A program made the translations under genes and the position numbers. The notes below the pieces were generated by a model. It saw nothing but the letters and a program-made list of their open reading frames with translations, had not been told where the DNA came from and searched no databases. From the NCBI RefSeq assembly GCF_002018875.1, contig NZ_MVOL01000001.1, forward strand, positions 372,001 through 436,000: a stretch of 64,000 bases of DNA, written 5' to 3'. The DNA is from Pseudomonas sp. MF4836. Its GTDB lineage: Bacteria > Pseudomonadota > Gammaproteobacteria > Pseudomonadales > Pseudomonadaceae. Of the stretch, positions 1 to 64,000 are shown in pieces (within the stretch, counting starts at the first letter, position 1; the number at the start of each line of letters is the position of its first letter).

Positions 1-759
1 CTTGGCCCGGGCGGTGACCACGTACTGGCGGGTGATTTCGTTGAGGAATGAGTTCTTGGTGAGGATGGTCAGGGTGGCGAAACCGCCGATCACCAGGGAC
101 GTCACCGGCAGCACCAGGTGCCAGAAGTAGTCGGCGACCTTGCCCAGGGTGCTCAGCTGTTCGAAGTTGTCCGAGACCAGGCCACGCACCGGGAACCAGT
201 TCAGCGAGGTGCCGCCGGCGAACAGCACGATCAGGAACATGGCGAACAGGAACGCCGGCATCGCATAGCCGATGATGATCGCGGTGCTGCTCCAGATGTC
301 GAAATGGCTGCCGTGGTGCACCGCCTTGCGAATCCCCAGGGGAATCGACACCAGGTAGGTGATCAGGGTCGCCCAGAGGCCGAGGGAGATGGTCACCGGC
401 ATTTTTTCCAGGATCAGGTCAGTGACCGTGGCGCCACGGAAGAAGCTCTTGCCGAAATCCAGGTGCGCGTAGTTCTTGAGCATCAGCCACAGGCGTTCGT
501 GGGCCGGTTTGTCGAAGCCGTATTGCTTCTCGATGTCCTGGATCAGTTTCGGGTCGAGGCCGCGGCTGGCCCGGGAGCTGCCGCTGCTCATGTCGCCGGA
601 ACCGCCGACGCTGCCACCGCCGCCAATCCCCTGCATGCGCGCAATGGCCTGTTCCACTGGGCCGCCCGGCGCGGCCTGGATGATGACGAAATTCACCAGG
701 AGGATGATCAGCAGGGTCGGAATGATCAGCAGCAGGCGCCGCAGAATGTAGCCCAGCAT
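1..759 (-). CDS. yejB: Microcin C / oligopeptide ABC transporter permease YejB (partial, C-terminus outside window)
   Basis: Inner-membrane permease of a peptide importer of the YejABEF type, which takes up short peptides and microcin C in enterobacteria. The first 253 residues are visible; the rest lies beyond position 1. They begin with [11 protein letters not shown], a first membrane helix followed by the periplasmic stretch [15 protein letters not shown] and [18 protein letters not shown], which is typical of YejB, then further membrane helices. The start ATG shares one base with the stop of the upstream binding-protein gene (TGATG), so the two are translationally coupled. Family identification is firm; the actual substrate in this organism is inferred. 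Confidence 0.88.
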
Positions 760-2627
760 CAGTGTCGCCCTCCGGATTTGCCACGGCGGATCAGCTCGGC
801 GGCCATCTGTTCATTGGTCAGTGCGGTGCTGCTGACTTCCCACCAGCTTTCGATGGCTTCGTCATTGCTGGCGGGCACTGCCGGGATGCCGAAGCGGTTC
901 CACCACACGGTGGAGGTTCCTGGCGGGTAGTAGTTGGGGATCCAGTAGTAGTTCCACTGCAGCACCCGATCCAGGGCATGGGCGTAGCGCAGCATCTCCG
1001 GCTGGCTGGTGGCTTTCACCAGGCCATTGACCAGGGTGTCGACGGCCGGATTCTTGAGCACCATGTAGTTGTTGGAGCCGGCGTCCTTGGCCGCTGCGGA
1101 GCCGAAATAGTTGAACAGCTCCATGCCCGGCGACGTGGTCACCGGGTAGCCGGTGACGATCATGTCGTAGTCACGGGCCATCAGGCGGTTGACGTATTGC
1201 GAAGGGTCGATGCGGCGGATGTTCAAGGTGATGCCGATCTGCGCCAGGTTGCGTTTGTAGGGCAGCAGCAGGCGTTCGATGGAGTTCTGGGTGATGAGGA
1301 AAGTGAAGCTCAGGGGCTCGCCGTCGGCGTTGACCAGGGTGTCGCCTTCGGCCTTCCACCCCGCCTGTTCGAGCAGGGCCAGGGCTTGCAGCTGCTTGTC
1401 GCGGATCACTCCGCTGCCATCGGTCTTGGGCGCCTCGAAGACCTGGGTGAAGACTTCATCGGGGATCTGCCCGCGTAGGGGCTCGAGGATTTTCAGTTCT
1501 TCGGCGTCCGGCAGGCTGCGGGCAGCGAGCGCGGTGTTGGAGAAGAAACTCTGCTGGCGGATGTACATGTTGCGCATCATCTGCCGGTTGCTCCATTCGT
1601 AGTCCCAGAGCATGGCCAGGGCCTGGCGTACGCGGCGGTCCTGGAACATCGGTTTATCCAGGTTGAACACATAGCCCTGGGCTATTTGTGGCGCCGATTT
1701 TGCGAGGTGGGCCTTTTGCAGGCGGCCGTCGCTCAGGGGCGGGCTTTCGTAGCCGACGGAATAGCCGGTGGCAGAGAATTCGCGGTTGTAGTCGTAGGCG
1801 CCGCCGCGCAGGACCTGGCGCGCGACGTCGATGTCGCCGAAGTATTCGACGCTGAAGCGGTCGAAATTGTACAGGCCGCGGCTCACCGGCAGGTCCTTGC
1901 CCCACCAGGCAGGGTTGCGGACGAAGGTGATGCTGCGCCCGGAGTCGACCTTGTCGACCCGATACGGACCGCTGCCCAGGGGCGCGTCATAGCCACCGCC
2001 GTTGGCGAAGTCGCGACTCTTCCACCAGTGTTCGGGGAACACCGGCAGGGTCGCGATATCCAGGGGCAGGGTGCGGTTTTCATTGCTCTTGAAGTCGAAA
2101 CGGATCACTCGCGGCGATTCCACTTCGACGTTTTTGACATCCTCGAACTGGGTGCGATAGCGCAGGCTGCCCTGGGTCATCAGCAGGTCGTAGCTGTAGC
2201 GCACGTCTTCGGCGGTGATCGGCGTGTTGTCGGCGAAGCGCGCCTTGGGGTTGAGGTAGAAACGCAGCCACAAGCCATCTTCGGCGCGCTCCATCTTCTC
2301 GGCCACCAGGCCATATACGGTGTAGGGCTCATCCAGCGAGCGCTGGGCCAAGGGCGAATAGACCATCCCGTCGAGCTGGGACACGCCAATGCCTTTGTCT
2401 ATATAAGGCAGGACATGGTCGAAACGGCCGATTTCCAGCGCCGAGCGGCGCATGCTGCCACCCTTGGGGGCTTGCGGATTGGCGTAGGCGAAGTGGCTGA
2501 AGCCTTCGGGGTACTTGGCCGGTTCGCCGTAGACGGTCAGGGCGTGTTGCGGTGCGGCACTGGCACCTGCGGCGCCCAGCATCAGCGTCAGGGCGGTGAA
2601 CATCACGGTGGGGAAAAACAGTCGCAT
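759..2627 (-). CDS. yejA: Extracellular solute-binding protein of the YejA type
   Basis: Periplasmic binding protein (622 aa) that would deliver peptides to the YejB-containing importer encoded immediately downstream. An open frame extends 30 codons further upstream, but the start at 2627 is preferred: it gives a clean Sec signal peptide ([19 protein letters not shown], cleaved near ASA-AP) and has a GTAAGG ribosome site about 7 bases upstream. The mature N-terminus contains [19 protein letters not shown], characteristic of YejA-like members of SBP family 5. The length fits the family. Many pseudomonads carry tandem copies of such proteins, so paralogue identity is not certain. Confidence 0.85.
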
Positions 2628-2716
2628 TGTCAGCCTTACGAGCCGGGTGATCGAAGAGCATGATTTGTACGCTAGCGGCGCCTCGCTTGCCAGCCGCAAG
2701 CCATCTCCCAAACACA

Positions 2717-2740
2717 ACGGCCCACCAAAAGGCGGGCCGT
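2717..2740 (-). terminator. Hairpin after ppiC
   Basis: ACGGCCC and GGGCCGT arms around a short ACC-AAAA-GGC centre, located just beyond the stop of ppiC on its strand. The following bases (TTGTGTTTG) are only moderately T-rich, so termination strength is uncertain. Confidence 0.5.
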
Positions 2741-2763
2741 CATGGACACAAATCGCGACAGGA

Positions 2764-3045
2764 TCAGTCCTGGCGGCTGGTCACTTCCAGCAGGTGGTAA
2801 CCGAACTGGGTTTTCACCGGGCCTTGCACGACATTGATCGGGGCGCTGAACACCACGGTGTCGAATTCCTTGACCATCTGGCCAGGGCCGAACGAGCCCA
2901 GGTTGCCGCCATCACGGCTGGATGGGCAGGTGGAGTTCTTTTTCGCGACTTCGGCGAAGTCTGCGCCGGCTTCGATTTCGGATTTCAGTGCGTTGCACTT
3001 GGCTTCGTCGGCAACGAGGATGTGACGGGCAGTGGCTTTGGCCAT
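2764..3045 (-). CDS. ppiC: Parvulin-type peptidyl-prolyl cis-trans isomerase
   Basis: Cytoplasmic peptidyl-prolyl isomerase of 93 residues, the same length as E. coli PpiC, consisting only of the parvulin domain. Visible landmarks are ARHILV at residues 6-11, the NSTCPSSRDGGNLG segment near residue 40 containing the active-site region, and the C-terminal GPVKTQFGYHLLEV strand with the conserved histidine. No signal peptide is present. The start has a GGAGCAACTCCCC-type leader with GGAG close upstream. It stands alone between the yej genes and a repeat-bearing spacer. Confidence 0.92.
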   Translation of the reverse strand: MAKATARHILVADEAKCNALKSEIEAGADFAEVAKKNSTCPSSRDGGNLGSFGPGQMVKEFDTVVFSAPINVVQGPVKTQFGYHLLEVTSRQD

Positions 3046-3183
3046 GGGGAGTTGCTCCTTTCAAGAAAGTGGAGAGCCTACCGGATTCAGGTGGCTATTT
3101 CTCGTCAAAGTTCCTTCAACTCGTTACCGTCGCGACCGCTGGCCAACCCTTGCAGCCAATCGTTCCGGCAACGAAGACGCGAC

Positions 3184-3305
3184 CTGTAGCCACTGCCGAT
3201 AGGCTCGGGCCGCGTTCGGACGCTGTCCGGGACAGGCGCCGCATTAACCCGAGAGTATTGGGTTGTCTGTAAGGGCCAGCGCAACCTGGCGGCAGCGGCT
3301 ACGGT
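3184..3305. repeat. REP-like inverted pair in ppiC/DAHP synthase spacer
   Basis: GTAGCCACTGCC near 3187 and its inverted counterpart GGCAGCGGCTAC near 3291 bracket about 100 bases of GC-rich intergenic DNA. The pattern (CTGTAGCC-CTGCCG...) resembles the extragenic palindromic repeats scattered in fluorescent pseudomonad genomes. Called from the pattern only; copy number elsewhere cannot be seen here. Confidence 0.5.
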
Positions 3306-3327
3306 GCTGTCGCCGCTGCGCGGGCTG

Positions 3328-4407
3328 TCAGGCGGACGCCGGCAGCGTCCGCAATTGTTGCGCGGCGTTGCGCAGCAAGTCTTCGGTGGCGTCCCAGCCC
3401 AGGCAGCCGTCGGTCACCGATACGCCGTAGCGCATCGAGGGGCTCAGGGGCTGGCAGCCTTCGAACAGGTGGCTCTCCAGCATCACCCCGACCAGCGAGC
3501 GGTCGCCATGCAGGCGCTGTTGCAGCACATCATTGAACACTGCCGGTTGGCGCAGCGGGTCTTTGCCGCTGTTGGCGTGGCTGCAATCGACCATGATCCG
3601 CGCCGGGATCTTCAACTTCTGCAGCTCGTGCTGCACCTGGGTCACATGCGCGCGGTCGTAGTTCGGCCCGCGGTGGCCGCCGCGCAGCACCAGGTGGGTG
3701 TCCGGGTTGCCTGGGGTCTGGATGATGGCCGGGTGGCCCTGGCTGTCGACACCGAAATGGCGATGGGGGTGCGCCGCTGATCGCATGGCGTCGCAGGCGA
3801 TGCCGACCCCGCCGTCGGTGCCATTCTTGAAGCCCACCGGCATTGCCAGGCCGCTGGCCATCTCGCGGTGGATCTGCGATTCGGTGGTGCGTGCGCCAAT
3901 CGCCACCCAGCTCAGCAGATCATCGAAGTAGCCGGCAGCCATCGGTTGCAACAGTTCGGTGGCAATCGGCAGGCCCAGCTCGAGCATCTGCCGCATCAGC
4001 TCGCGGGACAGGGTCAGGCCGCCGGCCATGTCGTCGCTGCCGTTCAAGTGCGGGTCGTAGGCCAGGCCTTTCCAGCCGACCGTGGTTCGGGGTTTTTCGA
4101 CGTAGGCACGCATCACCAGCAGCAGGTCGTCGCTGACTTCGGCTGCCAGGCGGGCCAGATGGGTGGCGTATTCAATAGCGGACTGTGGGTCATGGATCGA
4201 GCAGGGCCCGACGACTACCAGCAAACGGGAGTCTTCACCGTTGAGAATGTTGCGCACCGCTTGGCGATGGGTGGCGACTTGCTGTTGCAAGGCAGCGCTG
4301 AGGGGCAGTTGCTGCTTGAGGGCAAGCGAGCTGGGCAGGCGCTGGGTCAGGGCTTCGTTGGCAGAAGACAGGGTGGACAGCGGCAGGGCAGAGACGGACG
4401 AGTTCAT
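3328..4407 (-). CDS. 3-deoxy-7-phosphoheptulonate (DAHP) synthase, class I (AroG type)
   Basis: Cytoplasmic enzyme condensing phosphoenolpyruvate and erythrose 4-phosphate, the first step of aromatic amino-acid synthesis. The 359-residue product has the AroF/G/H signatures VVGPCSIHD (PEP and metal site), RAYVEKPRTTVGWKGL, GARTTESQ, GFKNGTDG, LRGG and the metal-binding DCSHANS. The ATG at 4407 is chosen over an upstream in-frame start because AGGAAG lies 8 bases before it and the longer version would overlap a leader peptide. Expression is probably controlled by transcription attenuation through the leader described at 4652-4873. The allosteric class (Phe, Tyr or Trp sensitive) cannot be assigned from sequence alone. 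Confidence 0.93.
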   Translation of the reverse strand: MNSSVSALPLSTLSSANEALTQRLPSSLALKQQLPLSAALQQQVATHRQAVRNILNGEDSRLLVVVGPCSIHDPQSAIEYATHLARLAAEVSDDLLLVMRAYVEKPRTTVGWKGLAYDPHLNGSDDMAGGLTLSRELMRQMLELGLPIATELLQPMAAGYFDDLLSWVAIGARTTESQIHREMASGLAMPVGFKNGTDGGVGIACDAMRSAAHPHRHFGVDSQGHPAIIQTPGNPDTHLVLRGGHRGPNYDRAHVTQVQHELQKLKIPARIMVDCSHANSGKDPLRQPAVFNDVLQQRLHGDRSLVGVMLESHLFEGCQPLSPSMRYGVSVTDGCLGWDATEDLLRNAAQQLRTLPASA

Positions 4408-4454
4408 GTTCAAGGCTTCCTGGGCAGGCGGCGGGACGGTTCCCGCGCGCGGCC

Positions 4455-4604
4455 CTACTGGGGTGTTCGACAATTGGCCGGATTGGCGATTGATGTTGGG
4501 TTGCCACCAGTCGGTGACCGATCGGAGGCGGCAGGCTGTCCCGAACGGAGGTTGCTAAATCGCCAGGCGAAGGATGGGTAACGGTAATAAGTGGCGTAGT
4601 TCAT
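4455..4604 (-). CDS. Aromatic-rich leader peptide 2 upstream of DAHP synthase
   Basis: A 49-codon reading frame not listed among long ORFs. Its N-terminus reads MNYATYYRYPSFAWRF: four Tyr, two Phe and one Trp within 16 residues. A GAGGA ribosome site sits 8-9 bases before the ATG. It lies between the leader terminator and the DAHP synthase and ends 47 bases before that gene. A GC hairpin without a T-run (4431-4446) sits between its stop and the structural gene, so it may act on translation or as a second sensing step. Aromatic density and placement support a regulatory leader; function is inferred. Confidence 0.6.
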   Translation of the reverse strand: MNYATYYRYPSFAWRFSNLRSGQPAASDRSPTGGNPTSIANPANCRTPQ

Positions 4605-4651
4605 GGGTCAATCCTCAGTAAGTTCGGTGTGTTGCTAAAAATGTGCAGCCC

Positions 4652-4690
4652 TAAAAAAACAAAACCCCCGGTCGGGAAGCCGACCGGGGG
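4652..4690 (-). terminator. Attenuator terminator upstream of DAHP synthase
   Basis: A perfect 11-bp stem (CCCCCGGTCGG / CCGACCGGGGG, loop GAAG) followed on the minus strand by TTTTGTTTTTTT. It lies between leader peptide 1 and the structural gene, and no upstream gene reads into it on this strand, so it is positioned as a regulated leader terminator rather than an end-of-gene terminator. Confidence 0.85.
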
Positions 4691-4738
4691 TGAGAAGTTC
4701 TCTGGTGGGCGACCCGTGAAGTGGGCGCCGTTTGGGTA

Positions 4739-4873
4739 TCAGGCGCGCCAGTGGCTAAACCAATACCCAAAATAAAAGCTTGCCGGAGCGCAGACGTTGT
4801 TCACCCGGGCAGCCGCCACCGAGCGCGAGGCGCTGGCAGTGTGACGATGCGTGGAAGGGATGAGGGGCAACAT
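4739..4873 (-). CDS. Aromatic-rich leader peptide 1 (attenuator control peptide)
   Basis: A 44-residue frame starting ATG with GGAGAAACAGC before it. The C-terminal end reads SFYFGYWFSHWRA: three Phe, two Tyr and two Trp in 13 residues just before the stop. Such clustering is the hallmark of attenuator leader peptides, where ribosome stalling at scarce charged tRNA selects an antiterminator. TTGGGTATTG overlapping the aromatic codons can pair with GATACCCAAA just after the stop, a plausible pause hairpin, and the strong terminator follows about 50 bases downstream. Seen directly: peptide, pairing and terminator. Inferred: control of the DAHP synthase by aromatic amino-acid supply. Confidence 0.75.
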   Translation of the reverse strand: MLPLIPSTHRHTASASRSVAAARVNNVCAPASFYFGYWFSHWRA

Positions 4874-4897
4874 GCTGTTTCTCCGTGAAGTGGGGCG

Positions 4898-4927
4898 AGC
4901 TTACTTGAGGCGGGGGTTGCGATTCAA
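4898..4927 (-). promoter_or_regulatory. Candidate sigma70 promoter for the leader-DAHP synthase transcript
   Basis: On the minus strand, TTGAAT is followed after 18 bases by TAAGCT, placing the transcript start roughly 15-20 bases before leader peptide 1. The match to consensus is moderate. Confidence 0.35.
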
Positions 4928-5032
4928 TCACTAATTTCTATGGCGATTGAGGCCGGGATCTATGGATTAAGCCACCGGAAGTTTTATGACACACTCGCCG
5001 CTCGCGAGCGTTGCCGCCCTTCAGGATCATTC

Positions 5033-5299
5033 ATGCCGACACTGACCATTGCTGCTGCCCAATCGATTTCCGTGGTAGGCGACCTGCCTGGCAATATCGC
5101 TCGGCACCTCGACTTTATGGCCGCGGCCGCCGAGCAGGGCGTGAAATTGCTGGTGTTCCCCGAGTTGTCATTGACGGGTTATGAGCCTGAGCGGGCGGCC
5201 GATCTTGCCGCAGCACGCGGTGTCGGCGAACAGTTGGTGATCGCCCGGCGCACGGACCAGGTCTGGAGCGGGCGTATCGTGGGCGTCGTGTGCTCTTGA
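5033..5299 (+). pseudogene. Internally deleted carbon-nitrogen hydrolase (nitrilase superfamily) relic
   Basis: The N-terminus is a typical nitrilase-superfamily start: LTIAAAQSISVVGDLPGNIARH, then LLVFPELSLTGYEP carrying the catalytic Glu. After about residue 62 the frame passes directly into VGEQLVIARRTDQVWSGRIV, which looks like the extreme C-terminal strand of the same family. Full-length members run about 260-300 residues and have Lys and Cys catalytic residues in the missing middle; this frame has 88. The simplest reading is an in-frame deletion of about 180-200 codons that removed the Lys and Cys. The ATG at 5033 is chosen because homology starts there. Confidence 0.72.
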
Positions 5300-5739
5300 G
5301 CGGATTCGAACTGCGCCCGGCCAGCGCGGCGGACCTGGCGTTCGCCCGCGACCTCACCCGCGAAACAATGCTTGGCTATCACATTCGCCACGACCTGCTG
5401 TGGCTGGATCAGGCGTTCGACGTCGCCTGGGTCGGACGGGAGAATTGGCTGATCTGCCGTGGTGCCGAGCGCTTGGGTTTTGTCAGCCTGAGCCGTGATC
5501 TCAAGGCGCTCTATATTCGCGAACTGCACGTGCAGGCCAGTCGCCGAGGGCAGGGCGCCGGCGCCTGGACAATCGAACAGATGCTGGCGAAGGCACGCCA
5601 TGAACGGCGCGGCCTGTTGCGCTTGACCGTGTTCAAGGACAACCCGGCCCAGGGGCTCTATCGGCGGATGGGGCTTGAGGTGGTGGGCGAAGACGAGTGT
5701 TTTCTACGGATGGAGCGGCACTGTGTCGCACCTGGGTAG
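5290..5739 (+). CDS. GNAT-family N-acetyltransferase
   Basis: A single GNAT domain of about 147-149 residues, transferring an acetyl group from acetyl-CoA to an unknown amine. The acetyl-CoA binding motif is visible as VQASRRGQGAGAWTIEQML (the R/Q-x-x-G-x-G/A loop), after the strand LKALYIRELHV, and the C-terminal half has the family motif DNPAQGLYRRMGLEVVGED. It starts GTG at 5290 (or TTG at 5296), overlapping the end of the nitrilase relic, so the two were probably an operon before the deletion. The substrate is unknown. Confidence 0.82.
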   Translation: MLLSGFELRPASAADLAFARDLTRETMLGYHIRHDLLWLDQAFDVAWVGRENWLICRGAERLGFVSLSRDLKALYIRELHVQASRRGQGAGAWTIEQMLAKARHERRGLLRLTVFKDNPAQGLYRRMGLEVVGEDECFLRMERHCVAPG

Positions 5740-5762
5740 GCGGGGCTGCTTCCGATTGGCTG

Positions 5763-5999
5763 TCACGGTTCGACGGTAGGGAGTTGAGCGGGTATTTCGT
5801 CCGCCAGAATGATTCCGTCCTTCATGCCCAGCAGCACCGCGACTTTATGCGCTTCTCCGCGCCGACCTTTTTTGCGTCCGGCCAGCACCTGATAGGTGGT
5901 CGCTGGATCGACACCGTGTTCACGTGCGAACTGTTGTACGGATTTACCTTGGTGTTCTAGCCAGGCCTTGGCTTGTGCGGCAGTGCGGATACCGGGCAT
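5763..5999 (-). CDS. Small HTH DNA-binding protein
   Basis: A 78-residue protein with a helix-turn-helix built from TAAQAKAWLEHQGKSVQQFA and REHGVDPATTYQVLAGRKKG, the pattern of small lambda-repressor-like or phage-associated DNA-binding proteins in Pseudomonas. It is divergent from the XRE regulator at 6063, and its start codon abuts three GTTCAA repeats. It is probably an autoregulated partner of that regulator. Target genes cannot be told from the window. Confidence 0.65.
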   Translation of the reverse strand: MPGIRTAAQAKAWLEHQGKSVQQFAREHGVDPATTYQVLAGRKKGRRGEAHKVAVLLGMKDGIILADEIPAQLPTVEP

Positions 6000-6000
6000 A

Positions 6001-6057
6001 GTTCAAAACCGTTCAAATTTGTTCAATGCGTGAAGAGTGTAACACCCCTAGGGGTGT
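6001..6057. promoter_or_regulatory. Operator region: three 10-bp-phased GTTCAA repeats and a 16-bp palindrome
   Basis: GTTCAA occurs at 6001, 6011 and 6021, exactly one helical turn apart. A perfect palindrome ACACCCCTAGGGGTGT fills 6042-6057, six bases before the first candidate start of the XRE gene. Both lie between two divergent DNA-binding-protein genes, which makes them likely operators for one or both. Confidence 0.65.
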
Positions 6058-6062
6058 ATAAA

Positions 6063-6446
6063 ATGGGATCATACATCCAAATGAGTGGAATCGGTTCGCG
6101 GTTACGACGGGAGCGAGAGCGCCTGGGCATGTCGCAGAAAGTTTTTGGTGAAATAGGTGGCGTTGAAGCCAACGCGCAAGGCAAGTACGAGAGCGGTGAC
6201 CGTGCGCCCAAGGCGGATTATCTGTCACGGGTCGCCGCCCAGGGGGTGGATGTGCTGTATGTGTTGACCGGCAGCCGCATTCCGGTCCATGTCGGTCATC
6301 TGAGCCAGACCGAGGAGAAGGTGCTGGACAGCTACAGAGCGTTGTTCAAGGAGGATCAGGATGCTATCCGGCGCCTGACCATGACCCTCGCAGAGCTCTC
6401 TGCTTCCAGCGTGTCGCGCAGAAAGGTGGGGGTGCGCGAAACCTGA
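6063..6446 (+). CDS. XRE-family transcriptional regulator
   Basis: Cytoplasmic repressor-like protein of 127 residues (or 121 from the ATG at 6081). The N-terminal XRE helix-turn-helix reads GSRLRRERERLGMSQ, KVFGEIGGVEANAQGKYESG and VDVLYVLTG, the standard Cro/CI-like layout, followed by a short helical tail rich in charged residues that is likely for dimerisation. There is no peptidase domain, so it is not a LexA/CI-type self-cleaving repressor. It sits between a divergent HTH gene and gacA, with a palindrome immediately before its start. Targets are unknown. Confidence 0.85.
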   Translation: MGSYIQMSGIGSRLRRERERLGMSQKVFGEIGGVEANAQGKYESGDRAPKADYLSRVAAQGVDVLYVLTGSRIPVHVGHLSQTEEKVLDSYRALFKEDQDAIRRLTMTLAELSASSVSRRKVGVRET

Positions 6447-6591
6447 GAACCAAGCATTTACTCAGGGATAACTCGGTAATCGCTGATTATTGTGAATAGA
6501 TGCTCTTTATGTCGCGCTGCCATTAGGTCTGGGCGCTGCTTTTTTGCTAAGGTGTCCGGCAACCTATAAGACCATTTCGCGAGGTGTCTGC

Positions 6592-7233
6592 TTGATTAGG
6601 GTGCTAGTAGTCGATGACCATGATCTCGTTCGTACAGGCATTACACGAATGCTGGCTGACATCGATGGCCTGCAAGTAGTCGGACAGGCCGAGTCGGGAG
6701 AGGAATCCCTGCTCAAGGCTCGGGAGCTGAAACCCGATGTAGTCCTGATGGACGTCAAGATGCCCGGTATCGGTGGTCTTGAAGCGACGCGCAAATTGCT
6801 GCGCAGCCATCCTGACATCAAAGTCGTGGCCGTCACGGTCTGTGAAGAAGACCCGTTCCCGACCCGCTTGTTGCAAGCCGGTGCGGCCGGGTACCTGACC
6901 AAGGGCGCTGGCCTCAACGAAATGGTCCAGGCGATCCGCCTGGTGTTTGCCGGCCAGCGCTACATCAGCCCGCAGATCGCCCAGCAACTGGTGTTCAAGT
7001 CATTCCAGCCTTCCAGTGATTCGCCGTTCGACGCCTTGTCCGAGCGTGAGATCCAGATCGCGCTGATGATTGTCGGCTGCCAGAAAGTGCAGATCATCTC
7101 CGACAAGCTGTGCCTGTCGCCGAAAACCGTGAACACCTACCGTTACCGTATTTTCGAGAAGCTCTCGATCAGCAGTGATGTCGAGTTGACGTTGCTCGCG
7201 GTTCGCCACGGCATGGTCGATGCCAGCGCCTGA
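6592..7233 (+). CDS. gacA: Response regulator GacA
   Basis: Response regulator of the GacS/GacA system, which activates the Rsm small RNAs and thereby secondary metabolism and biocontrol traits. The 213-residue product has an N-terminal receiver with acidic pocket DD at 8-9, phospho-acceptor Asp54 (VVLMDVK) and a C-terminal LuxR-type HTH ([31 protein letters not shown]). The start is TTG: this gives [11 protein letters not shown], matches the known GacA length, and has GAGGTG five bases upstream; no ATG fits. It ends two bases before uvrC, the arrangement typical of pseudomonads. Confidence 0.98.
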
Positions 7234-7235
7234 TA

Positions 7236-9059
7236 ATGACTGACCAGTTTGATCCCAGTGCTTTTCTATCTACCTGCAGTGGCCGTCCCGGCGTGTATCG
7301 CATGTTCGACAGCGAAGCGCGCCTGCTCTACGTCGGTAAAGCCAAGAACCTGAAAAACCGCCTGGCCAGCTACTTTCGCAAGACCGGCCTGGCGCCCAAG
7401 ACCGCTGCCCTGGTGGGGCGCATCGCGCAGATCGAAACCACCATCACCGCCAATGAAACCGAGGCCCTGCTGCTCGAGCAGACGCTGATCAAGGAATGGC
7501 GGCCGCCCTACAACATCCTGCTGCGCGACGATAAGTCCTATCCCTATGTGTTTTTGTCCGATGGCGACTTTCCGCGCTTCAGCATCCATCGTGGGGCCAA
7601 GAAGCAGAAGGGCAAGTACTTTGGTCCTTACCCCAGTGCCGGCGCCATTCGCGAGAGCCTGAGCCTGCTGCAGAAGACCTTTATGGTCCGCCAGTGCGAA
7701 GACAGCTACTACAAGAACCGCACTCGGCCCTGCCTGCAGTACCAGATCAAGCGCTGCAAGGCGCCTTGCGTCGGCCTGGTGGACGCGCCGGTGTATGCCG
7801 AAGACGTACGGCATTCGGTGATGTTCCTGGAGGGGCGCAGCAATGCCCTGACCGACGAGCTTTCCAGCGCCATGGAAGCTGCCGCCAGCACCCTGGACTT
7901 CGAAAAGGCCGCTGAACTGCGAGACCAGATCTCCCTGCTGCGCCGGGTCCAGGACCAGCAGAGCATGGAAGGCGGCACTGGCGATGTGGATGTGGTGGCG
8001 GCTTTCGTTAACCCGGGCGGTGCCTGTGTGCACCTGATCAGCGTGCGCGGTGGGCGAGTGCTGGGCAGCAAGAACTTCTTTCCCCAGGTCGGTATCGAGG
8101 AGGAGGTGGCCGAGGTCATGCTGGCGTTTCTCGGCCAATACTTTATCAGCAGCCCTGAACGCGACTTGCCGGCCGAGTTGATCGTCAACGTGGTCCACGA
8201 AGACTTTCCAACCCTGATTGCCGCCATCGACGAACAGCGTGGGCGTGAACTGAGTATCAGCCACCGGGTGCGTGGTACCCGGGCCCGCTGGCAACAACTG
8301 GCCGTGACCAATGCCGAACAGGCCTTGAGTGCGCGCTTGGCCAACCGGCAGCACGTGGCTGCCCGGTTCGATGCCCTGGCCGAAGTGCTCAACCTCGACG
8401 AACCACCGCAGCGCCTGGAATGCTATGACATCAGCCACTCCAGCGGTGAGGCCACGGTGGCGTCCTGCGTGGTGTTCGGTCCCGAGGGGCCGATCAAGTC
8501 CGACTATCGGCGCTACAACATCGAAGGCGTGACCGCCGGCGATGACTACGCGGCGATGCATCAGGCCCTGACCCGACGCTTCAGCAAGCTCAAGGACGGC
8601 GAGGGCAAGTTACCGGACATCCTGCTGGTGGACGGCGGCAAGGGCCAGCTATCCATGGCCCGTGATGTGCTCAACGAGCTGGCGGTGCCGGACCTGATCC
8701 TGCTCGGCGTGGCCAAGGGCGCTACACGCAAGGCCGGTTTCGAAACCCTGTACTTGAATGACGCGGCCCACGAGTTCACCCTCAAAGGCGACTCGCCGGC
8801 GCTGCACCTGATCCAGCAGATTCGCGATGAGGCTCACCGTTTCGCGATCACCGGGCACCGTGCCCGACGTGGCAAGACCCGACGCACCTCGACCCTGGAA
8901 GGGGTGGCGGGCGTGGGGCCGAAGCGGCGGCGGGAGCTTCTCAAACATTTTGGTGGATTGCAGGAGCTGTCTCGTGCAAGCATCGAAGAGATCGCCAAAG
9001 CACCGGGGATCAGTAAAAAGCTCGCAGAGTCGATTTATGCAAGCCTGCATAGCGAGTAG
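7236..9059 (+). CDS. uvrC: Excinuclease ABC subunit C
   Basis: Dual-incision nuclease of nucleotide excision repair (607 aa, normal length). The N-terminal GIY-YIG nuclease is visible as GVYRMF...[14 protein letters not shown] at about residues 18-42; a UVR motif near 200-235 ([13 protein letters not shown]) binds UvrB; the RNase H-like second nuclease has Asp-containing [11 protein letters not shown] and [10 protein letters not shown] and the late histidine in DEAHRFAI; the C-terminus carries helix-hairpin-helix motifs ([16 protein letters not shown] and [16 protein letters not shown]). It is translated from an ATG immediately after gacA, so co-expression is expected. Confidence 0.98.
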
Positions 9060-9091
9060 AATGCCACCTCACCTCGTAGCCAGTTGTGCCG

Positions 9092-9652
9092 ATGAATATC
9101 CCTAATCTGATCACCGTTCTACGCGTCCTGCTTATCCCGATTTTCATTCTGCTGTTTTACCTGCCCTACAGCTGGAGCTATATGGCGGCCAGTTCGGTGT
9201 TTGCCTTCGCCGCTGCAACCGACTGGCTGGACGGCTACCTGGCGCGCCGCCTGGAGCAAAGCACTCCGTTCGGTGCCTTCCTCGATCCGGTGGCCGACAA
9301 GCTGATGGTGGCGGTGGCCCTGGTGCTGCTGGTGCAGGAACACGGCAACCTGTGGCTGACCTTGCCGGCGGCGGTGATCATCGGTCGTGAAATCGTTGTC
9401 TCGGCATTGCGCGAATGGATGGCCGAACTCGGCGCCCGTGCCCACGTTGCCGTGTCCAACATGGGCAAATGGAAAACCGCCGCGCAGATGCTGGCGCTGG
9501 TGATCCTGCTGGCCAACCCGTCGGACTTCAGCTTCTGGGTCCTGGTCGGCTATGCATTGTTGCTGATCGCCGCAGGCCTGACCTTGTGGTCGATGCTGCA
9601 ATACCTGCGTGCCGCGTGGCCGCACCTGAAGACCAATGCGGAAAAGAAATAA
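9092..9652 (+). CDS. pgsA: CDP-diacylglycerol-glycerol-3-phosphate 3-phosphatidyltransferase
   Basis: Integral membrane enzyme making phosphatidylglycerol phosphate from CDP-diacylglycerol and glycerol 3-phosphate. The 186-residue product has several membrane segments and the complete CDP-alcohol phosphotransferase motif: DG-YLAR then G-AFLD-PVAD at about residues 47-70. The ATG at 9092 ([12 protein letters not shown]) is chosen over a GTG six bases upstream because it matches the family start. It follows uvrC by 32 bases and precedes tRNA-Gly, as in other pseudomonads. Confidence 0.96.
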
Positions 9653-9672
9653 AACTTTTTTGAATCAAGGGC

Positions 9673-9700
9673 TTGACGCCGCTTCTGATTTCTATAAAAT
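9673..9700 (+). promoter_or_regulatory. Promoter of tRNA-Gly
   Basis: TTGACG and TAAAAT (within TATAAAAT) separated by 16 bases, ending 15 bases before the mature tRNA 5' end. Confidence 0.7.
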
Positions 9701-9715
9701 GCGCACCACCAAGAC

Positions 9716-9791
<76 letters not shown>

Positions 9792-9797
9792 AGCATT

Positions 9798-9833
9798 AAA
9801 AAATGGACCTCTGAAAAGAGGTCCATTTTTTTC
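9798..9833 (+). terminator. Rho-independent terminator after tRNA-Gly
   Basis: ATGGACCTCT and AGAGGTCCAT arms with a GAAA loop, followed by seven T. A run of A precedes the stem, so the same hairpin could also terminate the converging transporter transcript from the other strand. Confidence 0.93.
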
Positions 9834-9934
9834 GTCCAGAGAAAAGTCTTTCTTTGATTCTTGCCGCCCCGTATCTGACCTGCTGAGTTGCACCCAGCCG
9901 GAGCGAGATGTGCGGCAGATCTCGCTCCGAAGGC

Positions 9935-11134
9935 TCACACCTTGACGTTACGCCCGGCCGGCAACGCCACGATCAATTGAATCAGCAAAATACCCGCCAG
10001 CAACAACACAGGGAGGTTCCAGTCTCCATTGTGTTGATAGAGCGCCCCAACCATCAGGGGGCCCGCGGCGGCAATGAGGTAGCCCACGGTTTGCGCCATG
10101 GCCGAAATGCGAGTGGCGGTGTCGATGCTGGCGGACTTTGCCACGAACAGGAACGTCCCCAGAGAAAGACCGGCGCCTTGCCCGGCGCCGAGTACCCCGG
10201 CCCATACGGTTGCGCTGTGCAAAGGCGAGTACATCAGCCCCAAGGTTCCGGCCAGGCATAACAGGATGGTTGCGGCAATGTGAGGGCGGTGGTCCTGGGT
10301 GCGTGCAGCCAGCAGCGGCATGACAAAACTGGCGAGCATCAGGCTCAGTTGCGAGAGCGAGAAAATCACTGCGGCAGTTGCACCGTCGGCGCCACGGTCT
10401 CTGAGCAGGGTGGGCATCCACGGCAGGAACACGAACAGGTTCAGCACCTGCAGTCCGAAGAACAGGGTGATTGCCCAGGCCGTGGGGTCGCGATACACAT
10501 TGACGCCCGGGCCGCCATGGCCGCTGCCCGGCCGGTGGTGCGCGGCGTGCCGCACTTGCGGAGCCCACAGCAACAGTGCGAGCAAGGCCGGAATGGCCCA
10601 CAGCCCGAGGGCGTGGAACGCCGAAGCGCGATCAGCACCCAGCCATTGGAACAGCGGCAGCGAGGCGCTGGCCCCCAGCACCGCGCCGGCGCCGAGCATC
10701 AGTGCATAGATCCCCATGACCATGCCCATGCGCTGTGGTCCGAAGCGTTTTCGCGCGAGCACGGGCATGATCACGTTCATCACGGCAATGCCCGCACTGC
10801 CCACGAAGGTGCCCACGATCAACCCAGGTTCACCCAGCCCGCGAACGCTGCAACCCATACTTAACAGGATCAGGGCGAAAAACAGCGCACGCTCCTCGCC
10901 CAACCAGTGCCGCAACCTTACGCCGGCCATGGAGAACAGGCCCAGCAGTGCCAGGGGCAGGGTCGTCACCAGCAAGGTGGAGGTAAAGCCCAGTTGCAGG
11001 TTCTCCAGCAATGGGCCGACGGTGCTGAAGATCAATCGCAGGTTCAGCGACACCAGGATAAAACCGGCCCACAGCAGCCATGATTGCGCGGCGCTGGTAT
11101 TGACGTGAGGCGAAACGGTTGAAGTCCCCATCAC
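9935..11134 (-). CDS. CynX/NimT-family MFS transporter
   Basis: Twelve-helix inner-membrane transporter (399 aa) of the CynX/NimT branch of the major facilitator superfamily, recognisable by the N-terminal motif LNLRLIFSTVGPLL and the loop VRLRHWLGEERALFFALIL. Substrates of this branch are small anions such as cyanate or nitroimidazoles, but most members are uncharacterised. The start overlaps the stop of the oxidoreductase gene by four bases (ATGA), so they form an operon. It is clearly a paralogue of the transporter at 44712 in the siderophore locus: both share LNLR and MAQ...GP motifs in the same places. Confidence 0.85.
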   Translation of the reverse strand: MMGTSTVSPHVNTSAAQSWLLWAGFILVSLNLRLIFSTVGPLLENLQLGFTSTLLVTTLPLALLGLFSMAGVRLRHWLGEERALFFALILLSMGCSVRGLGEPGLIVGTFVGSAGIAVMNVIMPVLARKRFGPQRMGMVMGIYALMLGAGAVLGASASLPLFQWLGADRASAFHALGLWAIPALLALLLWAPQVRHAAHHRPGSGHGGPGVNVYRDPTAWAITLFFGLQVLNLFVFLPWMPTLLRDRGADGATAAVIFSLSQLSLMLASFVMPLLAARTQDHRPHIAATILLCLAGTLGLMYSPLHSATVWAGVLGAGQGAGLSLGTFLFVAKSASIDTATRISAMAQTVGYLIAAAGPLMVGALYQHNGDWNLPVLLLAGILLIQLIVALPAGRNVKV

Positions 11135-12171
11135 CCTTCAAGCTCCACCAGGACCAGGCTCTTGAGGTGGCCCGCACAAGCCTCCTGCAATGCCAGCGGT
11201 GCTTGGACCAGGCCTTTGACCAAGGTGTGGGGGATACGAATACCGCCGTCGCGCTGCCACAGCGCCAGTTGTCGTATCCAGGCGTCGAACATTTCTGGTG
11301 CTTCTTCGTCGGCACTGAAACCGCGTAGCGTCACTCCCCTGAGAATCAGGGGGAAGGTGTCCAGTTCGACCGGTGCCTTCAGGGTTGCGCTGTGGGGGTT
11401 CAGTTCCGCCGACACTGCTCCGAGCAGTACACAACGTGCACCGTGCCGGACAATCTCCAGGGCGGCCGCCAGTTGTTCGCCGCCCACCATGTCGACGATA
11501 ACGTCGATACCCTCTGGCGCCATGCGGGCCAGTTGCTCGCGGATCGGCTCGCCTTCGCGCGTGACCACGGCGTCATAGCCCAGTTCGGCCTGCATCCACC
11601 GGGCTTTCTCTTGGTTGCTGGTGCTGCCGATGACCCGTGTAGCACCCAGTAGCCGGGCGATTTGTCCGGCCATGGAGCCAATGGCGCCGGCGCCGCTGGT
11701 GACGAAGACTGTATCGCCCGGACGAACTTGCACGGCCTTTACCAACGCGGCGTAGGCCGTCCAGCCATGCCCGAGCCAGGCGGCAGGATCAACGACCGGG
11801 GCATCGATGAGCGTGCATTGCTCGACCGGCAGCACCGCGTAGTCGCGCCACCCCAGGGGATGCATGACGAGGCTGCCGACACTGAGGCTGACCCCGGCAC
11901 CGACCCGGATCACCTCGCCAATGGCGCCATCGGCGAGGGTGTCGCCAGGTTTGAGCGGGAGGAAGGGAATGCCTTTGACCTCTTCGGCACCCGCTTCGGC
12001 CATCAAACGGGTCGAGATAGAGACCCGAAACCAGCGATTGCGCACCAGCACCTGCCCGGGGCCGGGTTCTGCAACCGCCGTTTCGACCACCGCGAAATGC
12101 TCGGCCTTGAGTTCCCGCGAGTGGTAACCGAGGAGTTTGACCTCCCGTGCTTTGAGTGTGTGTTCCGTCAT
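11131..12171 (-). CDS. Zinc-independent MDR oxidoreductase (CurA / LTB4 dehydrogenase-like)
   Basis: NADP-dependent medium-chain reductase (346 aa), probably reducing carbon-carbon double bonds next to a carbonyl. The Rossmann motif is visible at about residues 160-172 (VTSGAGAIGSMAGQIARLLGA), preceded by LGHGWTAYAALVKAVQVRPGD, the signature of the CurA/leukotriene B4 12-hydroxydehydrogenase group. Structural zinc cysteines are absent. A strong AGGAG site precedes the ATG. The gene is divergent from the AraC regulator at 12605, the likely controller of this two-gene operon. The substrate is not known. Confidence 0.8.
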   Translation of the reverse strand: MTEHTLKAREVKLLGYHSRELKAEHFAVVETAVAEPGPGQVLVRNRWFRVSISTRLMAEAGAEEVKGIPFLPLKPGDTLADGAIGEVIRVGAGVSLSVGSLVMHPLGWRDYAVLPVEQCTLIDAPVVDPAAWLGHGWTAYAALVKAVQVRPGDTVFVTSGAGAIGSMAGQIARLLGATRVIGSTSNQEKARWMQAELGYDAVVTREGEPIREQLARMAPEGIDVIVDMVGGEQLAAALEIVRHGARCVLLGAVSAELNPHSATLKAPVELDTFPLILRGVTLRGFSADEEAPEMFDAWIRQLALWQRDGGIRIPHTLVKGLVQAPLALQEACAGHLKSLVLVELEG

Positions 12172-12604
12172 GAATGGACTCCTGCGGTATTCATTTGATC
12201 GCCCCTGGGGCGGGCGTATGGAGGTGCTGTCGGTAAAGGCTGGAAATTGACGGGGCGCCAGAGGCGCAAGGCGGGCACACAGGGCTGATCGGCGCTCAAC
12301 ACGTGGCGTGGCGCGACTTCATGGGCACGCTCAATGGGCGTCGGTTGAACGAGGTGCTCCGCGCCCAGCGCCGGCAGGTTACCGGCAGCAAACAAGGGCA
12401 GCGCTATGAAAACAGTGCCATGCACCGTGTCAGGGAGATCAGTCATGGGGTGGCCAGGGCCGAAAGAGGCGCTAATTAAGGTCGGGCCACTATAGAATCC
12501 CAATGCGAATGGATCTTTTTACAGGTTTAGGCAGTCCGGATTATCTGTTTGGCATTTCGCAGATATCCCGGCATTGGGGCAGCGCAACACAAGGAATGAT
12601 GAGC
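12172..12604. other. Divergent intergenic region, no clear gene
   Basis: About 430 bases between the oxidoreductase and the AraC gene. It holds a possible 92-111 codon frame on the minus strand ending in the ATGA of the oxidoreductase start; its composition (many Pro and Ala, no ribosome site) does not look like a real protein. A frame on the plus strand upstream of the AraC start could extend that protein by 34 residues. No clear operator is seen. Confidence 0.4.
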
Positions 12605-13540
12605 ATGAGCTACCGATTTTCCTCCACGGACAGGGCTGCGCCTTCTCGCCTGGGGCAAACGCCTTGGCAGCGATCCCAGTTACCCGAAAGCCTGGGCACC
12701 TGCTTCACTGACTCTCTGACATTCGAGGATGGCCTGGCAGTGACCTACTCCCAGTTCAACCCGAACGTTGACCTGGTGGAGAGTGGGTCGTTTGAAGGGG
12801 AGCGTGCCCTGACGGTAGCGATCGCGTTGTCGGGACAGTCGAGCAGCACCGGCATGGACGGACAGCGTTACGATTTCATCGGCGGCCACAGCACGGTCGC
12901 CACCTACGGCAACTTGCGCGGAGAGCGGTGTTATCCGGCCAAACAGGCGATCCGCCAGTTGCGCCTGGTGGCCAAGGCGCCGCTGCTGCAGCGGTACGGG
13001 TTGGAATACTTGATCGAGGGCGGCGTCAAGGCGCTGTCGGCCAACCGTTTATTTTGCGGCAGGCACGGTGCGGCCACACAAAGGCTGGCCAATTCATTGG
13101 TCCATCTGCACGACCAGGCTGGAGGGCTGCTCGATATCCACATTGCCGCGCTCGGGCTGTTGTCGGAGCAGATCCGACCGCTGGCGCCCGCACCAACGTC
13201 CGTAGAGGACAGGGTCCGCTCAAAGGACCAGGACTTGATGCTGAGAGCGCGGGATATCCTGATCAGCCAGTTCGACCGCCAATTAACCGTGGGGTATTTG
13301 TGCGCTGCGCTGAGCACCAATGAATTCAAGCTCAAGCAGGGGTTTCGCAAGGTGTTTGGCACCAGCCCTTACCGCATGCTGACGGATATCCGCATGGCAA
13401 AAGCCAAGGAGCTTCTGGAGTCAGGCATGTACGTGTCCACGGTGGCGTACAAGGTCGGGTTTCAACACCTTTCGAGTTTCAGTAGCGCCTTCGAAAAGTA
13501 TTACGGGTGCACCCCCAAGTCATTGCGTCACGCCAAATGA
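12605..13540 (+). CDS. AraC-family regulator, PchR-like
   Basis: Transcriptional regulator of about 311 residues. The C-terminal 100 residues hold two AraC HTH motifs (LTVGYLCAALSTNEFKLKQG and VSTVAYKVGFQHLSSFSSAF). The N-terminal region, with TVAIALSGQSS and a central QLRLV, matches the PchR-type ligand domain also present in QbsA (48946). The ATG at 12605 is preferred because AAGGA lies 9 bases upstream; ATGs at 12596, 12599 and 12503 are in frame and would lengthen the protein by up to 34 residues. It is divergent from the oxidoreductase-transporter pair, its probable target. Confidence 0.82.
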   Translation: MSYRFSSTDRAAPSRLGQTPWQRSQLPESLGTCFTDSLTFEDGLAVTYSQFNPNVDLVESGSFEGERALTVAIALSGQSSSTGMDGQRYDFIGGHSTVATYGNLRGERCYPAKQAIRQLRLVAKAPLLQRYGLEYLIEGGVKALSANRLFCGRHGAATQRLANSLVHLHDQAGGLLDIHIAALGLLSEQIRPLAPAPTSVEDRVRSKDQDLMLRARDILISQFDRQLTVGYLCAALSTNEFKLKQGFRKVFGTSPYRMLTDIRMAKAKELLESGMYVSTVAYKVGFQHLSSFSSAFEKYYGCTPKSLRHAK

Positions 13541-13638
13541 CACAGAAATGGCCACGGGGATTGGCAAAAACGGCAGGGCTACAGCAGCAATAGGCAACGA
13601 TATGAGATCCAGTGCTTCAAGTCCTGCATCAAGCCCCG

Positions 13639-16542
13639 TCAGCCGCCTTGCTGTATCTGCTCCAGTATCAGGCTGTCGGTGATGTTCATGTCGTCCAGCA
13701 ACAGAAACATCTTGCTCAGCACCTCGGCCATTATCTTGTCGGTGTCGGCGAACGGCAGGTAGAGCTCGGTGACGTTGCGGCTCGCGGGCACGATGCACAG
13801 GTAGTTGCCGGGTTCGATATGGATGACGGCACTGCCCAGATGAATGCGGTAGTTCGCACGCTGGCCGGTAATGTGCAGAAAATGCCCGGCACATTCAACG
13901 TTTCGCAAGCCCAGTCCCTGGATCAACTCGGCGACCAGTTCGGCGCGTCGCTGCAGGGTTTCGTTGCTGGTGCTGTAGCCGTCTGCGGCGTGGGCCACGG
14001 AGACCAGCAGGTCGGCGTCACGCATGACTTCCGAGAACAGCAGCGGCGGTACGTGCTCAAGGGGGATGGCTTTCTGCTCGCGGTAGAACGCAATCGTGTC
14101 GAAGATAAAGTGCTCTGTTTCCGAGAGGTAATGGCCGGTTTCCAGAAAGTTGAACAGGGCGTAAATCCCGTGTTCTTTGCTCTCGTAGTAGATGTCCTCG
14201 ACGCTTGAGGTCGACCAGTTGCGGGCCTGCAGCAATCGCGCCGCGACGTTGCTTTTCAGGCGGTGGCCGGCAAATCGGTTGGACCACAGGCCGCTGTCTT
14301 TCTCGGCAGGTGTCAGCAGGTACAGCTCGCGAAAGGCCTGTTTGAACGGTTGCACGCGGCGATGGCTCACCACGTCTTTCTGCCAGGCCGAGAGTTGCCC
14401 TGCCGTAAACAGATGAAAAGGGTGAGCAATCCGCAGGGTTTTTGCCGCAGTGTGCTGGCGGCCTTCAAGGTCAGTCACCGTCAGCGTGGCGGTGTCGAGC
14501 CAGCCCAGCGCAGCGTCGTCGACCTGCACGATCAGTTGCTCCAGCAGCAGGCGCACCGCGGGCATGTTCAACAGCGGTTTCAGCTCGTCCAGGGCCAGGG
14601 TTTCGCCGCTGCTCATCATGGCTTCCAGGGTGCGGCAGAAGCGTGCGATCTGGTCCTTGAGCAGGGCCTGCTGTGCCTTGAGGGCGACGAAATCTGCGCT
14701 TTTGCGAATGGCTGGCGGTGCGGTTTTGAGCGTCTTTCCGGCTTTGCAGATGTGCAAGGTGGGGGACAAGCCGTCAATCACCAGCGTGACCTCGTAGCCA
14801 TCGATGGTGGCGGCTGTCAGGGCGGATTCGGCGATTTCCGATTCCATGGCCCATTCCAGGCGCATCGCCGAGGGGTAGCCGGCGACCCGCGCCAGGTTTT
14901 CCAGCCCGGCCTGCACGGCGGCGTGGGAGTTGGCCTGACGCTCAGCGCCGTATTTACGCACCTCCTTGTGCAGTTTTTTCAGTGTCAGGTAACGCTGGCG
15001 TACGTCGTCCGCATCGGTGACGGGCAGCAGGCCATAGATGCGCATGGCCGCCTGGGCGTGGCGGGTCAGCTTCTTTTCCAGCGCCGGTCGACCGATGCCC
15101 TGGTAGGCATCGAGCAGCACGCGTGTCTCGGGAAACGCCCAGTGCGAGGGTTTGAGTGCCGCCAGGTACTGACGCAGGTGGTCCGGGTCGGCCTCGGCCA
15201 GCGCCTTGTCCAGCAGGTAGCGGTCTACCACACCCACGGTTTCATCCAGGGTATTGGGCAGGTCGCTGCCCCAGCCGGACTGAGGGGCCAGGGCAATGTT
15301 CAGGTATTCACGCTGGAAGGCCTGCAGGTCGCTCCAGCCGAGCGCGTCGAGCACCACTCGGCTGGCGTGTCCGGCGTAGGGCAGGGCGGTCAGCAGGGTA
15401 TTTTTTGAAAAACCCCTCAGCGCCGCGAGCAGCTCGGCCGATTGCTCTCTGGGCAATTCCTGAAGCAATAGGAAGCGTTCGAGCACGGCGGCCGTATCGC
15501 CGAAGCGGTCGAAGAAGCCATCGGGAGTCATGCCCAGTCGTTCGACTACCGCCAGGGCCTGCAGCAACCAGCGGCTCTGATACACCTCGACCGAACCCAG
15601 GATGTCAGCCAGCCGCTCGGCATTGTCGGGCAGCCCGGCCAGGGCGCTCTCGGCATAACGCGCGGTGAAGTTCGCCAGTTCAGGAGGCACTGCGGCGGGT
15701 TCTTCTGTGTCGGGCGCATCGCTCTGGGGCGACTCGTCATCGAGGTCTTGCGCTTGCGCGGCCTCGTCGTCTGCATCGTCTTCGTCGAACGCTTCATCGC
15801 TGCCCAGTCCGGCGACGTCTGAGTAGAACATCATGGCGCGGCCCCAGGTATCGGCCGCCCGCACGAAACGGGGGTAATCGAGGCGGCCCGCTGCCAGCAG
15901 GCCCAGAGCGATGCACTTGATATCCCGATGCAGGTAGTGATACGGGTCGGCGACTCTGCGTTGTTCACCATCAGGCGCTGAAGAGGGCTGTGCGCGGTTC
16001 CAGCTGCCGTCCAACAACCATTCGGCGAAACTCTGCCAGGCCGGGGTGGACGGGTAATTGCTCAGGCGATTGATGCAGGCTTGAACGTCCGGGAAGGCCC
16101 AGGCCTGGTCGGGACTTCTTCGGTAATAGGCTGGGCCATCCTCTTCAGTGGGCAATGGATAGTCACTGTCCTCGAAGGCAAATTGCAGCATGTGCCGCAG
16201 TCGCGAACAGATCTGTTCCAGCGCGTAGGCATCCGGGTGAGCAGTGATCCACGCATCGCAGAGTTGATATTGCAGGCCATAGCGCCGTTGATCGCGGTGG
16301 TCCTGCAGATCGTCCCAAACGGTCGGGAACACAAAACCATCAGCCAGTGCCTTGGGCCCATCCTCGGGATGCTGCCTGACCCAGTCATCGGCTATGCGCA
16401 GGAGGTCGAGGTCTTCCCAGAAATCGATCTCGGACTCTTCATCGGTTCCGGGCTCGCGATAGGCATCCAGCGCTCTATCACAGAAGGCTCGCAGCGCAGC
16501 GAGGCGTGTGGCTTGTTCAGGCAGAGGACGACGTGATGGCAT
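13639..16542 (-). CDS. Large DUF4132-type protein (MolR/YehI-like)
   Basis: A 967-residue cytoplasmic protein with no signal peptide or membrane segment. An acidic, probably disordered linker lies at about residues 265-305 (DEAFDEDDADDEAAQAQDLDD). The middle is helical and repeat-like. The region around 715-800 (HPFHLFTAGQLSAWQ, QPFKQAFRELYLLTP, NRFAGH) matches the DUF4132 signature known from E. coli YehI/MolR, and the C-terminus (YRIHLGSAVIHIEPGNYLCIVP) is the tail domain commonly fused to it. The biochemical function is unknown. It lies 30 bases downstream of the small Gly-Gly-ending gene and is surely co-transcribed with it. Its own last two residues are also Gly-Gly, which may be coincidence. 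Confidence 0.75.
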   Translation of the reverse strand: MPSRRPLPEQATRLAALRAFCDRALDAYREPGTDEESEIDFWEDLDLLRIADDWVRQHPEDGPKALADGFVFPTVWDDLQDHRDQRRYGLQYQLCDAWITAHPDAYALEQICSRLRHMLQFAFEDSDYPLPTEEDGPAYYRRSPDQAWAFPDVQACINRLSNYPSTPAWQSFAEWLLDGSWNRAQPSSAPDGEQRRVADPYHYLHRDIKCIALGLLAAGRLDYPRFVRAADTWGRAMMFYSDVAGLGSDEAFDEDDADDEAAQAQDLDDESPQSDAPDTEEPAAVPPELANFTARYAESALAGLPDNAERLADILGSVEVYQSRWLLQALAVVERLGMTPDGFFDRFGDTAAVLERFLLLQELPREQSAELLAALRGFSKNTLLTALPYAGHASRVVLDALGWSDLQAFQREYLNIALAPQSGWGSDLPNTLDETVGVVDRYLLDKALAEADPDHLRQYLAALKPSHWAFPETRVLLDAYQGIGRPALEKKLTRHAQAAMRIYGLLPVTDADDVRQRYLTLKKLHKEVRKYGAERQANSHAAVQAGLENLARVAGYPSAMRLEWAMESEIAESALTAATIDGYEVTLVIDGLSPTLHICKAGKTLKTAPPAIRKSADFVALKAQQALLKDQIARFCRTLEAMMSSGETLALDELKPLLNMPAVRLLLEQLIVQVDDAALGWLDTATLTVTDLEGRQHTAAKTLRIAHPFHLFTAGQLSAWQKDVVSHRRVQPFKQAFRELYLLTPAEKDSGLWSNRFAGHRLKSNVAARLLQARNWSTSSVEDIYYESKEHGIYALFNFLETGHYLSETEHFIFDTIAFYREQKAIPLEHVPPLLFSEVMRDADLLVSVAHAADGYSTSNETLQRRAELVAELIQGLGLRNVECAGHFLHITGQRANYRIHLGSAVIHIEPGNYLCIVPASRNVTELYLPFADTDKIMAEVLSKMFLLLDDMNITDSLILEQIQQGG

Positions 16543-16572
16543 GAGGTAATCCGAAGAAGTGAGCGACGAGGG

Positions 16573-17013
16573 TCAACCGCCAATCAGCGGCACCAGGCGG
16601 ATAAACGCGAGGGTGGAAGGGGGACTCAGTTCGATGGACTCATCGAGGCTTTGCAGCATGACGCCGTTGTGCAGAACGCGGAACGCGCGGGTTTCGAACC
16701 CCTTCAAGGCTCGTTCGACCTCAACCCCGACATCCAAGTCCGGAGGCGCACTGGCCTGAGGCATGGCCACCGCGCCTTGACGGGCCTGCTGAAGAACGTC
16801 CCGCTCGCTGAGGTATTGGCGGTCGAGCGCTTCGCGCGCCGACAGGTGTTGCAGCCAGTGCTGGACCGACAGCGCAGCGATCTGTTGGCCCACGGTCAGG
16901 CGAATGAGCTCGGCGACCGTCAAGGTCAATGAAGTCGGTTTCAGGGTGACGGGGGGCAGTAAAGGCTCCTGGCGCGCGCCTTTTAGGCAATAGCTATGAA
17001 CCACGAACTCCAT
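16573..17013 (-). CDS. Small protein with ubiquitin-like C-terminal half ending in Gly-Gly
   Basis: A 146-residue protein not assignable to a named family. Its last 36 residues run FRVLHNGVMLQ, then SLDESIEL, then PPSTLAFIRLVPLIGG. This parallels the ubiquitin end RLIFAGKQLEDGRTL...ESTLHLVLRLRGG in the order of strand, Gly turn, strand, STL, strand and terminal Gly-Gly. The N-terminus (EFVVHSYCL, then TLTVAELIRLTVGQQIAAL) fits a first strand pair and helix of a beta-grasp fold, with a longer helical insert between. It is the first gene of an operon with the DUF4132 protein. The fold is inferred from pattern; conjugation or sulfur transfer is untested, and no E1 or protease gene is adjacent. 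Confidence 0.6.
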   Translation of the reverse strand: MEFVVHSYCLKGARQEPLLPPVTLKPTSLTLTVAELIRLTVGQQIAALSVQHWLQHLSAREALDRQYLSERDVLQQARQGAVAMPQASAPPDLDVGVEVERALKGFETRAFRVLHNGVMLQSLDESIELSPPSTLAFIRLVPLIGG

Positions 17014-17164
17014 GACGCATTCCTTGCAAGTCAGGCCAGCCGGGCGGATGGCGCCTTAGCATAGTCCTGTGGGCAATAAACGTCATCGCACTTTATGGTG
17101 GGAGCCGCATAAGACGGGAGCTGTGGGTATGGCCCCGTGGATCATGGCGCAGTGCGTTCAGGGT

Positions 17165-17557
17165 TCAGAAAAAATCAGCCATCAGCAGTGCGCTGTCTGT
17201 CGCAAATATTGACTCATAGATCGCTTCATGGGGGACGTCACGGGCCAACCAGGCACTTGCGCTATAGACCCGTGCCTTGTTGAAAAAAACCAGGTGCCTT
17301 TCGTCTCCCCGCTCAAACAGCCTGAATTGCTGCTCCTCCATTTCCGCGCAGAGCGCGTCGAACAGCGCGGGGTCTTTTTTCGCCAGTGCGATGACTATCT
17401 CCGCCCGGTTGAGGCCGGCTTCGCTGGCTGCCCACAACACGATTCGAGTGGCCACCTGCCGATTTCTGCCGGGGAGGCCGGCGTCCAATGCCTGTTGCAC
17501 CTCGGGATAACGGCAAGCCAGGCGTGAAGGCATGATCTTTTGCGGGGTATGGCTCAT
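17165..17557 (-). CDS. Hypothetical protein
   Basis: A 130-residue cytoplasmic protein I do not recognise. The first part is basic (MPSRLACRYPEVQQALDAG, NRQVATRIVLWAASEAGL) and helical; the second half has FRLFERGDERHLVFFNKARVYSAS and an acidic, hydrophobic end (ATDSALLMADFF). The ATG at 17557 is chosen because GGGAG lies 7 bases upstream; a GTG at 17599 would add 14 residues and start only a few bases after the preceding FAD gene. It may be the last gene of the catabolic operon above it or stand alone. Confidence 0.55.
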   Translation of the reverse strand: MSHTPQKIMPSRLACRYPEVQQALDAGLPGRNRQVATRIVLWAASEAGLNRAEIVIALAKKDPALFDALCAEMEEQQFRLFERGDERHLVFFNKARVYSASAWLARDVPHEAIYESIFATDSALLMADFF

Positions 17558-17604
17558 CACAGGCTCCCGAGGGTGGTTCTCCACGCTGGCGTTTTTCACC
17601 CTGA

Positions 17605-19335
17605 CTAAGGCGCAGGTCGGCCGGTTGGCGCTTGGTCAGGGGCCAGGCCGGCAAGCGTTTGCGCGGCGATGTAGCCAAAGGTCATGCCCGGGCCGAGGGT
17701 GATGCCGCCGCTGGGGTAGTGGCCGTTCATGATGCTGTTCATGTCATTGCCTACGGCAAACAGCCCGGGAATCGGCACGCCGTGTTGGTCCAGGGCGCGG
17801 GCGCAGGCATCGGTGTTCAGGCCGGCGAAGGTGCCGAGGCTGCCGGGCACCAGTTTCACCGCGTAGAACGGTGGTGTACACAGGCCGCCAAGGGACGGGT
17901 TTGGCCCGTGCAGGACTTCGCCCTGTGCCTGGTTGTACAGCGACTCGCCACGCTGGAAGAGCGGGTCATGCCCCTGGGCCGCGCCCAGGTTGAATGCGCT
18001 GACGGTGGCTTGCAGTTGCCGGGCATCGATGCCGCATTGGCGGGCCAGGTCGGCCAGGGTCGGGGCCTTGAACAGGTAGCCCGCGCGCACGTAGCGCGCC
18101 GTCGGAAATGGAAAGGGCCTGGACCAGCCCAGGCCATAGCGGCGTTGGGCGCGGTGGTCGCAGATCAGCCAGGATTGCGGGGTTTCTCCAGGTCCCGTGG
18201 CGGCAAACAGGGCGCACATGTAGTCGTGGTAGGAGTCGGCCTCATTGACGAAGCGTCGGCCATCCTGGCGCACGGCGATAAATCCCGGCTTGGCGCGTTC
18301 CATCAGGTGCGCAAAACCACTGAAGCCGCCGTCTTCGCGCGGCACTCTCGACACCGGCGCCCAGGCGGCGGCATGGGCCAGGTCGGACACCACCCATGCC
18401 CCGACGCGCTCTCCCAGGCGCAGACCATCGCCGGTATTGCCCTTGGGGGCCGCGCTCAAATGGTCGCTGCCATGGGCGGCATGCTGGAACAGGCGCGCGA
18501 TGCGCTGGTGATCGTGAGGGAAGCCCCCGCAAGCGAGCACCACGCCACGCCGGGCGCGGATCTCGACCCGGCGTCCGGCGGATTCGACGTGCGCCCCGAC
18601 CACGCGTTCACCGTCACGCAGCAGTTCCCGTACCGGCGTATCAGTCAGCAGGCGTACCTTTCGATCCAGTGCGCTTTTGAGCAGGCGGGCCACCAGTGCA
18701 TTGCCGTTTACCAGGTGCATGCCGCGGCCATGGCGCAGCAGGTCGCGGGCGTGGCGCAGCAGGCGTTTGCTGGCGTAGAGCAATGAGGACGGCGACTGGC
18801 GGGCATTGAGCAAATGATTGAGATCGGCACCGCCGGCGATGCCCATGCCGGCCAGGCTGATCAGGTCGAGTGGACGTCGCAGCCGGTTGATCCAGGGACC
18901 GAGGCGTCGCCCGTCGAAGGGCAGGGCACAGACCGAGCGGCCACCTGCTGCGCAGCCTTCGGTGGCGTGAAAATCAGGCATTTTGCTGCCGGAGAAAAAC
19001 TGCACCTCGGTATGGCGTTGAAAAAACTCGACCATTTTCGGGCCCTGTTCGAGAAACGTCTCCACACGAGGGTCGAGCACCGTGCTGCGCAGTTCATGCC
19101 GCAGGTAAACCCGCGCCTGCTCCAGGTCCTCGACGATACCCTCGGCGATGGCCAGGGGGTTGCGTGGAATCCACAGCCAACCGCCCGACCAGGCGCTGGT
19201 GCCGCCGAACTGCGGCTCCTTCTCCACCAGCATGACGTCGAGGCCCAGTTGCGCCGCCGTGACCGCGGTTGCCAGACCAGAGGCGCCGGAGCCGACGACC
19301 AGAACATCACAAAACAGGGGATCGCTGATGGACAT
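17605..19335 (-). CDS. FAD-dependent dehydrogenase (fumarate reductase / ketosteroid dehydrogenase-like)
   Basis: Flavoprotein of 576 residues in the FAD_binding_2 family. The N-terminal dinucleotide fold reads DVLVVGSGASGLATAV with VEKEPQFGGTSAWSGG after it; the C-terminal FAD motif is GLFAVGNDMNS...GGITLGPGMTFGYIAA. Members oxidise or reduce a carbon-carbon bond beside a keto or carboxyl group. The ATG at 19335 (MSISDPLFCDV) is chosen because it begins just before the FAD strand. It is the fourth gene of an operon with a related flavoprotein, a NIPSNAP protein and a shikimate dehydrogenase-like gene. The substrate is unknown; a cyclohexane- or quinate-derived compound is a guess from context. 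Confidence 0.8.
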   Translation of the reverse strand: MSISDPLFCDVLVVGSGASGLATAVTAAQLGLDVMLVEKEPQFGGTSAWSGGWLWIPRNPLAIAEGIVEDLEQARVYLRHELRSTVLDPRVETFLEQGPKMVEFFQRHTEVQFFSGSKMPDFHATEGCAAGGRSVCALPFDGRRLGPWINRLRRPLDLISLAGMGIAGGADLNHLLNARQSPSSLLYASKRLLRHARDLLRHGRGMHLVNGNALVARLLKSALDRKVRLLTDTPVRELLRDGERVVGAHVESAGRRVEIRARRGVVLACGGFPHDHQRIARLFQHAAHGSDHLSAAPKGNTGDGLRLGERVGAWVVSDLAHAAAWAPVSRVPREDGGFSGFAHLMERAKPGFIAVRQDGRRFVNEADSYHDYMCALFAATGPGETPQSWLICDHRAQRRYGLGWSRPFPFPTARYVRAGYLFKAPTLADLARQCGIDARQLQATVSAFNLGAAQGHDPLFQRGESLYNQAQGEVLHGPNPSLGGLCTPPFYAVKLVPGSLGTFAGLNTDACARALDQHGVPIPGLFAVGNDMNSIMNGHYPSGGITLGPGMTFGYIAAQTLAGLAPDQAPTGRPAP

Positions 19336-19405
19336 AGGGATTACCGCGATAAGGACGATGAGGTTGGCCGCTCCCGATTGGAAGCGGCACAACACGGCGC
19401 CGGGG

Positions 19406-19726
19406 TTATTTGAGCGGGGAAAAGTCGGTAGGACGCAGCAGGCGTGATTCCAGGGTCACCACGGCGTTCAGCTCCTTGTTCAGCCGCGCAAACTCCTGCC
19501 AGCGCGGGTCGGCAGCCATGGCGTTGCGACGGGTGATACGTTCGTCAAGGCTGGCGTAACCCCAGATGTGCAGCACCTGATTGACCTCACCGATTTCGGT
19601 GGTGAAGAAGCCGATAAGGTTGCCCAGGTGTTCCTGCTGCACCGCCAAGGCGTTGCTTTTGTACAGGGCCAGCCAGTCGCCGAGCTTGGTGGGGTTAAGG
19701 GTGTAGGTGCGCAGTTCGTAGTACAT
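19406..19726 (-). CDS. NIPSNAP-family protein
   Basis: A 106-residue dimeric alpha/beta-barrel protein of the NIPSNAP family, shown by MYYELRTYTLNPTKLGDW at the start and VLHIWGYASLDER in the middle. Such small proteins often accompany catabolic oxidoreductases in bacteria, with no single established activity. Its start lies inside the last 32 bases of the upstream flavoprotein gene, so translation is coupled to it. Confidence 0.88.
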   Translation of the reverse strand: MYYELRTYTLNPTKLGDWLALYKSNALAVQQEHLGNLIGFFTTEIGEVNQVLHIWGYASLDERITRRNAMAADPRWQEFARLNKELNAVVTLESRLLRPTDFSPLK

Positions 19727-21470
19727 GCTGTTCTCCAGTGGGGGATGGTGAAGCGGTGCTGGTGAGCCGGCGCGCGATGTCGCTGGCGGCGAGGTAGCCG
19801 AAGGTGAGACCGGGGCCGAGGGTGATGCCCGGGCCAGGGTAGGTGCCGTCCATGATCGAGTTCATTTCGTTGCCGGCGGCGTAGAGCCCGGGGATCGGCG
19901 CGTTGCTCCGATCCAGCACGTTGGCCTGGCCATTGGTGACCAGGCCGCGGGCGGAGCCCAGGTCGCCGGTAAACAGGCGTATGGCGTAGAAGGGCGCCTT
20001 GCGCAGCGGTTTCAGGCAGGGATTGGGTTGGTGCAGCGGGTCGCCCATGTAGCGGTTGTAGGCCGTACTGCCCTTGCCGAACAGGGGGTCGACGCCGTGT
20101 TCGGCATCGGCGTTGTACTGTGCCAGGGTCTGCTCCAGGGACGCGGCGTCGATGCCGGCGGCAAGCGCCAGCTCGGCGAGGCTGTCGGCGCGCAACAGGT
20201 AGCCGGCCTTGATCAGTGCGCTGTTGTCGACGGGGCTCGGTCGCGCCAGGCCCAGGCCGTAGTTGTTCAGGGCTTCGCTGTCACAGATCAGCCAGCAGGG
20301 CGCATTGGCACCGCCCTGGGCGAACATCCCTTGGACGAAACAGTGGTAGGAATCCGATTCATTGACGAAGCGCCGTCCGGCACGATTGACCGCGATCACC
20401 CCGGGTTTGGCGCGGTCGGTGACCAGATGGGGAAAGCGCTCCACGCTGCCATCGGCCTTGTGCAAGGCCGAGACCGGGGCCCAGAAGAAATTCGCCGCCA
20501 GGTGATCGCCGACGGCGGCGTTGATCGACGCCGCCAAGCGTTGCCCGTCACCGACGTTGGCGGACGGTGACATGCTCCAGTGTTCCGAGCCGGTGTCTGG
20601 CCGCTGTTGCGCCGCGTGGGCGCCTGCTGCAAAGCCGCCCATGGCCAGTACCACACCGCCCCGAGCGAATACCGGACGGGTGATGGCGCCTCGGGAAATC
20701 TGCACCCCGCGGACCCGGCCATGCTCGATGATCAACGCCTCGGGTGTCGCCTGCAGCCACAGGTCGACGCCATTGGCCAGGGCCGTGGTCGCCAGGCGCG
20801 CGATCAAGGCGTTGCCCACGGTCAGGCGCGTGCCGCGGGGATGGCTGAGGCGGTCGATGGCGTAGCGGGTCAGCAGTTTCAGGCAGTGCCAGAGGGATTT
20901 GGGCGAACGCTTGATGCTGAGAAAATGCTGGATGTCGACCCGATTGACCATCATGCCGCCGAACAGCAGCATGCCGTCCGGTGGTCGTTTCAGGTCCTTG
21001 AAATGCTCGCCGAGGCGGCGTCCGTCGTATTCGTCGATTTCCAGCGCCCGGCCAGTGAGCGTGCCACCGGGCAAGTCCGGGTAATAGTCGGGCGACAGCG
21101 GGCGCAGGCTGTATTTGAGTTCGCTGTGGGTTTCCAGGTAGTGCAGGGCTTCACGACCGTGCTCGATGAACGCGTCGATCAAGGGCGGGTTGTAGCCTGG
21201 GCCTATCACCGCTTTCAGGTAGTCGCGCATCTGCTCGGCGGCCAGGTGATGCCCGGCGGCCCGGGCCTGATCGGTATCGTGCAGCCACACCGCACCCCCG
21301 GAAATCGCCGAGGTGCCGCCGAAGGCTTCGGTCTTTTCCACCAGCAGGACCTTGAGCCCGCGGCAACTGGCCGTCACCGCCGCGGCGAAACCGGCAGCGC
21401 CGCTGCCCAGGACAATGACGTCATAGGTCTGGCCGGCGTCGGCCGAGGCCAGGGAAGTCGTAGTGTTCAT
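19695..21470 (-). CDS. FAD-dependent dehydrogenase (second copy, ketosteroid dehydrogenase-like)
   Basis: Flavoprotein of 591 residues, homologous along its length to the one at 17605. The FAD motif is VIVLGSGAAGFAAAV, followed by VEKTEAFGGTSAISGG; the C-terminus has GLYAAGNEMNSIMDG and GITLGPGLTFGYLAA. The ATG at 21470 is chosen because AGGTGA lies 5 bases upstream; a GTG nine bases earlier is in frame but overlaps this site. Two such paralogues in one operon suggest either two successive dehydrogenations or a two-subunit or two-substrate system. The order is shikimate dehydrogenase-like, this gene, NIPSNAP, second flavoprotein. Confidence 0.82.
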   Translation of the reverse strand: MNTTTSLASADAGQTYDVIVLGSGAAGFAAAVTASCRGLKVLLVEKTEAFGGTSAISGGAVWLHDTDQARAAGHHLAAEQMRDYLKAVIGPGYNPPLIDAFIEHGREALHYLETHSELKYSLRPLSPDYYPDLPGGTLTGRALEIDEYDGRRLGEHFKDLKRPPDGMLLFGGMMVNRVDIQHFLSIKRSPKSLWHCLKLLTRYAIDRLSHPRGTRLTVGNALIARLATTALANGVDLWLQATPEALIIEHGRVRGVQISRGAITRPVFARGGVVLAMGGFAAGAHAAQQRPDTGSEHWSMSPSANVGDGQRLAASINAAVGDHLAANFFWAPVSALHKADGSVERFPHLVTDRAKPGVIAVNRAGRRFVNESDSYHCFVQGMFAQGGANAPCWLICDSEALNNYGLGLARPSPVDNSALIKAGYLLRADSLAELALAAGIDAASLEQTLAQYNADAEHGVDPLFGKGSTAYNRYMGDPLHQPNPCLKPLRKAPFYAIRLFTGDLGSARGLVTNGQANVLDRSNAPIPGLYAAGNEMNSIMDGTYPGPGITLGPGLTFGYLAASDIARRLTSTASPSPTGEQHVLRTAHLHP

Positions 21471-21503
21471 GGTTGTCACCTGTTTGAGGACGTTGCCGGA
21501 GAG

Positions 21504-22322
21504 TCAGATTTCCAGCGGCGTCACGCCCATGAAGTGCCCCAGGTTGCCCAATTGCGCCAGGGCCATTTCCGGTCCGGTCTGGATCGGGCAGCCGAGGCGT
21601 CGGGCAAAGGCGAGAAAGGGTGTCACTGCCGGTGAGGTCACGACGTCGGCCACCAGGGTGCTTGCGTTGAGGGTTGCCATCAGGGCCTCGGGCAACGGCA
21701 TCGGGCCCTCATCGCGGGTTGCCCCCATGCCCACTGGCGAGGCGTTGACCACCAGGTCGAAGGGGGCGAGCGAGGTCGGTCCGGCGCTGATCGCGATAGC
21801 CGGGAAGGCACTGCGCAACAGCTTGCCGAGTGCCTCGACGCGTTCGTGGCTGATGTCGCTGATGACCAGGCGACTGACTCCGGCCTGGCACAGTGCGTAG
21901 GCAATGGCGCTGCCCACGCCGCCTGTGCCGATCACCAGGGCCTGTTTGTGCTGGGGGTTGAACCCATGCTTGCGAGCGGCGTTGAGAAAGCCTTCGCCGT
22001 CGACGATATCGCCCACCAGCCGGCCGTCGGCCTCGCGGCGGATCACATTGATCGAGCGCAGCGCCGTCGAGCGTTCACTGACGCTGTCCAGGCTCCCGGC
22101 CAACTGCTGTTTGTAAGGCACGGTCACCACGCATCCGCGCAGGTTGTGCCAGCCGCGCAGGGTCTGGACGAAAGCGTCGAGGGCGGTTGGCGCCAGGTCG
22201 ATGGCGATCATCGCGACGTTCTGCTGCTGGTCGACGAACCAGCGATTGAAGTTTTCCGGCGACTTCACCTGGGCGATAGGTGAGCCGACGATGGCGACCA
22301 GTTCAGTTGAACCCTGGATCAT
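21504..22322 (-). CDS. Shikimate dehydrogenase-like protein (AroE family, variant substrate site)
   Basis: NADP-dependent oxidoreductase of 272 residues with the AroE layout: N-terminal substrate domain (AIVGSPIAQVKSPENF), catalytic Lys in VTVPYKQQL, and the nucleotide-binding VIGTGGVGSAIAYAL. Canonical AroE has S-x-S-P (two serines holding the shikimate carboxylate); here the first serine is Val (VKSP), and the usual NTD segment reads IVDGEG. It therefore probably acts on a related hydroaromatic acid rather than being the housekeeping enzyme. The ATG at 22322 is where homology starts. It heads the operon and is divergent from an IclR regulator. Confidence 0.83.
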   Translation of the reverse strand: MIQGSTELVAIVGSPIAQVKSPENFNRWFVDQQQNVAMIAIDLAPTALDAFVQTLRGWHNLRGCVVTVPYKQQLAGSLDSVSERSTALRSINVIRREADGRLVGDIVDGEGFLNAARKHGFNPQHKQALVIGTGGVGSAIAYALCQAGVSRLVISDISHERVEALGKLLRSAFPAIAISAGPTSLAPFDLVVNASPVGMGATRDEGPMPLPEALMATLNASTLVADVVTSPAVTPFLAFARRLGCPIQTGPEMALAQLGNLGHFMGVTPLEI

Positions 22323-22410
22323 GGGGTAGTCCCGCTTATTGGCTGTGTTGTGGAGCCAATACTGCAAGCGAGGTACAGGGCGGACAATCAAACGCACCCT
22401 GGAATACATT

Positions 22411-22440
22411 GATAATCGCATCGCCACTGCGATAATCGCA
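22411..22440. promoter_or_regulatory. Candidate IclR operator
   Basis: GATAATCGCA is repeated at 22411 and 22431, two helical turns apart, and the same stretch forms an imperfect inverted repeat (ATAATCGCA / TGCGATAAT). It sits between the divergent aroE-like operon and the IclR gene, where such regulators bind. Confidence 0.6.
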
Positions 22441-22468
22441 GTATTTGCCCCTCAAGGAGCCACGCCCG

Positions 22469-23242
22469 ATGAAGCAACCCACCATCCATCAGCGGGATCT
22501 GATCGTTGGCCTGCAAAAGGGCTTGGCCCTGTTGCAGCTGTTTTCCCAGGAACATCCGCGCTTGAGCGTGCCCGAAGTCGCGCGCATGGCCGAGATGACC
22601 CACAGCGCGGCGCGGCGCTTTTTGCTGACGTTGGTGCATGACGACTTTGCCCAGACCGATGGCCGCCATTACTGGCTGACCGCCAAAACCTTGCGCATCG
22701 GCCAGGCCTATGTCGATTCCGCGGTACTGCCGCGCATGCTGCGCCCGATCGTGGAGCAGGTCGCGCGGATCACCCAGGAGCATGTGTCGGTGGGCGTGCG
22801 TGATGGGGATGACATTGTGCACGTGGTGCGCAGCCGCTATAGCCACATCACCTCGATGTCGATCCGCCCCGGTTCACGGGTGCCGATGTATTGCACCGGC
22901 AGCGGCCGGCTATGGCTGGCGAGTCTTTCTCCGGAGGCGCTGGCGGCTTACTTCCAGCGCAACCCGCCACGGGCCATCACCCCGTACACCCTCACCGACG
23001 AAACCCTGATCCGCCGTGAAATCGCCCTGGCCGGCGAGCGCGGCTATGTGATGGTGGATCAGGAATACGAAGTGGGCATGCGCGTGCTGAGCGTGCCGCT
23101 GATCGATCGGGAAGGGCACTTGCAGGCCACGCTGACCCTGACCACTCACGCCTCGCGCATGACCCTTGAGAGCATGCGCGAGCGCTACCTGTCGGCGCTG
23201 TATGAAGGGCAGGCACTGTTAAGGCCGATCATGACGCTCTGA
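22469..23242 (+). CDS. IclR-family transcriptional regulator
   Basis: Regulator of 257 residues: an N-terminal winged HTH (GLQKGLALLQLFSQ, LSVPEVARMAEMTHSAARRFL) and a C-terminal effector domain (RPGSRVPMYCTGSGRLWLAS, GYVMVDQEYEVGMRVLSVPL), closest in pattern to PcaR/PobR-type members that sense aromatic or hydroaromatic acids. The ATG at 22469 has AAGGAG about 10 bases upstream; an in-frame CTG-region extension lacks a ribosome site. It is divergent from the aroE-like/flavoprotein operon, its likely target, with a repeated operator between. Confidence 0.9.
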   Translation: MKQPTIHQRDLIVGLQKGLALLQLFSQEHPRLSVPEVARMAEMTHSAARRFLLTLVHDDFAQTDGRHYWLTAKTLRIGQAYVDSAVLPRMLRPIVEQVARITQEHVSVGVRDGDDIVHVVRSRYSHITSMSIRPGSRVPMYCTGSGRLWLASLSPEALAAYFQRNPPRAITPYTLTDETLIRREIALAGERGYVMVDQEYEVGMRVLSVPLIDREGHLQATLTLTTHASRMTLESMRERYLSALYEGQALLRPIMTL

Positions 23243-23243
23243 G

Positions 23244-23287
23244 TTTCAACAACAGGCCGTTTGGAACCTGTTGAAAGGGCGATTTTT
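23244..23287 (+). terminator. Possible terminator after the IclR gene
   Basis: TTTCAACAACAGG pairs (with a small bulge) with CCTGTTGAAA two bases after the stop codon, followed by GGGCGATTTTT. The rest of the 330-base spacer before the aminotransferase shows only the operator-like element at 23489. Confidence 0.45.
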
Positions 23288-23488
23288 GCGTGATGGTCAT
23301 CATACGTCTGTCGAAAATTTGACGTCCTCATAGCACTCCTCGTCGATTTATCCAGCGCGTTTCACTGCGTGGATGCCGATCCCTGAAGCCTGAATCAGCT
23401 GAACAGCCCTTGTTTGCTAGGTTTCACGAATTTTATCGCCTCGCAGAAAAGAGCTGTATTTGCCGATTGCGAAATCAAAAAATCACAT

Positions 23489-23510
23489 GTCATACTACAT
23501 CGTACAACAG
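23489..23510. promoter_or_regulatory. Palindromic operator-like element upstream of the aminotransferase
   Basis: TGTCATACTACATCGTACAACA has symmetric half-sites TGT-nn-TAC and GTA-nn-ACA, a spacing common for GntR/FadR-type operators. No GntR regulator is encoded in the window, so the partner is unknown. Confidence 0.35.
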
Positions 23511-23572
23511 CAGTGAGGCGCTGGACGATCTTCCATGGTCTTCAGCAAACCTCCAAATAAGGCGGGTAGTTC

Positions 23573-24775
23573 ATGAGTTTTGAAAGTCAGCGCGTCAAGC
23601 AGATCTCTTCCTCTCCCAGCATGATCATCTCCATGCGTGCCAAAGAACTCGCCAGCCAGGGTCGCGACATTGTCGACATGAGCCTCGGCGAGCCGGACTT
23701 TGATACCCCGGCACATATCATTGATGCCGCCAGCCAGGCGATGCGTGACGGGCATACTCGCTACACGGCGCCCCAGGGAACTCTGGCGCTGCGCCAGGCG
23801 ATTGTCGGCAAGTTCCAGCGCGAAAACGGCCTGAGTTTCAGCGTCGACGAAATCACCGTCGGCAACGGCGCCAAGCAGGTGATTTTCAATACCTTCATGG
23901 CGACCCTGGAAGCCGGTGATGAGGTGATCATCCCCGCGCCGTACTGGGTTTCCTATTCCGACATCGTCACCCTCAACGGTGGCAGCCCGCAGGTGATCGC
24001 CTGTGGCATCGAGGTCGGTTTCAAGCTGACTGCCGAAGCGCTGCAAGCCGCGCTGACCGAGAAAAGCCGCTGGCTGATTCTCAATTCACCGTCCAATCCG
24101 AGTGGCGCCATCTACTCCCAGACCGAGTTGCAGGCGCTGGGCAAGGTGCTCGAAGACTTCCCCAACGTGCTGGTGATGTCCGACGAAATCTACGAGCACG
24201 TATTGCTTGCCGACCAGCCGTTCGTCTCATTCGGCAACGCTTGTCCTCAGTTGCGTGAGCGCACGCTGTTGATCAATGGCGTGGCCAAGGCCTATGCCAT
24301 GACCGGCTGGCGTATCGGTTATGCCGCGGGCCCCAAGGCGCTTATCGCGGCAATCAGCAAAATCCAGTCCCAGAGCACTTCGGGCGCCAGCGCGATTTCC
24401 CAGGAAGCGTCGCGCGCCGCACTCGAAGGTCCGCAGGCATTCGTGAAGAGTTGCGCCGCCGAGTACGCCGAGCGCGGCCGCATGCTGGTGGAGGGCCTGA
24501 GCCAATGCGAAGGCTTGCGCCTGAGCGCGCCGGCGGGGGCTTTTTATGCCTTTCCCGAGTGCAGCCAGTTGTTGGGGCGCACCGCGCCTGACGGTCAGGT
24601 GATCACCGATGACGTCGAGTTATCGGCCTACCTGCTCAATCACGCCGGCGTGGCGGTCGTTCCGGGCCTGGCGTTTGGGCTGCCGGGTTACTTCCGGCTG
24701 TCGTTCGCCACGTCCCGCGCAAACCTACAAAAAGCGGTCGTTCGTATCCGCGAGGCGCTCGCAGCCTTGCGCTGA
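23573..24775 (+). CDS. Pyridoxal-phosphate aminotransferase, aspartate type (class I, AspC/AAT-I gamma)
   Basis: Cytoplasmic aminotransferase of 400 residues. The PLP lysine is in NGVAKAYAMTGWRIGYAAGP near residue 240; the N-terminal SLGEPDFDTP, the substrate Asn-Pro turn (NSPSNPSG) and the C-terminal phosphate/carboxylate Arg (YFRLSFATS) are present, the set found in the thermophile/Rhizobium-type aspartate aminotransferases. An AAGGCGGG site precedes the ATG. The gene runs directly into an acidic amino-acid-type ABC importer 54 bases downstream, suggesting that an imported amino acid is transaminated by this enzyme. Confidence 0.9.
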   Translation: MSFESQRVKQISSSPSMIISMRAKELASQGRDIVDMSLGEPDFDTPAHIIDAASQAMRDGHTRYTAPQGTLALRQAIVGKFQRENGLSFSVDEITVGNGAKQVIFNTFMATLEAGDEVIIPAPYWVSYSDIVTLNGGSPQVIACGIEVGFKLTAEALQAALTEKSRWLILNSPSNPSGAIYSQTELQALGKVLEDFPNVLVMSDEIYEHVLLADQPFVSFGNACPQLRERTLLINGVAKAYAMTGWRIGYAAGPKALIAAISKIQSQSTSGASAISQEASRAALEGPQAFVKSCAAEYAERGRMLVEGLSQCEGLRLSAPAGAFYAFPECSQLLGRTAPDGQVITDDVELSAYLLNHAGVAVVPGLAFGLPGYFRLSFATSRANLQKAVVRIREALAALR

Positions 24776-24829
24776 AGCCCTCGCTCTTTTGCTGTGCCAA
24801 AGCTGCCAAAACAATAGTCGGAGATCCCC

Positions 24830-25729
24830 ATGCTCGATAAAAAGAAACAGCTGCTTGCCCTCGTCGTGACTGCCTGCCTCAGCGCCGGCGCCGCCCAGGC
24901 GGACGACCTCACCGGGACCCTGAAGAAGATCAAGGAGTCGGGCACTGTCACCCTTGGCTATCGCGATGCATCGCTTCCGTTTTCCTACCTCAACGATGCC
25001 CAGCAGCCCATCGGCTACAGCATCGAGCTGTGCCAGAAGATCGTTGATCAGATCAAGGTCAAGGTCGGCGAGCCCGGCTTGAAGACCGAGTACGTCTCGG
25101 TGGTCGCAGCCACCCGTACACCGTTGCTGATCAACGGCACCATCGACCTGGAATGCGGCGTTACCACCAACACGGTCGAGCGCCAGAAACAGATCGGCTT
25201 CCTGCTGACCAGCTACGTGGCCAGCGCCAAGTATGCCGTGAAGAAAACCTCTGGCATCAACAGCATTGCTGATCTCAAGGGTAAGTCGGTGGTGGTGATT
25301 ACCGGTGGCAGCGGTGAGTGGATCACCAAGAAAATCGACCGCGAACAGCAACTGGGGCTGAAAATCCTCAACGCCAAAGATGGCGGTGAAGCCTTCCTGA
25401 TGCTCGAGACCGGCCGCGCCGTGGCCTACATCAACGACGACGTGCAGTTGATGGCGACCATTGCGCAAAGCCGCAGCCCGGATGCTTACACCTTGCTGGC
25501 TGAACCCATGTCCGCTGAACCCTACGCCATCGGCATCCGCAAGAATGATCCGCAGTTCAAGACCTTCGCGGATGACGTATTGCGCAACCTCTACAGCAGC
25601 GGCGTGATCGATACCCAATACCCGAAATGGTTCCAGCAGCCGATTCCGCCGAAGAACGCTGTGATCAACCTGCCCATGAGCGACGCGCTGAAAGAAGCCA
25701 TCGCCCACCCGAACGATACTGGCGTCTGA
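24830..25729 (+). CDS. gltI: Glutamate/aspartate-type ABC transporter substrate-binding protein
   Basis: Periplasmic binding protein of 299 residues with a Sec signal peptide (LLALVVTACLSAGAAQA-DD). The mature chain matches GltI in order: VTLGYRDASLPFSY, INGTIDLECG-TTN-VERQKQIGF, DLKGKSVVVITGG and the C-terminal QQPIPPKN. It is the first gene of a binding protein-permease-permease-ATPase set and follows an aminotransferase. The ligand is probably an acidic or related amino acid but could be something else. A 211-base gap to the permease genes is longer than elsewhere in the operon. Confidence 0.85.
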   Translation: MLDKKKQLLALVVTACLSAGAAQADDLTGTLKKIKESGTVTLGYRDASLPFSYLNDAQQPIGYSIELCQKIVDQIKVKVGEPGLKTEYVSVVAATRTPLLINGTIDLECGVTTNTVERQKQIGFLLTSYVASAKYAVKKTSGINSIADLKGKSVVVITGGSGEWITKKIDREQQLGLKILNAKDGGEAFLMLETGRAVAYINDDVQLMATIAQSRSPDAYTLLAEPMSAEPYAIGIRKNDPQFKTFADDVLRNLYSSGVIDTQYPKWFQQPIPPKNAVINLPMSDALKEAIAHPNDTGV

Positions 25730-25940
25730 TGCCACCCAGTGGGTCGAGTGAACACGGATCTGTGAGTAGTTAGTGTGCTGGTCATGAACGTCAAGGATGA
25801 CGCGTGCGGTGTGGATGCACGTTGCAAAGGAAGGTGCTTCGCGAGCCAGCAAACGGCTGCTCCTGTGCATACGTCCCGTTCCTCGACCTGCCGGCATCTG
25901 CGAATGCTGAGTTCCGCTTTCTCTCAAAGGTTGGTGTTTC

Positions 25941-26669
25941 ATGGATTACAACTGGAATTGGAGCGTGTTCTGGGACTTTGCGCCCGGAGAATCGTCTTCC
26001 TATCTGCATTGGCTGGTCACGGGCACCAGCTGGACTCTGGCTACAACCCTCGCCGCATTCATCCTGGCCTTTCTGATCGGTGGCCTGGTTGGCACCCTGC
26101 GTACCAGCAGCCTTCGACCGCTGGTGTGGCTGGGTAACCTCTACACCGAGGTGTTCCGCAATATCCCCTTGCTGGTGCAGATGTTCATCTGCTTCTTCGT
26201 GATACCCGAGCTATTGCCGGTATCGATGGGGGACTATCTCAAGCAGGACTTGCCCTATCCCTCGTTTTTCAGCGCGGTCGTGGCGTTGACCCTTTTCACC
26301 TCGGCCAAGCTGTCGGAACTGTTCAAGGCTGGCATCGAATCGGTTGCCGCCGGGCAGCGGGGCGCGGCGTTGGCCTTGGGCCTGCGTCCGAGCCAGATGT
26401 ACCTGCAGGTACTGTTGCCCCAGGCATTGCGGGTGGTGTTCCCACCGCTGACGTCCGAGGCGCTGAACACCCTGAAAAACTCATCGGTGGCCCTGACCAT
26501 TGGCTTGATGGAATTGACCGCGCAGGCGAGAAACGTCAGCGAGTACTCGTTCAATACCTTTGAGGCGTTCACCGCCGCAACCTTGATCTACGTGGTCATT
26601 TCGTTGCTGGTGACCTTTGTCATGGGGCACATCGAGCGTTCCCTGACCCTTCGCGGCGCGACGAGGTAG
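25941..26669 (+). CDS. gltJ: Amino-acid ABC transporter permease (GltJ type)
   Basis: Inner-membrane permease of 242 residues with about five helices and the HisM/GltJ family signature: EVFRNIPLLVQMF near residue 70 and the ATPase-contact loop ESVAAGQRGAALALGLRPSQMY near 135. The N-terminus (MDYNWNWSVFWDFAPG) is typical of GltJ. It ends three bases before the second permease. Confidence 0.88.
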   Translation: MDYNWNWSVFWDFAPGESSSYLHWLVTGTSWTLATTLAAFILAFLIGGLVGTLRTSSLRPLVWLGNLYTEVFRNIPLLVQMFICFFVIPELLPVSMGDYLKQDLPYPSFFSAVVALTLFTSAKLSELFKAGIESVAAGQRGAALALGLRPSQMYLQVLLPQALRVVFPPLTSEALNTLKNSSVALTIGLMELTAQARNVSEYSFNTFEAFTAATLIYVVISLLVTFVMGHIERSLTLRGATR

Positions 26670-26671
26670 TT

Positions 26672-27358
26672 ATGTTTGAACTCGATCCAAGCGTAATCGT
26701 GCGGGCTATGCCGGCGCTGTGGAATGGCCTGAAGTTCACTTTGCTGCTGACGCTGGTGGCGATGTCCGTCGGTATCCTGGCCGGCACCTTGCTGGCGCTG
26801 ATGCGACTCTCGCAGAACCGCGTCATGCGCGGTTTTGCCCTGGGTTATGTAACGGTGATGCGCAGCATTCCGTTGGTGCTGGTGATTTTCTGGTTCTACT
26901 TCCTGATGCCGCTGCTGCTGCAAATGGCTTTCGGCACCGAGAGGCCGGTGCAGATCGGTCCGGTGGTCACCGCCTTCGTGACGTTCTGCATGTTCGAGGC
27001 GGCGTACTACAGCGAGATCATTCGCGGCGGCATCCAGAGCGTCAGCGGCGGCCAGAGACAGGCCGCGGCGGCCCTGGGCATGCGGCCGGCACAATCAATG
27101 TTCTACGTGATCCTGCCCCAGGCGATGCGGCGAATGACGCCGTTGCTGCTGACCCAGACCATCATCCTGTTCCAGGACACCTCACTGGTCTACGTGCTTT
27201 CCATCGCCGACTTCACCGGTGCAGCGAGCAAGTTCGCCCAGCGTGACGGGCGCCTGGTAGAGCTGTACCTGTTCGTGGCCCTGGTCTACCTGGTGATTTG
27301 CTATCTGCTGTCCAGCCTGACCAAGCGCATGAAAAGAAATATAGGGAGAACCGCATGA
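26672..27358 (+). CDS. gltK: Amino-acid ABC transporter permease (GltK type)
   Basis: Second permease (228 aa) of the importer, with the family signature TVMRSIPLVLVIFW near residue 65 and the coupling loop QSVSGGQRQAAAALGMRPAQS near 125. It would form a heterodimer with the upstream permease. Its stop overlaps the ATG of the ATPase gene by four bases. Confidence 0.88.
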   Translation: MFELDPSVIVRAMPALWNGLKFTLLLTLVAMSVGILAGTLLALMRLSQNRVMRGFALGYVTVMRSIPLVLVIFWFYFLMPLLLQMAFGTERPVQIGPVVTAFVTFCMFEAAYYSEIIRGGIQSVSGGQRQAAAALGMRPAQSMFYVILPQAMRRMTPLLLTQTIILFQDTSLVYVLSIADFTGAASKFAQRDGRLVELYLFVALVYLVICYLLSSLTKRMKRNIGRTA

Positions 27359-28083
27359 TCCAGATGAAAAACCTGAGCAAGTGGTATGGCAACTTTCAGG
27401 TTCTGAAAAACTGCACCACTCAGCTCTCGCGGGGGGAGGTGATGGTGGTGTGCGGACCTTCCGGTTCGGGCAAGAGCACCTTGATCAAATGCGTCAATGG
27501 CCTGGAGCCGGTGCAGAAAGGCGAGATTTTCATCGATAACCAGCCCGTCACCGGCAAAGGGGTCGACCTGCCCAAGCTGCGCGCTCGAGTGGGCATGGTG
27601 TTCCAGCATTTCGAGCTGTTTCCCCACCTGAGCATCATCGAAAACCTCAACCTGGCGCAGATCAAGGTACTGGGCCGCGACCGCGACACAGCCACCAAAA
27701 AAGGCATGCAACTGCTGGATCGCGTCGGCCTCAAGAACCACGCCCACAAGTACCCGATCCAGTTGTCCGGTGGCCAGCAGCAGCGGGTAGCGATCGCTCG
27801 TGCCCTGGCCATGGACCCGATCGCGATGCTCTTCGACGAACCGACCTCGGCACTCGACCCGGAGATGGTCAATGAAGTGCTGGACGTCATGGTCCAGTTG
27901 GCAAGTGAAGGCATGACCATGATGTGCGTCACCCACGAAATGGGCTTCGCGCGCAAAGTGGCTGATCGCATCGTGTTCATGGACGGCGGAGAAATTATCG
28001 AGGACGTGAAGTCTGAAGAGTTCTTCGGTGCGCCACGCTCGGATCGGGCACGCAGCTTCTTGTCGAAAATCCTGCAGCATTAA
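27355..28083 (+). CDS. gltL: Amino-acid ABC transporter ATP-binding protein (GltL type)
   Basis: Cytoplasmic ATPase of 242 residues energising the importer. Walker A GPSGSGKST, Q-loop MVFQHFELFPHL, signature LSGGQQQRVAIARAL, Walker B MLFDEPTSALDPE and the switch histidine THEMGFA are all intact. The ATG at 27355 overlaps the permease stop. A long terminator hairpin lies 40 bases downstream, closing the operon. Confidence 0.95.
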   Translation: MIQMKNLSKWYGNFQVLKNCTTQLSRGEVMVVCGPSGSGKSTLIKCVNGLEPVQKGEIFIDNQPVTGKGVDLPKLRARVGMVFQHFELFPHLSIIENLNLAQIKVLGRDRDTATKKGMQLLDRVGLKNHAHKYPIQLSGGQQQRVAIARALAMDPIAMLFDEPTSALDPEMVNEVLDVMVQLASEGMTMMCVTHEMGFARKVADRIVFMDGGEIIEDVKSEEFFGAPRSDRARSFLSKILQH

Positions 28084-28122
28084 CCAGCGGCAAAAGCACG
28101 GCAGGCCCCAGGCCGCGCAACT

Positions 28123-28149
28123 GACGCCCGATGCCTTGCATCGGGCGTC
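28123..28149 (+). terminator. Hairpin terminating the glt operon
   Basis: A perfect 12-bp stem GACGCCCGATGC / GCATCGGGCGTC with a CTT loop, 40 bases after the ATPase stop. The T-run is short (TTGCG). Confidence 0.75.
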
Positions 28150-28276
28150 TTGCGTCATGGGTCGCGGTTCTGCTCTGCGGCGGTTTGGATGCTGTCTCTG
28201 ATGCTGCGCAACAGGTTTGCATTGCAATGACCGCCATGATTTCCTGCGCGGGAATCCTGCGCCCTGGTGACCTTGC

Positions 28277-28735
28277 ATGACTGACTTCAAGCTTGATCGG
28301 ATGGATACACGAATAATCGCTGTGCTACGCAAGGAGGGTCGAATCAGCCATCAGCAACTCTCCACCCAGGTGGGGCTGTCACCTTCTCAGTGTCAGCGAC
28401 GGGTGAAAAGGCTCGAAGACGAAGGCGTTATCCGTGGCTACTCAGCGGACATTGATGAAAACAAGCTCGGCAATGATGTCAACGCGTGGGTACTGGTGAC
28501 CTTGCAGCGAAACCAGCCAGGCGCCCGCGAACGCGTTGCCCTGTTGCTGCAGAACCGGCCGTGGGTGCGCCTGGCGACAGGCATCACCGGGGATGTCGAT
28601 TTCATGCTGCGCGTGGTTGCGCCACGCATGGCCGATTTCACCCGGATTTTGGTCGATGAGTTGAGCAGCCACCCTGATATCAGCAGTACGCAGTCATTTA
28701 TCTGCCTGGATGAGCTGGTCGGTGATCGCTCGTGA
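28277..28735 (+). CDS. Lrp/AsnC-family transcriptional regulator
   Basis: Regulator of 152 residues: an N-terminal winged HTH (LDRMDTRIIAVLRKEGRISHQQLSTQ, LSPSQCQRRVKRLEDEG) and a C-terminal RAM amino-acid-sensing domain (VLLQNRPWVRLATGITGDVDFMLRV). It lies between the amino-acid importer and a convergent PLP enzyme, so it probably responds to the amino acid handled by these genes. Lrp-type proteins form octamers or related assemblies. Confidence 0.92.
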   Translation: MTDFKLDRMDTRIIAVLRKEGRISHQQLSTQVGLSPSQCQRRVKRLEDEGVIRGYSADIDENKLGNDVNAWVLVTLQRNQPGARERVALLLQNRPWVRLATGITGDVDFMLRVVAPRMADFTRILVDELSSHPDISSTQSFICLDELVGDRS

Positions 28736-28786
28736 AGTCAGCATGGGTACCGGGCGCGGCAGCACCCATGCGTGGTGGCGGTGAGC

Positions 28787-30013
28787 TTAGAGCGACTCGT
28801 CCAGCGCCCGTATCAGTTGTTGCACTTCCTCCTGGGAGGTGTAGTGAACAAATGAAAGACGGAGTACGCCTTCGTCGGGATTGATCCCGAGCGCTTCCAG
28901 CAGGCGCACGGCATAGAAATGGCCTGCGCCGGCGATGATGCCCTTGGAGACAAGGCGCTCGCAGACTTCGCGAGGTGTGGCATTCAGGGTTTGCAGTGAC
29001 ACGGTCGCGGCTTTTTTCTGCGCGTTGGTGGGGCCCAGCAACCGGACACGCGGATCCTTGGCGCAGAACTCCAGCAGTGGGCTCAGCAGCCCGACTTCGG
29101 CCTGCTTGAACAGTTTCCTGAGGTTTGCGCCGCGCTCGCTGTTGTCGGCCTCGGGAAAATGGTGGGCATGCACGCTGTCAAAATAGGCCGTGACGCCGTT
29201 GACCGCTGCGACCTGGGCATGGTCAGGCCCGGCCGGGACGAACCACTTGGCCAGGTGGGCGGCGTTAAAGTAGTGCGCCTGGTTGCCGAGGAAATCCATC
29301 AGCGGCCGTCGAATGACCATCGCGCCCAGGTGCGGGCCAAAGGTCTTGTACAGCGAGAACAGGTAGACATCCGCGCCGAGCTCGGCGACATCCGGCAAGC
29401 CATGGCCAGCGTAAGAAACACCGTCGACAACGGCTACGGCGCCGACCCCATGGACGATTTCGCAGATCTCGCGGACCGGGTTGATCTCACCCAGGATGTT
29501 TGAACAGTGGGTGAAAGCCACCACTTTGGTGCGTGAGGTCAGGAGTTCTACCAGGGCCGCTGAATCCAGGGAGCCGGTGGTCGCGTTGACCTGCCATTCT
29601 TTTATGACGATGCCGCGCTTGATCAGCCGACGCCACACGCCATTGTTGGCCTCGTGGTCCTGGTTGGTGACGATCACCTCATCACCCGCGTCGAGCCGAT
29701 TGGCAAAGGCCTCTGCCAGCACATAGCTGTTCTGTGAGGAGGAGGGGCCCAGGTGGACCTCCTCGGGTGCGACGTTGAGGTAGCTGGCCATTTCGCGATG
29801 AGCACGGTCCATCTCCTCGCCACCCCGGCGAGATGCAGGGTGCACACCGTAGGGTTGCATCTTGTTCTGACGGTAAAAACGATTGAGGCGATCGATGACT
29901 TCCTGACAGGCGTAGGAGCCGCCAGCGTTATCGAAAAATGCCTGGCCTTCGAGCGAGGGCTCGGCAAAGGCCGGGAAGTGGCTGCGGATGAACGGCAGAT
30001 CGAGAGTGGGCAT
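28787..30013 (-). CDS. Class V PLP-dependent enzyme (cysteine desulfurase / selenocysteine lyase-like)
   Basis: Fold-type I PLP enzyme of 408 residues in the NifS/CsdA-like class V family. FFDNAGGSYACQEVIDRL starts the domain; SSSQNSYVLAEAFANRL and NQDHEANNGVWRRL carry cofactor contacts; the PLP lysine is in LFSLYKTFGPHLGAM. The start ATG at 30013 follows GGAGTC by 7 bases; a TTG six bases earlier is in frame. It converges with the Lrp regulator. No Cys loop typical of a true desulfurase is evident near the C-terminus, so it may be a lyase or epimerase-like relative instead. Confidence 0.82.
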   Translation of the reverse strand: MPTLDLPFIRSHFPAFAEPSLEGQAFFDNAGGSYACQEVIDRLNRFYRQNKMQPYGVHPASRRGGEEMDRAHREMASYLNVAPEEVHLGPSSSQNSYVLAEAFANRLDAGDEVIVTNQDHEANNGVWRRLIKRGIVIKEWQVNATTGSLDSAALVELLTSRTKVVAFTHCSNILGEINPVREICEIVHGVGAVAVVDGVSYAGHGLPDVAELGADVYLFSLYKTFGPHLGAMVIRRPLMDFLGNQAHYFNAAHLAKWFVPAGPDHAQVAAVNGVTAYFDSVHAHHFPEADNSERGANLRKLFKQAEVGLLSPLLEFCAKDPRVRLLGPTNAQKKAATVSLQTLNATPREVCERLVSKGIIAGAGHFYAVRLLEALGINPDEGVLRLSFVHYTSQEEVQQLIRALDESL

Positions 30014-30219
30014 GAACAAGACTCCGGCATCGCTAGGGGGAATTTGACACGCCCTATCCTAATGGCTGACCCATGCATAAGGGCCGCATAAGTAGGGCGG
30101 GCGAACCCCGTCAATGCAGGAATCACGCGTCATAACCTCGTGAAATGCGTGGAATCCGTCATAAGTGCCGGTGGTAATTGCTCAGGCATTGAGTGAGATC
30201 GCTGAAAGCCTGCCCGACC

Positions 30220-30891
30220 TTATCCCGCTTGCCCCTCCGGCGATCCCGGCCGTAGCCCCGGCAGGCTGCGCAACACCGCCCGCACCGGGCTCGCGTCCAG
30301 GGCCATGAACTTGAGGGGCAGGGCGATCAATTCGTAGTCCCCGGCCGGCACTTCATCCAGCACCAGCCCTTCGAGGATGGCCATGCCATGGCGCTCGATA
30401 GCGTGGTGTGCGTCCAGGGTCTTGGACTGTTGCGGGTCCACCGAGGGCGTGTCGATGCCCACCAGCCGCACCCCGTGCCGCGCCAGCAAGTGGAGGGTGG
30501 CCACGGCGATTGCGCTGGAGTCCGGGTCCCAGGTGCAAGGGGCGCTGCGACGATACGTGCGCAGCAGGATGCGTTCCGGTGCCCCGGCCAGGTGCGGCGC
30601 TACCTGCTCCGGCTGGACCAGGGCGCCGCTGTCGAAGCAGTGGATCACCCGGCAGGTTCCCAGGTAGGGCTCGAGGGCCACCGCGCCAATGGCGGCGCCG
30701 CGGCTGTTGTAGTGCAGCGGAGCATCGGCATGGGCTCCGGTGTGGGGCGAGAGGGTGATTTTTCCGACGTTCACCGGGCACTGCTGATCCAGCACCCAGA
30801 CGGCTTCCTGACGGTAGCGGGTGTCCCCCGGCCAGGTGGCGAGGGTGCTGGAGATCGGTGGGCTGATGTCGAACAGTTTGCGTGCGGGCAC
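30220..30891 (-). CDS. qbsH: Kynurenine formamidase (quinolobactin locus)
   Basis: Hydrolyses N-formylkynurenine to kynurenine, the second step of thioquinolobactin synthesis from tryptophan. The 223-residue product is a KynB-type metal-dependent cyclase-fold enzyme with the zinc motif [11 protein letters not shown] near residue 50 and the second histidine in [14 protein letters not shown]. The start is GTG with GGAAGGAG eight bases upstream. It is the last gene of the qbsB-H operon, 19 bases after qbsG. The C-terminal 15 residues ([13 protein letters not shown]) are an unconserved-looking tail. Confidence 0.93.
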
Positions 30892-30910
30892 GTGGCAGGC
30901 TCCTTCCCAG

Positions 30911-32371
<1,461 letters not shown>

Positions 32372-33226
32372 CTAAAGGCTCGAGCGCAGGCTCCAGAGCT
32401 CAGGGAACAGCACGGTGCCGAGCATCTTGCGCAGGTACTCGACGCCTTCCGTGCCGCCGGTGCCTTTCTTGAAGCCGATCACCCGCTCGACCACGGTGAC
32501 GTGGCGAAAGCGCCATTGGCGAAACGCATCCTCGATGTCCATGAGCTTTTCTCCCAACTGGTACAGGTCCCAGTAGCGCTCCGGTTGTTGGTAGACCTGG
32601 ACCCAGGCGGCCTCCACCGAGGCATCGCTGCGGGTCGGTTCGCTGGGGTCGGCGTCCAGTCGCAGGGCGGCAATGGGCAGGCCCTGGCGCGCCATCTGCT
32701 GGATGATCACGTCGTACAGGGAAGGGCTGTGCAGGCAGCGTTCGAGGTTGCGGGCGATCTGTGGCGTGTGCTGGTGCGGCAGGAGCATGGCGCGGTTCTT
32801 GTTGCCGAACATGAACTCGATCTCGCGGTACTGGTAGGACTGGAAGCCCGAGGCTTGCCCCAGGTCCGAGCGAAAGCTGATGAACTCCATGGGGCTCAGG
32901 GTCGCCAGGATCGACCAGGAGCTGACCATCTGCTCCATGATCCGCAGGACCCTGGCCAGCACCCGGTGACTGCCCCCCAGTTGGCCGTGGTCGATCAACT
33001 GGCGGGCGTGACGCAGTTCATGCAACAGCAGCTTCATCCAGAGTTCCGATGCCTGGTGCTGAATGATGAACAGCATTTCATTGTGTTGCTGGGAGCGTGG
33101 CGCTTGTGCGTCCAGCACTTTATCCAGCCCCAGGTAATCGCCGTAACTCATGCTTTCGGCGAAATCCAGTTGGGCGTCATGCCATTGTTGGGGTGGTGCT
33201 GGGTGCATATAGGGGCAAGGGCACAT
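32372..33226 (-). CDS. qbsF: Tryptophan 2,3-dioxygenase (quinolobactin locus)
   Basis: Haem enzyme opening the indole ring of tryptophan to give N-formylkynurenine, the entry step of the siderophore pathway. The 284-residue chain shows the family motif [21 protein letters not shown] near residue 50 with the distal histidine, [21 protein letters not shown] near 115, and the conserved haem-ligand histidine region [19 protein letters not shown] near 250. The ATG at 33226 has GAGGA six bases upstream. Presence of a dedicated copy inside the cluster separates it from any catabolic kyn genes elsewhere. Confidence 0.95.
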
Positions 33227-33249
33227 CGGTCATTCCTCGCTCGGGGGCG

Positions 33250-33522
33250 TTAAAAGCAGCCACCGGCGACGGCAGGCAGGATGGTGATCTGGTCCTGCTG
33301 CGTCACGGCGCTGTCGAGGCTCTGCAAGAAGCGGATGTCATCGTCGTTGACGTAGATATTGATGAACTTGTGAACTTCGCCGCCGTCGATCAGGCGGGCC
33401 GCAAGGCCCGGGTACTGCTGCTCGAGCGCGTCGATCACTTGCCTGACCGTTTGCCCCTGGGCCTCCACGGTTTTCTGGTTGGCGGTCAAGTGGCGCATCA
33501 GGGTGGGAACAATGATCTTCAT
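33250..33522 (-). CDS. qbsE: Sulfur-carrier protein QbsE (ThiS/MoaD-like, ends GGCF)
   Basis: Beta-grasp carrier of 90 residues that brings sulfur as a C-terminal thiocarboxylate to the activated quinoline acid. The N-terminus (MKIIVPTLMRHL) and VKFINIYVN-type middle strand fit MoaD/ThiS. The protein ends AVAGGCF: the Gly-Gly is masked by Cys-Phe, which must be removed before activation, a known feature of this pathway. The protease gene qbsD and the E1-like qbsC lie directly upstream in the same operon. GGAG precedes the ATG. Confidence 0.95.
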   Translation of the reverse strand: MKIIVPTLMRHLTANQKTVEAQGQTVRQVIDALEQQYPGLAARLIDGGEVHKFINIYVNDDDIRFLQSLDSAVTQQDQITILPAVAGGCF

Positions 33523-33543
33523 GGGGTGGCACTCCGTAGGGGG

Positions 33544-33978
33544 TTAATCGGGCAGGTTCAGTGCAGCGGCGGGCAGCGCATCGATGCGCACTTCCTCTTC
33601 GCTGACACAGCCCTGGACAATGCGAAAACTGCGCAGCGGCGGGTCGTAGTCCGCGGTGCTGACAATCAGGTAGTGGGCATTGGCGTCGGTGGCGAACGCG
33701 ATGTCGGTGGCACTGGGGAAGGCCCGCGATGCGGTGTGGGAGTGGTAGAACACCCGGGGTTCTTCATCCCGGGCGTCCATCTCGCGCCAGACCTGGAGTT
33801 GCTGGCGCGGGTCGAACTCGAAATACACCTCGGAACGGGCACGGTTGACCATCGGGATCAGCCGCGTGGCGCGCTCGCTGCCGGCGGCTGTGGCGATGAT
33901 TCCGCAGCATTCGATCGGGTGCGCCTGGCGCGCCTGGTCGAAGATCGCGCTGACGATGTCGTGGCTCAGCAGCAACAT
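33544..33978 (-). CDS. qbsD: JAMM metalloprotease QbsD
   Basis: Zinc peptidase of 144 residues that cleaves Cys-Phe from QbsE to expose Gly-Gly. The JAMM motif is complete: catalytic Glu in PIECCGII near residue 23, the HSH pair in VFYHSHTASRAFPSATD at about 77-92, with the conserved Ser and Asp. It is a free-standing enzyme, homologous to the deubiquitinase fold of eukaryotes. It is flanked by the E1-like qbsC and the carrier qbsE in a compact three-gene module also found in the PDTC locus of P. stutzeri. Confidence 0.95.
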   Translation of the reverse strand: MLLLSHDIVSAIFDQARQAHPIECCGIIATAAGSERATRLIPMVNRARSEVYFEFDPRQQLQVWREMDARDEEPRVFYHSHTASRAFPSATDIAFATDANAHYLIVSTADYDPPLRSFRIVQGCVSEEEVRIDALPAAALNLPD

Positions 33979-34012
33979 AAAGGGCTACTCGTTGGGGGCG
34001 GGGGGCGCGGGA

Positions 34013-35176
34013 TCAATAGGCCGGCAGCGTCGGCGCATAGGCCGCGGCCCAGGCCAGGACCCCGCCTTCGAGGTTGCGCACGTTGTCGAAGCCTTGCTCG
34101 GTCAGGGCCTGGACCACCGTCCTGGAGCGGCTGCCGGCCTTGCAATAGACGACGATCTCGGCGTCCCGGGAAAGCTGCGCGTGGTGCACGCCGCTGAGCA
34201 CCTGCTGCATCGGCATGAGCTGCGCCTGGGGGATGTGCAGGATGTCCCATTCGTTCTGTTCCCGGACATCGATCACCTGCAGCGGCTGCCCGCCCAGGCG
34301 CAGGGCTTGCAGGGCGTGGGCATCCAGGCTGGGCACGCTGGCCGGGGTCGGCACGCTGCCCAGGCCGCACAGTTGCTGGTAGTCCTGCAGCGCGGTGATC
34401 GGCTGGCGCTTGAGTGACGGGCGCAAAGGCAGGAAGCGGTAGCTCATTTCCAGGGCGTCATACACCGCAAGGCGCCCCAGCAGCGGCGTGCCGATGCCGG
34501 TGATCAGCTTGATGGCCTCGGTGGCCATGATTGCCCCGATGGAGGCGCAGAGCACTCCGAGCACACCGCCTTCGGAACAGGATGGCGCCAGGTGCATGGG
34601 CGGCGGCTCGGGGTACAGGTCGCGGTAGTTGATCCCGCCGCCGGGTGCCTGTTCCCAGAACACCGAGGCCTGGCCTTCGAAGCGGTAGATCGAGCCCCAG
34701 ACATAGGGCTTGCCCGCCAGCACGCAAGCATCGTTGACCAGGTAGCGGGTGGCGAAGTTATCGGTGCCGTCGAGCATCAGGTCATAGTTGGAAAACAGCG
34801 CCACGGCGTTGTCGTTGTCCAGGCGTTGCTGGTGCAGGTTGATCTGGATATGGGGGTTCAGCGCCTGCAAGGTGCGCTTGGCACTTTCAGTCTTGAGTTG
34901 GCCCACTTCCGCGAGGCGATGAATCACTTGTCGCTGCAGGTTGGACTCGTCCACCACATCAAAGTCGATGATGCCCAGGGTGCCGACGCCGGCCGCCGCC
35001 AGGTACAACAGCGTGGGCGAACCCAGCCCGCCGGCACCAATCACCAGGACCCGGCTGTGCTTCAAGCGTTGTTGCCCTTGCAGGCCGATTTCGGGCAATA
35101 ACAGATGCCGGCTATAACGGCTTATTTCACTGGCGCTCAATGTGGCGTCAGCCTCTACCAGGGGGGGAAGTTGCAT
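34013..35176 (-). CDS. qbsC: E1-like adenylyltransferase-rhodanese fusion QbsC (MoeZ type)
   Basis: Activates the QbsE C-terminus by adenylation and forms the thiocarboxylate using a C-terminal rhodanese. The 387 residues comprise a ThiF/MoeB domain (ATP site GAGGLGSPTLLYLAAAG near 48, nucleotide loop ESNLQRQVIH, DGTDNFATRYLVND, catalytic Cys in APSCSEGGVLG near 188) and a rhodanese domain from about 285 with active Cys in VVYCKAGSRSR. The CxxC pairs that hold zinc in MoeB are not present (the usual CYRCLFPE region reads NYRDLYPE). A 169-base gap, the largest in the operon, separates it from qbsB. Confidence 0.95.
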   Translation of the reverse strand: MQLPPLVEADATLSASEISRYSRHLLLPEIGLQGQQRLKHSRVLVIGAGGLGSPTLLYLAAAGVGTLGIIDFDVVDESNLQRQVIHRLAEVGQLKTESAKRTLQALNPHIQINLHQQRLDNDNAVALFSNYDLMLDGTDNFATRYLVNDACVLAGKPYVWGSIYRFEGQASVFWEQAPGGGINYRDLYPEPPPMHLAPSCSEGGVLGVLCASIGAIMATEAIKLITGIGTPLLGRLAVYDALEMSYRFLPLRPSLKRQPITALQDYQQLCGLGSVPTPASVPSLDAHALQALRLGGQPLQVIDVREQNEWDILHIPQAQLMPMQQVLSGVHHAQLSRDAEIVVYCKAGSRSRTVVQALTEQGFDNVRNLEGGVLAWAAAYAPTLPAY

Positions 35177-35345
35177 GGCTGTTCCTGTCTTGAATGAAAT
35201 TCTGGGTGAGCGAAGCCCGCACCTCGATCAGCAGGTGATGCAGGCGTTGAAGGTTGTAGTGCTGTTGACGGTTGTAGCGCCGTTGCAGTCTTTTATTGAC
35301 CAGGCCCGGGGTCAGCCCATCAAGGCGCCCATGCCCGCCGGTTGT

Positions 35346-36455
35346 TTAAATCGGATAGAAGAAGCCGTGGAAGTTGGCGCAAACCGTTTGGCTCATGACG
35401 GACTTGAAGACGTCCATTTCATCCCGGGTGCCTACCGTGACGCGCACCCACTCCGGGGCTTCGGGCCAGGCACGGCCGATGTGCACGCCGTGTTCCGCGA
35501 GGACCTGAATGACCTGGGGGGCCCGGTCCCCGACCTTCATCATGAAACAGCTCGATTGTGAGGCCGTGCACGGGATGTCCCGGGATTGCAGCCAGTCGAT
35601 GGTTTCCTGCCGGGCCCGGGCGATTTCGAGCTTGCGTTGTGCCACCTGAGCGCTCTGGCCGAGGCTGGCCAGGGCGGCCTGGGCGGCGGTGATCGAAACG
35701 TCGTCGGCGGGCAGGGTGGTGATGCGCTGCAAGGTCTGGGGCTGGGCCATCGCCATGCCGACCCGCAGGCCGGCCAGGCCATAGATCTTGGAAAAGGTGC
35801 GGAGCACGATCAGGTCGGGGCGCTGTTCGACCCAGGGCAGCATCGAGCGTTCATCGCAAAATTGCAGGTACGCCTCGTCCACCAGCAACACCGCGTCCCG
35901 GGGCTTTTCCGCCAGGGCCTGGAGGATGGCCTTATGGGGCGTGATGGTGCCGGTGGGGTTGTTCGGGTTGCACAGGTAGATCAGGCCGGCGTCTTCGATC
36001 GCGCACATGCGCTCCAGGTCGTGGGCGCCATTTTTACCCAGGGCCACCTTGTGCACCTCGGCCCCGGCGCGCCGGGCGGCCAGCTCGCAGATCGGGTAGC
36101 CCGGGGAGGCCATGACCAGGGATTTGCCCGGCCCGGTAAAGGTCGCCGCGGCATAGTGCAGGGCCCGGTTGGAGCCCGGGTGCAGGGTCAGGTGGTCCCG
36201 GGGCACTGCCAGTTCCTGCGCCAGGGCCTGGTGCAGTTGATCGATCGCAGCGAAGCCGTAGCGCCCGCAATCCGGCAGGCTGTCGCGGGCCGCCTCCAGG
36301 GCCGGGGGCAGGGGGCCGAAAGGTGATTCGTTGAAGTTCAGGTACACCGCACGGCGATTCTGCTCGCTCACCGCCTGGCCGCCACTGCTGGCACTGGCAC
36401 CTGGCGTCTGGGGTGTGAAGAGGTTGCTGTTTCTGAAGAAGTTGGAGAATTTCAT
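35346..36455 (-). CDS. qbsB: Aminotransferase QbsB (3-hydroxykynurenine to xanthurenate)
   Basis: PLP aminotransferase of 369 residues, HisC-like class I/II. By pathway knowledge it transaminates 3-hydroxykynurenine, whose product cyclises to xanthurenic acid. Motifs: NFNESPFGPLPPAL near the start of the domain, NPNNPTGTITP, the LVDEAYLQF aspartate and the PLP lysine in LRTFSKIYGLAGLRVGMA. The first 35 residues (NFFRNSNLFTPQTPGASASSGG) form an extra low-complexity leader not seen in HisC. It is the first gene of the qbsB-H operon, divergent from qbsI across a 450-base region with a Fur box. Confidence 0.9.
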   Translation of the reverse strand: MKFSNFFRNSNLFTPQTPGASASSGGQAVSEQNRRAVYLNFNESPFGPLPPALEAARDSLPDCGRYGFAAIDQLHQALAQELAVPRDHLTLHPGSNRALHYAAATFTGPGKSLVMASPGYPICELAARRAGAEVHKVALGKNGAHDLERMCAIEDAGLIYLCNPNNPTGTITPHKAILQALAEKPRDAVLLVDEAYLQFCDERSMLPWVEQRPDLIVLRTFSKIYGLAGLRVGMAMAQPQTLQRITTLPADDVSITAAQAALASLGQSAQVAQRKLEIARARQETIDWLQSRDIPCTASQSSCFMMKVGDRAPQVIQVLAEHGVHIGRAWPEAPEWVRVTVGTRDEMDVFKSVMSQTVCANFHGFFYPI

Positions 36456-36799
36456 CTCGGTTAAAAGTCCTGGAGAAAAGGGGACGTGCGCAAGCTCGGA
36501 GAGCCGACAGCGAGGTTGGCGTGGGCGCCGGTTGCGGCCTCAAGTGGCCGTAGGGCGAGCAGCCGGCCGCGACGGTTTGCCGGGCGTCTTCCGGCATCTG
36601 CCAGGTATTGATAGGGGGAGCGCCTGCAGCGGGTGCAGGCATGCCAGGTCAATGGCTTGGGGCTGCAGCAGGGGCGGTGGGCTGGGGCCATCGCTCGGTG
36701 CGAATTCCTTTCTAGCATCACTGTGATCTCGAGTTGTCTCGTCGGGATTGGCCACACGTTAGAACCATTCTCAGGGGGGTGGAATAGTCCGCGCCGGAA

Positions 36800-36813
36800 C
36801 CCATAGGAAATTC
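36800..36813 (+). promoter_or_regulatory. Candidate QbsA-binding element in qbsB/qbsI region
   Basis: CCCATAGGAAATTC. The same element (CCCATAGG-nn-ATTC) occurs on the opposite strand at 48804-48791 beside the only other Fur box of the locus; the similarity extends to CG and CGCA-like bases just downstream in both. An AraC-type activator encoded in the locus would be the natural reader. Confidence 0.5.
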
Positions 36814-36828
36814 GTCGGACGGCATATT

Positions 36829-36847
36829 AATAAGAATGATTATCATT
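36829..36847. promoter_or_regulatory. Fur box between qbsB and qbsI
   Basis: AATAAGAATGATTATCATT contains the perfect core palindrome AATGAT-T-ATCATT, a close match to the 19-base Fur consensus. It lies 60 bases before the qbsI start and can repress both divergent operons under iron-replete conditions. A weaker Fur-like sequence (AGAATGGTTCT, minus strand) lies at about 36759-36773. The remaining bases of the spacer (36456-36755) show no convincing gene. Confidence 0.85.
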
Positions 36848-36906
36848 TTTTGCCGCTGTTACCATTTTTGCCATTGACCCAATGAGCACATTTTGGAGCG
36901 CATCAA

Positions 36907-38916
36907 ATGAATGTCAGTCAGCCCGGGATCGGTCGTTGTGCCTGGGGAAAAAGCACGCCGTTGTGGGTCGCCCTGATGGTCGCGGCCGCGGCTCCAGCCC
37001 AAGCGCTGGAAGAGTTGCCGGCGATCACCGTGACCGCCAACGCCTTGTCCCAGAGCGCCGAGTCGGTGCCGGCGGCGATGAGTGTGTTCGACGGCCAGAC
37101 CTTGGAACGCGAGCATGTGCAGGACCTGTCGGCGTTGTTGCGGCGGGTGCCGGGTTTTGGCTTCCAGCCCTTCGGCCAGTCGGCGATCCAGCCGCCGGTG
37201 GTGCGTGGCATCAGCTCCAACTTCGCCTCTTATTCATCTTCGGCGCTGATGATGGTGGACGGCGTGCCGACCTTCATGGCCCAGGGTTTCGACCACGACA
37301 TGCTGGGGATCGAACGGGTCGAGGTGCTGCGTGGGCCACAGTCGGCGCTGTATGGGCGCAATGCTGAAGCCGGGGTGGTGAACATCTATACCCGCGCTCC
37401 GGACAACACCCCGCACGCCCGGCTTTCCACCGAGCTGGGCAGCCGCGACAAGCGCGTGGCGCGGGCCGACCTCAGCGGGCCGCTGGTGGAGGACCGCTTG
37501 TACCTCGGGGTCACCGGCAACTGGAGCGAGCAGGACGGCTATATCGATGACCGCTACCACGGCGGCGAGGCCGACGACCGCAGGAAGCACGGTGGCCGCA
37601 TGGCCCTGCGCTGGACCCCGGACGACAGCTCCGAAGCCATCCTGCGCTACTCGCGCCAGGACTATGACGACGGCGCGGCCCAGTGGGGCGCCTCCGGCAC
37701 TCCTCGGGCCCGGGTCAGCTCCGGCGTGCGCGGCTGGGATCACTCCAGTGCCCGCAGTGTCTCCCTGGACCTGAGCACCGAACTGGCCTCGGGCCTGAAG
37801 CTGCGCTCGGTGACCGGCAACAGCGACTTCTACGACCGGGTCTTGCAGGACACCGACTTCCGGCCCGCCGACTCCCTGCACATCGGCCGCGACAACCACT
37901 TCAATACCCTGTCCCAGCAGTTCACCGTGGAAGGCTCCCTGGGCGACAGCCAATGGGTCACGGGCATGTATTTCGATCGCGACCGGCACGACCTGGGCGG
38001 GGAGCAGAAGACCCCGATGCGCCTGTTGCCCTACAGCTCGAAACTGGGAGGGCACAGCGCCGCGCTGTTCAGCCACTGGATGATTCCGGTGGCCGAGCGC
38101 TGGACCCTGACCCTGGGCGGCCGCGCCGAGCGCGACTTTGTGCGCTTCACCCCGGAGGGCGGCGATTCCCGCGACGCCAGCTGGAAGCGCTTCTCGCCCA
38201 AGGTCGCCCTGCAATACGAATGGATGGATGACGCATTCGTCTATGCCAGCGTCGCCGACGGTTTCCGCGCCGGCGGTTTCAACACCTTCAGCCCGGCCGC
38301 CAACTACCCGCCCTACGCCCCGGAAAAGGTCCGCTCCTGGGAGGTCGGCCTCAAGGGCGGGGCCCTCGACCGCCGCCTGCAGTACTCGGTGGCCCTGTAC
38401 ACCATGAGCATCGACGATATGCAGGTGCAGCAGATGCTCACTCCGGGCGTGGTGTACATCGCCAACGCCGCGTCGGCGCGCTCCAGTGGCCTGGAATTGC
38501 AGGCCGACTACCTGCTGGGCAGCGGCTGGAAAGTCCTGGGCGCACTGGCTATCAACCGCACCCGCTTCGACAGTTTCACCGACGGTGCCAGTGACTATTC
38601 CGGCAATCACAACCCCTTCGCCCCGGACCTGACCGGCAACCTCGGGCTGCGCTACGACGCCGAGAGCCGCTGGTACACCCAGCTCAACCTGAGCGCCGTG
38701 AGCCGTACCTACCTGGACGCGGCCAACAGCAACCGCCGGGCCGGCTACGGCCTGATCGACCTGGACCTGGGGCGCAGCTTCGAGCGCTTCGAGGTCAGCG
38801 CCTACGTCAACAACCTGGCCAACAAACGCTACGACGCCGTGGGCTACCAGAACGGTTTCGTGGACGTCTACAGCCCACCTCGGGAGTTGGGACTGCGCCT
38901 GACATTCGACTTGTAA
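36907..38916 (+). CDS. qbsI: TonB-dependent outer-membrane receptor for (thio)quinolobactin
   Basis: Siderophore receptor of 669 residues with a signal peptide (PLWVALMVAAAAPAQA), a TonB-box-like ITVTA right after the mature start, a plug domain (SVFDGQTLEREHVQDLSALLRR, ERVEVLRGPQSALYGRNAEAGVVN) and a 22-strand barrel ending in the typical LGLRLTFDL with terminal aromatic-Leu. Regulated by the Fur box and probable QbsA element just upstream. It begins the qbsI-N operon, combining uptake, tailoring enzymes and export. Confidence 0.93.
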   Translation: MNVSQPGIGRCAWGKSTPLWVALMVAAAAPAQALEELPAITVTANALSQSAESVPAAMSVFDGQTLEREHVQDLSALLRRVPGFGFQPFGQSAIQPPVVRGISSNFASYSSSALMMVDGVPTFMAQGFDHDMLGIERVEVLRGPQSALYGRNAEAGVVNIYTRAPDNTPHARLSTELGSRDKRVARADLSGPLVEDRLYLGVTGNWSEQDGYIDDRYHGGEADDRRKHGGRMALRWTPDDSSEAILRYSRQDYDDGAAQWGASGTPRARVSSGVRGWDHSSARSVSLDLSTELASGLKLRSVTGNSDFYDRVLQDTDFRPADSLHIGRDNHFNTLSQQFTVEGSLGDSQWVTGMYFDRDRHDLGGEQKTPMRLLPYSSKLGGHSAALFSHWMIPVAERWTLTLGGRAERDFVRFTPEGGDSRDASWKRFSPKVALQYEWMDDAFVYASVADGFRAGGFNTFSPAANYPPYAPEKVRSWEVGLKGGALDRRLQYSVALYTMSIDDMQVQQMLTPGVVYIANAASARSSGLELQADYLLGSGWKVLGALAINRTRFDSFTDGASDYSGNHNPFAPDLTGNLGLRYDAESRWYTQLNLSAVSRTYLDAANSNRRAGYGLIDLDLGRSFERFEVSAYVNNLANKRYDAVGYQNGFVDVYSPPRELGLRLTFDL

Positions 38917-38933
38917 ATAAGGGGATCCAGACC

Positions 38934-39971
38934 GTGAACATTATTGATTTCAACCACAGCCACCCGCTGCAGGCCTATTGGCAACTGGCCGGCGCTGCGG
39001 TCCAGGCCGACGCCCTGACCCTGGCCCTGGAACTGGACCTGTTCAGTACCCTGGAGCAGCCCCTCGACGTGCCGACCCTGGCTGCGCGCCTGCAGCTGGC
39101 GCCGGACATCACCGGGCACTGGCTCGAGCTGCTCTGGAGCATGGCGCTGTTGCAGCGCATCGACGGGCCGGACGGCAGCCGCTATGGCCTGAGCGACACC
39201 ACTCGCCGCTACTGGCTGCCGGGGCCCCAGGGCTGTGTCGACGCCTGGCATTACCGGCTCAAGGCCTTGCGCCAGACCGGTGCCAGCCTGCGCCAGCGAC
39301 TCAGCGGCGAGCCGATCCAGGCGCCGGCCAAGCCTCAGGGCGGCGGGCAGGACTGGGCGGCTGCGGCGGCTAGCCATATCGCCCAGGAGCAACAGGCGAT
39401 CAGCGTGCCGGCGGTGCTCTCGTTATTGCAGATGCTGCCCGAAGTGCAACGGGCCGAGCGGGTGCTCGACCTCGGTGGCGGGCCGGGGCTGGTGGCCCAG
39501 GCCCTGGCCCGGGAATACCCCGGCCTGCACGCGACGGTCTTCGACTGGCCGCCGACCGCTGCCGTGGCCCGACAGTTGGTGGCCGAGGCCGGCTTGCAGG
39601 AGCGGGTGGCAACAATGGGCGGCGACCTGTCTCGGGACTCGTTCGGCGAAGGCTATGACGTGATCTGGTGTTCCTCGGTGGTGCATTTCGTGCCCGATTG
39701 CCTCGACCTGCTGCGCCGCGTGCTGGGTGCATTGCGCCCGGGCGGGCTGTTTATCAGCGCTCATGCCGAACGTTCCGCGCAGCCCGGGATGAATGCCCGG
39801 GTCATGCCGTACTACTTGCCGATGCTGATGGCCGGGCGCTTTGTCCCGCGTGCCGGGGAAATGGCCGGGCTGCTGGCCGAGGCCGGCTTCGCCAGCGTGG
39901 AGCACGCCGGTGAATGTGATTTCCCCATGGCGCCGCTGACCGTGCTGCTGGCCCGCAAGGGCGTGCGATGA
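38934..39971 (+). CDS. qbsJ: SAM-dependent O-methyltransferase QbsJ
   Basis: Small-molecule O-methyltransferase of 345 residues in the acetylserotonin/hydroxyindole OMT-like family: an N-terminal winged-helix dimerisation region (residues 10-100) and a C-terminal Rossmann domain with the SAM motif VLDLGGGPGLVAQAL near 182 and WCSSVVHFVPD near 246. It starts with GTG, with AAGGGG upstream. Quinolobactin has a single methoxy group at C4, yet qbsL encodes a second methyltransferase domain, so which one makes it is not clear from sequence. Confidence 0.85.
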   Translation: MNIIDFNHSHPLQAYWQLAGAAVQADALTLALELDLFSTLEQPLDVPTLAARLQLAPDITGHWLELLWSMALLQRIDGPDGSRYGLSDTTRRYWLPGPQGCVDAWHYRLKALRQTGASLRQRLSGEPIQAPAKPQGGGQDWAAAAASHIAQEQQAISVPAVLSLLQMLPEVQRAERVLDLGGGPGLVAQALAREYPGLHATVFDWPPTAAVARQLVAEAGLQERVATMGGDLSRDSFGEGYDVIWCSSVVHFVPDCLDLLRRVLGALRPGGLFISAHAERSAQPGMNARVMPYYLPMLMAGRFVPRAGEMAGLLAEAGFASVEHAGECDFPMAPLTVLLARKGVR

Positions 39972-40015
39972 GCGCCCGGATTCGCGGGCCATTGGACCTT
40001 GCAGGAGGCGCAGCC

Positions 40016-41920
40016 ATGACGCTTTATTCCTCTGCCCGGGCGCTCGACCAGAGTCCGAGCGTCTCACTGACAGTCCCTGGGCAACCCTTGCTCCAGCACC
40101 TGACCTTGCAGCTGCCGGCAACGGCCTGGCCACCTTCGCTGGCTCCGGTCGCCCGGGCCCTGGGGCGGCGCCTCAAGGCCTTGGGCGGGCAGGTGCTGGA
40201 GGCCGACGCCACAGCCCCTGGGCCGGGTTTGAATCGATCGGCCCCCGGCTTGCTGGACGACGCCGGACGCCAGGTGGAACTGCACCTGCGGCCCTGGCCG
40301 GGGGCCTCGACCCTGGACGCCAGCGCCGCCCTGGTGGAGGCGGTGGTCGGCATCACGGCCCTGCACCAGCGCTCCACCGGCCAGCCATTACCCCTGGGCG
40401 TGGACTACTGCGCCACCTTCAGTGCCTCGCTGCTGCTGACCACGGCCCTGGCCAGCCTGGTGGGGCAGGCGCGGGGTTTGCCCCGGGCGCGGGTCGCCAT
40501 GAGCCATGGCGGGGCGGCGCTGCTGGCCCTCGGTCAGTACCTGGCCATGGACAGTGCCGACGGCGGCTACCCGCCCGAGCCCGCGCCCCCGGCGGATGCG
40601 GCACGGCCGCCCTTTACCAGCGCCGATGGCGTGGTGTTTGAACTGGAGGCGCTGAACCCGGACGCCTGGCTGCGTTTCTGGAACCTGGCCGGTGTTGCCA
40701 CTCCCGTGGCCGGCAAAGGCTGGCGACCGTTCATGCAGCGCTACACCCGGGCCACGGCCTGGTTGCCGGCAGCGCTGTTCAGCGCGGTCGGCGGCCATGG
40801 GTTTGCCGCGTTGCAGGCCATGGCCAAAGAGGCCGGCACCGAGCTGTGCGCCCTGCGTCGTTGGCAGGATTGCCGCCATGAGCCATCGTTCCAGCGCTGG
40901 ATCCAGGGCGGCGGCTGGCGCTGCTTCGACCTGGCCCAGGAGCCTGTCGCCAGCCTGCCCGGCGACCGCCTGCCACCGCAGCAGGCCGGCCTGCCCTTGC
41001 AAGGGATCACCGTGGTGGAATGCTGCCGCTTGATCCAGGGCCCGTTGGCCGGGCATCTGCTGCGCCTGCTTGGGGCCACGGTGATCAAGGTCGAACCGCC
41101 GGGAGGCGATCCGATGCGCGGCATGCCGCCGATGACCGGGGACATCTCGGCGCATTTCGACGCGATCAATCAGGGCAAGCAGTGTGTGCAAATCGATTTG
41201 AAAGCGGCCAGCGGGCGCGCCGAGCTGCTGGCGTTGCTGGCCGACGCCGACGTGTTCCTGCACAACTGGGCCCCCGGTCGGGATGAGCAACTGGACCTGC
41301 AGCCGCAGACCCTCGCTCGGCTGATGCCGCAGTTGATCTACGTCTCGGCCTCGGGCTCCGGCCCCGCGCCGACGCCGGAGCACCCTCCGGGTACCGACTT
41401 CATGATCCAGGCCTACAGCGGCCTGGCCGCGCGCATCCGCCAGCCCGAAGGGGCCGCTGGCGGGGCGCTGCTCACCCTGATCGACGTCCTCGGCGGGGTG
41501 GCTGCGGCCGAGGGCACGGTCGCGGCGCTCTACGCCCGGCAACGCGATGGCCGGGGCCGCTACCTCGATTCGTGCATGGCCGGCGCCGCTGCGCTGTTGC
41601 TGGCCGAAGAACCCGCTGAGCCGGTGGCCGGGCAGGCCGGCGCTGTCGCCTGTCGCGACGGCTGGCTGATGCTCGACCTCGCGCAGACCGCAGAAGGCCG
41701 CGACTACCTGGGCCGTCTCGAGGCCGGGCCCGGCCTGGCGCGCTGCTGCGCCGAACAGGAGACCCAGGCCTGCTGCGCCGCGTTGCAGGCCCGGGGCCTG
41801 ATGGCCGTGGCCGTCACTGCCGACCTGCGCCAGTTGCCCGAGCAGCCGCTGCTGGCGGGCGCCTTGCGCCAGTCGGCCTACCTACACGTGAACAACCCCT
41901 GGGAGATTTCCAGTTTATGA
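40016..41920 (+). CDS. qbsK: CaiB/BaiF-type (family III CoA-transferase-like) acyl transfer enzyme QbsK
   Basis: Protein of 634 residues built from two CoA-transferase III-like halves. The first half (to about 320) is diverged; the second (from about 322) is canonical, with GLPLQGITVVECCRLIQGPLAGHLLRLLG split over the family's opening strand, KVEPPGGDPMRGM and DVFLHNWAPGRDEQLD. In this pathway it is thought to take part in transfer of the activated acyl group during thiocarboxylate formation; that role is family-and-context inference. The ATG at 40016 is chosen for AGGAGG seven bases upstream; an ATG at 39968 overlapping the qbsJ stop is in frame but lacks a site. The stop overlaps the qbsL start (ATGA). 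Confidence 0.85.
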   Translation: MTLYSSARALDQSPSVSLTVPGQPLLQHLTLQLPATAWPPSLAPVARALGRRLKALGGQVLEADATAPGPGLNRSAPGLLDDAGRQVELHLRPWPGASTLDASAALVEAVVGITALHQRSTGQPLPLGVDYCATFSASLLLTTALASLVGQARGLPRARVAMSHGGAALLALGQYLAMDSADGGYPPEPAPPADAARPPFTSADGVVFELEALNPDAWLRFWNLAGVATPVAGKGWRPFMQRYTRATAWLPAALFSAVGGHGFAALQAMAKEAGTELCALRRWQDCRHEPSFQRWIQGGGWRCFDLAQEPVASLPGDRLPPQQAGLPLQGITVVECCRLIQGPLAGHLLRLLGATVIKVEPPGGDPMRGMPPMTGDISAHFDAINQGKQCVQIDLKAASGRAELLALLADADVFLHNWAPGRDEQLDLQPQTLARLMPQLIYVSASGSGPAPTPEHPPGTDFMIQAYSGLAARIRQPEGAAGGALLTLIDVLGGVAAAEGTVAALYARQRDGRGRYLDSCMAGAAALLLAEEPAEPVAGQAGAVACRDGWLMLDLAQTAEGRDYLGRLEAGPGLARCCAEQETQACCAALQARGLMAVAVTADLRQLPEQPLLAGALRQSAYLHVNNPWEISSL

Positions 41921-44640
41921 ATGGCGCCTCACTGGCTGATACCCGGATGGCTGTCGCCAGCCATCCGGACCACCCCGATTTTATCGATCTGGTGCCCGGC
42001 TCCCTGCGTCGACAGTGGCGTGAGCAAGGGCTGTACAGCGGGCTCGACCTGTTCTCCTCGTTTTACCGCCTGGCCTTGCAGCAACCCCGGGCGCTGGCGG
42101 TGGCGGATGCCGAGCACAGCCTGGATTACCAGCAGTTGCTGGAGCGCGCCCTGAGCCTGGCCCATGCCCTGGGGCAACAGGGTGTGGTCGCCGGCGATGT
42201 GGTGGCGGTGAACCTGGCCAATGGCTGGCAGGCCTGCGCCCTGGATTTGGCCGTGGCAGCGCTGGGGGCGGTGGTCCTGCCGTTTCCCATCGGCCGCAAG
42301 AAGCGTGAAAGCCGATCGCTGTTGCAGCGCTCCCGGGCCAAGGCCCTGGTCTGCTCGCGCTGGGTCGGCGAGACCGACTACGGGGCACTGATCGATGAGC
42401 TGGCCGAGCAATTGCCGGCCTTGCGCATCCGCATTCTGCAAGGCCAGGCCCGGGAGGGCTGGCTGGATCTGGATCGACTCTGGGACGGGCCGAGGCTGGC
42501 CTTCGAACCGGGGCGGATCGACGCCGACGGCCCGGCGCGGCTGATCGCGTCCTCGGGGTCTGAGTCGGAGCCCAAGCTGGTGGCCTATTCCCACAACGGC
42601 CTGCTCGGTGGCCAGGCGGCCTACCTCGACAGCCTGAGCCGCAGCGACGCTCCGGTGCGGGCCCTGTTTTGCGTGCCCCTGGCGTCGCCGTTCGGCTCCC
42701 TGGCCACCTCCTGTGTGATGGCCGCCCAGGGCGGGGCCCTGGTCACCTTGCCGCGTTTCGATCCGGACGAGGTGTTGCGGGCGGTGGTCCGGCATCAGGT
42801 CACCCACCTGTACGCCGGGCCGAACATGGTCGACCTGTTGCTGGCCAGCCCGCTGTTGCAGCAAGCGCCCTGGTCCGGGAGCAGCCTGGCGCTGGAAGCG
42901 ATCATCAGCGGCGGTTCGGCCCTCAGCGCCGAGACCGCCCGTGGCGTGCAGCGCCTGCTGGGGTGCCGCTTGATCCAGTCCTATGGGTCCGCCGATGGCG
43001 TGGCCTGCCACACGGCCCTCGACGACCCGGCCTCGGTGCTGGTGGCCAGCGTGGGCAAGCCGGACCCGCGAGTGGTCGGCATCCGCATCGTGGATGAACA
43101 GCAACAGGCGCTGCCGATGGGTGAAGTGGGCGAGATCTGGGCCCTCGGGCCCATGACCCCGCTGTGCTACTACGGCGCCCCGGAGCTGAACCAGAGCGCC
43201 CGGGCCCCGGGTGGCTGGGTCAAGACTGGTGACAAGGGCCGGCTCGACGCGCAGGGGCGGCTGCAGGTGGTGGGCCGCAAATCCGACGTGATCCTGCGCA
43301 AGGGGATCAAGGTCAATGCCGGGGAGCTGGAAATGCTCCTCCACGAACACCCCCAGGTGCTGGACGTGGCGGTGGTCGCCGTGCCTCGCGCCGGCGGCGA
43401 AAGCTGGGTCCAGGCCTGCGTGGTCCTGCGCGATCCCGGGCAGGGCTTGAGCCTGGAGGTGGTCAATCACTTCCTGCAGCACCAGATCGGCCTTGAACGC
43501 TTCAAGTGGCCGGACGCCGTCAGCCTGCACCCGGCCTTTCCCCTGGCCCCTTCGGGCAAGGTCGACAAAGCAACTTTACGTGACGAACTATCGAGGAACA
43601 GCATGAACCAATCCGTTTCCCCCGTGACCCTGAGCGCCGCCCCGATCCTCGACATCCTGACCGGTGTCGAACGCGCCGGGGTCCTGCGCGCCGCCATCGA
43701 ACTCAAGGTCTTCGACGGCCTGGCCGAGCAGGCTGCCAGCGCCGCGACCCTGGCCCGGGAACTGGGCACCAGCGAGCGCGGCATGCGCATCCTGCTGTCG
43801 GCCCTGGCCGGCCTCGGCCTGCTGCAAGTCGGTGGCGACGGGCGCTATGCCCTCAACGACCTGTCGCGGCGCTACCTGCTGAGCGAGAGCCTGCAATACG
43901 TGGGCGGCCTGGCCCAGGTCTACAGCGCCGACCTGATGTGGGAAACCTTCCGCGATTTCAAAAGCGCGGTGATCGCCGGCAAAAGCACCCTGGCGCAGAA
44001 CATCGAGGCCGATGACCACCCGTACTGGCAGGAGTTTTCTGCGGGGATCGAAAGCACCAGCCGCACCACGGCGCGCCGGGTGGTGGCGCTGTTGGATGAG
44101 TGGACGGCGCGGCAAGCGCGGCTGCGGATTCTCGACGTAGCCTGCGGCAACGGTATCTACGGCTTCACCTTTGCCCAGAAGTACCCCCAGGCCCAGGTCA
44201 CCGGCCTCGACTGGCCGTCGGTGGCCAGCGTTACTGAAGGCTTTGCCCGGCAGTTCGGGGTGGCCGAGCGGGCGCGGGTGATTGGTGGCGATATCTTCTC
44301 GGTGGAGATCCCCGGCCAGTACGAACTGGTGATCATGAGCCAGATCCTCCACCACTTCGATCCCGAGCGATGCCGGCAGTTGATCGCCCGCGCCCGTGCG
44401 GTGCTGGCCCCCGGCGGCAAGCTGCTGATCAGCGACTTCATGACCACCGCGATCGACCCGGCCCTGGACCCGCTGCCACGCCTGTTCGCCGCGCAGATGC
44501 TCGGCCTGACCGACTGCGGCGACACCTACGCGGTGAGCTTTATCCAGTCGCTGCTGCTGGAACAGGGCTTTACCGAGGTCAAGGCCCAGCCGCTCAAGGG
44601 CCTGCCGATCCACTGCCTGGTGGCCAGCGCCCCGGCCTGA
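41917..44640 (+). CDS. qbsL: AMP ligase-methyltransferase fusion QbsL
   Basis: Fusion of 907 residues. Residues 1-555 form an adenylate-forming ligase (P-loop ASSGSESEPKLV near 211, QSYGSADG near 350, GGWVKTGDKGRL near 430, and the catalytic Lys in SGKVDK near 550) that activates the quinoline carboxylate. Residues 563-907 form an O-methyltransferase with the SAM motif ILDVACGNGIYGF near 735. In-frame ATG 43603 at the linker has GAGGA five bases upstream and would yield the methyltransferase alone. Overlaps the qbsK stop by four bases. The fusion is as reported for P. fluorescens ATCC 17400. Confidence 0.92.
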   Translation: MNGASLADTRMAVASHPDHPDFIDLVPGSLRRQWREQGLYSGLDLFSSFYRLALQQPRALAVADAEHSLDYQQLLERALSLAHALGQQGVVAGDVVAVNLANGWQACALDLAVAALGAVVLPFPIGRKKRESRSLLQRSRAKALVCSRWVGETDYGALIDELAEQLPALRIRILQGQAREGWLDLDRLWDGPRLAFEPGRIDADGPARLIASSGSESEPKLVAYSHNGLLGGQAAYLDSLSRSDAPVRALFCVPLASPFGSLATSCVMAAQGGALVTLPRFDPDEVLRAVVRHQVTHLYAGPNMVDLLLASPLLQQAPWSGSSLALEAIISGGSALSAETARGVQRLLGCRLIQSYGSADGVACHTALDDPASVLVASVGKPDPRVVGIRIVDEQQQALPMGEVGEIWALGPMTPLCYYGAPELNQSARAPGGWVKTGDKGRLDAQGRLQVVGRKSDVILRKGIKVNAGELEMLLHEHPQVLDVAVVAVPRAGGESWVQACVVLRDPGQGLSLEVVNHFLQHQIGLERFKWPDAVSLHPAFPLAPSGKVDKATLRDELSRNSMNQSVSPVTLSAAPILDILTGVERAGVLRAAIELKVFDGLAEQAASAATLARELGTSERGMRILLSALAGLGLLQVGGDGRYALNDLSRRYLLSESLQYVGGLAQVYSADLMWETFRDFKSAVIAGKSTLAQNIEADDHPYWQEFSAGIESTSRTTARRVVALLDEWTARQARLRILDVACGNGIYGFTFAQKYPQAQVTGLDWPSVASVTEGFARQFGVAERARVIGGDIFSVEIPGQYELVIMSQILHHFDPERCRQLIARARAVLAPGGKLLISDFMTTAIDPALDPLPRLFAAQMLGLTDCGDTYAVSFIQSLLLEQGFTEVKAQPLKGLPIHCLVASAPA

Positions 44641-44711
44641 TCCGCGCTACCCGCTGTCAACCGGCGCATGGGCCTGCCATGCGCACGGCTTCCCATTGTC
44701 TGGAGGTTTGC

Positions 44712-45926
44712 ATGAACGTTGAACAATCCGCCGTCACCGGGCTTCGCCCGCGTGCTTCGGCGCGCGGCGAGCTGTGGCTGCTGCTGGGTTTTATTGTGGT
44801 GACGCTGAACCTGCGGATCGCCTTCGCCGGGGTTGGGCCGATCCTCGGCGAACTGCGCCTGAGCGCGACCCAGGCGACCCTGATCGCCTCGCTGCCACCG
44901 ATCTGCCTGAGCCTGTTCGCCCTGGTCGGTGTGCGCCTGCGCCAGCGTTTCGGTGAGGAGCGCACGCTGTTCGCCGCGTTGCTGGTGCTGGCGCTCGGTT
45001 GCGGGGTCCGGGCCCTGGGCGTGCACGGCTTGTTTGTCGGCACTTTGCTCGCCGGGGTCGGCATCGCGGTGATGAACGTGGTGGTGCCGGCCCTGGTGCG
45101 CAAGCGGTTCCAGCCGACCCAGATCGGTCACATGATGGGCCTGTTTTCCCTGATGCTCGGCGGTGGCGCGGTGTTGACCGCCGGCTTGACCGTGCCGATC
45201 TACCAGGGCTTGGGGGCGACGGTCGACGCCGCTTACCTGACCCTGGGCGCCTGGGCCATCCCGGCCTTGATCGCCCTGGTGTTCTGGGCGCCCCAGTTGG
45301 GTCATGGGCAGCCGCTTGCGGCGACGGGCGCAGTGGCCAGCGGGGGCAGGATTCAGGTCCTGAAGAATCGCACCGCCTGGTCGATCACTCTGTTCTTCGG
45401 TTTCCAGGCCCTGAACCTCTACGCCTTGCTGGCCTGGTTGCCGAGCATCTATGTCGAGCGCGGTGCCACGGTCGCCGAGGCGGCGCTGTACCTGGCGGTG
45501 TCCCAGGTGGGCCTGGTGCTGGGGGGCTATTTTGCGCCGGTGCTGGCGGCCCGGGTCAGGGACCAGCGTGGGTACATTGCCGCTACCGTGGGCTTGTGCC
45601 TCGCGGGGTGCCTGGGCCTGCTGTACGCGCCCTTGCCGTTGGCCTGGCTGGCGGTCTTGGTGCTGGGCATCGGCCAGGGCGCAGGGCCGGCCCTGAGTGC
45701 CCTGCTGTTTGTGCTGCGCAGCCCCGATCAGCAGGTCACCACCCAGTTGTCGGCCATGGCCCAGGGTTTCGGTTTCATGATCGCCGTGCTCGGCCCGCTG
45801 GGCATGGGCCTGCTGCATCAGTATTCCGGGGGCTGGATTCTGCCGTTGCAGGCCTTGATCGGCATCCTGTTGTTCGAACTCTGTGTCTCCCTGCGTGCCG
45901 GCAAGCCCGGCACCCTGGCTGATTGA
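44712..45926 (+). CDS. qbsM: CynX-type MFS transporter of the siderophore locus
   Basis: Twelve-helix inner-membrane protein (404 aa) with the CynX/NimT motif TLNLRIAFAGVGPIL at helix 1 and VRLRQRFGEERTLFAALL at the first cytoplasmic loop. The ATG at 44712 follows GGAGG by 5 bases. Because it sits in the biosynthetic operon it probably exports the siderophore or a pathway intermediate, although CynX relatives are usually anion transporters. It is a paralogue of the transporter at 9935. The letter qbsM is assigned from gene order and is less certain than the enzyme letters. Confidence 0.75.
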   Translation: MNVEQSAVTGLRPRASARGELWLLLGFIVVTLNLRIAFAGVGPILGELRLSATQATLIASLPPICLSLFALVGVRLRQRFGEERTLFAALLVLALGCGVRALGVHGLFVGTLLAGVGIAVMNVVVPALVRKRFQPTQIGHMMGLFSLMLGGGAVLTAGLTVPIYQGLGATVDAAYLTLGAWAIPALIALVFWAPQLGHGQPLAATGAVASGGRIQVLKNRTAWSITLFFGFQALNLYALLAWLPSIYVERGATVAEAALYLAVSQVGLVLGGYFAPVLAARVRDQRGYIAATVGLCLAGCLGLLYAPLPLAWLAVLVLGIGQGAGPALSALLFVLRSPDQQVTTQLSAMAQGFGFMIAVLGPLGMGLLHQYSGGWILPLQALIGILLFELCVSLRAGKPGTLAD

Positions 45927-45942
45927 GCGGGGGAGAGGCGCC

Positions 45943-47310
45943 ATGACCCACGCCCGGGAGACCCTGGAGCACCTGTCATTGAGTACCCAGATCAACGCCC
46001 GCATCGAGGGCCTGCCGGTGGTCGGCTGGCAGGCCCGGGTGCGCCTGTTGCTGGGGGTGATCACCTTTTTCGAAGCCTTCGACCTGCTGCTGATTTCCTT
46101 CACCCTGCCGCTGCTCAAGCAGCAGTGGCAGCTGGACCCGACCCAGGTCACCCTGATTATCGGCAGCGGCACCCTGGGCATGCTCCTTGGTGCGCTGTTC
46201 GCCGGGGCCTTGGCCGACCGGGTGGGGCGCAAGCCGGTGTTGCTGGCGGCGATGCTCCTGACCGGGCTGTTCAGTGCGCTGATCGCCTGTTCCAGCGATT
46301 GGCAAGGGCTGCTGCTGGGGCGCCTGCTGCAAGGGATCGGGATTGGCGCCGAGGTGCCGATCGCCGCGCTGTACCTTAGTGAAATCGTCAGCGCCAGGGT
46401 CCGCGGGCGTTTTGTGCTGGTGTATGAGCTGTCCTTTCCCTGCGGCCTGATGTTCGCCGGGATGGCCTGCACCTGGGCCTTGCCGCTGATGGGCTGGCGT
46501 CCGCTGTACTGGCTGGGCAGCGTGCCCCTGCTTCTGGCGGTGCTGGTCTACGCCTATGTACCCGAGTCGGCGCGCTGGCTGGCGGCGCGAGGCCAGTTCC
46601 GGCGGGCACAGGCGTGCATGGCGCACATGGAGCGGGCCACCGGTTGCGCGGTGCCCGAACCGATGCCGGTCGAGGACCTGACAACCGCGGGCCGCCGGGC
46701 CAGCGTGGGCTGGCGGCAACTGTTCAACCCTGGGCTGCGGCATGCCTCGGCCAGCGTCGCGGCCTTGTGGTTCCTCGGTTACCTGGTGAATTTCGCCTTG
46801 TTGATCTGGCTGCCGAGCCTGTATGTCGAGGTGTTTTCCACATCCCTGGCGCAGGCCCTGAACTTCGCCTTGTTGAGCAACGTCGCCGGCCTTGCCGGGT
46901 GCATGGCCGGCGCTGGGTGCGTCGATCGGATCGGCCGCGTGCCGCTGCTGTTCGGCGGCTACCTGGGGGCCGGTCTGAGCCTGGTCTTGATTGCGCTGAC
47001 GGTGGCCGCGCAGCAGGTGTTGCTGGTGGCGCTGCTGGCGGCCAGTTGTTCGTTTTTTCTGTACGCGGCGAACATGAGCCTGCACCTCTACACGCCCGAG
47101 CTGTACCCCACGTTACTGCGGGGCAAGGGCGCGGCGTGGGGCGCATTGTGCAACCGCAGCGGGGCCCTGCTGGGCTCCATCGGCATGGGCTGGCTGCTGG
47201 CCTGGGACTGGGGGGCGATGGCGATTTTCATCCTGCTGGGCGGGCTGTTGCTGCTGGCCAGCGCCATCGCCCTGCAGGCCCGGGAAACCAAAGGCCGGGC
47301 GCTGGGTTGA
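45943..47310 (+). CDS. qbsN: MFS transporter, sugar-porter-like branch (qbs locus)
   Basis: Inner-membrane transporter of 455 residues with the MFS loop signatures GALADRVGRKPVLLAAML after helix 2 and GCVDRIGRVPLLFGGY after helix 8, and LQGIGIGAEVPIAALYLSE in helix 4, placing it with metabolite:H+ symporters of the NiaP/benzoate type. Last gene of the qbsI-N operon, 16 bases after qbsM, with GGGAGAGG upstream. It may export the siderophore or import a precursor. It converges with qbsO, only 19 bases away. The gene letter is inferred from order. Confidence 0.75.
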   Translation: MTHARETLEHLSLSTQINARIEGLPVVGWQARVRLLLGVITFFEAFDLLLISFTLPLLKQQWQLDPTQVTLIIGSGTLGMLLGALFAGALADRVGRKPVLLAAMLLTGLFSALIACSSDWQGLLLGRLLQGIGIGAEVPIAALYLSEIVSARVRGRFVLVYELSFPCGLMFAGMACTWALPLMGWRPLYWLGSVPLLLAVLVYAYVPESARWLAARGQFRRAQACMAHMERATGCAVPEPMPVEDLTTAGRRASVGWRQLFNPGLRHASASVAALWFLGYLVNFALLIWLPSLYVEVFSTSLAQALNFALLSNVAGLAGCMAGAGCVDRIGRVPLLFGGYLGAGLSLVLIALTVAAQQVLLVALLAASCSFFLYAANMSLHLYTPELYPTLLRGKGAAWGALCNRSGALLGSIGMGWLLAWDWGAMAIFILLGGLLLLASAIALQARETKGRALG

Positions 47311-47329
47311 GGCAGTGTCGGATAGTGGC

Positions 47330-48610
47330 TTATGAGCCCTGCAGTTGCCCGGGCTGATGGGAAGGGCGGTCAAGGCTGAAGATCCGCTTGCGGCTGTGCC
47401 AGGCCAGGAGGAATACCACGGTCAGGCCCACCAGCAGGCAGCTCAACATGCCGGAGTAGCCGAGACGGTCGAGCAGCACCCCGGCAAGGATCGGCACCAG
47501 GGTGCGGGTGGCGACGAACAGGCTCGACTGGATGCCGTAATCCAGGGCCGCCAGCCCGGGGCGGGTGTGGTACATCATCAAGCCGAACATCAGGCCGGCC
47601 GAGGCGCCCATCGCCAGGGCCACCAGCATGGCGGCGGCGATCAAGGCGGTGTGACCCAGGCCGGCCACCACCACCAGGGTCAGGAAACCGATGGCCAACA
47701 GATTGCCCAGGGCCAGCAGCGGCAGGCTGATGCTGGCGCCGATCAGGCGGGTCAGGCGTCCGGCGAGCATGCTGGAGAGGGCGCCGACCAGGCCGCCGAC
47801 AATCCCGACGATAAGGGCGATACGGTCTGCAGCGAACCCCTGGTCGAGCATCAGCGGCTTGAGGTACAGCCACACCGCACCGAGGAACGGGTAGTACAGC
47901 AGCACCAGCAAACCCCAGACGCGATGTTCGGCCACCGCGAAGTAGCCCGGCCATTGGCGCCAGCCGGCCTGCACCGGCAGCGGCTCGGGCCGAGCCAGGG
48001 GCGGCGCCTCGGGTTGCCCGGCCCCGGGCTTGAGCCAGGGCAGCAGTGCAGCCCCCGACAGCAGGCCCAGGCCCAGTACGTAGAAAGGCCAGGCCCAGCC
48101 GGCGCGGGTGTGCAGCAGCAACATGACGCCACCGCCGACTATCGCCCCCAGGGACATGGCTGCGGAGCGAATGGCACCGGCGCGGACCCGTTCCGACTCC
48201 GGGAGGATCTGGATCGCCAGGGCGTTCAGCGGCACATCGGCCCAGGTGCCGAGCACGCTGACCAGCATCGCCAGGAGGAACATCAGGCGCGGCTCGGTGT
48301 TGCCCAGGTCATGGGCCGCGAGCAGCCACAAGGCGCCGGCGTAGCCGAGCACCAGCACCAGGCTCCAGTTGCGGTAGCTGGCCCGGCCCAGCCGATAGCG
48401 ATCGACCGGGGTGGCCAGGAGGAATTTGAACATGGCGGGCAGGCCGGCCAGTTGCATCAGACCGATCTGGGTACCGCTCCAGCCGTTCTGGCGCATGACC
48501 AAAGGCAGGCCGATGTACAAGTAGATCAGGGGCGCGGTGAGCGCCAGGTTGAGCCAGCCCAGCAACAGCTGTTGGGGCCACCATGAGGTGCGGGGAGCGG
48601 GGATCGGCAT
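47330..48610 (-). CDS. qbsO: RhtX/FptX-like siderophore permease (MFS)
   Basis: Inner-membrane protein of 426 residues from the AmpG-related RhtX/FptX branch of the MFS, whose known members import ferric siderophores (rhizobactin, pyochelin) with one permease instead of an ABC system. Recognised by LTAPLIYLYIGLPLVMRQ, FKFLLATPVDRYRLG and TWADVPLNALAIQILPESER. It is transcribed divergently from qbsA across a Fur box, so it is iron-regulated. With QbsI in the outer membrane it gives a complete uptake route. The letter is assigned from gene order. Confidence 0.8.
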   Translation of the reverse strand: MPIPAPRTSWWPQQLLLGWLNLALTAPLIYLYIGLPLVMRQNGWSGTQIGLMQLAGLPAMFKFLLATPVDRYRLGRASYRNWSLVLVLGYAGALWLLAAHDLGNTEPRLMFLLAMLVSVLGTWADVPLNALAIQILPESERVRAGAIRSAAMSLGAIVGGGVMLLLHTRAGWAWPFYVLGLGLLSGAALLPWLKPGAGQPEAPPLARPEPLPVQAGWRQWPGYFAVAEHRVWGLLVLLYYPFLGAVWLYLKPLMLDQGFAADRIALIVGIVGGLVGALSSMLAGRLTRLIGASISLPLLALGNLLAIGFLTLVVVAGLGHTALIAAAMLVALAMGASAGLMFGLMMYHTRPGLAALDYGIQSSLFVATRTLVPILAGVLLDRLGYSGMLSCLLVGLTVVFLLAWHSRKRIFSLDRPSHQPGQLQGS

Positions 48611-48755
48611 CGAACAATTCCTTATGGGCGTCGGATCAGGCGCAGGCCCGCCTCCCGGGGCGGGCGGCAGGCGATGACAGGGTCGCCCTGGTCATCCGCG
48701 GCGGGGTGGCGCAGGCGGATAGGGCTGGTCAGGACGGTATGTTAGTGCAATCCGA

Positions 48756-48774
48756 GATGAGAATGATTAGCATT
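48756..48774. promoter_or_regulatory. Fur box between qbsO and qbsA
   Basis: GATGAGAATGATTAGCATT has the core AATGAT-T-AGCATT, one mismatch from a perfect Fur palindrome, between divergent genes. A GTTAGTGCAAT stretch just left of it may contain promoter elements for qbsO. Confidence 0.8.
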
Positions 48775-48790
48775 GCGTGTGCGTGGCGGT

Positions 48791-48804
48791 GAATAACCTA
48801 TGGG
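48791..48804 (-). promoter_or_regulatory. Second copy of the candidate QbsA-binding element
   Basis: Minus-strand CCCATAGGTTATTC, matching the element at 36800 in 12 of 14 bases and in the same orientation toward its Fur box. It would control qbsO and/or qbsA itself. The rest of the spacer up to 48945 shows no gene. Confidence 0.5.
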
Positions 48805-48945
48805 AAACGGCTGGCGGCCTTGGGTCTGCCGGGCGCTGTAGTCGGATCCGCTGCCATCAGATCGGTGCCGGCTTCGCCGTGGCACCGCAAGGAAGCCAGG
48901 CAAGCGCGGCCGTTCGAGTCAGGCACGCGCGTTGAGGGAATGGAA

Positions 48946-49893
48946 ATGCGAGAGTTATCGAGCCCGGCCCGGGCCAGTCAGGATTCATCGGCGTCTTCCT
49001 CCTGGACGCAGTTCGAGGGCGCTGCGGGAACGGGCAACTATCAGGTCGAGCGGCTGGACTGTGAAGCGGGGTTCACGGTGATCAAGTCCCAGATGACCGC
49101 CCACAAGATCTGCGCCGAGCTGTGCCAGCACCAGGGGGCGGAGCGCATGCTGGTGATTGCCTTCGCGTTGTCCGGGCAGTCGGAGTTCCGTTGCCCGAAC
49201 GGCCGGGAAATGAAGTTTCAGCCCAACCAGGCGACGGTCTCGGTTTTTCGCGAGGGCCAGGGCCAGCGGGTGTACGCCGCCGACACGCCGATCCAGCAAT
49301 TGCGCCTGGTGGTGACCGAGTCGGCCCTGGCCCGATTCGTTGGCCCGGAGCGCTGCCAGGGCCTGCTCGGCAGCGCCCTGGGCCAGCATGAAAGCTTTCG
49401 CCAGGTGGCCTGCTGCGACATCAACCCCAGCGAGCACCTGCGGCGCCTGAAAAGCCCGAGCATCCACCACCAGGACGGCCTGACCCAGCGCATTCATGCC
49501 TTGAGCCTGCTGTCGGAGCAGCTCCAGGCCCTCGAAGTGGCCCCGAGCCGCCAGGCCAAGTTGACCGCCCGGGACCTGGACACCCTGGATCGCATTGACC
49601 TGTACATGCAGTCCAATCTGGACCAGCCGCTGAACAACGCCTACCTGTGCGCGGCCATGGGGGTCAGCGAGTACCGGCTCAAGGAATACTTTCGCCAGGT
49701 CCACGGCATCAGCCCGGGACGTTACCTGCTGGAGCTGCGGATGAACCGCGCGCGGGAACTGCTGGGCGCCGGCTATCGGGTGTCCGAGGTGGCGTACAAG
49801 GTCGGTTACCAGCACCCGAACAACCTGACGGCGGCGTTTACCCGGCACTTTGGCCATACGCCCAAATCGGTGTGTGGCAACCGCGCCACCTGA
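48946..49893 (+). CDS. qbsA: AraC-family regulator QbsA (PchR-like)
   Basis: Activator of about 315 residues for the quinolobactin genes. The N-terminal ligand domain (LVIAFALSGQSEFR, QQLRLVVTESAL) resembles PchR, which responds to its own siderophore; the C-terminal AraC domain has LNNAYLCAAMGVSEYRLKEYF and VSEVAYKVGYQHPNNLTAAF. The ATG at 48946 is chosen for GAGGGA six bases upstream; an ATG at 48940 overlaps that site. It is divergent from qbsO with a Fur box and the putative QbsA element between, consistent with autoregulated, iron-repressed expression. Confidence 0.9.
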   Translation: MRELSSPARASQDSSASSSWTQFEGAAGTGNYQVERLDCEAGFTVIKSQMTAHKICAELCQHQGAERMLVIAFALSGQSEFRCPNGREMKFQPNQATVSVFREGQGQRVYAADTPIQQLRLVVTESALARFVGPERCQGLLGSALGQHESFRQVACCDINPSEHLRRLKSPSIHHQDGLTQRIHALSLLSEQLQALEVAPSRQAKLTARDLDTLDRIDLYMQSNLDQPLNNAYLCAAMGVSEYRLKEYFRQVHGISPGRYLLELRMNRARELLGAGYRVSEVAYKVGYQHPNNLTAAFTRHFGHTPKSVCGNRAT

Positions 49894-50062
49894 GTCTGGG
49901 CAGGCGCTGCGCTGCCTGGGCGATTGACCGCTGTGGCAATCATCCGGAACGCCGGCCGCCGTTCGCTTGTCAAACCCCCTTCAGCAGCCTGGTGATCAAC
50001 CCCGTCATGGTCCCTTCGGGTCCGGGCGCCTGGCACGACACTGCGACAATGAGGAATATGCG

Positions 50063-50740
50063 ATGAAAGTTCTGATGGTTCTCACGTCTCACGATCAGTT
50101 GGGCAACACCGGTTTGAAAACCGGGTTCTGGCTTGAAGAGTTCGCCGCCCCTTATTACGTGTTCAAGGATGCCGGCGCCGAAGTGGTGCTGGCGTCGCCG
50201 GCGGGCGGCCAGCCGCCGTTGGACCCGAAGAGCGAACAGCCCGATTTCCAGACTGCAATGACCCGGCGCTTCAACGCTGACCCGGCGGCGCAGAAGGCCC
50301 TGGCCAGCACTGTCAAGCTGGAGACGGTCAACCAGCAGGACTTCGACACGGTGTTCTACCCGGGTGGGCATGGCCCGCTGTGGGACCTGGCCGAGTCCAG
50401 GACCTCTATCAGCCTGATCGAGTCGTTCGAGCGTGCCGGCAAGCCCATCGGCTTTGTCTGTCACGCGCCTGGGGTACTGCGGCATGTGCAGGCCGCGGAT
50501 GGCAAGCCGTTGATCAAGGGCCGTCGTGTGACCGGCTTCACCAACGGCGAGGAGGCGGCGGTGCAACTGACCGATGTCGTGCCGTTCCTGATCGAAGATG
50601 AGTTCCAGCGCCTGGGCGGGCTGTATGAGAAAGGACCGGATTGGGCACCGTTCGTGGTCGAGGACGACAAACTGATCACCGGCCAGAACCCGGCCAGTTC
50701 CGAGGCTGTGGCCAAGGCCCTGCTGGCGCGCTTGAGCTAA
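50063..50740 (+). CDS. DJ-1/PfpI-family protein (HchA-like type 1 glutamine amidotransferase fold)
   Basis: Cytoplasmic protein of 225 residues. The nucleophile elbow Cys is in IGFVCHAPGVLRHV near residue 136 with His after it, and the Glu/Asp side in YPGGHGPLWDL near 95, typical of the HchA-like DJ-1 branch associated with glyoxal/methylglyoxal detoxification or protein deglycation. MKVLMVLTSHDQLGNTG with the TGFWLEE motif marks this branch. GAGGA precedes the ATG. It is preceded by the AraC gene with no shared operon sign and followed by a repeat. The exact substrate is not known. Confidence 0.88.
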   Translation: MKVLMVLTSHDQLGNTGLKTGFWLEEFAAPYYVFKDAGAEVVLASPAGGQPPLDPKSEQPDFQTAMTRRFNADPAAQKALASTVKLETVNQQDFDTVFYPGGHGPLWDLAESRTSISLIESFERAGKPIGFVCHAPGVLRHVQAADGKPLIKGRRVTGFTNGEEAAVQLTDVVPFLIEDEFQRLGGLYEKGPDWAPFVVEDDKLITGQNPASSEAVAKALLARLS

Positions 50741-50777
50741 AGGCTGCTGGCTTCACCGATAAGGCCAGACAAGCACG

Positions 50778-50804
50778 TGTGGCGAGGGAGCTTGCTCCCG
50801 CTGG
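50778..50804. repeat. REP-like element
   Basis: GTGGCGAGGGAGCTTGCTCCCGCTGGG type sequence: GGGAGC-TT-GCTCCC palindrome flanked by the GTGGCGA and GCTGGG tails that are found in the common intergenic repeats of fluorescent pseudomonads. Located just after the DJ-1 gene. Confidence 0.75.
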
Positions 50805-50897
50805 GCCGCGCAACGGCTCCGAAAAAGCGCTGGAGCACCTACAGCTTCAGCGCCAGCAAACGCCCTCGCCCTGGGTGACCTGTGCCTTGCCCGCGCC

Positions 50898-51464
50898 TTA
50901 GCTCGCCTCGCGATGCTGATACACCGTGGCACTCCAGTAGCGGCTGCCGTTGCGGGTCTGGCGAGTCCAGCCATCGGCCAGCAGTTGCCTGGCGATCAGG
51001 CGATTTATCACCCCATGCCCGAGCAGCAGCACCGGTCCTTCGCTGGCCAGCGACTGCAGGCGTTGCGCTGCGCGGCTGGCACGGGCCCGGGCATTGGCGG
51101 CGGATTCGACGTTGGGCGAGTAACCGCACAGCCATAAGACCCGCAGGATAACGGCCCAGGTAAACGGCGAGAGCCGTGGTCGTTTCCAGCGGGCATAAGG
51201 CAGCTGCGCTTCGCAGAACATCCCATCGACCAGGACCGGCTCCAGGCCCAGCGCCTGGGCCGAGGAGAGTGCACGAGGCGCGGTGCTGGAAACGATCACC
51301 CTGGCCCTGGCCGCGAGTTGCCTGCTGGTATCGGGGGCAGGTTGCCGGGTGATGACGGACTGGTCGTAATCTTCGATCCACGCTTTCATGCCGAGCGCCG
51401 ACACGTTGCCGGTGGCCGCCAGCTGCGGCTGGCCGTGGCGCATCAGGATTATCTCTCTGCTCAC
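50898..51464 (-). CDS. Histidine phosphatase superfamily protein
   Basis: Phosphatase of 188 residues with the RHG motif (ILMRHGQPQL) at the N-terminus and the second catalytic histidine in VLLLGHGVINRLIARQLL near residue 150, the phosphoglycerate mutase-like fold. A GTG start at 51464 follows AGGACG; the ATG of the RHG motif itself (51443) would truncate the first strand. The middle has two tryptophan-rich stretches (FTWAVILRVLWLCGY), unusual for this family and perhaps a membrane-contacting insert. The substrate is unknown. Confidence 0.82.
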   Translation of the reverse strand: MSREIILMRHGQPQLAATGNVSALGMKAWIEDYDQSVITRQPAPDTSRQLAARARVIVSSTAPRALSSAQALGLEPVLVDGMFCEAQLPYARWKRPRLSPFTWAVILRVLWLCGYSPNVESAANARARASRAAQRLQSLASEGPVLLLGHGVINRLIARQLLADGWTRQTRNGSRYWSATVYQHREAS

Positions 51465-51550
51465 AGTTGCTTTACGTCCTTGTAGTCGGGGGCGCGAGAT
51501 TAACGGTTTTGGCACTGACGGATGGGAATTTATCGCGCACGGTAAGGGGA

Positions 51551-52648
51551 CTAGGGTTTGAACCCGCCATGCTCCCGATACCAGGCCAGCGTGTCGCCAA
51601 TGGTCTGCTCCAGCACCCGGAAACTCAGGCCCAGTTCCTGTTCACTCTTGCGGTGGTTGAAGCAGGTGCGGTGCTCCTCCCGGATCAACAGGCGCAAGGT
51701 CGCCATGCTCAGCAAAATGGGTTTGCCGCTCAGGCGTGCGTAGGCTTCCTGCACCGTTGCCAGGGCGTAGAGGAAGGGCAGTGGTAGCCGTCGAACCGGG
51801 GTCTTGACCCCCGCAATACGCCCCAGCACAGGCACCAGTTGGGCCATGGTCAGGTTCCGACCTGCGGCAAGATAACGCTCGCCGCGCCGTCCGTGCTTGG
51901 CGGCAGCAATCAGCGCCCAGGCTACATCTCGGGCATCGACCACAGAGAAGGTGCCGGGGATCAGCCCGGGCAGCTTGCCATTGACCACATCCTTGACCAA
52001 TTGCCCCGAAGAGGTCGGGCCCCTATCGCCCGGTCCCCACATCCAGCCGGGCAGCACCATGCAGGCGTGCAGGTCGGGATGGGTTTCAAGAAACCCCAGG
52101 AGCACCCGCTCAGCCCGTATCTTGCTGCGGTAGTAGTCATCGGCGTCGGCCTCGGCCCGCAGGCAGGTCTCATCGATGGCGCTGTCCGGTGCGCCGTCGA
52201 GCACGGCAATCGAAGAGGTATGGACAAAGCGCCGAATGCCCGCGCCATAAGCCTGGTGCAGCAGCGCTTGCGTGCCGGCGACATTGACCTTTTCCAACTG
52301 CTCGCGGTGACTGCCACCCTTGTAGTTATCGCGAAAGAAGGCCGCCGTATGAAACACCGTATCGCAGCCGTGCAGTGCCGCTGCGAACGCCTCGACATCG
52401 GCCATGTCTCCCACTACCAACTCCACGCTCGGCAGGTCGTAGAACTGTTGTTCGCCTTTGCTTCGTGAGCGGACCAGAGCCTTGACTGCGTAGCCCCGGG
52501 CCACCAACTCACGCACCAGGTTGTTGCCCAGCAGGCCGGTTGCGCCGGTCACGAAGGTGCTGCGCATGGCCGCCTGCGCAGCCTGCGGAGGGAAGGCGGT
52601 TGCGGTGGGGTGTACAGGGTTGTTGTGGCCGGTGGTCATACAGTCCAT
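51551..52648 (-). CDS. NAD-dependent epimerase/dehydratase (dihydroflavonol reductase-like SDR)
   Basis: Extended short-chain dehydrogenase of 365 residues. The NAD(P) motif is FVTGATGLLGNNLVRELV near residue 29, the active-site region includes HTSSIAVLDG and the YYRSKIRAERVLL Tyr-Lys pair, with PGWMWGPGD after it, close to dihydroflavonol reductase/3-beta-HSD-like enzymes. The first 25 residues are a Pro/Thr-rich extension; a start at 52639 is also possible. It is divergent from a LysR gene with a palindrome between, so it is likely that regulator's target. Confidence 0.85.
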   Translation of the reverse strand: MDCMTTGHNNPVHPTATAFPPQAAQAAMRSTFVTGATGLLGNNLVRELVARGYAVKALVRSRSKGEQQFYDLPSVELVVGDMADVEAFAAALHGCDTVFHTAAFFRDNYKGGSHREQLEKVNVAGTQALLHQAYGAGIRRFVHTSSIAVLDGAPDSAIDETCLRAEADADDYYRSKIRAERVLLGFLETHPDLHACMVLPGWMWGPGDRGPTSSGQLVKDVVNGKLPGLIPGTFSVVDARDVAWALIAAAKHGRRGERYLAAGRNLTMAQLVPVLGRIAGVKTPVRRLPLPFLYALATVQEAYARLSGKPILLSMATLRLLIREEHRTCFNHRKSEQELGLSFRVLEQTIGDTLAWYREHGGFKP

Positions 52649-52720
52649 TCCAGTAGTTTCCAGGGCCGGTAGATATACCTTCGCGACCCCTCATGAAAAA
52701 CAGCGACTGCTGCATAATGG

Positions 52721-52738
52721 CTTTGCATAAATGCAAAG
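52721..52738. promoter_or_regulatory. Palindromic operator near the LysR start
   Basis: CTTTGCAT-AA-ATGCAAAG, perfect 8-base arms, 17 bases before the LysR start and just after a CATAAT -10-like hexamer. Its placement across the probable transcript start fits autorepression and control of the divergent reductase gene. Confidence 0.65.
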
Positions 52739-52755
52739 CATCGAGGATGGGACGT

Positions 52756-53649
52756 ATGGCTGTGCAAGCAAATTGGGACGATCTTCGTCTGCTGTTGGCC
52801 GTCTCGCGCCGTGGCAGTTTTCTGCAGGCCGGCCAGCTGCTGGGTGTCGCGGCGTCGACCGTATCCCGCCGCCTGACCCAGCTCGAAGCCGCCCTGGGCG
52901 AACCCCTGATCGAACGAGGCGTTGAAGGATGCTGGTTGACCGCGCGCGGCCAATCCCTGGTAGAGGTCGCCCAGGCGGCGGAAGCGGGGTTGCGGCGTCA
53001 GACGGCGACGGACCTGCCCGGGCTGCACCCGGAGCTGCATGGCAGTGTGCTGGTCAGCGCGGGGGAGGGGTTCTCGTCGAGCGTGCTGGAGGCCGCGAGT
53101 CGTTTCACTACCCTGCACCCGGGGTGTTCCGTGGAGCTGCTGGTCACTGCCGACTTGCAGAAAATCGCCCGCGGTGTGGCGGATATCGCGGTCCGCACCA
53201 CGCACCTGGGTGAGCCCTCGCTGATTTATCGAGCCTTGGGCCAGCTCTCCTACGGGGTCTTCGCCGACGCCGGGTATCTCAAGCGCTGTCCCGAGGTGAC
53301 CCCGGCCACTGTGCTCAATATCGCCCTGCTGCCGCCGCTGGACATGCTGCCGCAGATGCGTGCCGCCAAAGCGGCGGGCCTGGATCGGGCGCAACTCAGC
53401 GTCAACTCGTTCGCTGCCCAACTGGAGTCGGTGAAGCGCGGCATGGGGGTGGCTGTCCTGCCCCGTATCCTGGCGCAGGACCTGGTCGAGCTGTTCCCGG
53501 AGCTGGAGCTTCCAGCCATGGAGGTCTACCTGGTGACCCGGCCCCAGGCGCTGAAGCAGCCCCATATAAAGTGTTTCTTCGCCATCCTTGAGCAGGTGCT
53601 GCATGAAGCCCTGGGCGTGGAGCCTGTTGAGGGTTGTGCCCAGGGCTGA
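52756..53649 (+). CDS. LysR-family transcriptional regulator
   Basis: Regulator of 297 residues: N-terminal winged HTH (WDDLRLLLAVSRRGSFLQAG, VAASTVSRRLTQLEAALGEPLIER) and a C-terminal substrate-binding domain with the GVAVLPRILAQDL end motif. The ATG at 52756 is preferred for GAGG nine bases before it; in-frame ATGs upstream (52747, 52717) overlap the palindrome region. It is divergent from the SDR gene at 51551. Confidence 0.88.
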   Translation: MAVQANWDDLRLLLAVSRRGSFLQAGQLLGVAASTVSRRLTQLEAALGEPLIERGVEGCWLTARGQSLVEVAQAAEAGLRRQTATDLPGLHPELHGSVLVSAGEGFSSSVLEAASRFTTLHPGCSVELLVTADLQKIARGVADIAVRTTHLGEPSLIYRALGQLSYGVFADAGYLKRCPEVTPATVLNIALLPPLDMLPQMRAAKAAGLDRAQLSVNSFAAQLESVKRGMGVAVLPRILAQDLVELFPELELPAMEVYLVTRPQALKQPHIKCFFAILEQVLHEALGVEPVEGCAQG

Positions 53650-54070
53650 GCGCCGCTCCAGGCGGCTTGACCTCCAGTTAATTTGAGGTATTAGAGTGCA
53701 GCCTCGCTGCGTCGGTGAATCCTGCTTGCAGGGTGTTCGGCCGACGTGGGCTGCTCTGGACCCCGGGCGCGTTCTTCCTGTTCAACGGGCAATGGGCATA
53801 ACGCGCAGCCTTGCGCACCCGCAAGCCTGATCGCGCCGGCCTCTCAAGCCCGATCTATACGCCATCTTAATATCCACCCGGGCAATCAGTGCCCGTCCTT
53901 GATACCGCCTCTCTTATGCTTTTGCGCAGGGGAGGTCAGGTCAATCTGTGCCTTGATCATCCCCTTATGGCACCCGGTTTCGGGGGCCATCTTCGAATAA
54001 TGGCTGCGGGTCTTAGGCTGCGAATTCACATCGCCGACGACTCTTTTCGCCTTCATCAAGGGGAGCTGTC
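53650..54070 (+). other. Leader region of the kdp operon with a strong hairpin
   Basis: About 420 bases without a convincing gene before kdpF. A stable hairpin lies at 53967-53990 (ATGGC-CCCG / CGGG-GCCAT, loop GTTT) and a smaller one at about 53881-53896 (GGGCA / TGCCC). A promoter and KdpE site are expected here, but I cannot place them with confidence. Confidence 0.5.
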
Positions 54071-54169
54071 TTGTTAACACTGGAATTCATCTACGGCGCC
54101 AGCGGCGTGTGCGCTGTCGCTCTGTTCGCCTACCTGGGGTACGCCCTGATCCGTGCAGAAAAATTCTGA
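54071..54169 (+). CDS. kdpF: Potassium-transporting ATPase small subunit KdpF
   Basis: A 32-residue single-helix membrane peptide that stabilises the Kdp complex. It starts with TTG (GGGAG five bases upstream), reads LLTLEFIYGASG, then AVALFAYLGYALIRAEKF. The ending YLGYALIRAEKF parallels E. coli KdpF (YLVYALINAEAF). It lies first in the kdp operon, 61 bases before a second tiny ORF. Confidence 0.85.
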   Translation: MLTLEFIYGASGVCAVALFAYLGYALIRAEKF

Positions 54170-54230
54170 TGGCCCGGCCATAGCGTTTTTCATTCGCCCT
54201 GCGGGGCTATCCCAAACAAGGAAACCGGCA

Positions 54231-54314
54231 ATGTACGACCTGACGTTCGTGGGGTTGACCCTGTTGTTTTTTGGCGTGACAGCCTGGGCCATTGGCGCCT
54301 TGGGCAAGATTTGA
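54231..54314 (+). CDS. Small membrane ORF between kdpF and kdpA
   Basis: A 27-residue frame, [20 protein letters not shown] then IGALGKI, with one clear hydrophobic helix. AGGA lies eight bases before the ATG, and the stop is 13 bases before kdpA. Too short for automatic calling. It is not KdpF-like in its ending; it may be a second small Kdp subunit or regulator. Expression is unproven. Confidence 0.6.
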
Positions 54315-54327
54315 ACGGAGCATCGAC

Positions 54328-56034
54328 ATGTTGAGCACTCTGCTGGAATTTGCGGTGATTCTCGGTCTGATGACCGGGCTTGCCGTGCTGATGGGGAAAT
54401 GGCTGGCCCGGGTGTTCACTGCACCGGGGCATGCCTTGCTGGAGCGCGGGACCTACCGCCTGCTGGGGGTTGATCCGCAGGAGTCCATGGGCTGGGCGCG
54501 TTATGGCTCGGCGCTGCTGCTGTCGAATATGGCGATGATGCTGCTGGGCTACATCCTGCTGCGGGTACAGGGCAGCATGCCCCTCAATCCGCTGGAGCTG
54601 GTGGCGCAGACGCCGGACCTGGCGTTCAACACTGCGGCCTCCTTTATCACCAATACCAACTGGCAGGCCTACTCGGGCGAAACCAGCCTGTCGAACTTCA
54701 GCCAGATGGCGGTGATTACCTTCCTGATGTTTGTCGGGGCGACCTCCGGGGTGGTGGCGGCAGCGGGTTTCATTCGCGGCCTGAGCCGTTCCAACGCCAC
54801 CGGTATCGGCAACTTCTGGGTCGACTTCACCCGCATCCTGTACCGGGTGATGCTGCCGCTGTGCTTTGCCATGGCGCTGGTCTATGTCTGGCAGGGCATG
54901 CCGCAAACCCTGTATTCCCAGGCGCTGGCCACGACGCTTGAGGGCGCGCAACAGCAGTTGATTGTGGGCGCGGTGGCGAGCTTCGAATCGATCAAGCACA
55001 TCGGCACCAACGGCGGCGGTTTCTTCAGCATGAACGCCGCGCACCCCTTCGAAAACCCCACGCCGCTGACCAATGCCTTGCACATACTGAGCATGTTGCT
55101 GATTCCTTCGGCACTGACCTACACCTTCGGCAGCATGCTGTTGCGCCGGCGCCAGGGCTGGGTGTTCTTCGGTACGTTCCTGGTGATGTTCATCGGCTTC
55201 CTGAGCATCGTCTACGTCGCCGAGCAGGGCGGTAATCCGTTGCTGACCCAGGCCGGCGCCGACCAGATGCTGTCGTCGACCCAGAGCGGCGGCAACATGG
55301 AGGGCAAGGAACTGCGCTTCGGCATTGCCGACACCAGTCTGTTTGTCACCACCACCACCGGCGCGACGACCGGCTCGGTGAACGCGATGCACGATTCGCT
55401 GACCCCGATGGGCGGCTTCGTGCCCCTGGCGCAGATGATGCTCAACTGCGTGTTTGGCGGCGACGGCGTGGGCTTTATCAACCTGATCCAGTACGCACTG
55501 CTGACGGTGTTTCTGGTGGGCATGATGATCGGTCGCAGCCCCGAGTTCCTGGGCAAGAAGATCGAGGCCAGGGAAATCAAGCTGGTCATGCTGTCGGTCC
55601 TCGCGCACCCCATCAGCATCCTCGGCTTCACCGCCCTGGCGGCGCTGTGGCCGGACACCCTGAAAAGCCTCAACAACATTGGCCCCCATGGCTTCAGCGA
55701 GGTGCTGTACGCCTACACCTCGGGCACGGCCAACAACGGTTCGGCCTTCGCCGGGCTCAATGCCAACACGCCATTCTTCAACACCACCATTGGCCTGGCG
55801 ATGCTGATCGGACGCTTCTTCACCATGCTGCCGATGCTGGCCGTGGCCGGTTCCCTGGCCCTGAAGAAAAACATCCCGGCCGGTGCCGGCACCATACCGA
55901 CCGCGACGCCGCTGTTCATGGTGCTGGTGGTGTTCGTGGTGTTGGTGGTGGGCGGCCTGACTTTCCTGCCGGCGCTTGCGCTGGGCCCGCTGGTGGAGCA
56001 ATTGCAATTGCTGTTCGGCCAGACGTATCCATAA
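54328..56034 (+). CDS. kdpA: Potassium-transporting ATPase subunit A
   Basis: Channel-like K+-selecting subunit of the KdpFABC pump (568 aa, ten or so helices). Selectivity-filter motifs are visible as [18 protein letters not shown] (residues near 100), [19 protein letters not shown] near 230, [16 protein letters not shown] near 350 and [16 protein letters not shown] near 470. The ATG at 54328 (MLSTLLEF) has GGAG upstream. Followed directly by kdpC rather than the usual kdpB. Confidence 0.97.
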
Positions 56035-56045
56035 GGGGCTGTGTG

Positions 56046-56681
56046 ATGACGACTCAAACTCAAATCAAGACCCAACCTCTGCTCAAAGGGCTGCTGCGCC
56101 CGGTGCTGGTGTCGGCGGGGTTTTTCATGCTGTTGACCGGCCTCGGCTACCCGCTGGCGACCACCCTGGTGGCCAACGTGATGTTTCCCCACCAGGCCCA
56201 GGGCAGCCTGATCGAGCGCGACGGGCTGGTGATCGGCTCGGCGCTGATCGGTCAGCAGTTTTCCCGGCCCGAGTACTTCCAGGGTCGCCCGAGCATGACC
56301 GCCGACCAGCCCTATAACGCCGGCTCCAGCGGCGCGAGCAACCTCGGGCCGACCAGCCAGAAGCTGATGGACCAGGTGGCGCAGCGGGTTCAGGCCTATC
56401 GCCAACTCAATGGCCTGGCGGCGGACAGTCAGGTGCCGGTGGACGCGGTGACGGCGTCGGCCTCGGGCCTGGACCCGCACATCTCCCAGGCCAATGCCCA
56501 GCTTCAGGCGATGCGGGTGGCGCGCCTGCGCCAGCTGCCCGAGGCCGAACTGCTGAAGGTGGTTCAGGCCCATACCGAGCAACGCACCCTGGGCCTGTTG
56601 GGCGAGCCCCGGGTCAATGTGCTGCAACTCAACCTCGCGCTCGATGCCCTGCATCAGCAACCCCTCGCGGCCAGTGAGTAA
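56046..56681 (+). CDS. kdpC: Potassium-transporting ATPase subunit C
   Basis: Single-helix periplasmic subunit (211 aa, slightly longer than the 190 of E. coli). It has the N-terminal helix ([22 protein letters not shown]), then [27 protein letters not shown] and [22 protein letters not shown], the KdpC signature. It lies between kdpA and kdpB, whereas in most bacteria it follows kdpB. Confidence 0.96.
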
Positions 56682-56692
56682 GAGAAACAACC

Positions 56693-58759
<2,067 letters not shown>

Positions 58760-58813
58760 AAGGACTGACTGCACGGCGCCGCCCCTGGCGCCGCGCAGTT
58801 CACAAGGAATGCC

Positions 58814-61507
58814 ATGGCTGTCATCGACACCTTTACTGCTGCATCGGATGGACGCCCCGACCCGGACGCGCTGCTGGAAAAACTGCAACAGCAGGAGCAG
58901 GCCGCGCAACAGGGCAAACTGCGTATCTACTTCGGCTCCAATGCCGGGGTCGGCAAGACCTGCGCCATGCTCAGCGCCGCGCGCCACGAACAGAGCCAGG
59001 GCCGGGACGTGGTGGCCGGCGTCGTCGAAACCCACGGCCGGCGCGACACCGCCGAGGGCCTCAAGGGCCTTGAGGTCCTGCCCCGCAGCAGCCTGCTGCA
59101 TCGCGACACCACCCTGAGCGAGTTCGACCTGGATGCCGCCCTCGAGCGTCATCCTTCGGTATTGCTGGTGGACGAGCTGGCCCACAGCAACATCCCCGGC
59201 TCCCGCCACCCCAAGCGCTGGCAGGATGTGGAAGAACTGCTGCGTGCCGGGATCGACGTGTGGACCACGCTTAACGTCCAGCACCTGGAGAGCCTCAACG
59301 ACATCATCAGCGGGATCATCGGCATTCGCGTGCGCGAGACGGTGCCCGACCATGTGTTCGACAACGCCCATGAGGTGCTGGTGATCGACCTGCCGCCTGA
59401 CGACCTGCTGCGTCGGCTCAAGGACGGCAAGGTCTACCAGGCGCCCCAGGCTGAGCGCGCTTCGCGCAATTTTTTTCGCAAGGGCAACCTGTTGGCCCTG
59501 CGCGAACTGACCCTGCGCCGCACCGCCGACCGGGTCGATGCGCAAATGCGCGACTACCGCCGTGAGCGCTCGATCATCACCCTGTGGCCGGCGCGCGAGC
59601 GCTTGCTGGTGGGCGTGGCCGGGCACCCGTCCGACGAGCGCCTGGTGCGCGAGGCGGCGCGCCTGGCGCAAAAGCTCGAGGCGGACTGGCTCGTGGTGCA
59701 TGTCAGCGGTCCGCAGCGCCGGGGCCAGGCGGCCAACCGCTACGCCAGCGCCATGAAGAGCCTGGCCCTGGCCGCCGAATTTGGCGGCGATACCCTGACC
59801 CTGAGCGGCATGGACGTCGCCGAAACCCTAGTGGCCTGCGCCCGCGAGCACAATGCCAACCGCCTGGTGCTGGGCCATTGCCCGCGCAAGGTCTGGCAGT
59901 TCTGGCAGCCGTCGGTCAGCGATCACATCAGCCGCCACCACCCGCACATCGATCAGATGGTCATGGCCCACGGCCCGATGCCGCGGACGGCGGCGCCGGT
60001 GGCCAAGGCCGAGGGCGGATTGCCGCCGAGCCGGCTCCCGGCCTATCTGTGGGCCAGCCTCGCCTGTTTTGGCGCGACCGCCCTGGCGGCGCTGCTGCTG
60101 CAAGTGTTCGACCTGGCCAACGTGGTGATGCTGTTCCTGCTCACCGTGGTCCTGGTTGCCCTGCGCTACGGACGTGGCCCCGGGGTATGGGCGGCGATGC
60201 TGGCTGTGCTGTGTTTCGACTTTTTTTTCGTCCAGCCCCGCTGGTCATTCACCGTCAACGACACCCAGTACTTTTTCACCTTCGCCCTGATGCTGGGCAT
60301 CGCCCTGATCACCGGGCAGCTCACCGCACGCCTGCGCTTCGAGGCCCGCAGCGCCGCCGCCCGGGAACGCCGGGCAACGTCCCTGGCGCGGCTGGCGCGG
60401 GACTTGTCGGCGGCGCTGACGGTGGAGCAGATCAGCGAGGTGGCCTTGCGCACCTTCAGTGGCGTGTTCGACGCACGGGTCGGCCTGGCCCTGCCGGACC
60501 TGGCGGGCAGCGTGCACGGCGTCGGCAGCGGGGCCTTTGCCCTGGATGAAAGCATTGCGCAATGGGCCTATGACCATGACCAGCCTGCGGGCCAGGGCAC
60601 CGACACCCTGGCCGCCGCCAAGGGCCGCTACCTGCCGCTCAAGGCACCGATGCGGGTGCGCGGCGTGCTGGTCCTGGAGCTGGCTGAAGCCGAGCGCCTG
60701 GCTGATCCCCAGGAGCAGGGCTTGCTGGAGGCCTGCATGAGCCAGTTGGCAATCGCCCTGGAGCGGGTGCATTACGTCGAGGTGGCGCAGAGCACCCTGG
60801 TGCAGATGGAGGGCGAACGCATGCGCAACACCTTGCTCGCCGCCATCTCCCACGACCTGCGCACCCCGCTGACCACCATCATCGGCGCGGCGGACGCCGC
60901 TGGCCCCCATGCGCCACCGGGTCCGTTGCAGGACCTGCTGGGCGGCATCCACGAGCAGGCCAGCTCCATGCAGCGCCTGATCGAAAACCTGCTGGACATG
61001 GCGCGCATGCAAGAGGGCGGGGTGCGCCTGAATCGGCAGTGGCATTCCCTGGAGGAAATCGTCGGCAGCGCCCTGCGCCAACTGCGCGAGCCCCTGGCCC
61101 GGCACGTGGTGCGCACAGCCATGGCGCCCGAGTTGCCGTTGGTGGAGGTCGACGCCCTGTTGCTCGAACGGGTGCTGGTCAACTTGCTGGATAACGCCGC
61201 CAAGTACACGCCCGCCGGCACCTTGATTCAGGTCAAGGCCCGGGAGGAGCAGCACAGTATCGTCCTGCAGGTCAGCGATGCCGGGCCGGGCTGCCCCGAT
61301 GGCAGCTCGCTGCACAGCCTGTTCGAACCCTTCACCCGCGGCCGGCAGGAATCTTCGGTGGCCGGTATCGGCCTGGGGCTGGCCTTGAGCCGGCGCATTA
61401 TCGAAGCCCACGGCGGCCGCATCGAGGCCCAGCCTCACGCGGGCCCGGGCATCAGCTTCATCATCACCTTACCCGCGGGGCAGCCGCCCTCCATGGAATC
61501 CCTATGA
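58814..61507 (+). CDS. kdpD: Osmosensitive K+ channel histidine kinase KdpD
   Basis: Sensor kinase of 897 residues. In order: the KdpD N-terminal domain with a P-loop (IYFGSNAGVGKTCAML) and LVDELAHSNIPGSRHPKR; a universal-stress-like domain (LLVGVAGHPSDERLVREAARLA); four membrane helices near 405-500; a GAF-like domain; the phospho-acceptor region AAISHDLRTPLTTI near 680; and an ATPase domain (LDNAAKYTPAG, GIGLGLALSRRIIEAHGG). Ends four bases inside kdpE (ATGA). It senses low K+ or turgor and phosphorylates KdpE. Confidence 0.97.
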   Translation: MAVIDTFTAASDGRPDPDALLEKLQQQEQAAQQGKLRIYFGSNAGVGKTCAMLSAARHEQSQGRDVVAGVVETHGRRDTAEGLKGLEVLPRSSLLHRDTTLSEFDLDAALERHPSVLLVDELAHSNIPGSRHPKRWQDVEELLRAGIDVWTTLNVQHLESLNDIISGIIGIRVRETVPDHVFDNAHEVLVIDLPPDDLLRRLKDGKVYQAPQAERASRNFFRKGNLLALRELTLRRTADRVDAQMRDYRRERSIITLWPARERLLVGVAGHPSDERLVREAARLAQKLEADWLVVHVSGPQRRGQAANRYASAMKSLALAAEFGGDTLTLSGMDVAETLVACAREHNANRLVLGHCPRKVWQFWQPSVSDHISRHHPHIDQMVMAHGPMPRTAAPVAKAEGGLPPSRLPAYLWASLACFGATALAALLLQVFDLANVVMLFLLTVVLVALRYGRGPGVWAAMLAVLCFDFFFVQPRWSFTVNDTQYFFTFALMLGIALITGQLTARLRFEARSAAARERRATSLARLARDLSAALTVEQISEVALRTFSGVFDARVGLALPDLAGSVHGVGSGAFALDESIAQWAYDHDQPAGQGTDTLAAAKGRYLPLKAPMRVRGVLVLELAEAERLADPQEQGLLEACMSQLAIALERVHYVEVAQSTLVQMEGERMRNTLLAAISHDLRTPLTTIIGAADAAGPHAPPGPLQDLLGGIHEQASSMQRLIENLLDMARMQEGGVRLNRQWHSLEEIVGSALRQLREPLARHVVRTAMAPELPLVEVDALLLERVLVNLLDNAAKYTPAGTLIQVKAREEQHSIVLQVSDAGPGCPDGSSLHSLFEPFTRGRQESSVAGIGLGLALSRRIIEAHGGRIEAQPHAGPGISFIITLPAGQPPSMESL

Positions 61508-62196
61508 CCAGTGCGCGCATCCTTATCGTCGAAGACGAGGCCAATATTCGCCGTTTTGTCGGCATCGCCTTGCAGGATGAGGGCTTTCAAGTGTTCGAGG
61601 CCGACAGCGTGAAACGCGCGCTGATCCACGCTGCCAGCCGCCAGCCGGACCTGGTGATCGTCGACCTGGGCCTGCCGGACGGTGATGGCAAACAGCTGAT
61701 CACCGAACTGCGGGGCTGGCTGGCAGTGCCGATCCTGGTGCTGTCGGCCCGAGACCGCGAGGACGAGAAAGTGGCGGCGCTGGATGCCGGCGCCGACGAC
61801 TACCTGGTCAAGCCCTTCGGTGTGCCGGAACTCCTGGCGCGGATCCGCGCCCAACTGCGACGCCATGTGCAAGCCAGTACCACGGCCGCCACCAGCAAGG
61901 TGGCCTTCGGCAGCATCGAGGTCGACCTGGCCACCCACGAGGTGCGCCGCGAGGGCGCGCCGGTGCATTTGACGCCCATTGAATACCGCCTGCTCTGCGC
62001 CCTGATTCGCGGCCAGAGCCGAGTCCTGACCCATCGCCAATTGCTCCTGGAAGTGTGGGGCCTGGACTATGTGGAGCGCTTTCACTACCTGCGCGTGCAC
62101 ATGGCCCACCTGCGCCAGAAACTCGAAGCCGACCCGGCCCAGCCGGCGCACTTCATTACCGAGTTGCAGGTGGGGTATCGGCTGATGGGGCTGTAG
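61504..62196 (+). CDS. kdpE: Response regulator KdpE
   Basis: OmpR-type activator of the kdp operon (230 aa). The receiver has acidic residues in IVEDEANIRRF, phospho-acceptor Asp in VIVDLGLPDGDG near 52, and Lys in DYLVKPFG; the C-terminal winged helix reads HLTPIEYRLLCALIRGQSRVL, then LLLEVWGLDYVERFHYLRVHMAHLR. Its start overlaps the kdpD stop. Last gene of the operon; a GC hairpin at about 62210-62233 follows. Confidence 0.96.
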   Translation: MTSARILIVEDEANIRRFVGIALQDEGFQVFEADSVKRALIHAASRQPDLVIVDLGLPDGDGKQLITELRGWLAVPILVLSARDREDEKVAALDAGADDYLVKPFGVPELLARIRAQLRRHVQASTTAATSKVAFGSIEVDLATHEVRREGAPVHLTPIEYRLLCALIRGQSRVLTHRQLLLEVWGLDYVERFHYLRVHMAHLRQKLEADPAQPAHFITELQVGYRLMGL

Positions 62197-62553
62197 CGGT
62201 CAATCGCAGCCCCTGTGCGCAAGGTGCAGGGGGCCGAGTGCCAGGGGCGGTCAGCCAATACCGTTGCTGCCTGGGGTTGATCAAGGGTCTGGAGACTGAA
62301 AACGTTTCACCTGAATGGGGGACGGGTTTCATTGGACCTCTCCACTGAGAACTCCCAGGGTGGGCACGCCTGTTGGGTGGCGCAGCGAGCTATATAACCC
62401 TCGGGTGAAAGCGATAAGTTACTGCTGTATCACTGGCCCATGACTTGAACTGCAACATGACTCGGCAGGCACTTATAGCGGGAAGGATAGAAATAAGAAT
62501 TTTCTTATTTTCTTGGGAGGGTGCTGCGCGTAGGATCAAAAAAGTTTCGCAAG
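62197..62553. other. Spacer between kdpE and the EAL-domain gene
   Basis: About 350 bases with no convincing gene. A hairpin (GCCCCTG / CAGGGGGC) at about 62210-62233 may terminate the kdp operon but lacks a T-run. From roughly 62380 onward the DNA becomes AT-richer, including the region just before the EAL gene with TTGGGAGG at 62513. Confidence 0.45.
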
Positions 62554-63804
62554 ATGACCTCATGTAACGTGAAAACGCTAACAGTAATACTCTTTTGTTC
62601 GAGTACCTCAAGATCCAGTTCGTTAGTTTGTAAGTTAGAGGCCGCTGGCGTCGAACACATCCATGTTGTCGGTGGTGTCGAGGCCGCAGCGCTGCCTCCG
62701 GCGGAAGAGAAAATAGATTTGGTGGTGTGCGATTCTTTTAAAACCCTAAGCGAGTTTGGGGTATTCAAGGCGTTGTGCGAACGGCTTTCTTTTTTTTCGA
62801 TTGTCATGTCTGAGAGTCTGGGGGGAGGGCTGAAGTGGGGCGTTCAAAGTTTGCAGGTCAAGTCAAAAAAGTACAATGCCTGCTTTTATGAGTTGACGGA
62901 AGGTGGGGCAGGGTTCGACAGCCTGGTTAGAAAGGCCCTGGCGGTAAAGAAAATAGTCATTGATCATTGTGGCTCCAACAGGCGTTTGGCGGGGCAGGGT
63001 GATGGGCTTCATGAGTCGCAGTTGTCCGAAGATATAACTAACCAGGCGCTCAAGGCCAAGCAGATACAGCCTTACTTTCAACCGCGGCTATGTATGGGGA
63101 CAGGGTCTATAGTCGGCATGCAAGTAGTGGCGCAGTGGCTGCACCCTGAATATGGCGCGGGGGTGTTGGAAAAGTTTGGTGGAATGGTTACTTGTCCTGT
63201 TCTGCAGAGAGAAATTTTTTACTGCGTGTTGAACCCTGCTCTCAGGCTGCACAGGTATCTGGGCAGTATTGGCGAGTCGTTAACATTCTCCTATAGCCTT
63301 GATTGGGGGCTGTTGGGCGACAAGCAGTTTGGCGAAGAACTGGTTAAAGTCATCAAGGCCGCGGGTGTGCCGCTTAAACATGTATTTCTTGATGTGGCTT
63401 GGGCAGAAACCAATCTTATGAGCCTGGACTGCATTGAAAATATCACCGTGTTGGTGAGTGCTGGAATATGCCTGTGCCTGTGTCGATATGATGTCCGGTG
63501 TTCGCTGATCAAGATCCTGGCTGACATTCCGTTCACGCAGATAAAGATCTGCTCAAGTTTGTTGAAACCTTCGTTCTCTATTAACAACGATCAGATTATT
63601 AAAAGCGTGTCATTGCTGGCCAAGTCTGTCAGCGCCAAGGTGGTCATCGACGGAGTCGAGACGCAGAACGCGCTCCCGTACTTGAAAGACTTGGGCGTCG
63701 ATTTGGCTCAAGGAGATTTTTTCTATTCGCCCAAGCCTGCTGCTGAACTCCTTGCGCTCATGCTGGAGCGCAAATCCATAAAAACCCTTAAGCCAAGTGT
63801 ATAA
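62554..63804 (+). CDS. Degenerate EAL-domain protein with receiver-like N-terminus
   Basis: A protein of about 416 residues. Residues up to about 110 look like a receiver fold (DLVVCDSFKTL with an Asp, IVMSESLGG). From about 165 an EAL-type domain follows: PYFQPRLCMGTGSIVGMQVVAQW, ending DLAQGDFFYSPKPAAELLALML. The EAL triplet itself is VVA, the lysine/aspartate motifs are replaced (CRYDVRCSL, QIKICSSL), and DGVETQNALPYLKDLG keeps only the late Glu, so c-di-GMP hydrolysis is unlikely; it may bind a partner or c-di-GMP. A GTG at 62521 with GGGAGG right before it is an alternative start. Codon use is visibly more AT-rich than the neighbours, a sign of transfer. Confidence 0.8.
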   Translation: MTSCNVKTLTVILFCSSTSRSSSLVCKLEAAGVEHIHVVGGVEAAALPPAEEKIDLVVCDSFKTLSEFGVFKALCERLSFFSIVMSESLGGGLKWGVQSLQVKSKKYNACFYELTEGGAGFDSLVRKALAVKKIVIDHCGSNRRLAGQGDGLHESQLSEDITNQALKAKQIQPYFQPRLCMGTGSIVGMQVVAQWLHPEYGAGVLEKFGGMVTCPVLQREIFYCVLNPALRLHRYLGSIGESLTFSYSLDWGLLGDKQFGEELVKVIKAAGVPLKHVFLDVAWAETNLMSLDCIENITVLVSAGICLCLCRYDVRCSLIKILADIPFTQIKICSSLLKPSFSINNDQIIKSVSLLAKSVSAKVVIDGVETQNALPYLKDLGVDLAQGDFFYSPKPAAELLALMLERKSIKTLKPSV

Positions 63805-64000
63805 GCGCTTCTGGCTGTCTTTAGTGTGGTTGTCTTTACGGCCTGCGACTGCCTTGTCACACAAGGAATGAACATTCACTCCTATTAAATAAGCGCCAGC
63901 CTTGATGGCGGAAATGCGCTGTCGCGAGCAAAAACCAGCGACCCTGGAAAGCGCCGATTGTTTGGTAATTGTTTATCTTTTCATCCGTTCCAATGAGATG

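Follow-up and report, generated by a model that had tools for sequence, protein, structure and literature searches.

Two leader peptides in series and a predicted pseudoknot upstream of a DAHP synthase gene in Pseudomonas and Halomonadaceae

A class I DAHP synthase gene of Pseudomonas looks to be preceded by a conserved, so far undescribed two-stage control region, in which a first leader peptide (LP1) with a transcription terminator is followed by a second leader peptide (LP2) with a pseudoknot. DAHP synthase catalyses the step at which aromatic amino acid synthesis begins. The region was analyzed in a 64,000-nucleotide stretch of DNA from Pseudomonas sp. MF4836 (contig NZ_MVOL01000001.1, positions 372,001 to 436,000; the window), in which the whole leader and the gene lie on the minus strand (Table 1). 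Comparison of sequences showed that both open reading frames, the terminator, the predicted pseudoknot and the geometry of the LP2 stop and the gene start are conserved. We consider it fairly probable that the region is a two-stage riboregulator, in which the LP1 attenuator is followed by a ribosome-pausing LP2 that gates a translationally coupled DAHP synthase gene.

Table 1. Features of the leader and the DAHP synthase gene (positions in the window)
Feature	Position	Strand	Basis
Shine-Dalgarno of LP1, GGAG	4881..4884	minus	sequence, coordinates checked
LP1, 44 aa, C-terminal ...SFYFGYWFSHWRA	4739..4873, stop TGA 4741-4739	minus	ORF
Transcription attenuator, Rfam RF00627 'P15'	4665..4781	minus	123 bits (gathering cut-off 70 bits), E 1.4e-26
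Pause-type hairpin	4734..4768; GGGTAT 4768-4763 with ATACCC 4739-4734	minus	fold; spans LP1 aromatic codons and stop
Second hairpin, GGCGCCC/GGGTCGCC	4708..4729	minus	97.2% of cells paired
Intrinsic terminator, 12 pairs, then T-run	4664..4691	minus	fold; 10/12 pairs G-C
Shine-Dalgarno of LP2, GAGGA	4612..4616	minus	SD-like motif ahead of LP2 in 131/131 loci
LP2, 49 aa, begins MNYATYYRYPSFAWRF...	4455..4604, stop TAG 4457-4455	minus	ORF
Invariant motif TGGCGATTTA (codons W-R-F and one base)	4556..4565	minus	conservation across loci
H-type pseudoknot	4503..4547; S1 4547-4541 with 4525-4519, S2 4532-4527 with 4508-4503	minus	predicted, comparative
CGAACA (codons R-T), conserved near LP2 end	4464..4469	minus	comparison of loci
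Bridge hairpin H2, between LP2 stop and Shine-Dalgarno of the gene	4422..4455	minus	folds of 75 and of 130 loci
Shine-Dalgarno of DAHP synthase, AGGAAG	4416..4421	minus	sequence; directly after H2
Class I DAHP synthase gene (aroFGH type)	3328..4407, ATG 4407-4405	minus	NCBIfam NF009395 and TIGR00034, above cut-offs

LP1 and its attenuator

RF00627 matched in 136 of 149 genomes of the genus. Five of these 136 (G142, G132, G141, G025 and G075) were left out, and 130 fetched loci together with the window made up the genus set of 131. A DAHP synthase orthologue lay downstream of P15 at every one of the 130 fetched loci, and the best DAHP synthase in 23 genomes with no P15 match was a paralogue only 50–56% identical. 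A first-pass annotation, made from the letters of the window, had proposed two aromatic-rich leader peptides in tandem, with a terminator between them. Each of the two leader ORFs, with its aromatic codons, is conserved in 131 of 131 loci; the annotation had named absence of the peptides from relatives as a refutation of its proposal.

LP1 carries the sequence YW(F/Y)S at all 131 loci. Its Tyr and Phe residues are encoded almost exclusively by slow codons: in 58 loci, TAT outnumbered TAC by 134 to 8 and TTT outnumbered TTC by 133 to 9, as compared with 31 to 259 and 8 to 225, respectively, in genes. The Phe/Tyr/Trp cluster at the end of LP1 and the pause-type pairing after it, both named in the annotation, were found as an ORF and the GGGTAT/ATACCC hairpin; the terminator with its T-run was likewise present, with a helix of 12 pairs instead of the 11 bp first given. 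The leader fold was 5.3 s.d. more stable than those of shuffled sequences. Among 71 aligned sequences, 96.0% of cells were paired in the pause-type hairpin and 99.2% in the terminator helix, where three pairs had changed on both sides; the terminating helices together were 97.9% paired, as compared with 36–59% in slid controls. A script pattern recovered the terminator in 123 of 131 loci. The arms of the second hairpin could alternatively be used for an antiterminator. The predicted antiterminator helices were 93.2% and 88.4% paired, with a third at 46.5%, and their covariation did not go beyond that of shuffles. LP1 is best read as a classical aromatic transcription attenuator, and we read P15 at this locus as a cis-acting attenuator of DAHP synthase rather than as a free-standing small RNA.

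LP2, its invariant motif and the pseudoknot

An intact LP2 with the WRF codons and its own Shine-Dalgarno sequence was present at all 131 loci, including the window. Between the ATG and WRF, 31.4% of the residues are aromatic in the LP2 frame versus 1.1% and 2.5% in the other two frames (58 non-redundant loci), and TAT accounts for 55 of the 198 Tyr codons of LP2 as compared with 31 of the 290 counted in genes (p 1.8e-6). The distance from TGG to CGAAC within LP2 takes ten different lengths and is a multiple of three in 130 of 130 loci. The distance from the LP2 stop to the gene is spread over the three frame classes (52, 48 and 31 loci), as is that from P15 to the ATG (58, 40 and 33). LP2, as judged from these codon patterns, is under codon-level selection. 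A model of LP2 (R1) had one strong match in the genome of the window, the window's own, and one weak match at E 0.098; across 145 genomes of the order it had six matches, all in two families (f1 and f43). LP2 was absent from two loci (L200 and L204) and from four Salinicola loci, three of these judged by reading and one (L284) by script only, and a further locus (L260) has an LP2 with CGC in place of CGA.

The TGG-CGA-TTT motif was found in 117 of 117 long-form loci. All ten motif columns were invariant in the 67 rows of alignment A2, from which four of 71 candidate rows (L068, L117, L130 and L164) had been left out, and also in 64 of 64 rows that included Halomonadaceae, these rows having been chosen by the motif or its model. 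Downstream of the motif, at a fixed spacing, lies the pseudoknot, which starts 9 nt past the UUU codon. Defined by a GGTGGC arm in place or by at least five pairs per helix, it was present in 118 of the 131 genus loci, with six of six pairs of S2 in all 118 and five to seven of the seven pairs of S1. The S1 helix of the window has an internal mismatch that is common in Pseudomonas; the pair in question is formed in five of 118 loci. The pseudoknot was absent from the other 13 of 131 loci, in which the motif persists.

A model built from the pseudoknot columns, which held S2 as sequence and not as pairs, found 25 Halomonadaceae loci. S1 was complete (7/7) in all 25 and S2 (6/6) in 24, and every one of these pseudoknots sits inside an LP2 ahead of DAHP synthase. 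One of the 25, L311, had already served in training as L205, and the LP2s of three others (L296, L306 and L309) are identical to those of training loci. Pseudoknot model R2 gave 12 matches in 293 genomes of the order, all in two families (f1 and f36); two further genera of the family, represented by five genomes, had no match. An exact pseudoknot pattern matched none of 143 genomes of the class, a result that says little because the window does not match that pattern either. Five Halomonadaceae loci compared with Rfam had no family match above the cut-off.

We compared the pairing of the pseudoknot with that of slid controls in two alignments, in both of which the rows from outside the genus loci had been picked by the motif or its model. 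In alignment A4 (65 sequences), 91.4% of pseudoknot cells were paired versus 22–56% in the slid controls, and in alignment A5 (64 sequences) 95.1% versus 23–52%. A5 retained 32 of A4's 51 Pseudomonas rows. Omitted from it were L205 (the same locus as L311), L290, L292 and L293 and, among the 25 new loci, L296, L299 and L309; since L290 and L292 have longer pseudoknot loops, their omission favours the A5 percentage, and A4, with 91.4%, holds both. Four pseudoknot pairs had changed on both sides, as compared with means of 1.4 (A4) and 1.1 (A5) in shuffles, a number reached in 0 of 500 shuffles of each alignment; the count of cells changed on both sides likewise went beyond the shuffles (0 of 500). 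A control slid by +3 equalled or exceeded the pseudoknot on four of four covariation measures in the 65 sequences, with only 56% of its cells paired, and on two of four in the 64 sequences (4 versus 4 pairs and 20 versus 8 cells, with 52% paired); thus, the covariation counts are weak on their own. For the Cobetia locus (L292), 49 of 2000 shuffles scored as well as its pseudoknot. The plain, pseudoknot-free fold of positions 4650-4380 was no better than that of shuffles (z 0.29). By comparative prediction, the element is an H-type pseudoknot, whose two crossing helices are kept across divergent sequences. What is new here is the combination of the invariant TGG-CGA-TTT with a predicted pseudoknot at a fixed distance from it, in both Pseudomonas and Halomonadaceae.

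Two candidate pairings were rejected. Neither TGGCGATTTA nor CGAACAC had a partner elsewhere in the leader that was common to the loci listed, and GGGTCGCC of P15, as the best pairing partner, was dropped because many loci have GGGACGCC or GGGCCGCC instead.

Coupling geometry, the proposed mechanism and its alternatives

Between LP2 and the gene, 129 of 130 genus loci have a hairpin that starts no more than 4 nt from the LP2 stop and ends no more than 3 nt from the Shine-Dalgarno sequence of the gene, as judged by folding only the stretch from stop to Shine-Dalgarno (L059 left out). In the folding of 75 loci, with L122 skipped, the H2 stretches had a mean z of -1.7, and 32 of the 75 were below -2. 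Among the 25 Halomonadaceae loci selected by pseudoknot, the LP2 stop lies at most 7 nt from the ATG or overlaps it in 17, two of which were read by eye (L295, 5 nt; L313, 7 nt), and 25–39 nt from it in the other eight. In Onishia taeanensis the LP2 stop and the gene start overlap as ATGA, and in Halomonas campaniensis they are 4 nt apart.

We infer from this organization that ribosomes stall and pause on the leader and that translation of the gene is coupled to that of LP2. In the first stage, scarcity of Phe-, Tyr- or Trp-tRNA would stall a ribosome on the FYFGYWF..W codons of LP1, and the hairpins around the LP1 stop would be barred from their terminating order; an upstream segment would then capture an arm of the terminator, and transcription would continue. 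With plentiful aromatic tRNAs, transcription would stop, and the product would be the 'P15 sRNA'. The second stage would operate only on read-through mRNA, on which ribosomes would translate LP2. While a ribosome decodes W-R-F, the pseudoknot, 9 nt beyond UUU, would be near the mRNA entry, and we propose that the ribosome would therefore pause on the aromatic cluster of LP2. Charged tRNA might shift this pause, as might a ligand of the pseudoknot or a free aromatic amino acid through an effect on the nascent chain. LP2 abuts the ribosome-binding site of the gene, across H2 in Pseudomonas and by direct proximity of stop and start in many Halomonadaceae, and we propose that translation of DAHP synthase would for this reason need a finished LP2, the mode of coupling being termination-reinitiation. 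If completion of LP2 is indeed required, starvation-induced stalling on LP2 should lower expression, an effect opposite in sign to that at LP1. It is possible, and we put it forward tentatively, that the pause at Trp-CGA-UUU is imposed by the pseudoknot, that aromatic supply sets the melting of this structure and with it the translation of the coupled gene, as a second gate behind the transcriptional one, and that the whole is an undescribed module of Pseudomonadaceae and Halomonadaceae. In that case a single mRNA would gauge one pathway at two points, each by a mechanism of its own.

The same ten invariant bases and conserved pseudoknot at fixed spacing could instead belong to a ligand-dependent arrest peptide or to an aptamer, such that a high level of an aromatic amino acid or of a pathway metabolite would hold the ribosome ahead of the pseudoknot, leaving LP2 unfinished and the coupled gene untranslated. 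We regard this negative feedback as doubtful, if still a credible alternative. Its sign would be right if completion of LP2 is needed, and the lack of an Rfam match in the five Halomonadaceae loci also counts for it. However, it has no known ligand, the motif is kept in the 13 genus loci that have lost the pseudoknot, and the part of LP2 that follows the Trp codon differs widely in length among loci, unlike in stop-codon arrest; because of this variation, arrest of the TnaC kind at the stop of LP2 was set aside.

It is unlikely, in our view, that LP1 is the sole regulator and LP2 a constitutive coupling ORF, which would keep the leader translated and safe from Rho and deliver ribosomes to the gene, with no sensing. 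The very constant coupling geometry is what such an ORF would show, some lineages have lost the pseudoknot and LP2, and predicted accessibility of the gene's Shine-Dalgarno sequence is unchanged by stalls. Mere coupling, however, would make superfluous the Tyr-rich start of LP2 with its 31% aromatic residues, its slow Tyr codons and the invariant motif, which two families share together with a pseudoknot at a constant distance.

An erm-type translational attenuator, in which a stall at the Tyr codons of LP2 would rearrange the mRNA and free the start site of the gene, shares the architecture of leader ORF, hairpins and gene. We consider it very unlikely. Simulated ribosome stalls at four positions in 58 loci made neither the Shine-Dalgarno sequence nor the start codon significantly more accessible: the predicted accessibility of the former was 0.37 in the free mRNA, 0.35–0.36 with ribosomes stalled on Tyr, Trp or Phe and 0.32 with a ribosome at the stop. 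A simple unmasking switch is therefore unsupported; moreover, in nearly all genus loci, the window among them, H2 ends ahead of the Shine-Dalgarno sequence. The two-step control, transcription and then translation, that the first-pass annotation had suggested is partly supported: both leader ORFs are conserved with aromatic codons, and a translational step at LP2 is likely because of the pseudoknot and the coupling geometry, whereas unmasking of the Shine-Dalgarno sequence by a stalled ribosome is unsupported.

That P15 is a trans-acting small RNA with an incidental downstream gene is hardly tenable: Rfam types RF00627 as a gene and a passage of PMC2375449 lists P15 among small RNAs that others detected in P. 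aeruginosa, but DAHP synthase follows in all fetched loci, each of the 131 loci has an ORF for an aromatic leader peptide, and a trans role was doubted earlier in a passage of PMC2527527, which suggested a riboswitch instead. The terminated P15 RNA may have an additional role in trans alongside attenuation.

If the two-stage reading is true, the Rfam 'sRNA' P15, in 2008 only guessed to be a riboswitch (in the same passage of PMC2527527), would gain a function in cis, and the way in which Pseudomonas and Halomonadaceae control entry into aromatic synthesis would become visible. The loci also offer a natural comparative system for the interplay of an entry-site pseudoknot with control codons.

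Comparison with known systems

A literature search, which covered few subscription journals, returned no paper that describes LP2 or that treats P15 as an attenuator of DAHP synthase. We take PA1750 to be the P. aeruginosa orthologue of the gene. The main text of a 3'-end map of P. aeruginosa (PMC8297930) does not name PA1750, P15 or DAHP, and that of a survey of premature terminators (PMC2965389) does not name aroF, aroG or DAHP.

The trpL and pheL leaders of E. coli are transcription attenuators, with a short leader ORF that has many codons for the amino acid made by the pathway, a hairpin over the control codons and a terminator with a T-run. LP1 resembles them in all three respects, with an aromatic leader ORF, and in that the regulated gene serves to make the amino acids of its control codons. 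It differs in mixing Phe, Tyr and Trp and in the extra hairpin that follows the pause hairpin and precedes the terminator, and the locus differs in its second leader ORF beyond the terminator. The attenuator of the window is a member of RF00627, whereas the Rfam model extends to neither LP2 nor the pseudoknot.

Pseudoknots are known to act on ribosomes at frameshift sites. Like those, the LP2 pseudoknot is of the H type and starts 9 nt past a codon, near the mRNA entry. Unlike at those sites, inspection recognised no slippery heptamer at CGA-TTT, and the downstream frame is not conserved; fusion of LP2 with the gene product by frameshifting was rejected because the frame of the gene relative to LP2 falls into all three classes (52/48/31).

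Tandem leader ORFs precede a single gene in mgtM/mgtP of Salmonella, under the control of Mg, ATP and proline. They do so as well in ermBL/ermBL2, under antibiotic control (as outlined in PMC8274638). LP1 and LP2 are alike in being two leader peptides in series; here the setting is amino acid biosynthesis, and the second ORF lies beyond a terminator and over a pseudoknot. In M. tuberculosis, the uORF uPPE2 is coupled to PPE2 through an ATGA overlap, with termination-reinitiation reported, below a B12 riboswitch (PMC11260477). Some Halomonadaceae LP2s share this ATGA coupling of a uORF, and LP2 differs from uPPE2 in lying below a leader-peptide attenuator and in having a pseudoknot inside the ORF.

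Layout and identity of the leader

The DAHP synthase gene is preceded on the minus strand by two leader peptide ORFs in series, LP1 and LP2. The first-pass annotation, which described two aromatic-rich leader peptides around an attenuator, was correct in all but the length of the terminator, which is 12 pairs and not 11.

Features of the DAHP synthase leader in window coordinates
Feature	Position	Strand	Basis
Class I DAHP synthase gene	3328-4407, ATG at 4407	-	NF009395 and TIGR00034 above cut-off
LP1, with its own Shine-Dalgarno 5' of the ORF	4873-4739	-	ORF
Rfam RF00627 'P15'	4781-4665	-	Rfam match, 123 bits, cut-off 70
Hairpin over LP1 aromatic codons, then second hairpin	4768-4734 and 4729-4708	-	fold
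Terminator, 12 pairs and T-run	4691-4664	-	sequence and fold
LP2, with its own Shine-Dalgarno 5' of the ORF	4604-4455	-	ORF
Hairpin H2	4455-4422	-	coordinates checked
Shine-Dalgarno of DAHP synthase	4421-4416	-	coordinates checked

The neighboring plus strand carries a short ORF (4940-5299) with just the start of a nitrilase/NAD-synthase-like domain, resembling a truncated gene, directly followed by an acetyltransferase-like ORF (5290-5739).

The attenuator stretch is P15, which Rfam files as a Pseudomonas sRNA and types as an sRNA gene; despite this typing, the members that we examined are DAHP synthase leaders with an aromatic leader peptide. A 2008 paper presents P15 as possibly a riboswitch (PMC2527527), and another lists it among sRNAs detected by others in P. 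aeruginosa (PMC2375449). The RNA so detected would be the terminated leader. A P15 match was present in 136 of the 149 genus genomes, with 135 scoring over the cut-off, in 87 of 119 genomes and 14 of 19 genera of the family sample, and in 15 of 194 genomes of the order sample, seven of them outside the family. Our genus set comprised 130 of the 136 P15 loci, the remaining six being the window and five loci left out, and DAHP synthase lay downstream in all 130. Where P15 had no match (23 genomes), the best-matching DAHP synthase was a 50–56% identical paralogue, which suggests that the leader and its gene are gained and lost together.

LP1 with the sequence YW(F/Y)S was present in all 131 loci, including the window. 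Its codons in 58 loci were TAT rather than TAC (134 vs 8) and TTT rather than TTC (133 vs 9), whereas the genes had 31 vs 259 and 8 vs 225, respectively; this bias is as expected for control codons, and RNA pairing constrains some of the codons too. The terminating helices were paired in 97.9% of cells in 71 sequences, as against 36–59% in 'slid' controls with shifted helix arms, and three terminator pairs had changes on both sides. Two alternative helices are possible in most loci, one between the pause-loop arm and the 5' arm of the second hairpin (93.2% paired) and the other between the 3' arm of that hairpin and the 5' arm of the terminator (88.4%). Since the covariation of the alternative helices did not exceed that in shuffles and a third, small one was paired in just 46.5% of cells, we can only infer an antiterminator. 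LP1 is a further member of a well-known kind of attenuator.

LP2 as a conserved ORF

Sequence comparison indicates that LP2 is a real gene. LP2 with the residues Trp-Arg-Phe (WRF), a Shine-Dalgarno and an ATG was found in 131/131 loci. The distance from TGG to a downstream CGAAC took ten values, all multiples of three, in 130/130 loci (L045, without CGAAC, is outside this count); the untranslated distances on either side of LP2 were spread over all three frame classes. Over 58 loci, aromatic residues made up 31.4% of LP2 before WRF in frame, compared with 1.1% and 2.5% when the other frames were read. Of 40 loci from the wider family sample, six of them from the genus, our script called LP2 with WRF in 37; two of the remaining three, L151 and L167, have altered forms. 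Among named loci it called 74 of 80, one call (L236) being a wrong pick. LP2 was not found in L200, L204 and four Salinicola loci (L280, L281 and L285 by reading, L284 by script); these retain LP1 and the terminator as natural one-stage versions.

Conservation also points to an RNA signal within the LP2 coding sequence. The WRF codons TGG-CGA-TTT were unchanged in 117/117 long-form loci; CGA and TTT are rare, each making up 3.4% of its codon family in the DAHP synthase genes. L151 and L203 have lost the Trp codon and kept CGATTTA, L156 has lost the motif, L167 has CGATAC and L260 has CGC. A second CGA codon near the LP2 end (4464-4469, minus strand) is nearly invariant, as TGT CGA ACA in Pseudomonas and often ACA CGA TGT in Halomonadaceae; we found no pairing partner or reason for it.

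Several loci deviate individually. In L059 the LP2 frame is lost past the pseudoknot described below and the ORF (83 aa) overruns the gene start, with WRF and the pseudoknot letters kept. L126 has 192 nt from terminator to an intact LP2, compared with 54 nt in its near relative L125 (~138 nt extra). In L156, LP1 (GYWYRHRRA, not GYWFSHRRA) and LP2 (without CGA-TTT) have changed together, with the same gene following. The LP2 model has a weak second match in the window's genome (L213; G000:C2:515646-515727, minus strand; E 0.098).

A predicted pseudoknot in LP2

A comparison of Pseudomonas with Halomonadaceae first drew our attention to an H-type pseudoknot, which starts exactly 6 nt past TGGCGATTTANC and consists of helix S1 (7 bp), a loop of 8, helix S2 (6 bp) and loops of 1 and 10. 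S1 starts 9 nt downstream of the UUU codon, approximately where mRNA enters the ribosome while UUU is read. A locus counted as having the pseudoknot if its GGTGGC arm was in position or if both helices had 5 or more pairs. By this criterion, 118 of the 131 genus loci had it and 13 lacked it; S2 was complete in all 118 and S1 had 5 to 7 of 7 pairs, its third pair being formed in just five. In Halomonadaceae, S1 most often reads CGGTCGG/CCGACCG or CCGGCCG.

A search model of the motif, the sequence and S1, trained on 65 sequences, matched 56 of 101 genomes and 14 of 24 genera of f36, a family of the order that we infer to be Halomonadaceae because some of its leader peptides are identical to those of named Chromohalobacter loci. 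In the window's own family, the model had no match in five genomes from two genera other than Pseudomonas. We read 25 f36 loci, one of them a training locus and three more with LP2s identical to training loci. Every one had an LP1-like ORF on the 5' side, DAHP synthase on the 3' side and S1 with 7 of 7 pairs, and 24 had S2 with 6 of 6.

The pseudoknot was paired in 91.4% of cells in 65 sequences (slid controls, 22–56%) and in 95.1% in 64 sequences with more Halomonadaceae (23–52%). Four pairs were changed on both sides, compared with 1.4 and 1.1 in shuffles (0/500 in each of the two alignments). However, the +3 slide, whose covariation may come from codon structure, equaled or exceeded the pseudoknot on 4/4 covariation measures (65 sequences) and 2/4 (64 sequences), so the covariation counts by themselves are weak. 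The case rests on the percentage paired and on individual loci with changes in both arms, such as L310 (CGGTCAG/CTGACCG) and L278 (GCCATC/GATGGC); L276 has Watson-Crick pairs in CGTTCG/CGAACG and GCCGCC/GGCGGC. Taken singly, seven of eight divergent loci had 0 to 9 of 2000 shuffles as good, and the eighth (Cobetia) had 49. A plain fold of the LP2 region was no better than shuffles.

From LP2 to the DAHP synthase gene

In Halomonadaceae, 17 of the 25 f36 loci (two judged by eye) have the LP2 stop no more than 7 nt from the ATG or overlapping it as ATGA; in the other eight the distance is 25–39 nt. Named examples are Onishia taeanensis, with an overlap, and Halomonas campaniensis, with 4 nt. In Pseudomonas, hairpin H2 runs from within 4 nt of the LP2 stop to within 3 nt of the gene's Shine-Dalgarno in 129/130 genus loci, a count from folding this stretch alone, which favours such a result; in 114 of 130, its pairing begins at the third base of the stop codon. 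H2 had a mean z of -1.7 against mononucleotide shuffles (below -2 in 32/75 loci), and its arms vary with pairing kept (for instance, L119, L142 and L154). We take overlap and hairpin to be two solutions to one need, that of joining the LP2 stop with the gene start.

Ribosomes probably reach the DAHP synthase gene by finishing LP2, with a probable delay on Tyr-Trp-Arg-Phe imposed by the pseudoknot. Were charged tRNA the signal, this second gate would close under starvation and the first, LP1, would open; were the signal a free amino acid or a hypothetical ligand of the pseudoknot, both gates would close in excess. The latter reading would carry the sign expected of feedback. An erm-type switch, in which a ribosome stalled on LP2 exposes the gene's Shine-Dalgarno, seems unlikely because it stayed unexposed when stalls were simulated in 58 loci at a Tyr, Trp or Phe codon or at the stop codon; the stall at the stop made it slightly less accessible (0.32 vs 0.37, p 0.004).

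The LP2 part matched no Rfam family at cut-off, and we found no description of the LP1 and LP2 arrangement in a search of mainly open-access literature. Leader ORFs in tandem are already known, as are coupled uORFs; LP1 and LP2 with the pseudoknot and coupling form a new variation on these kinds.
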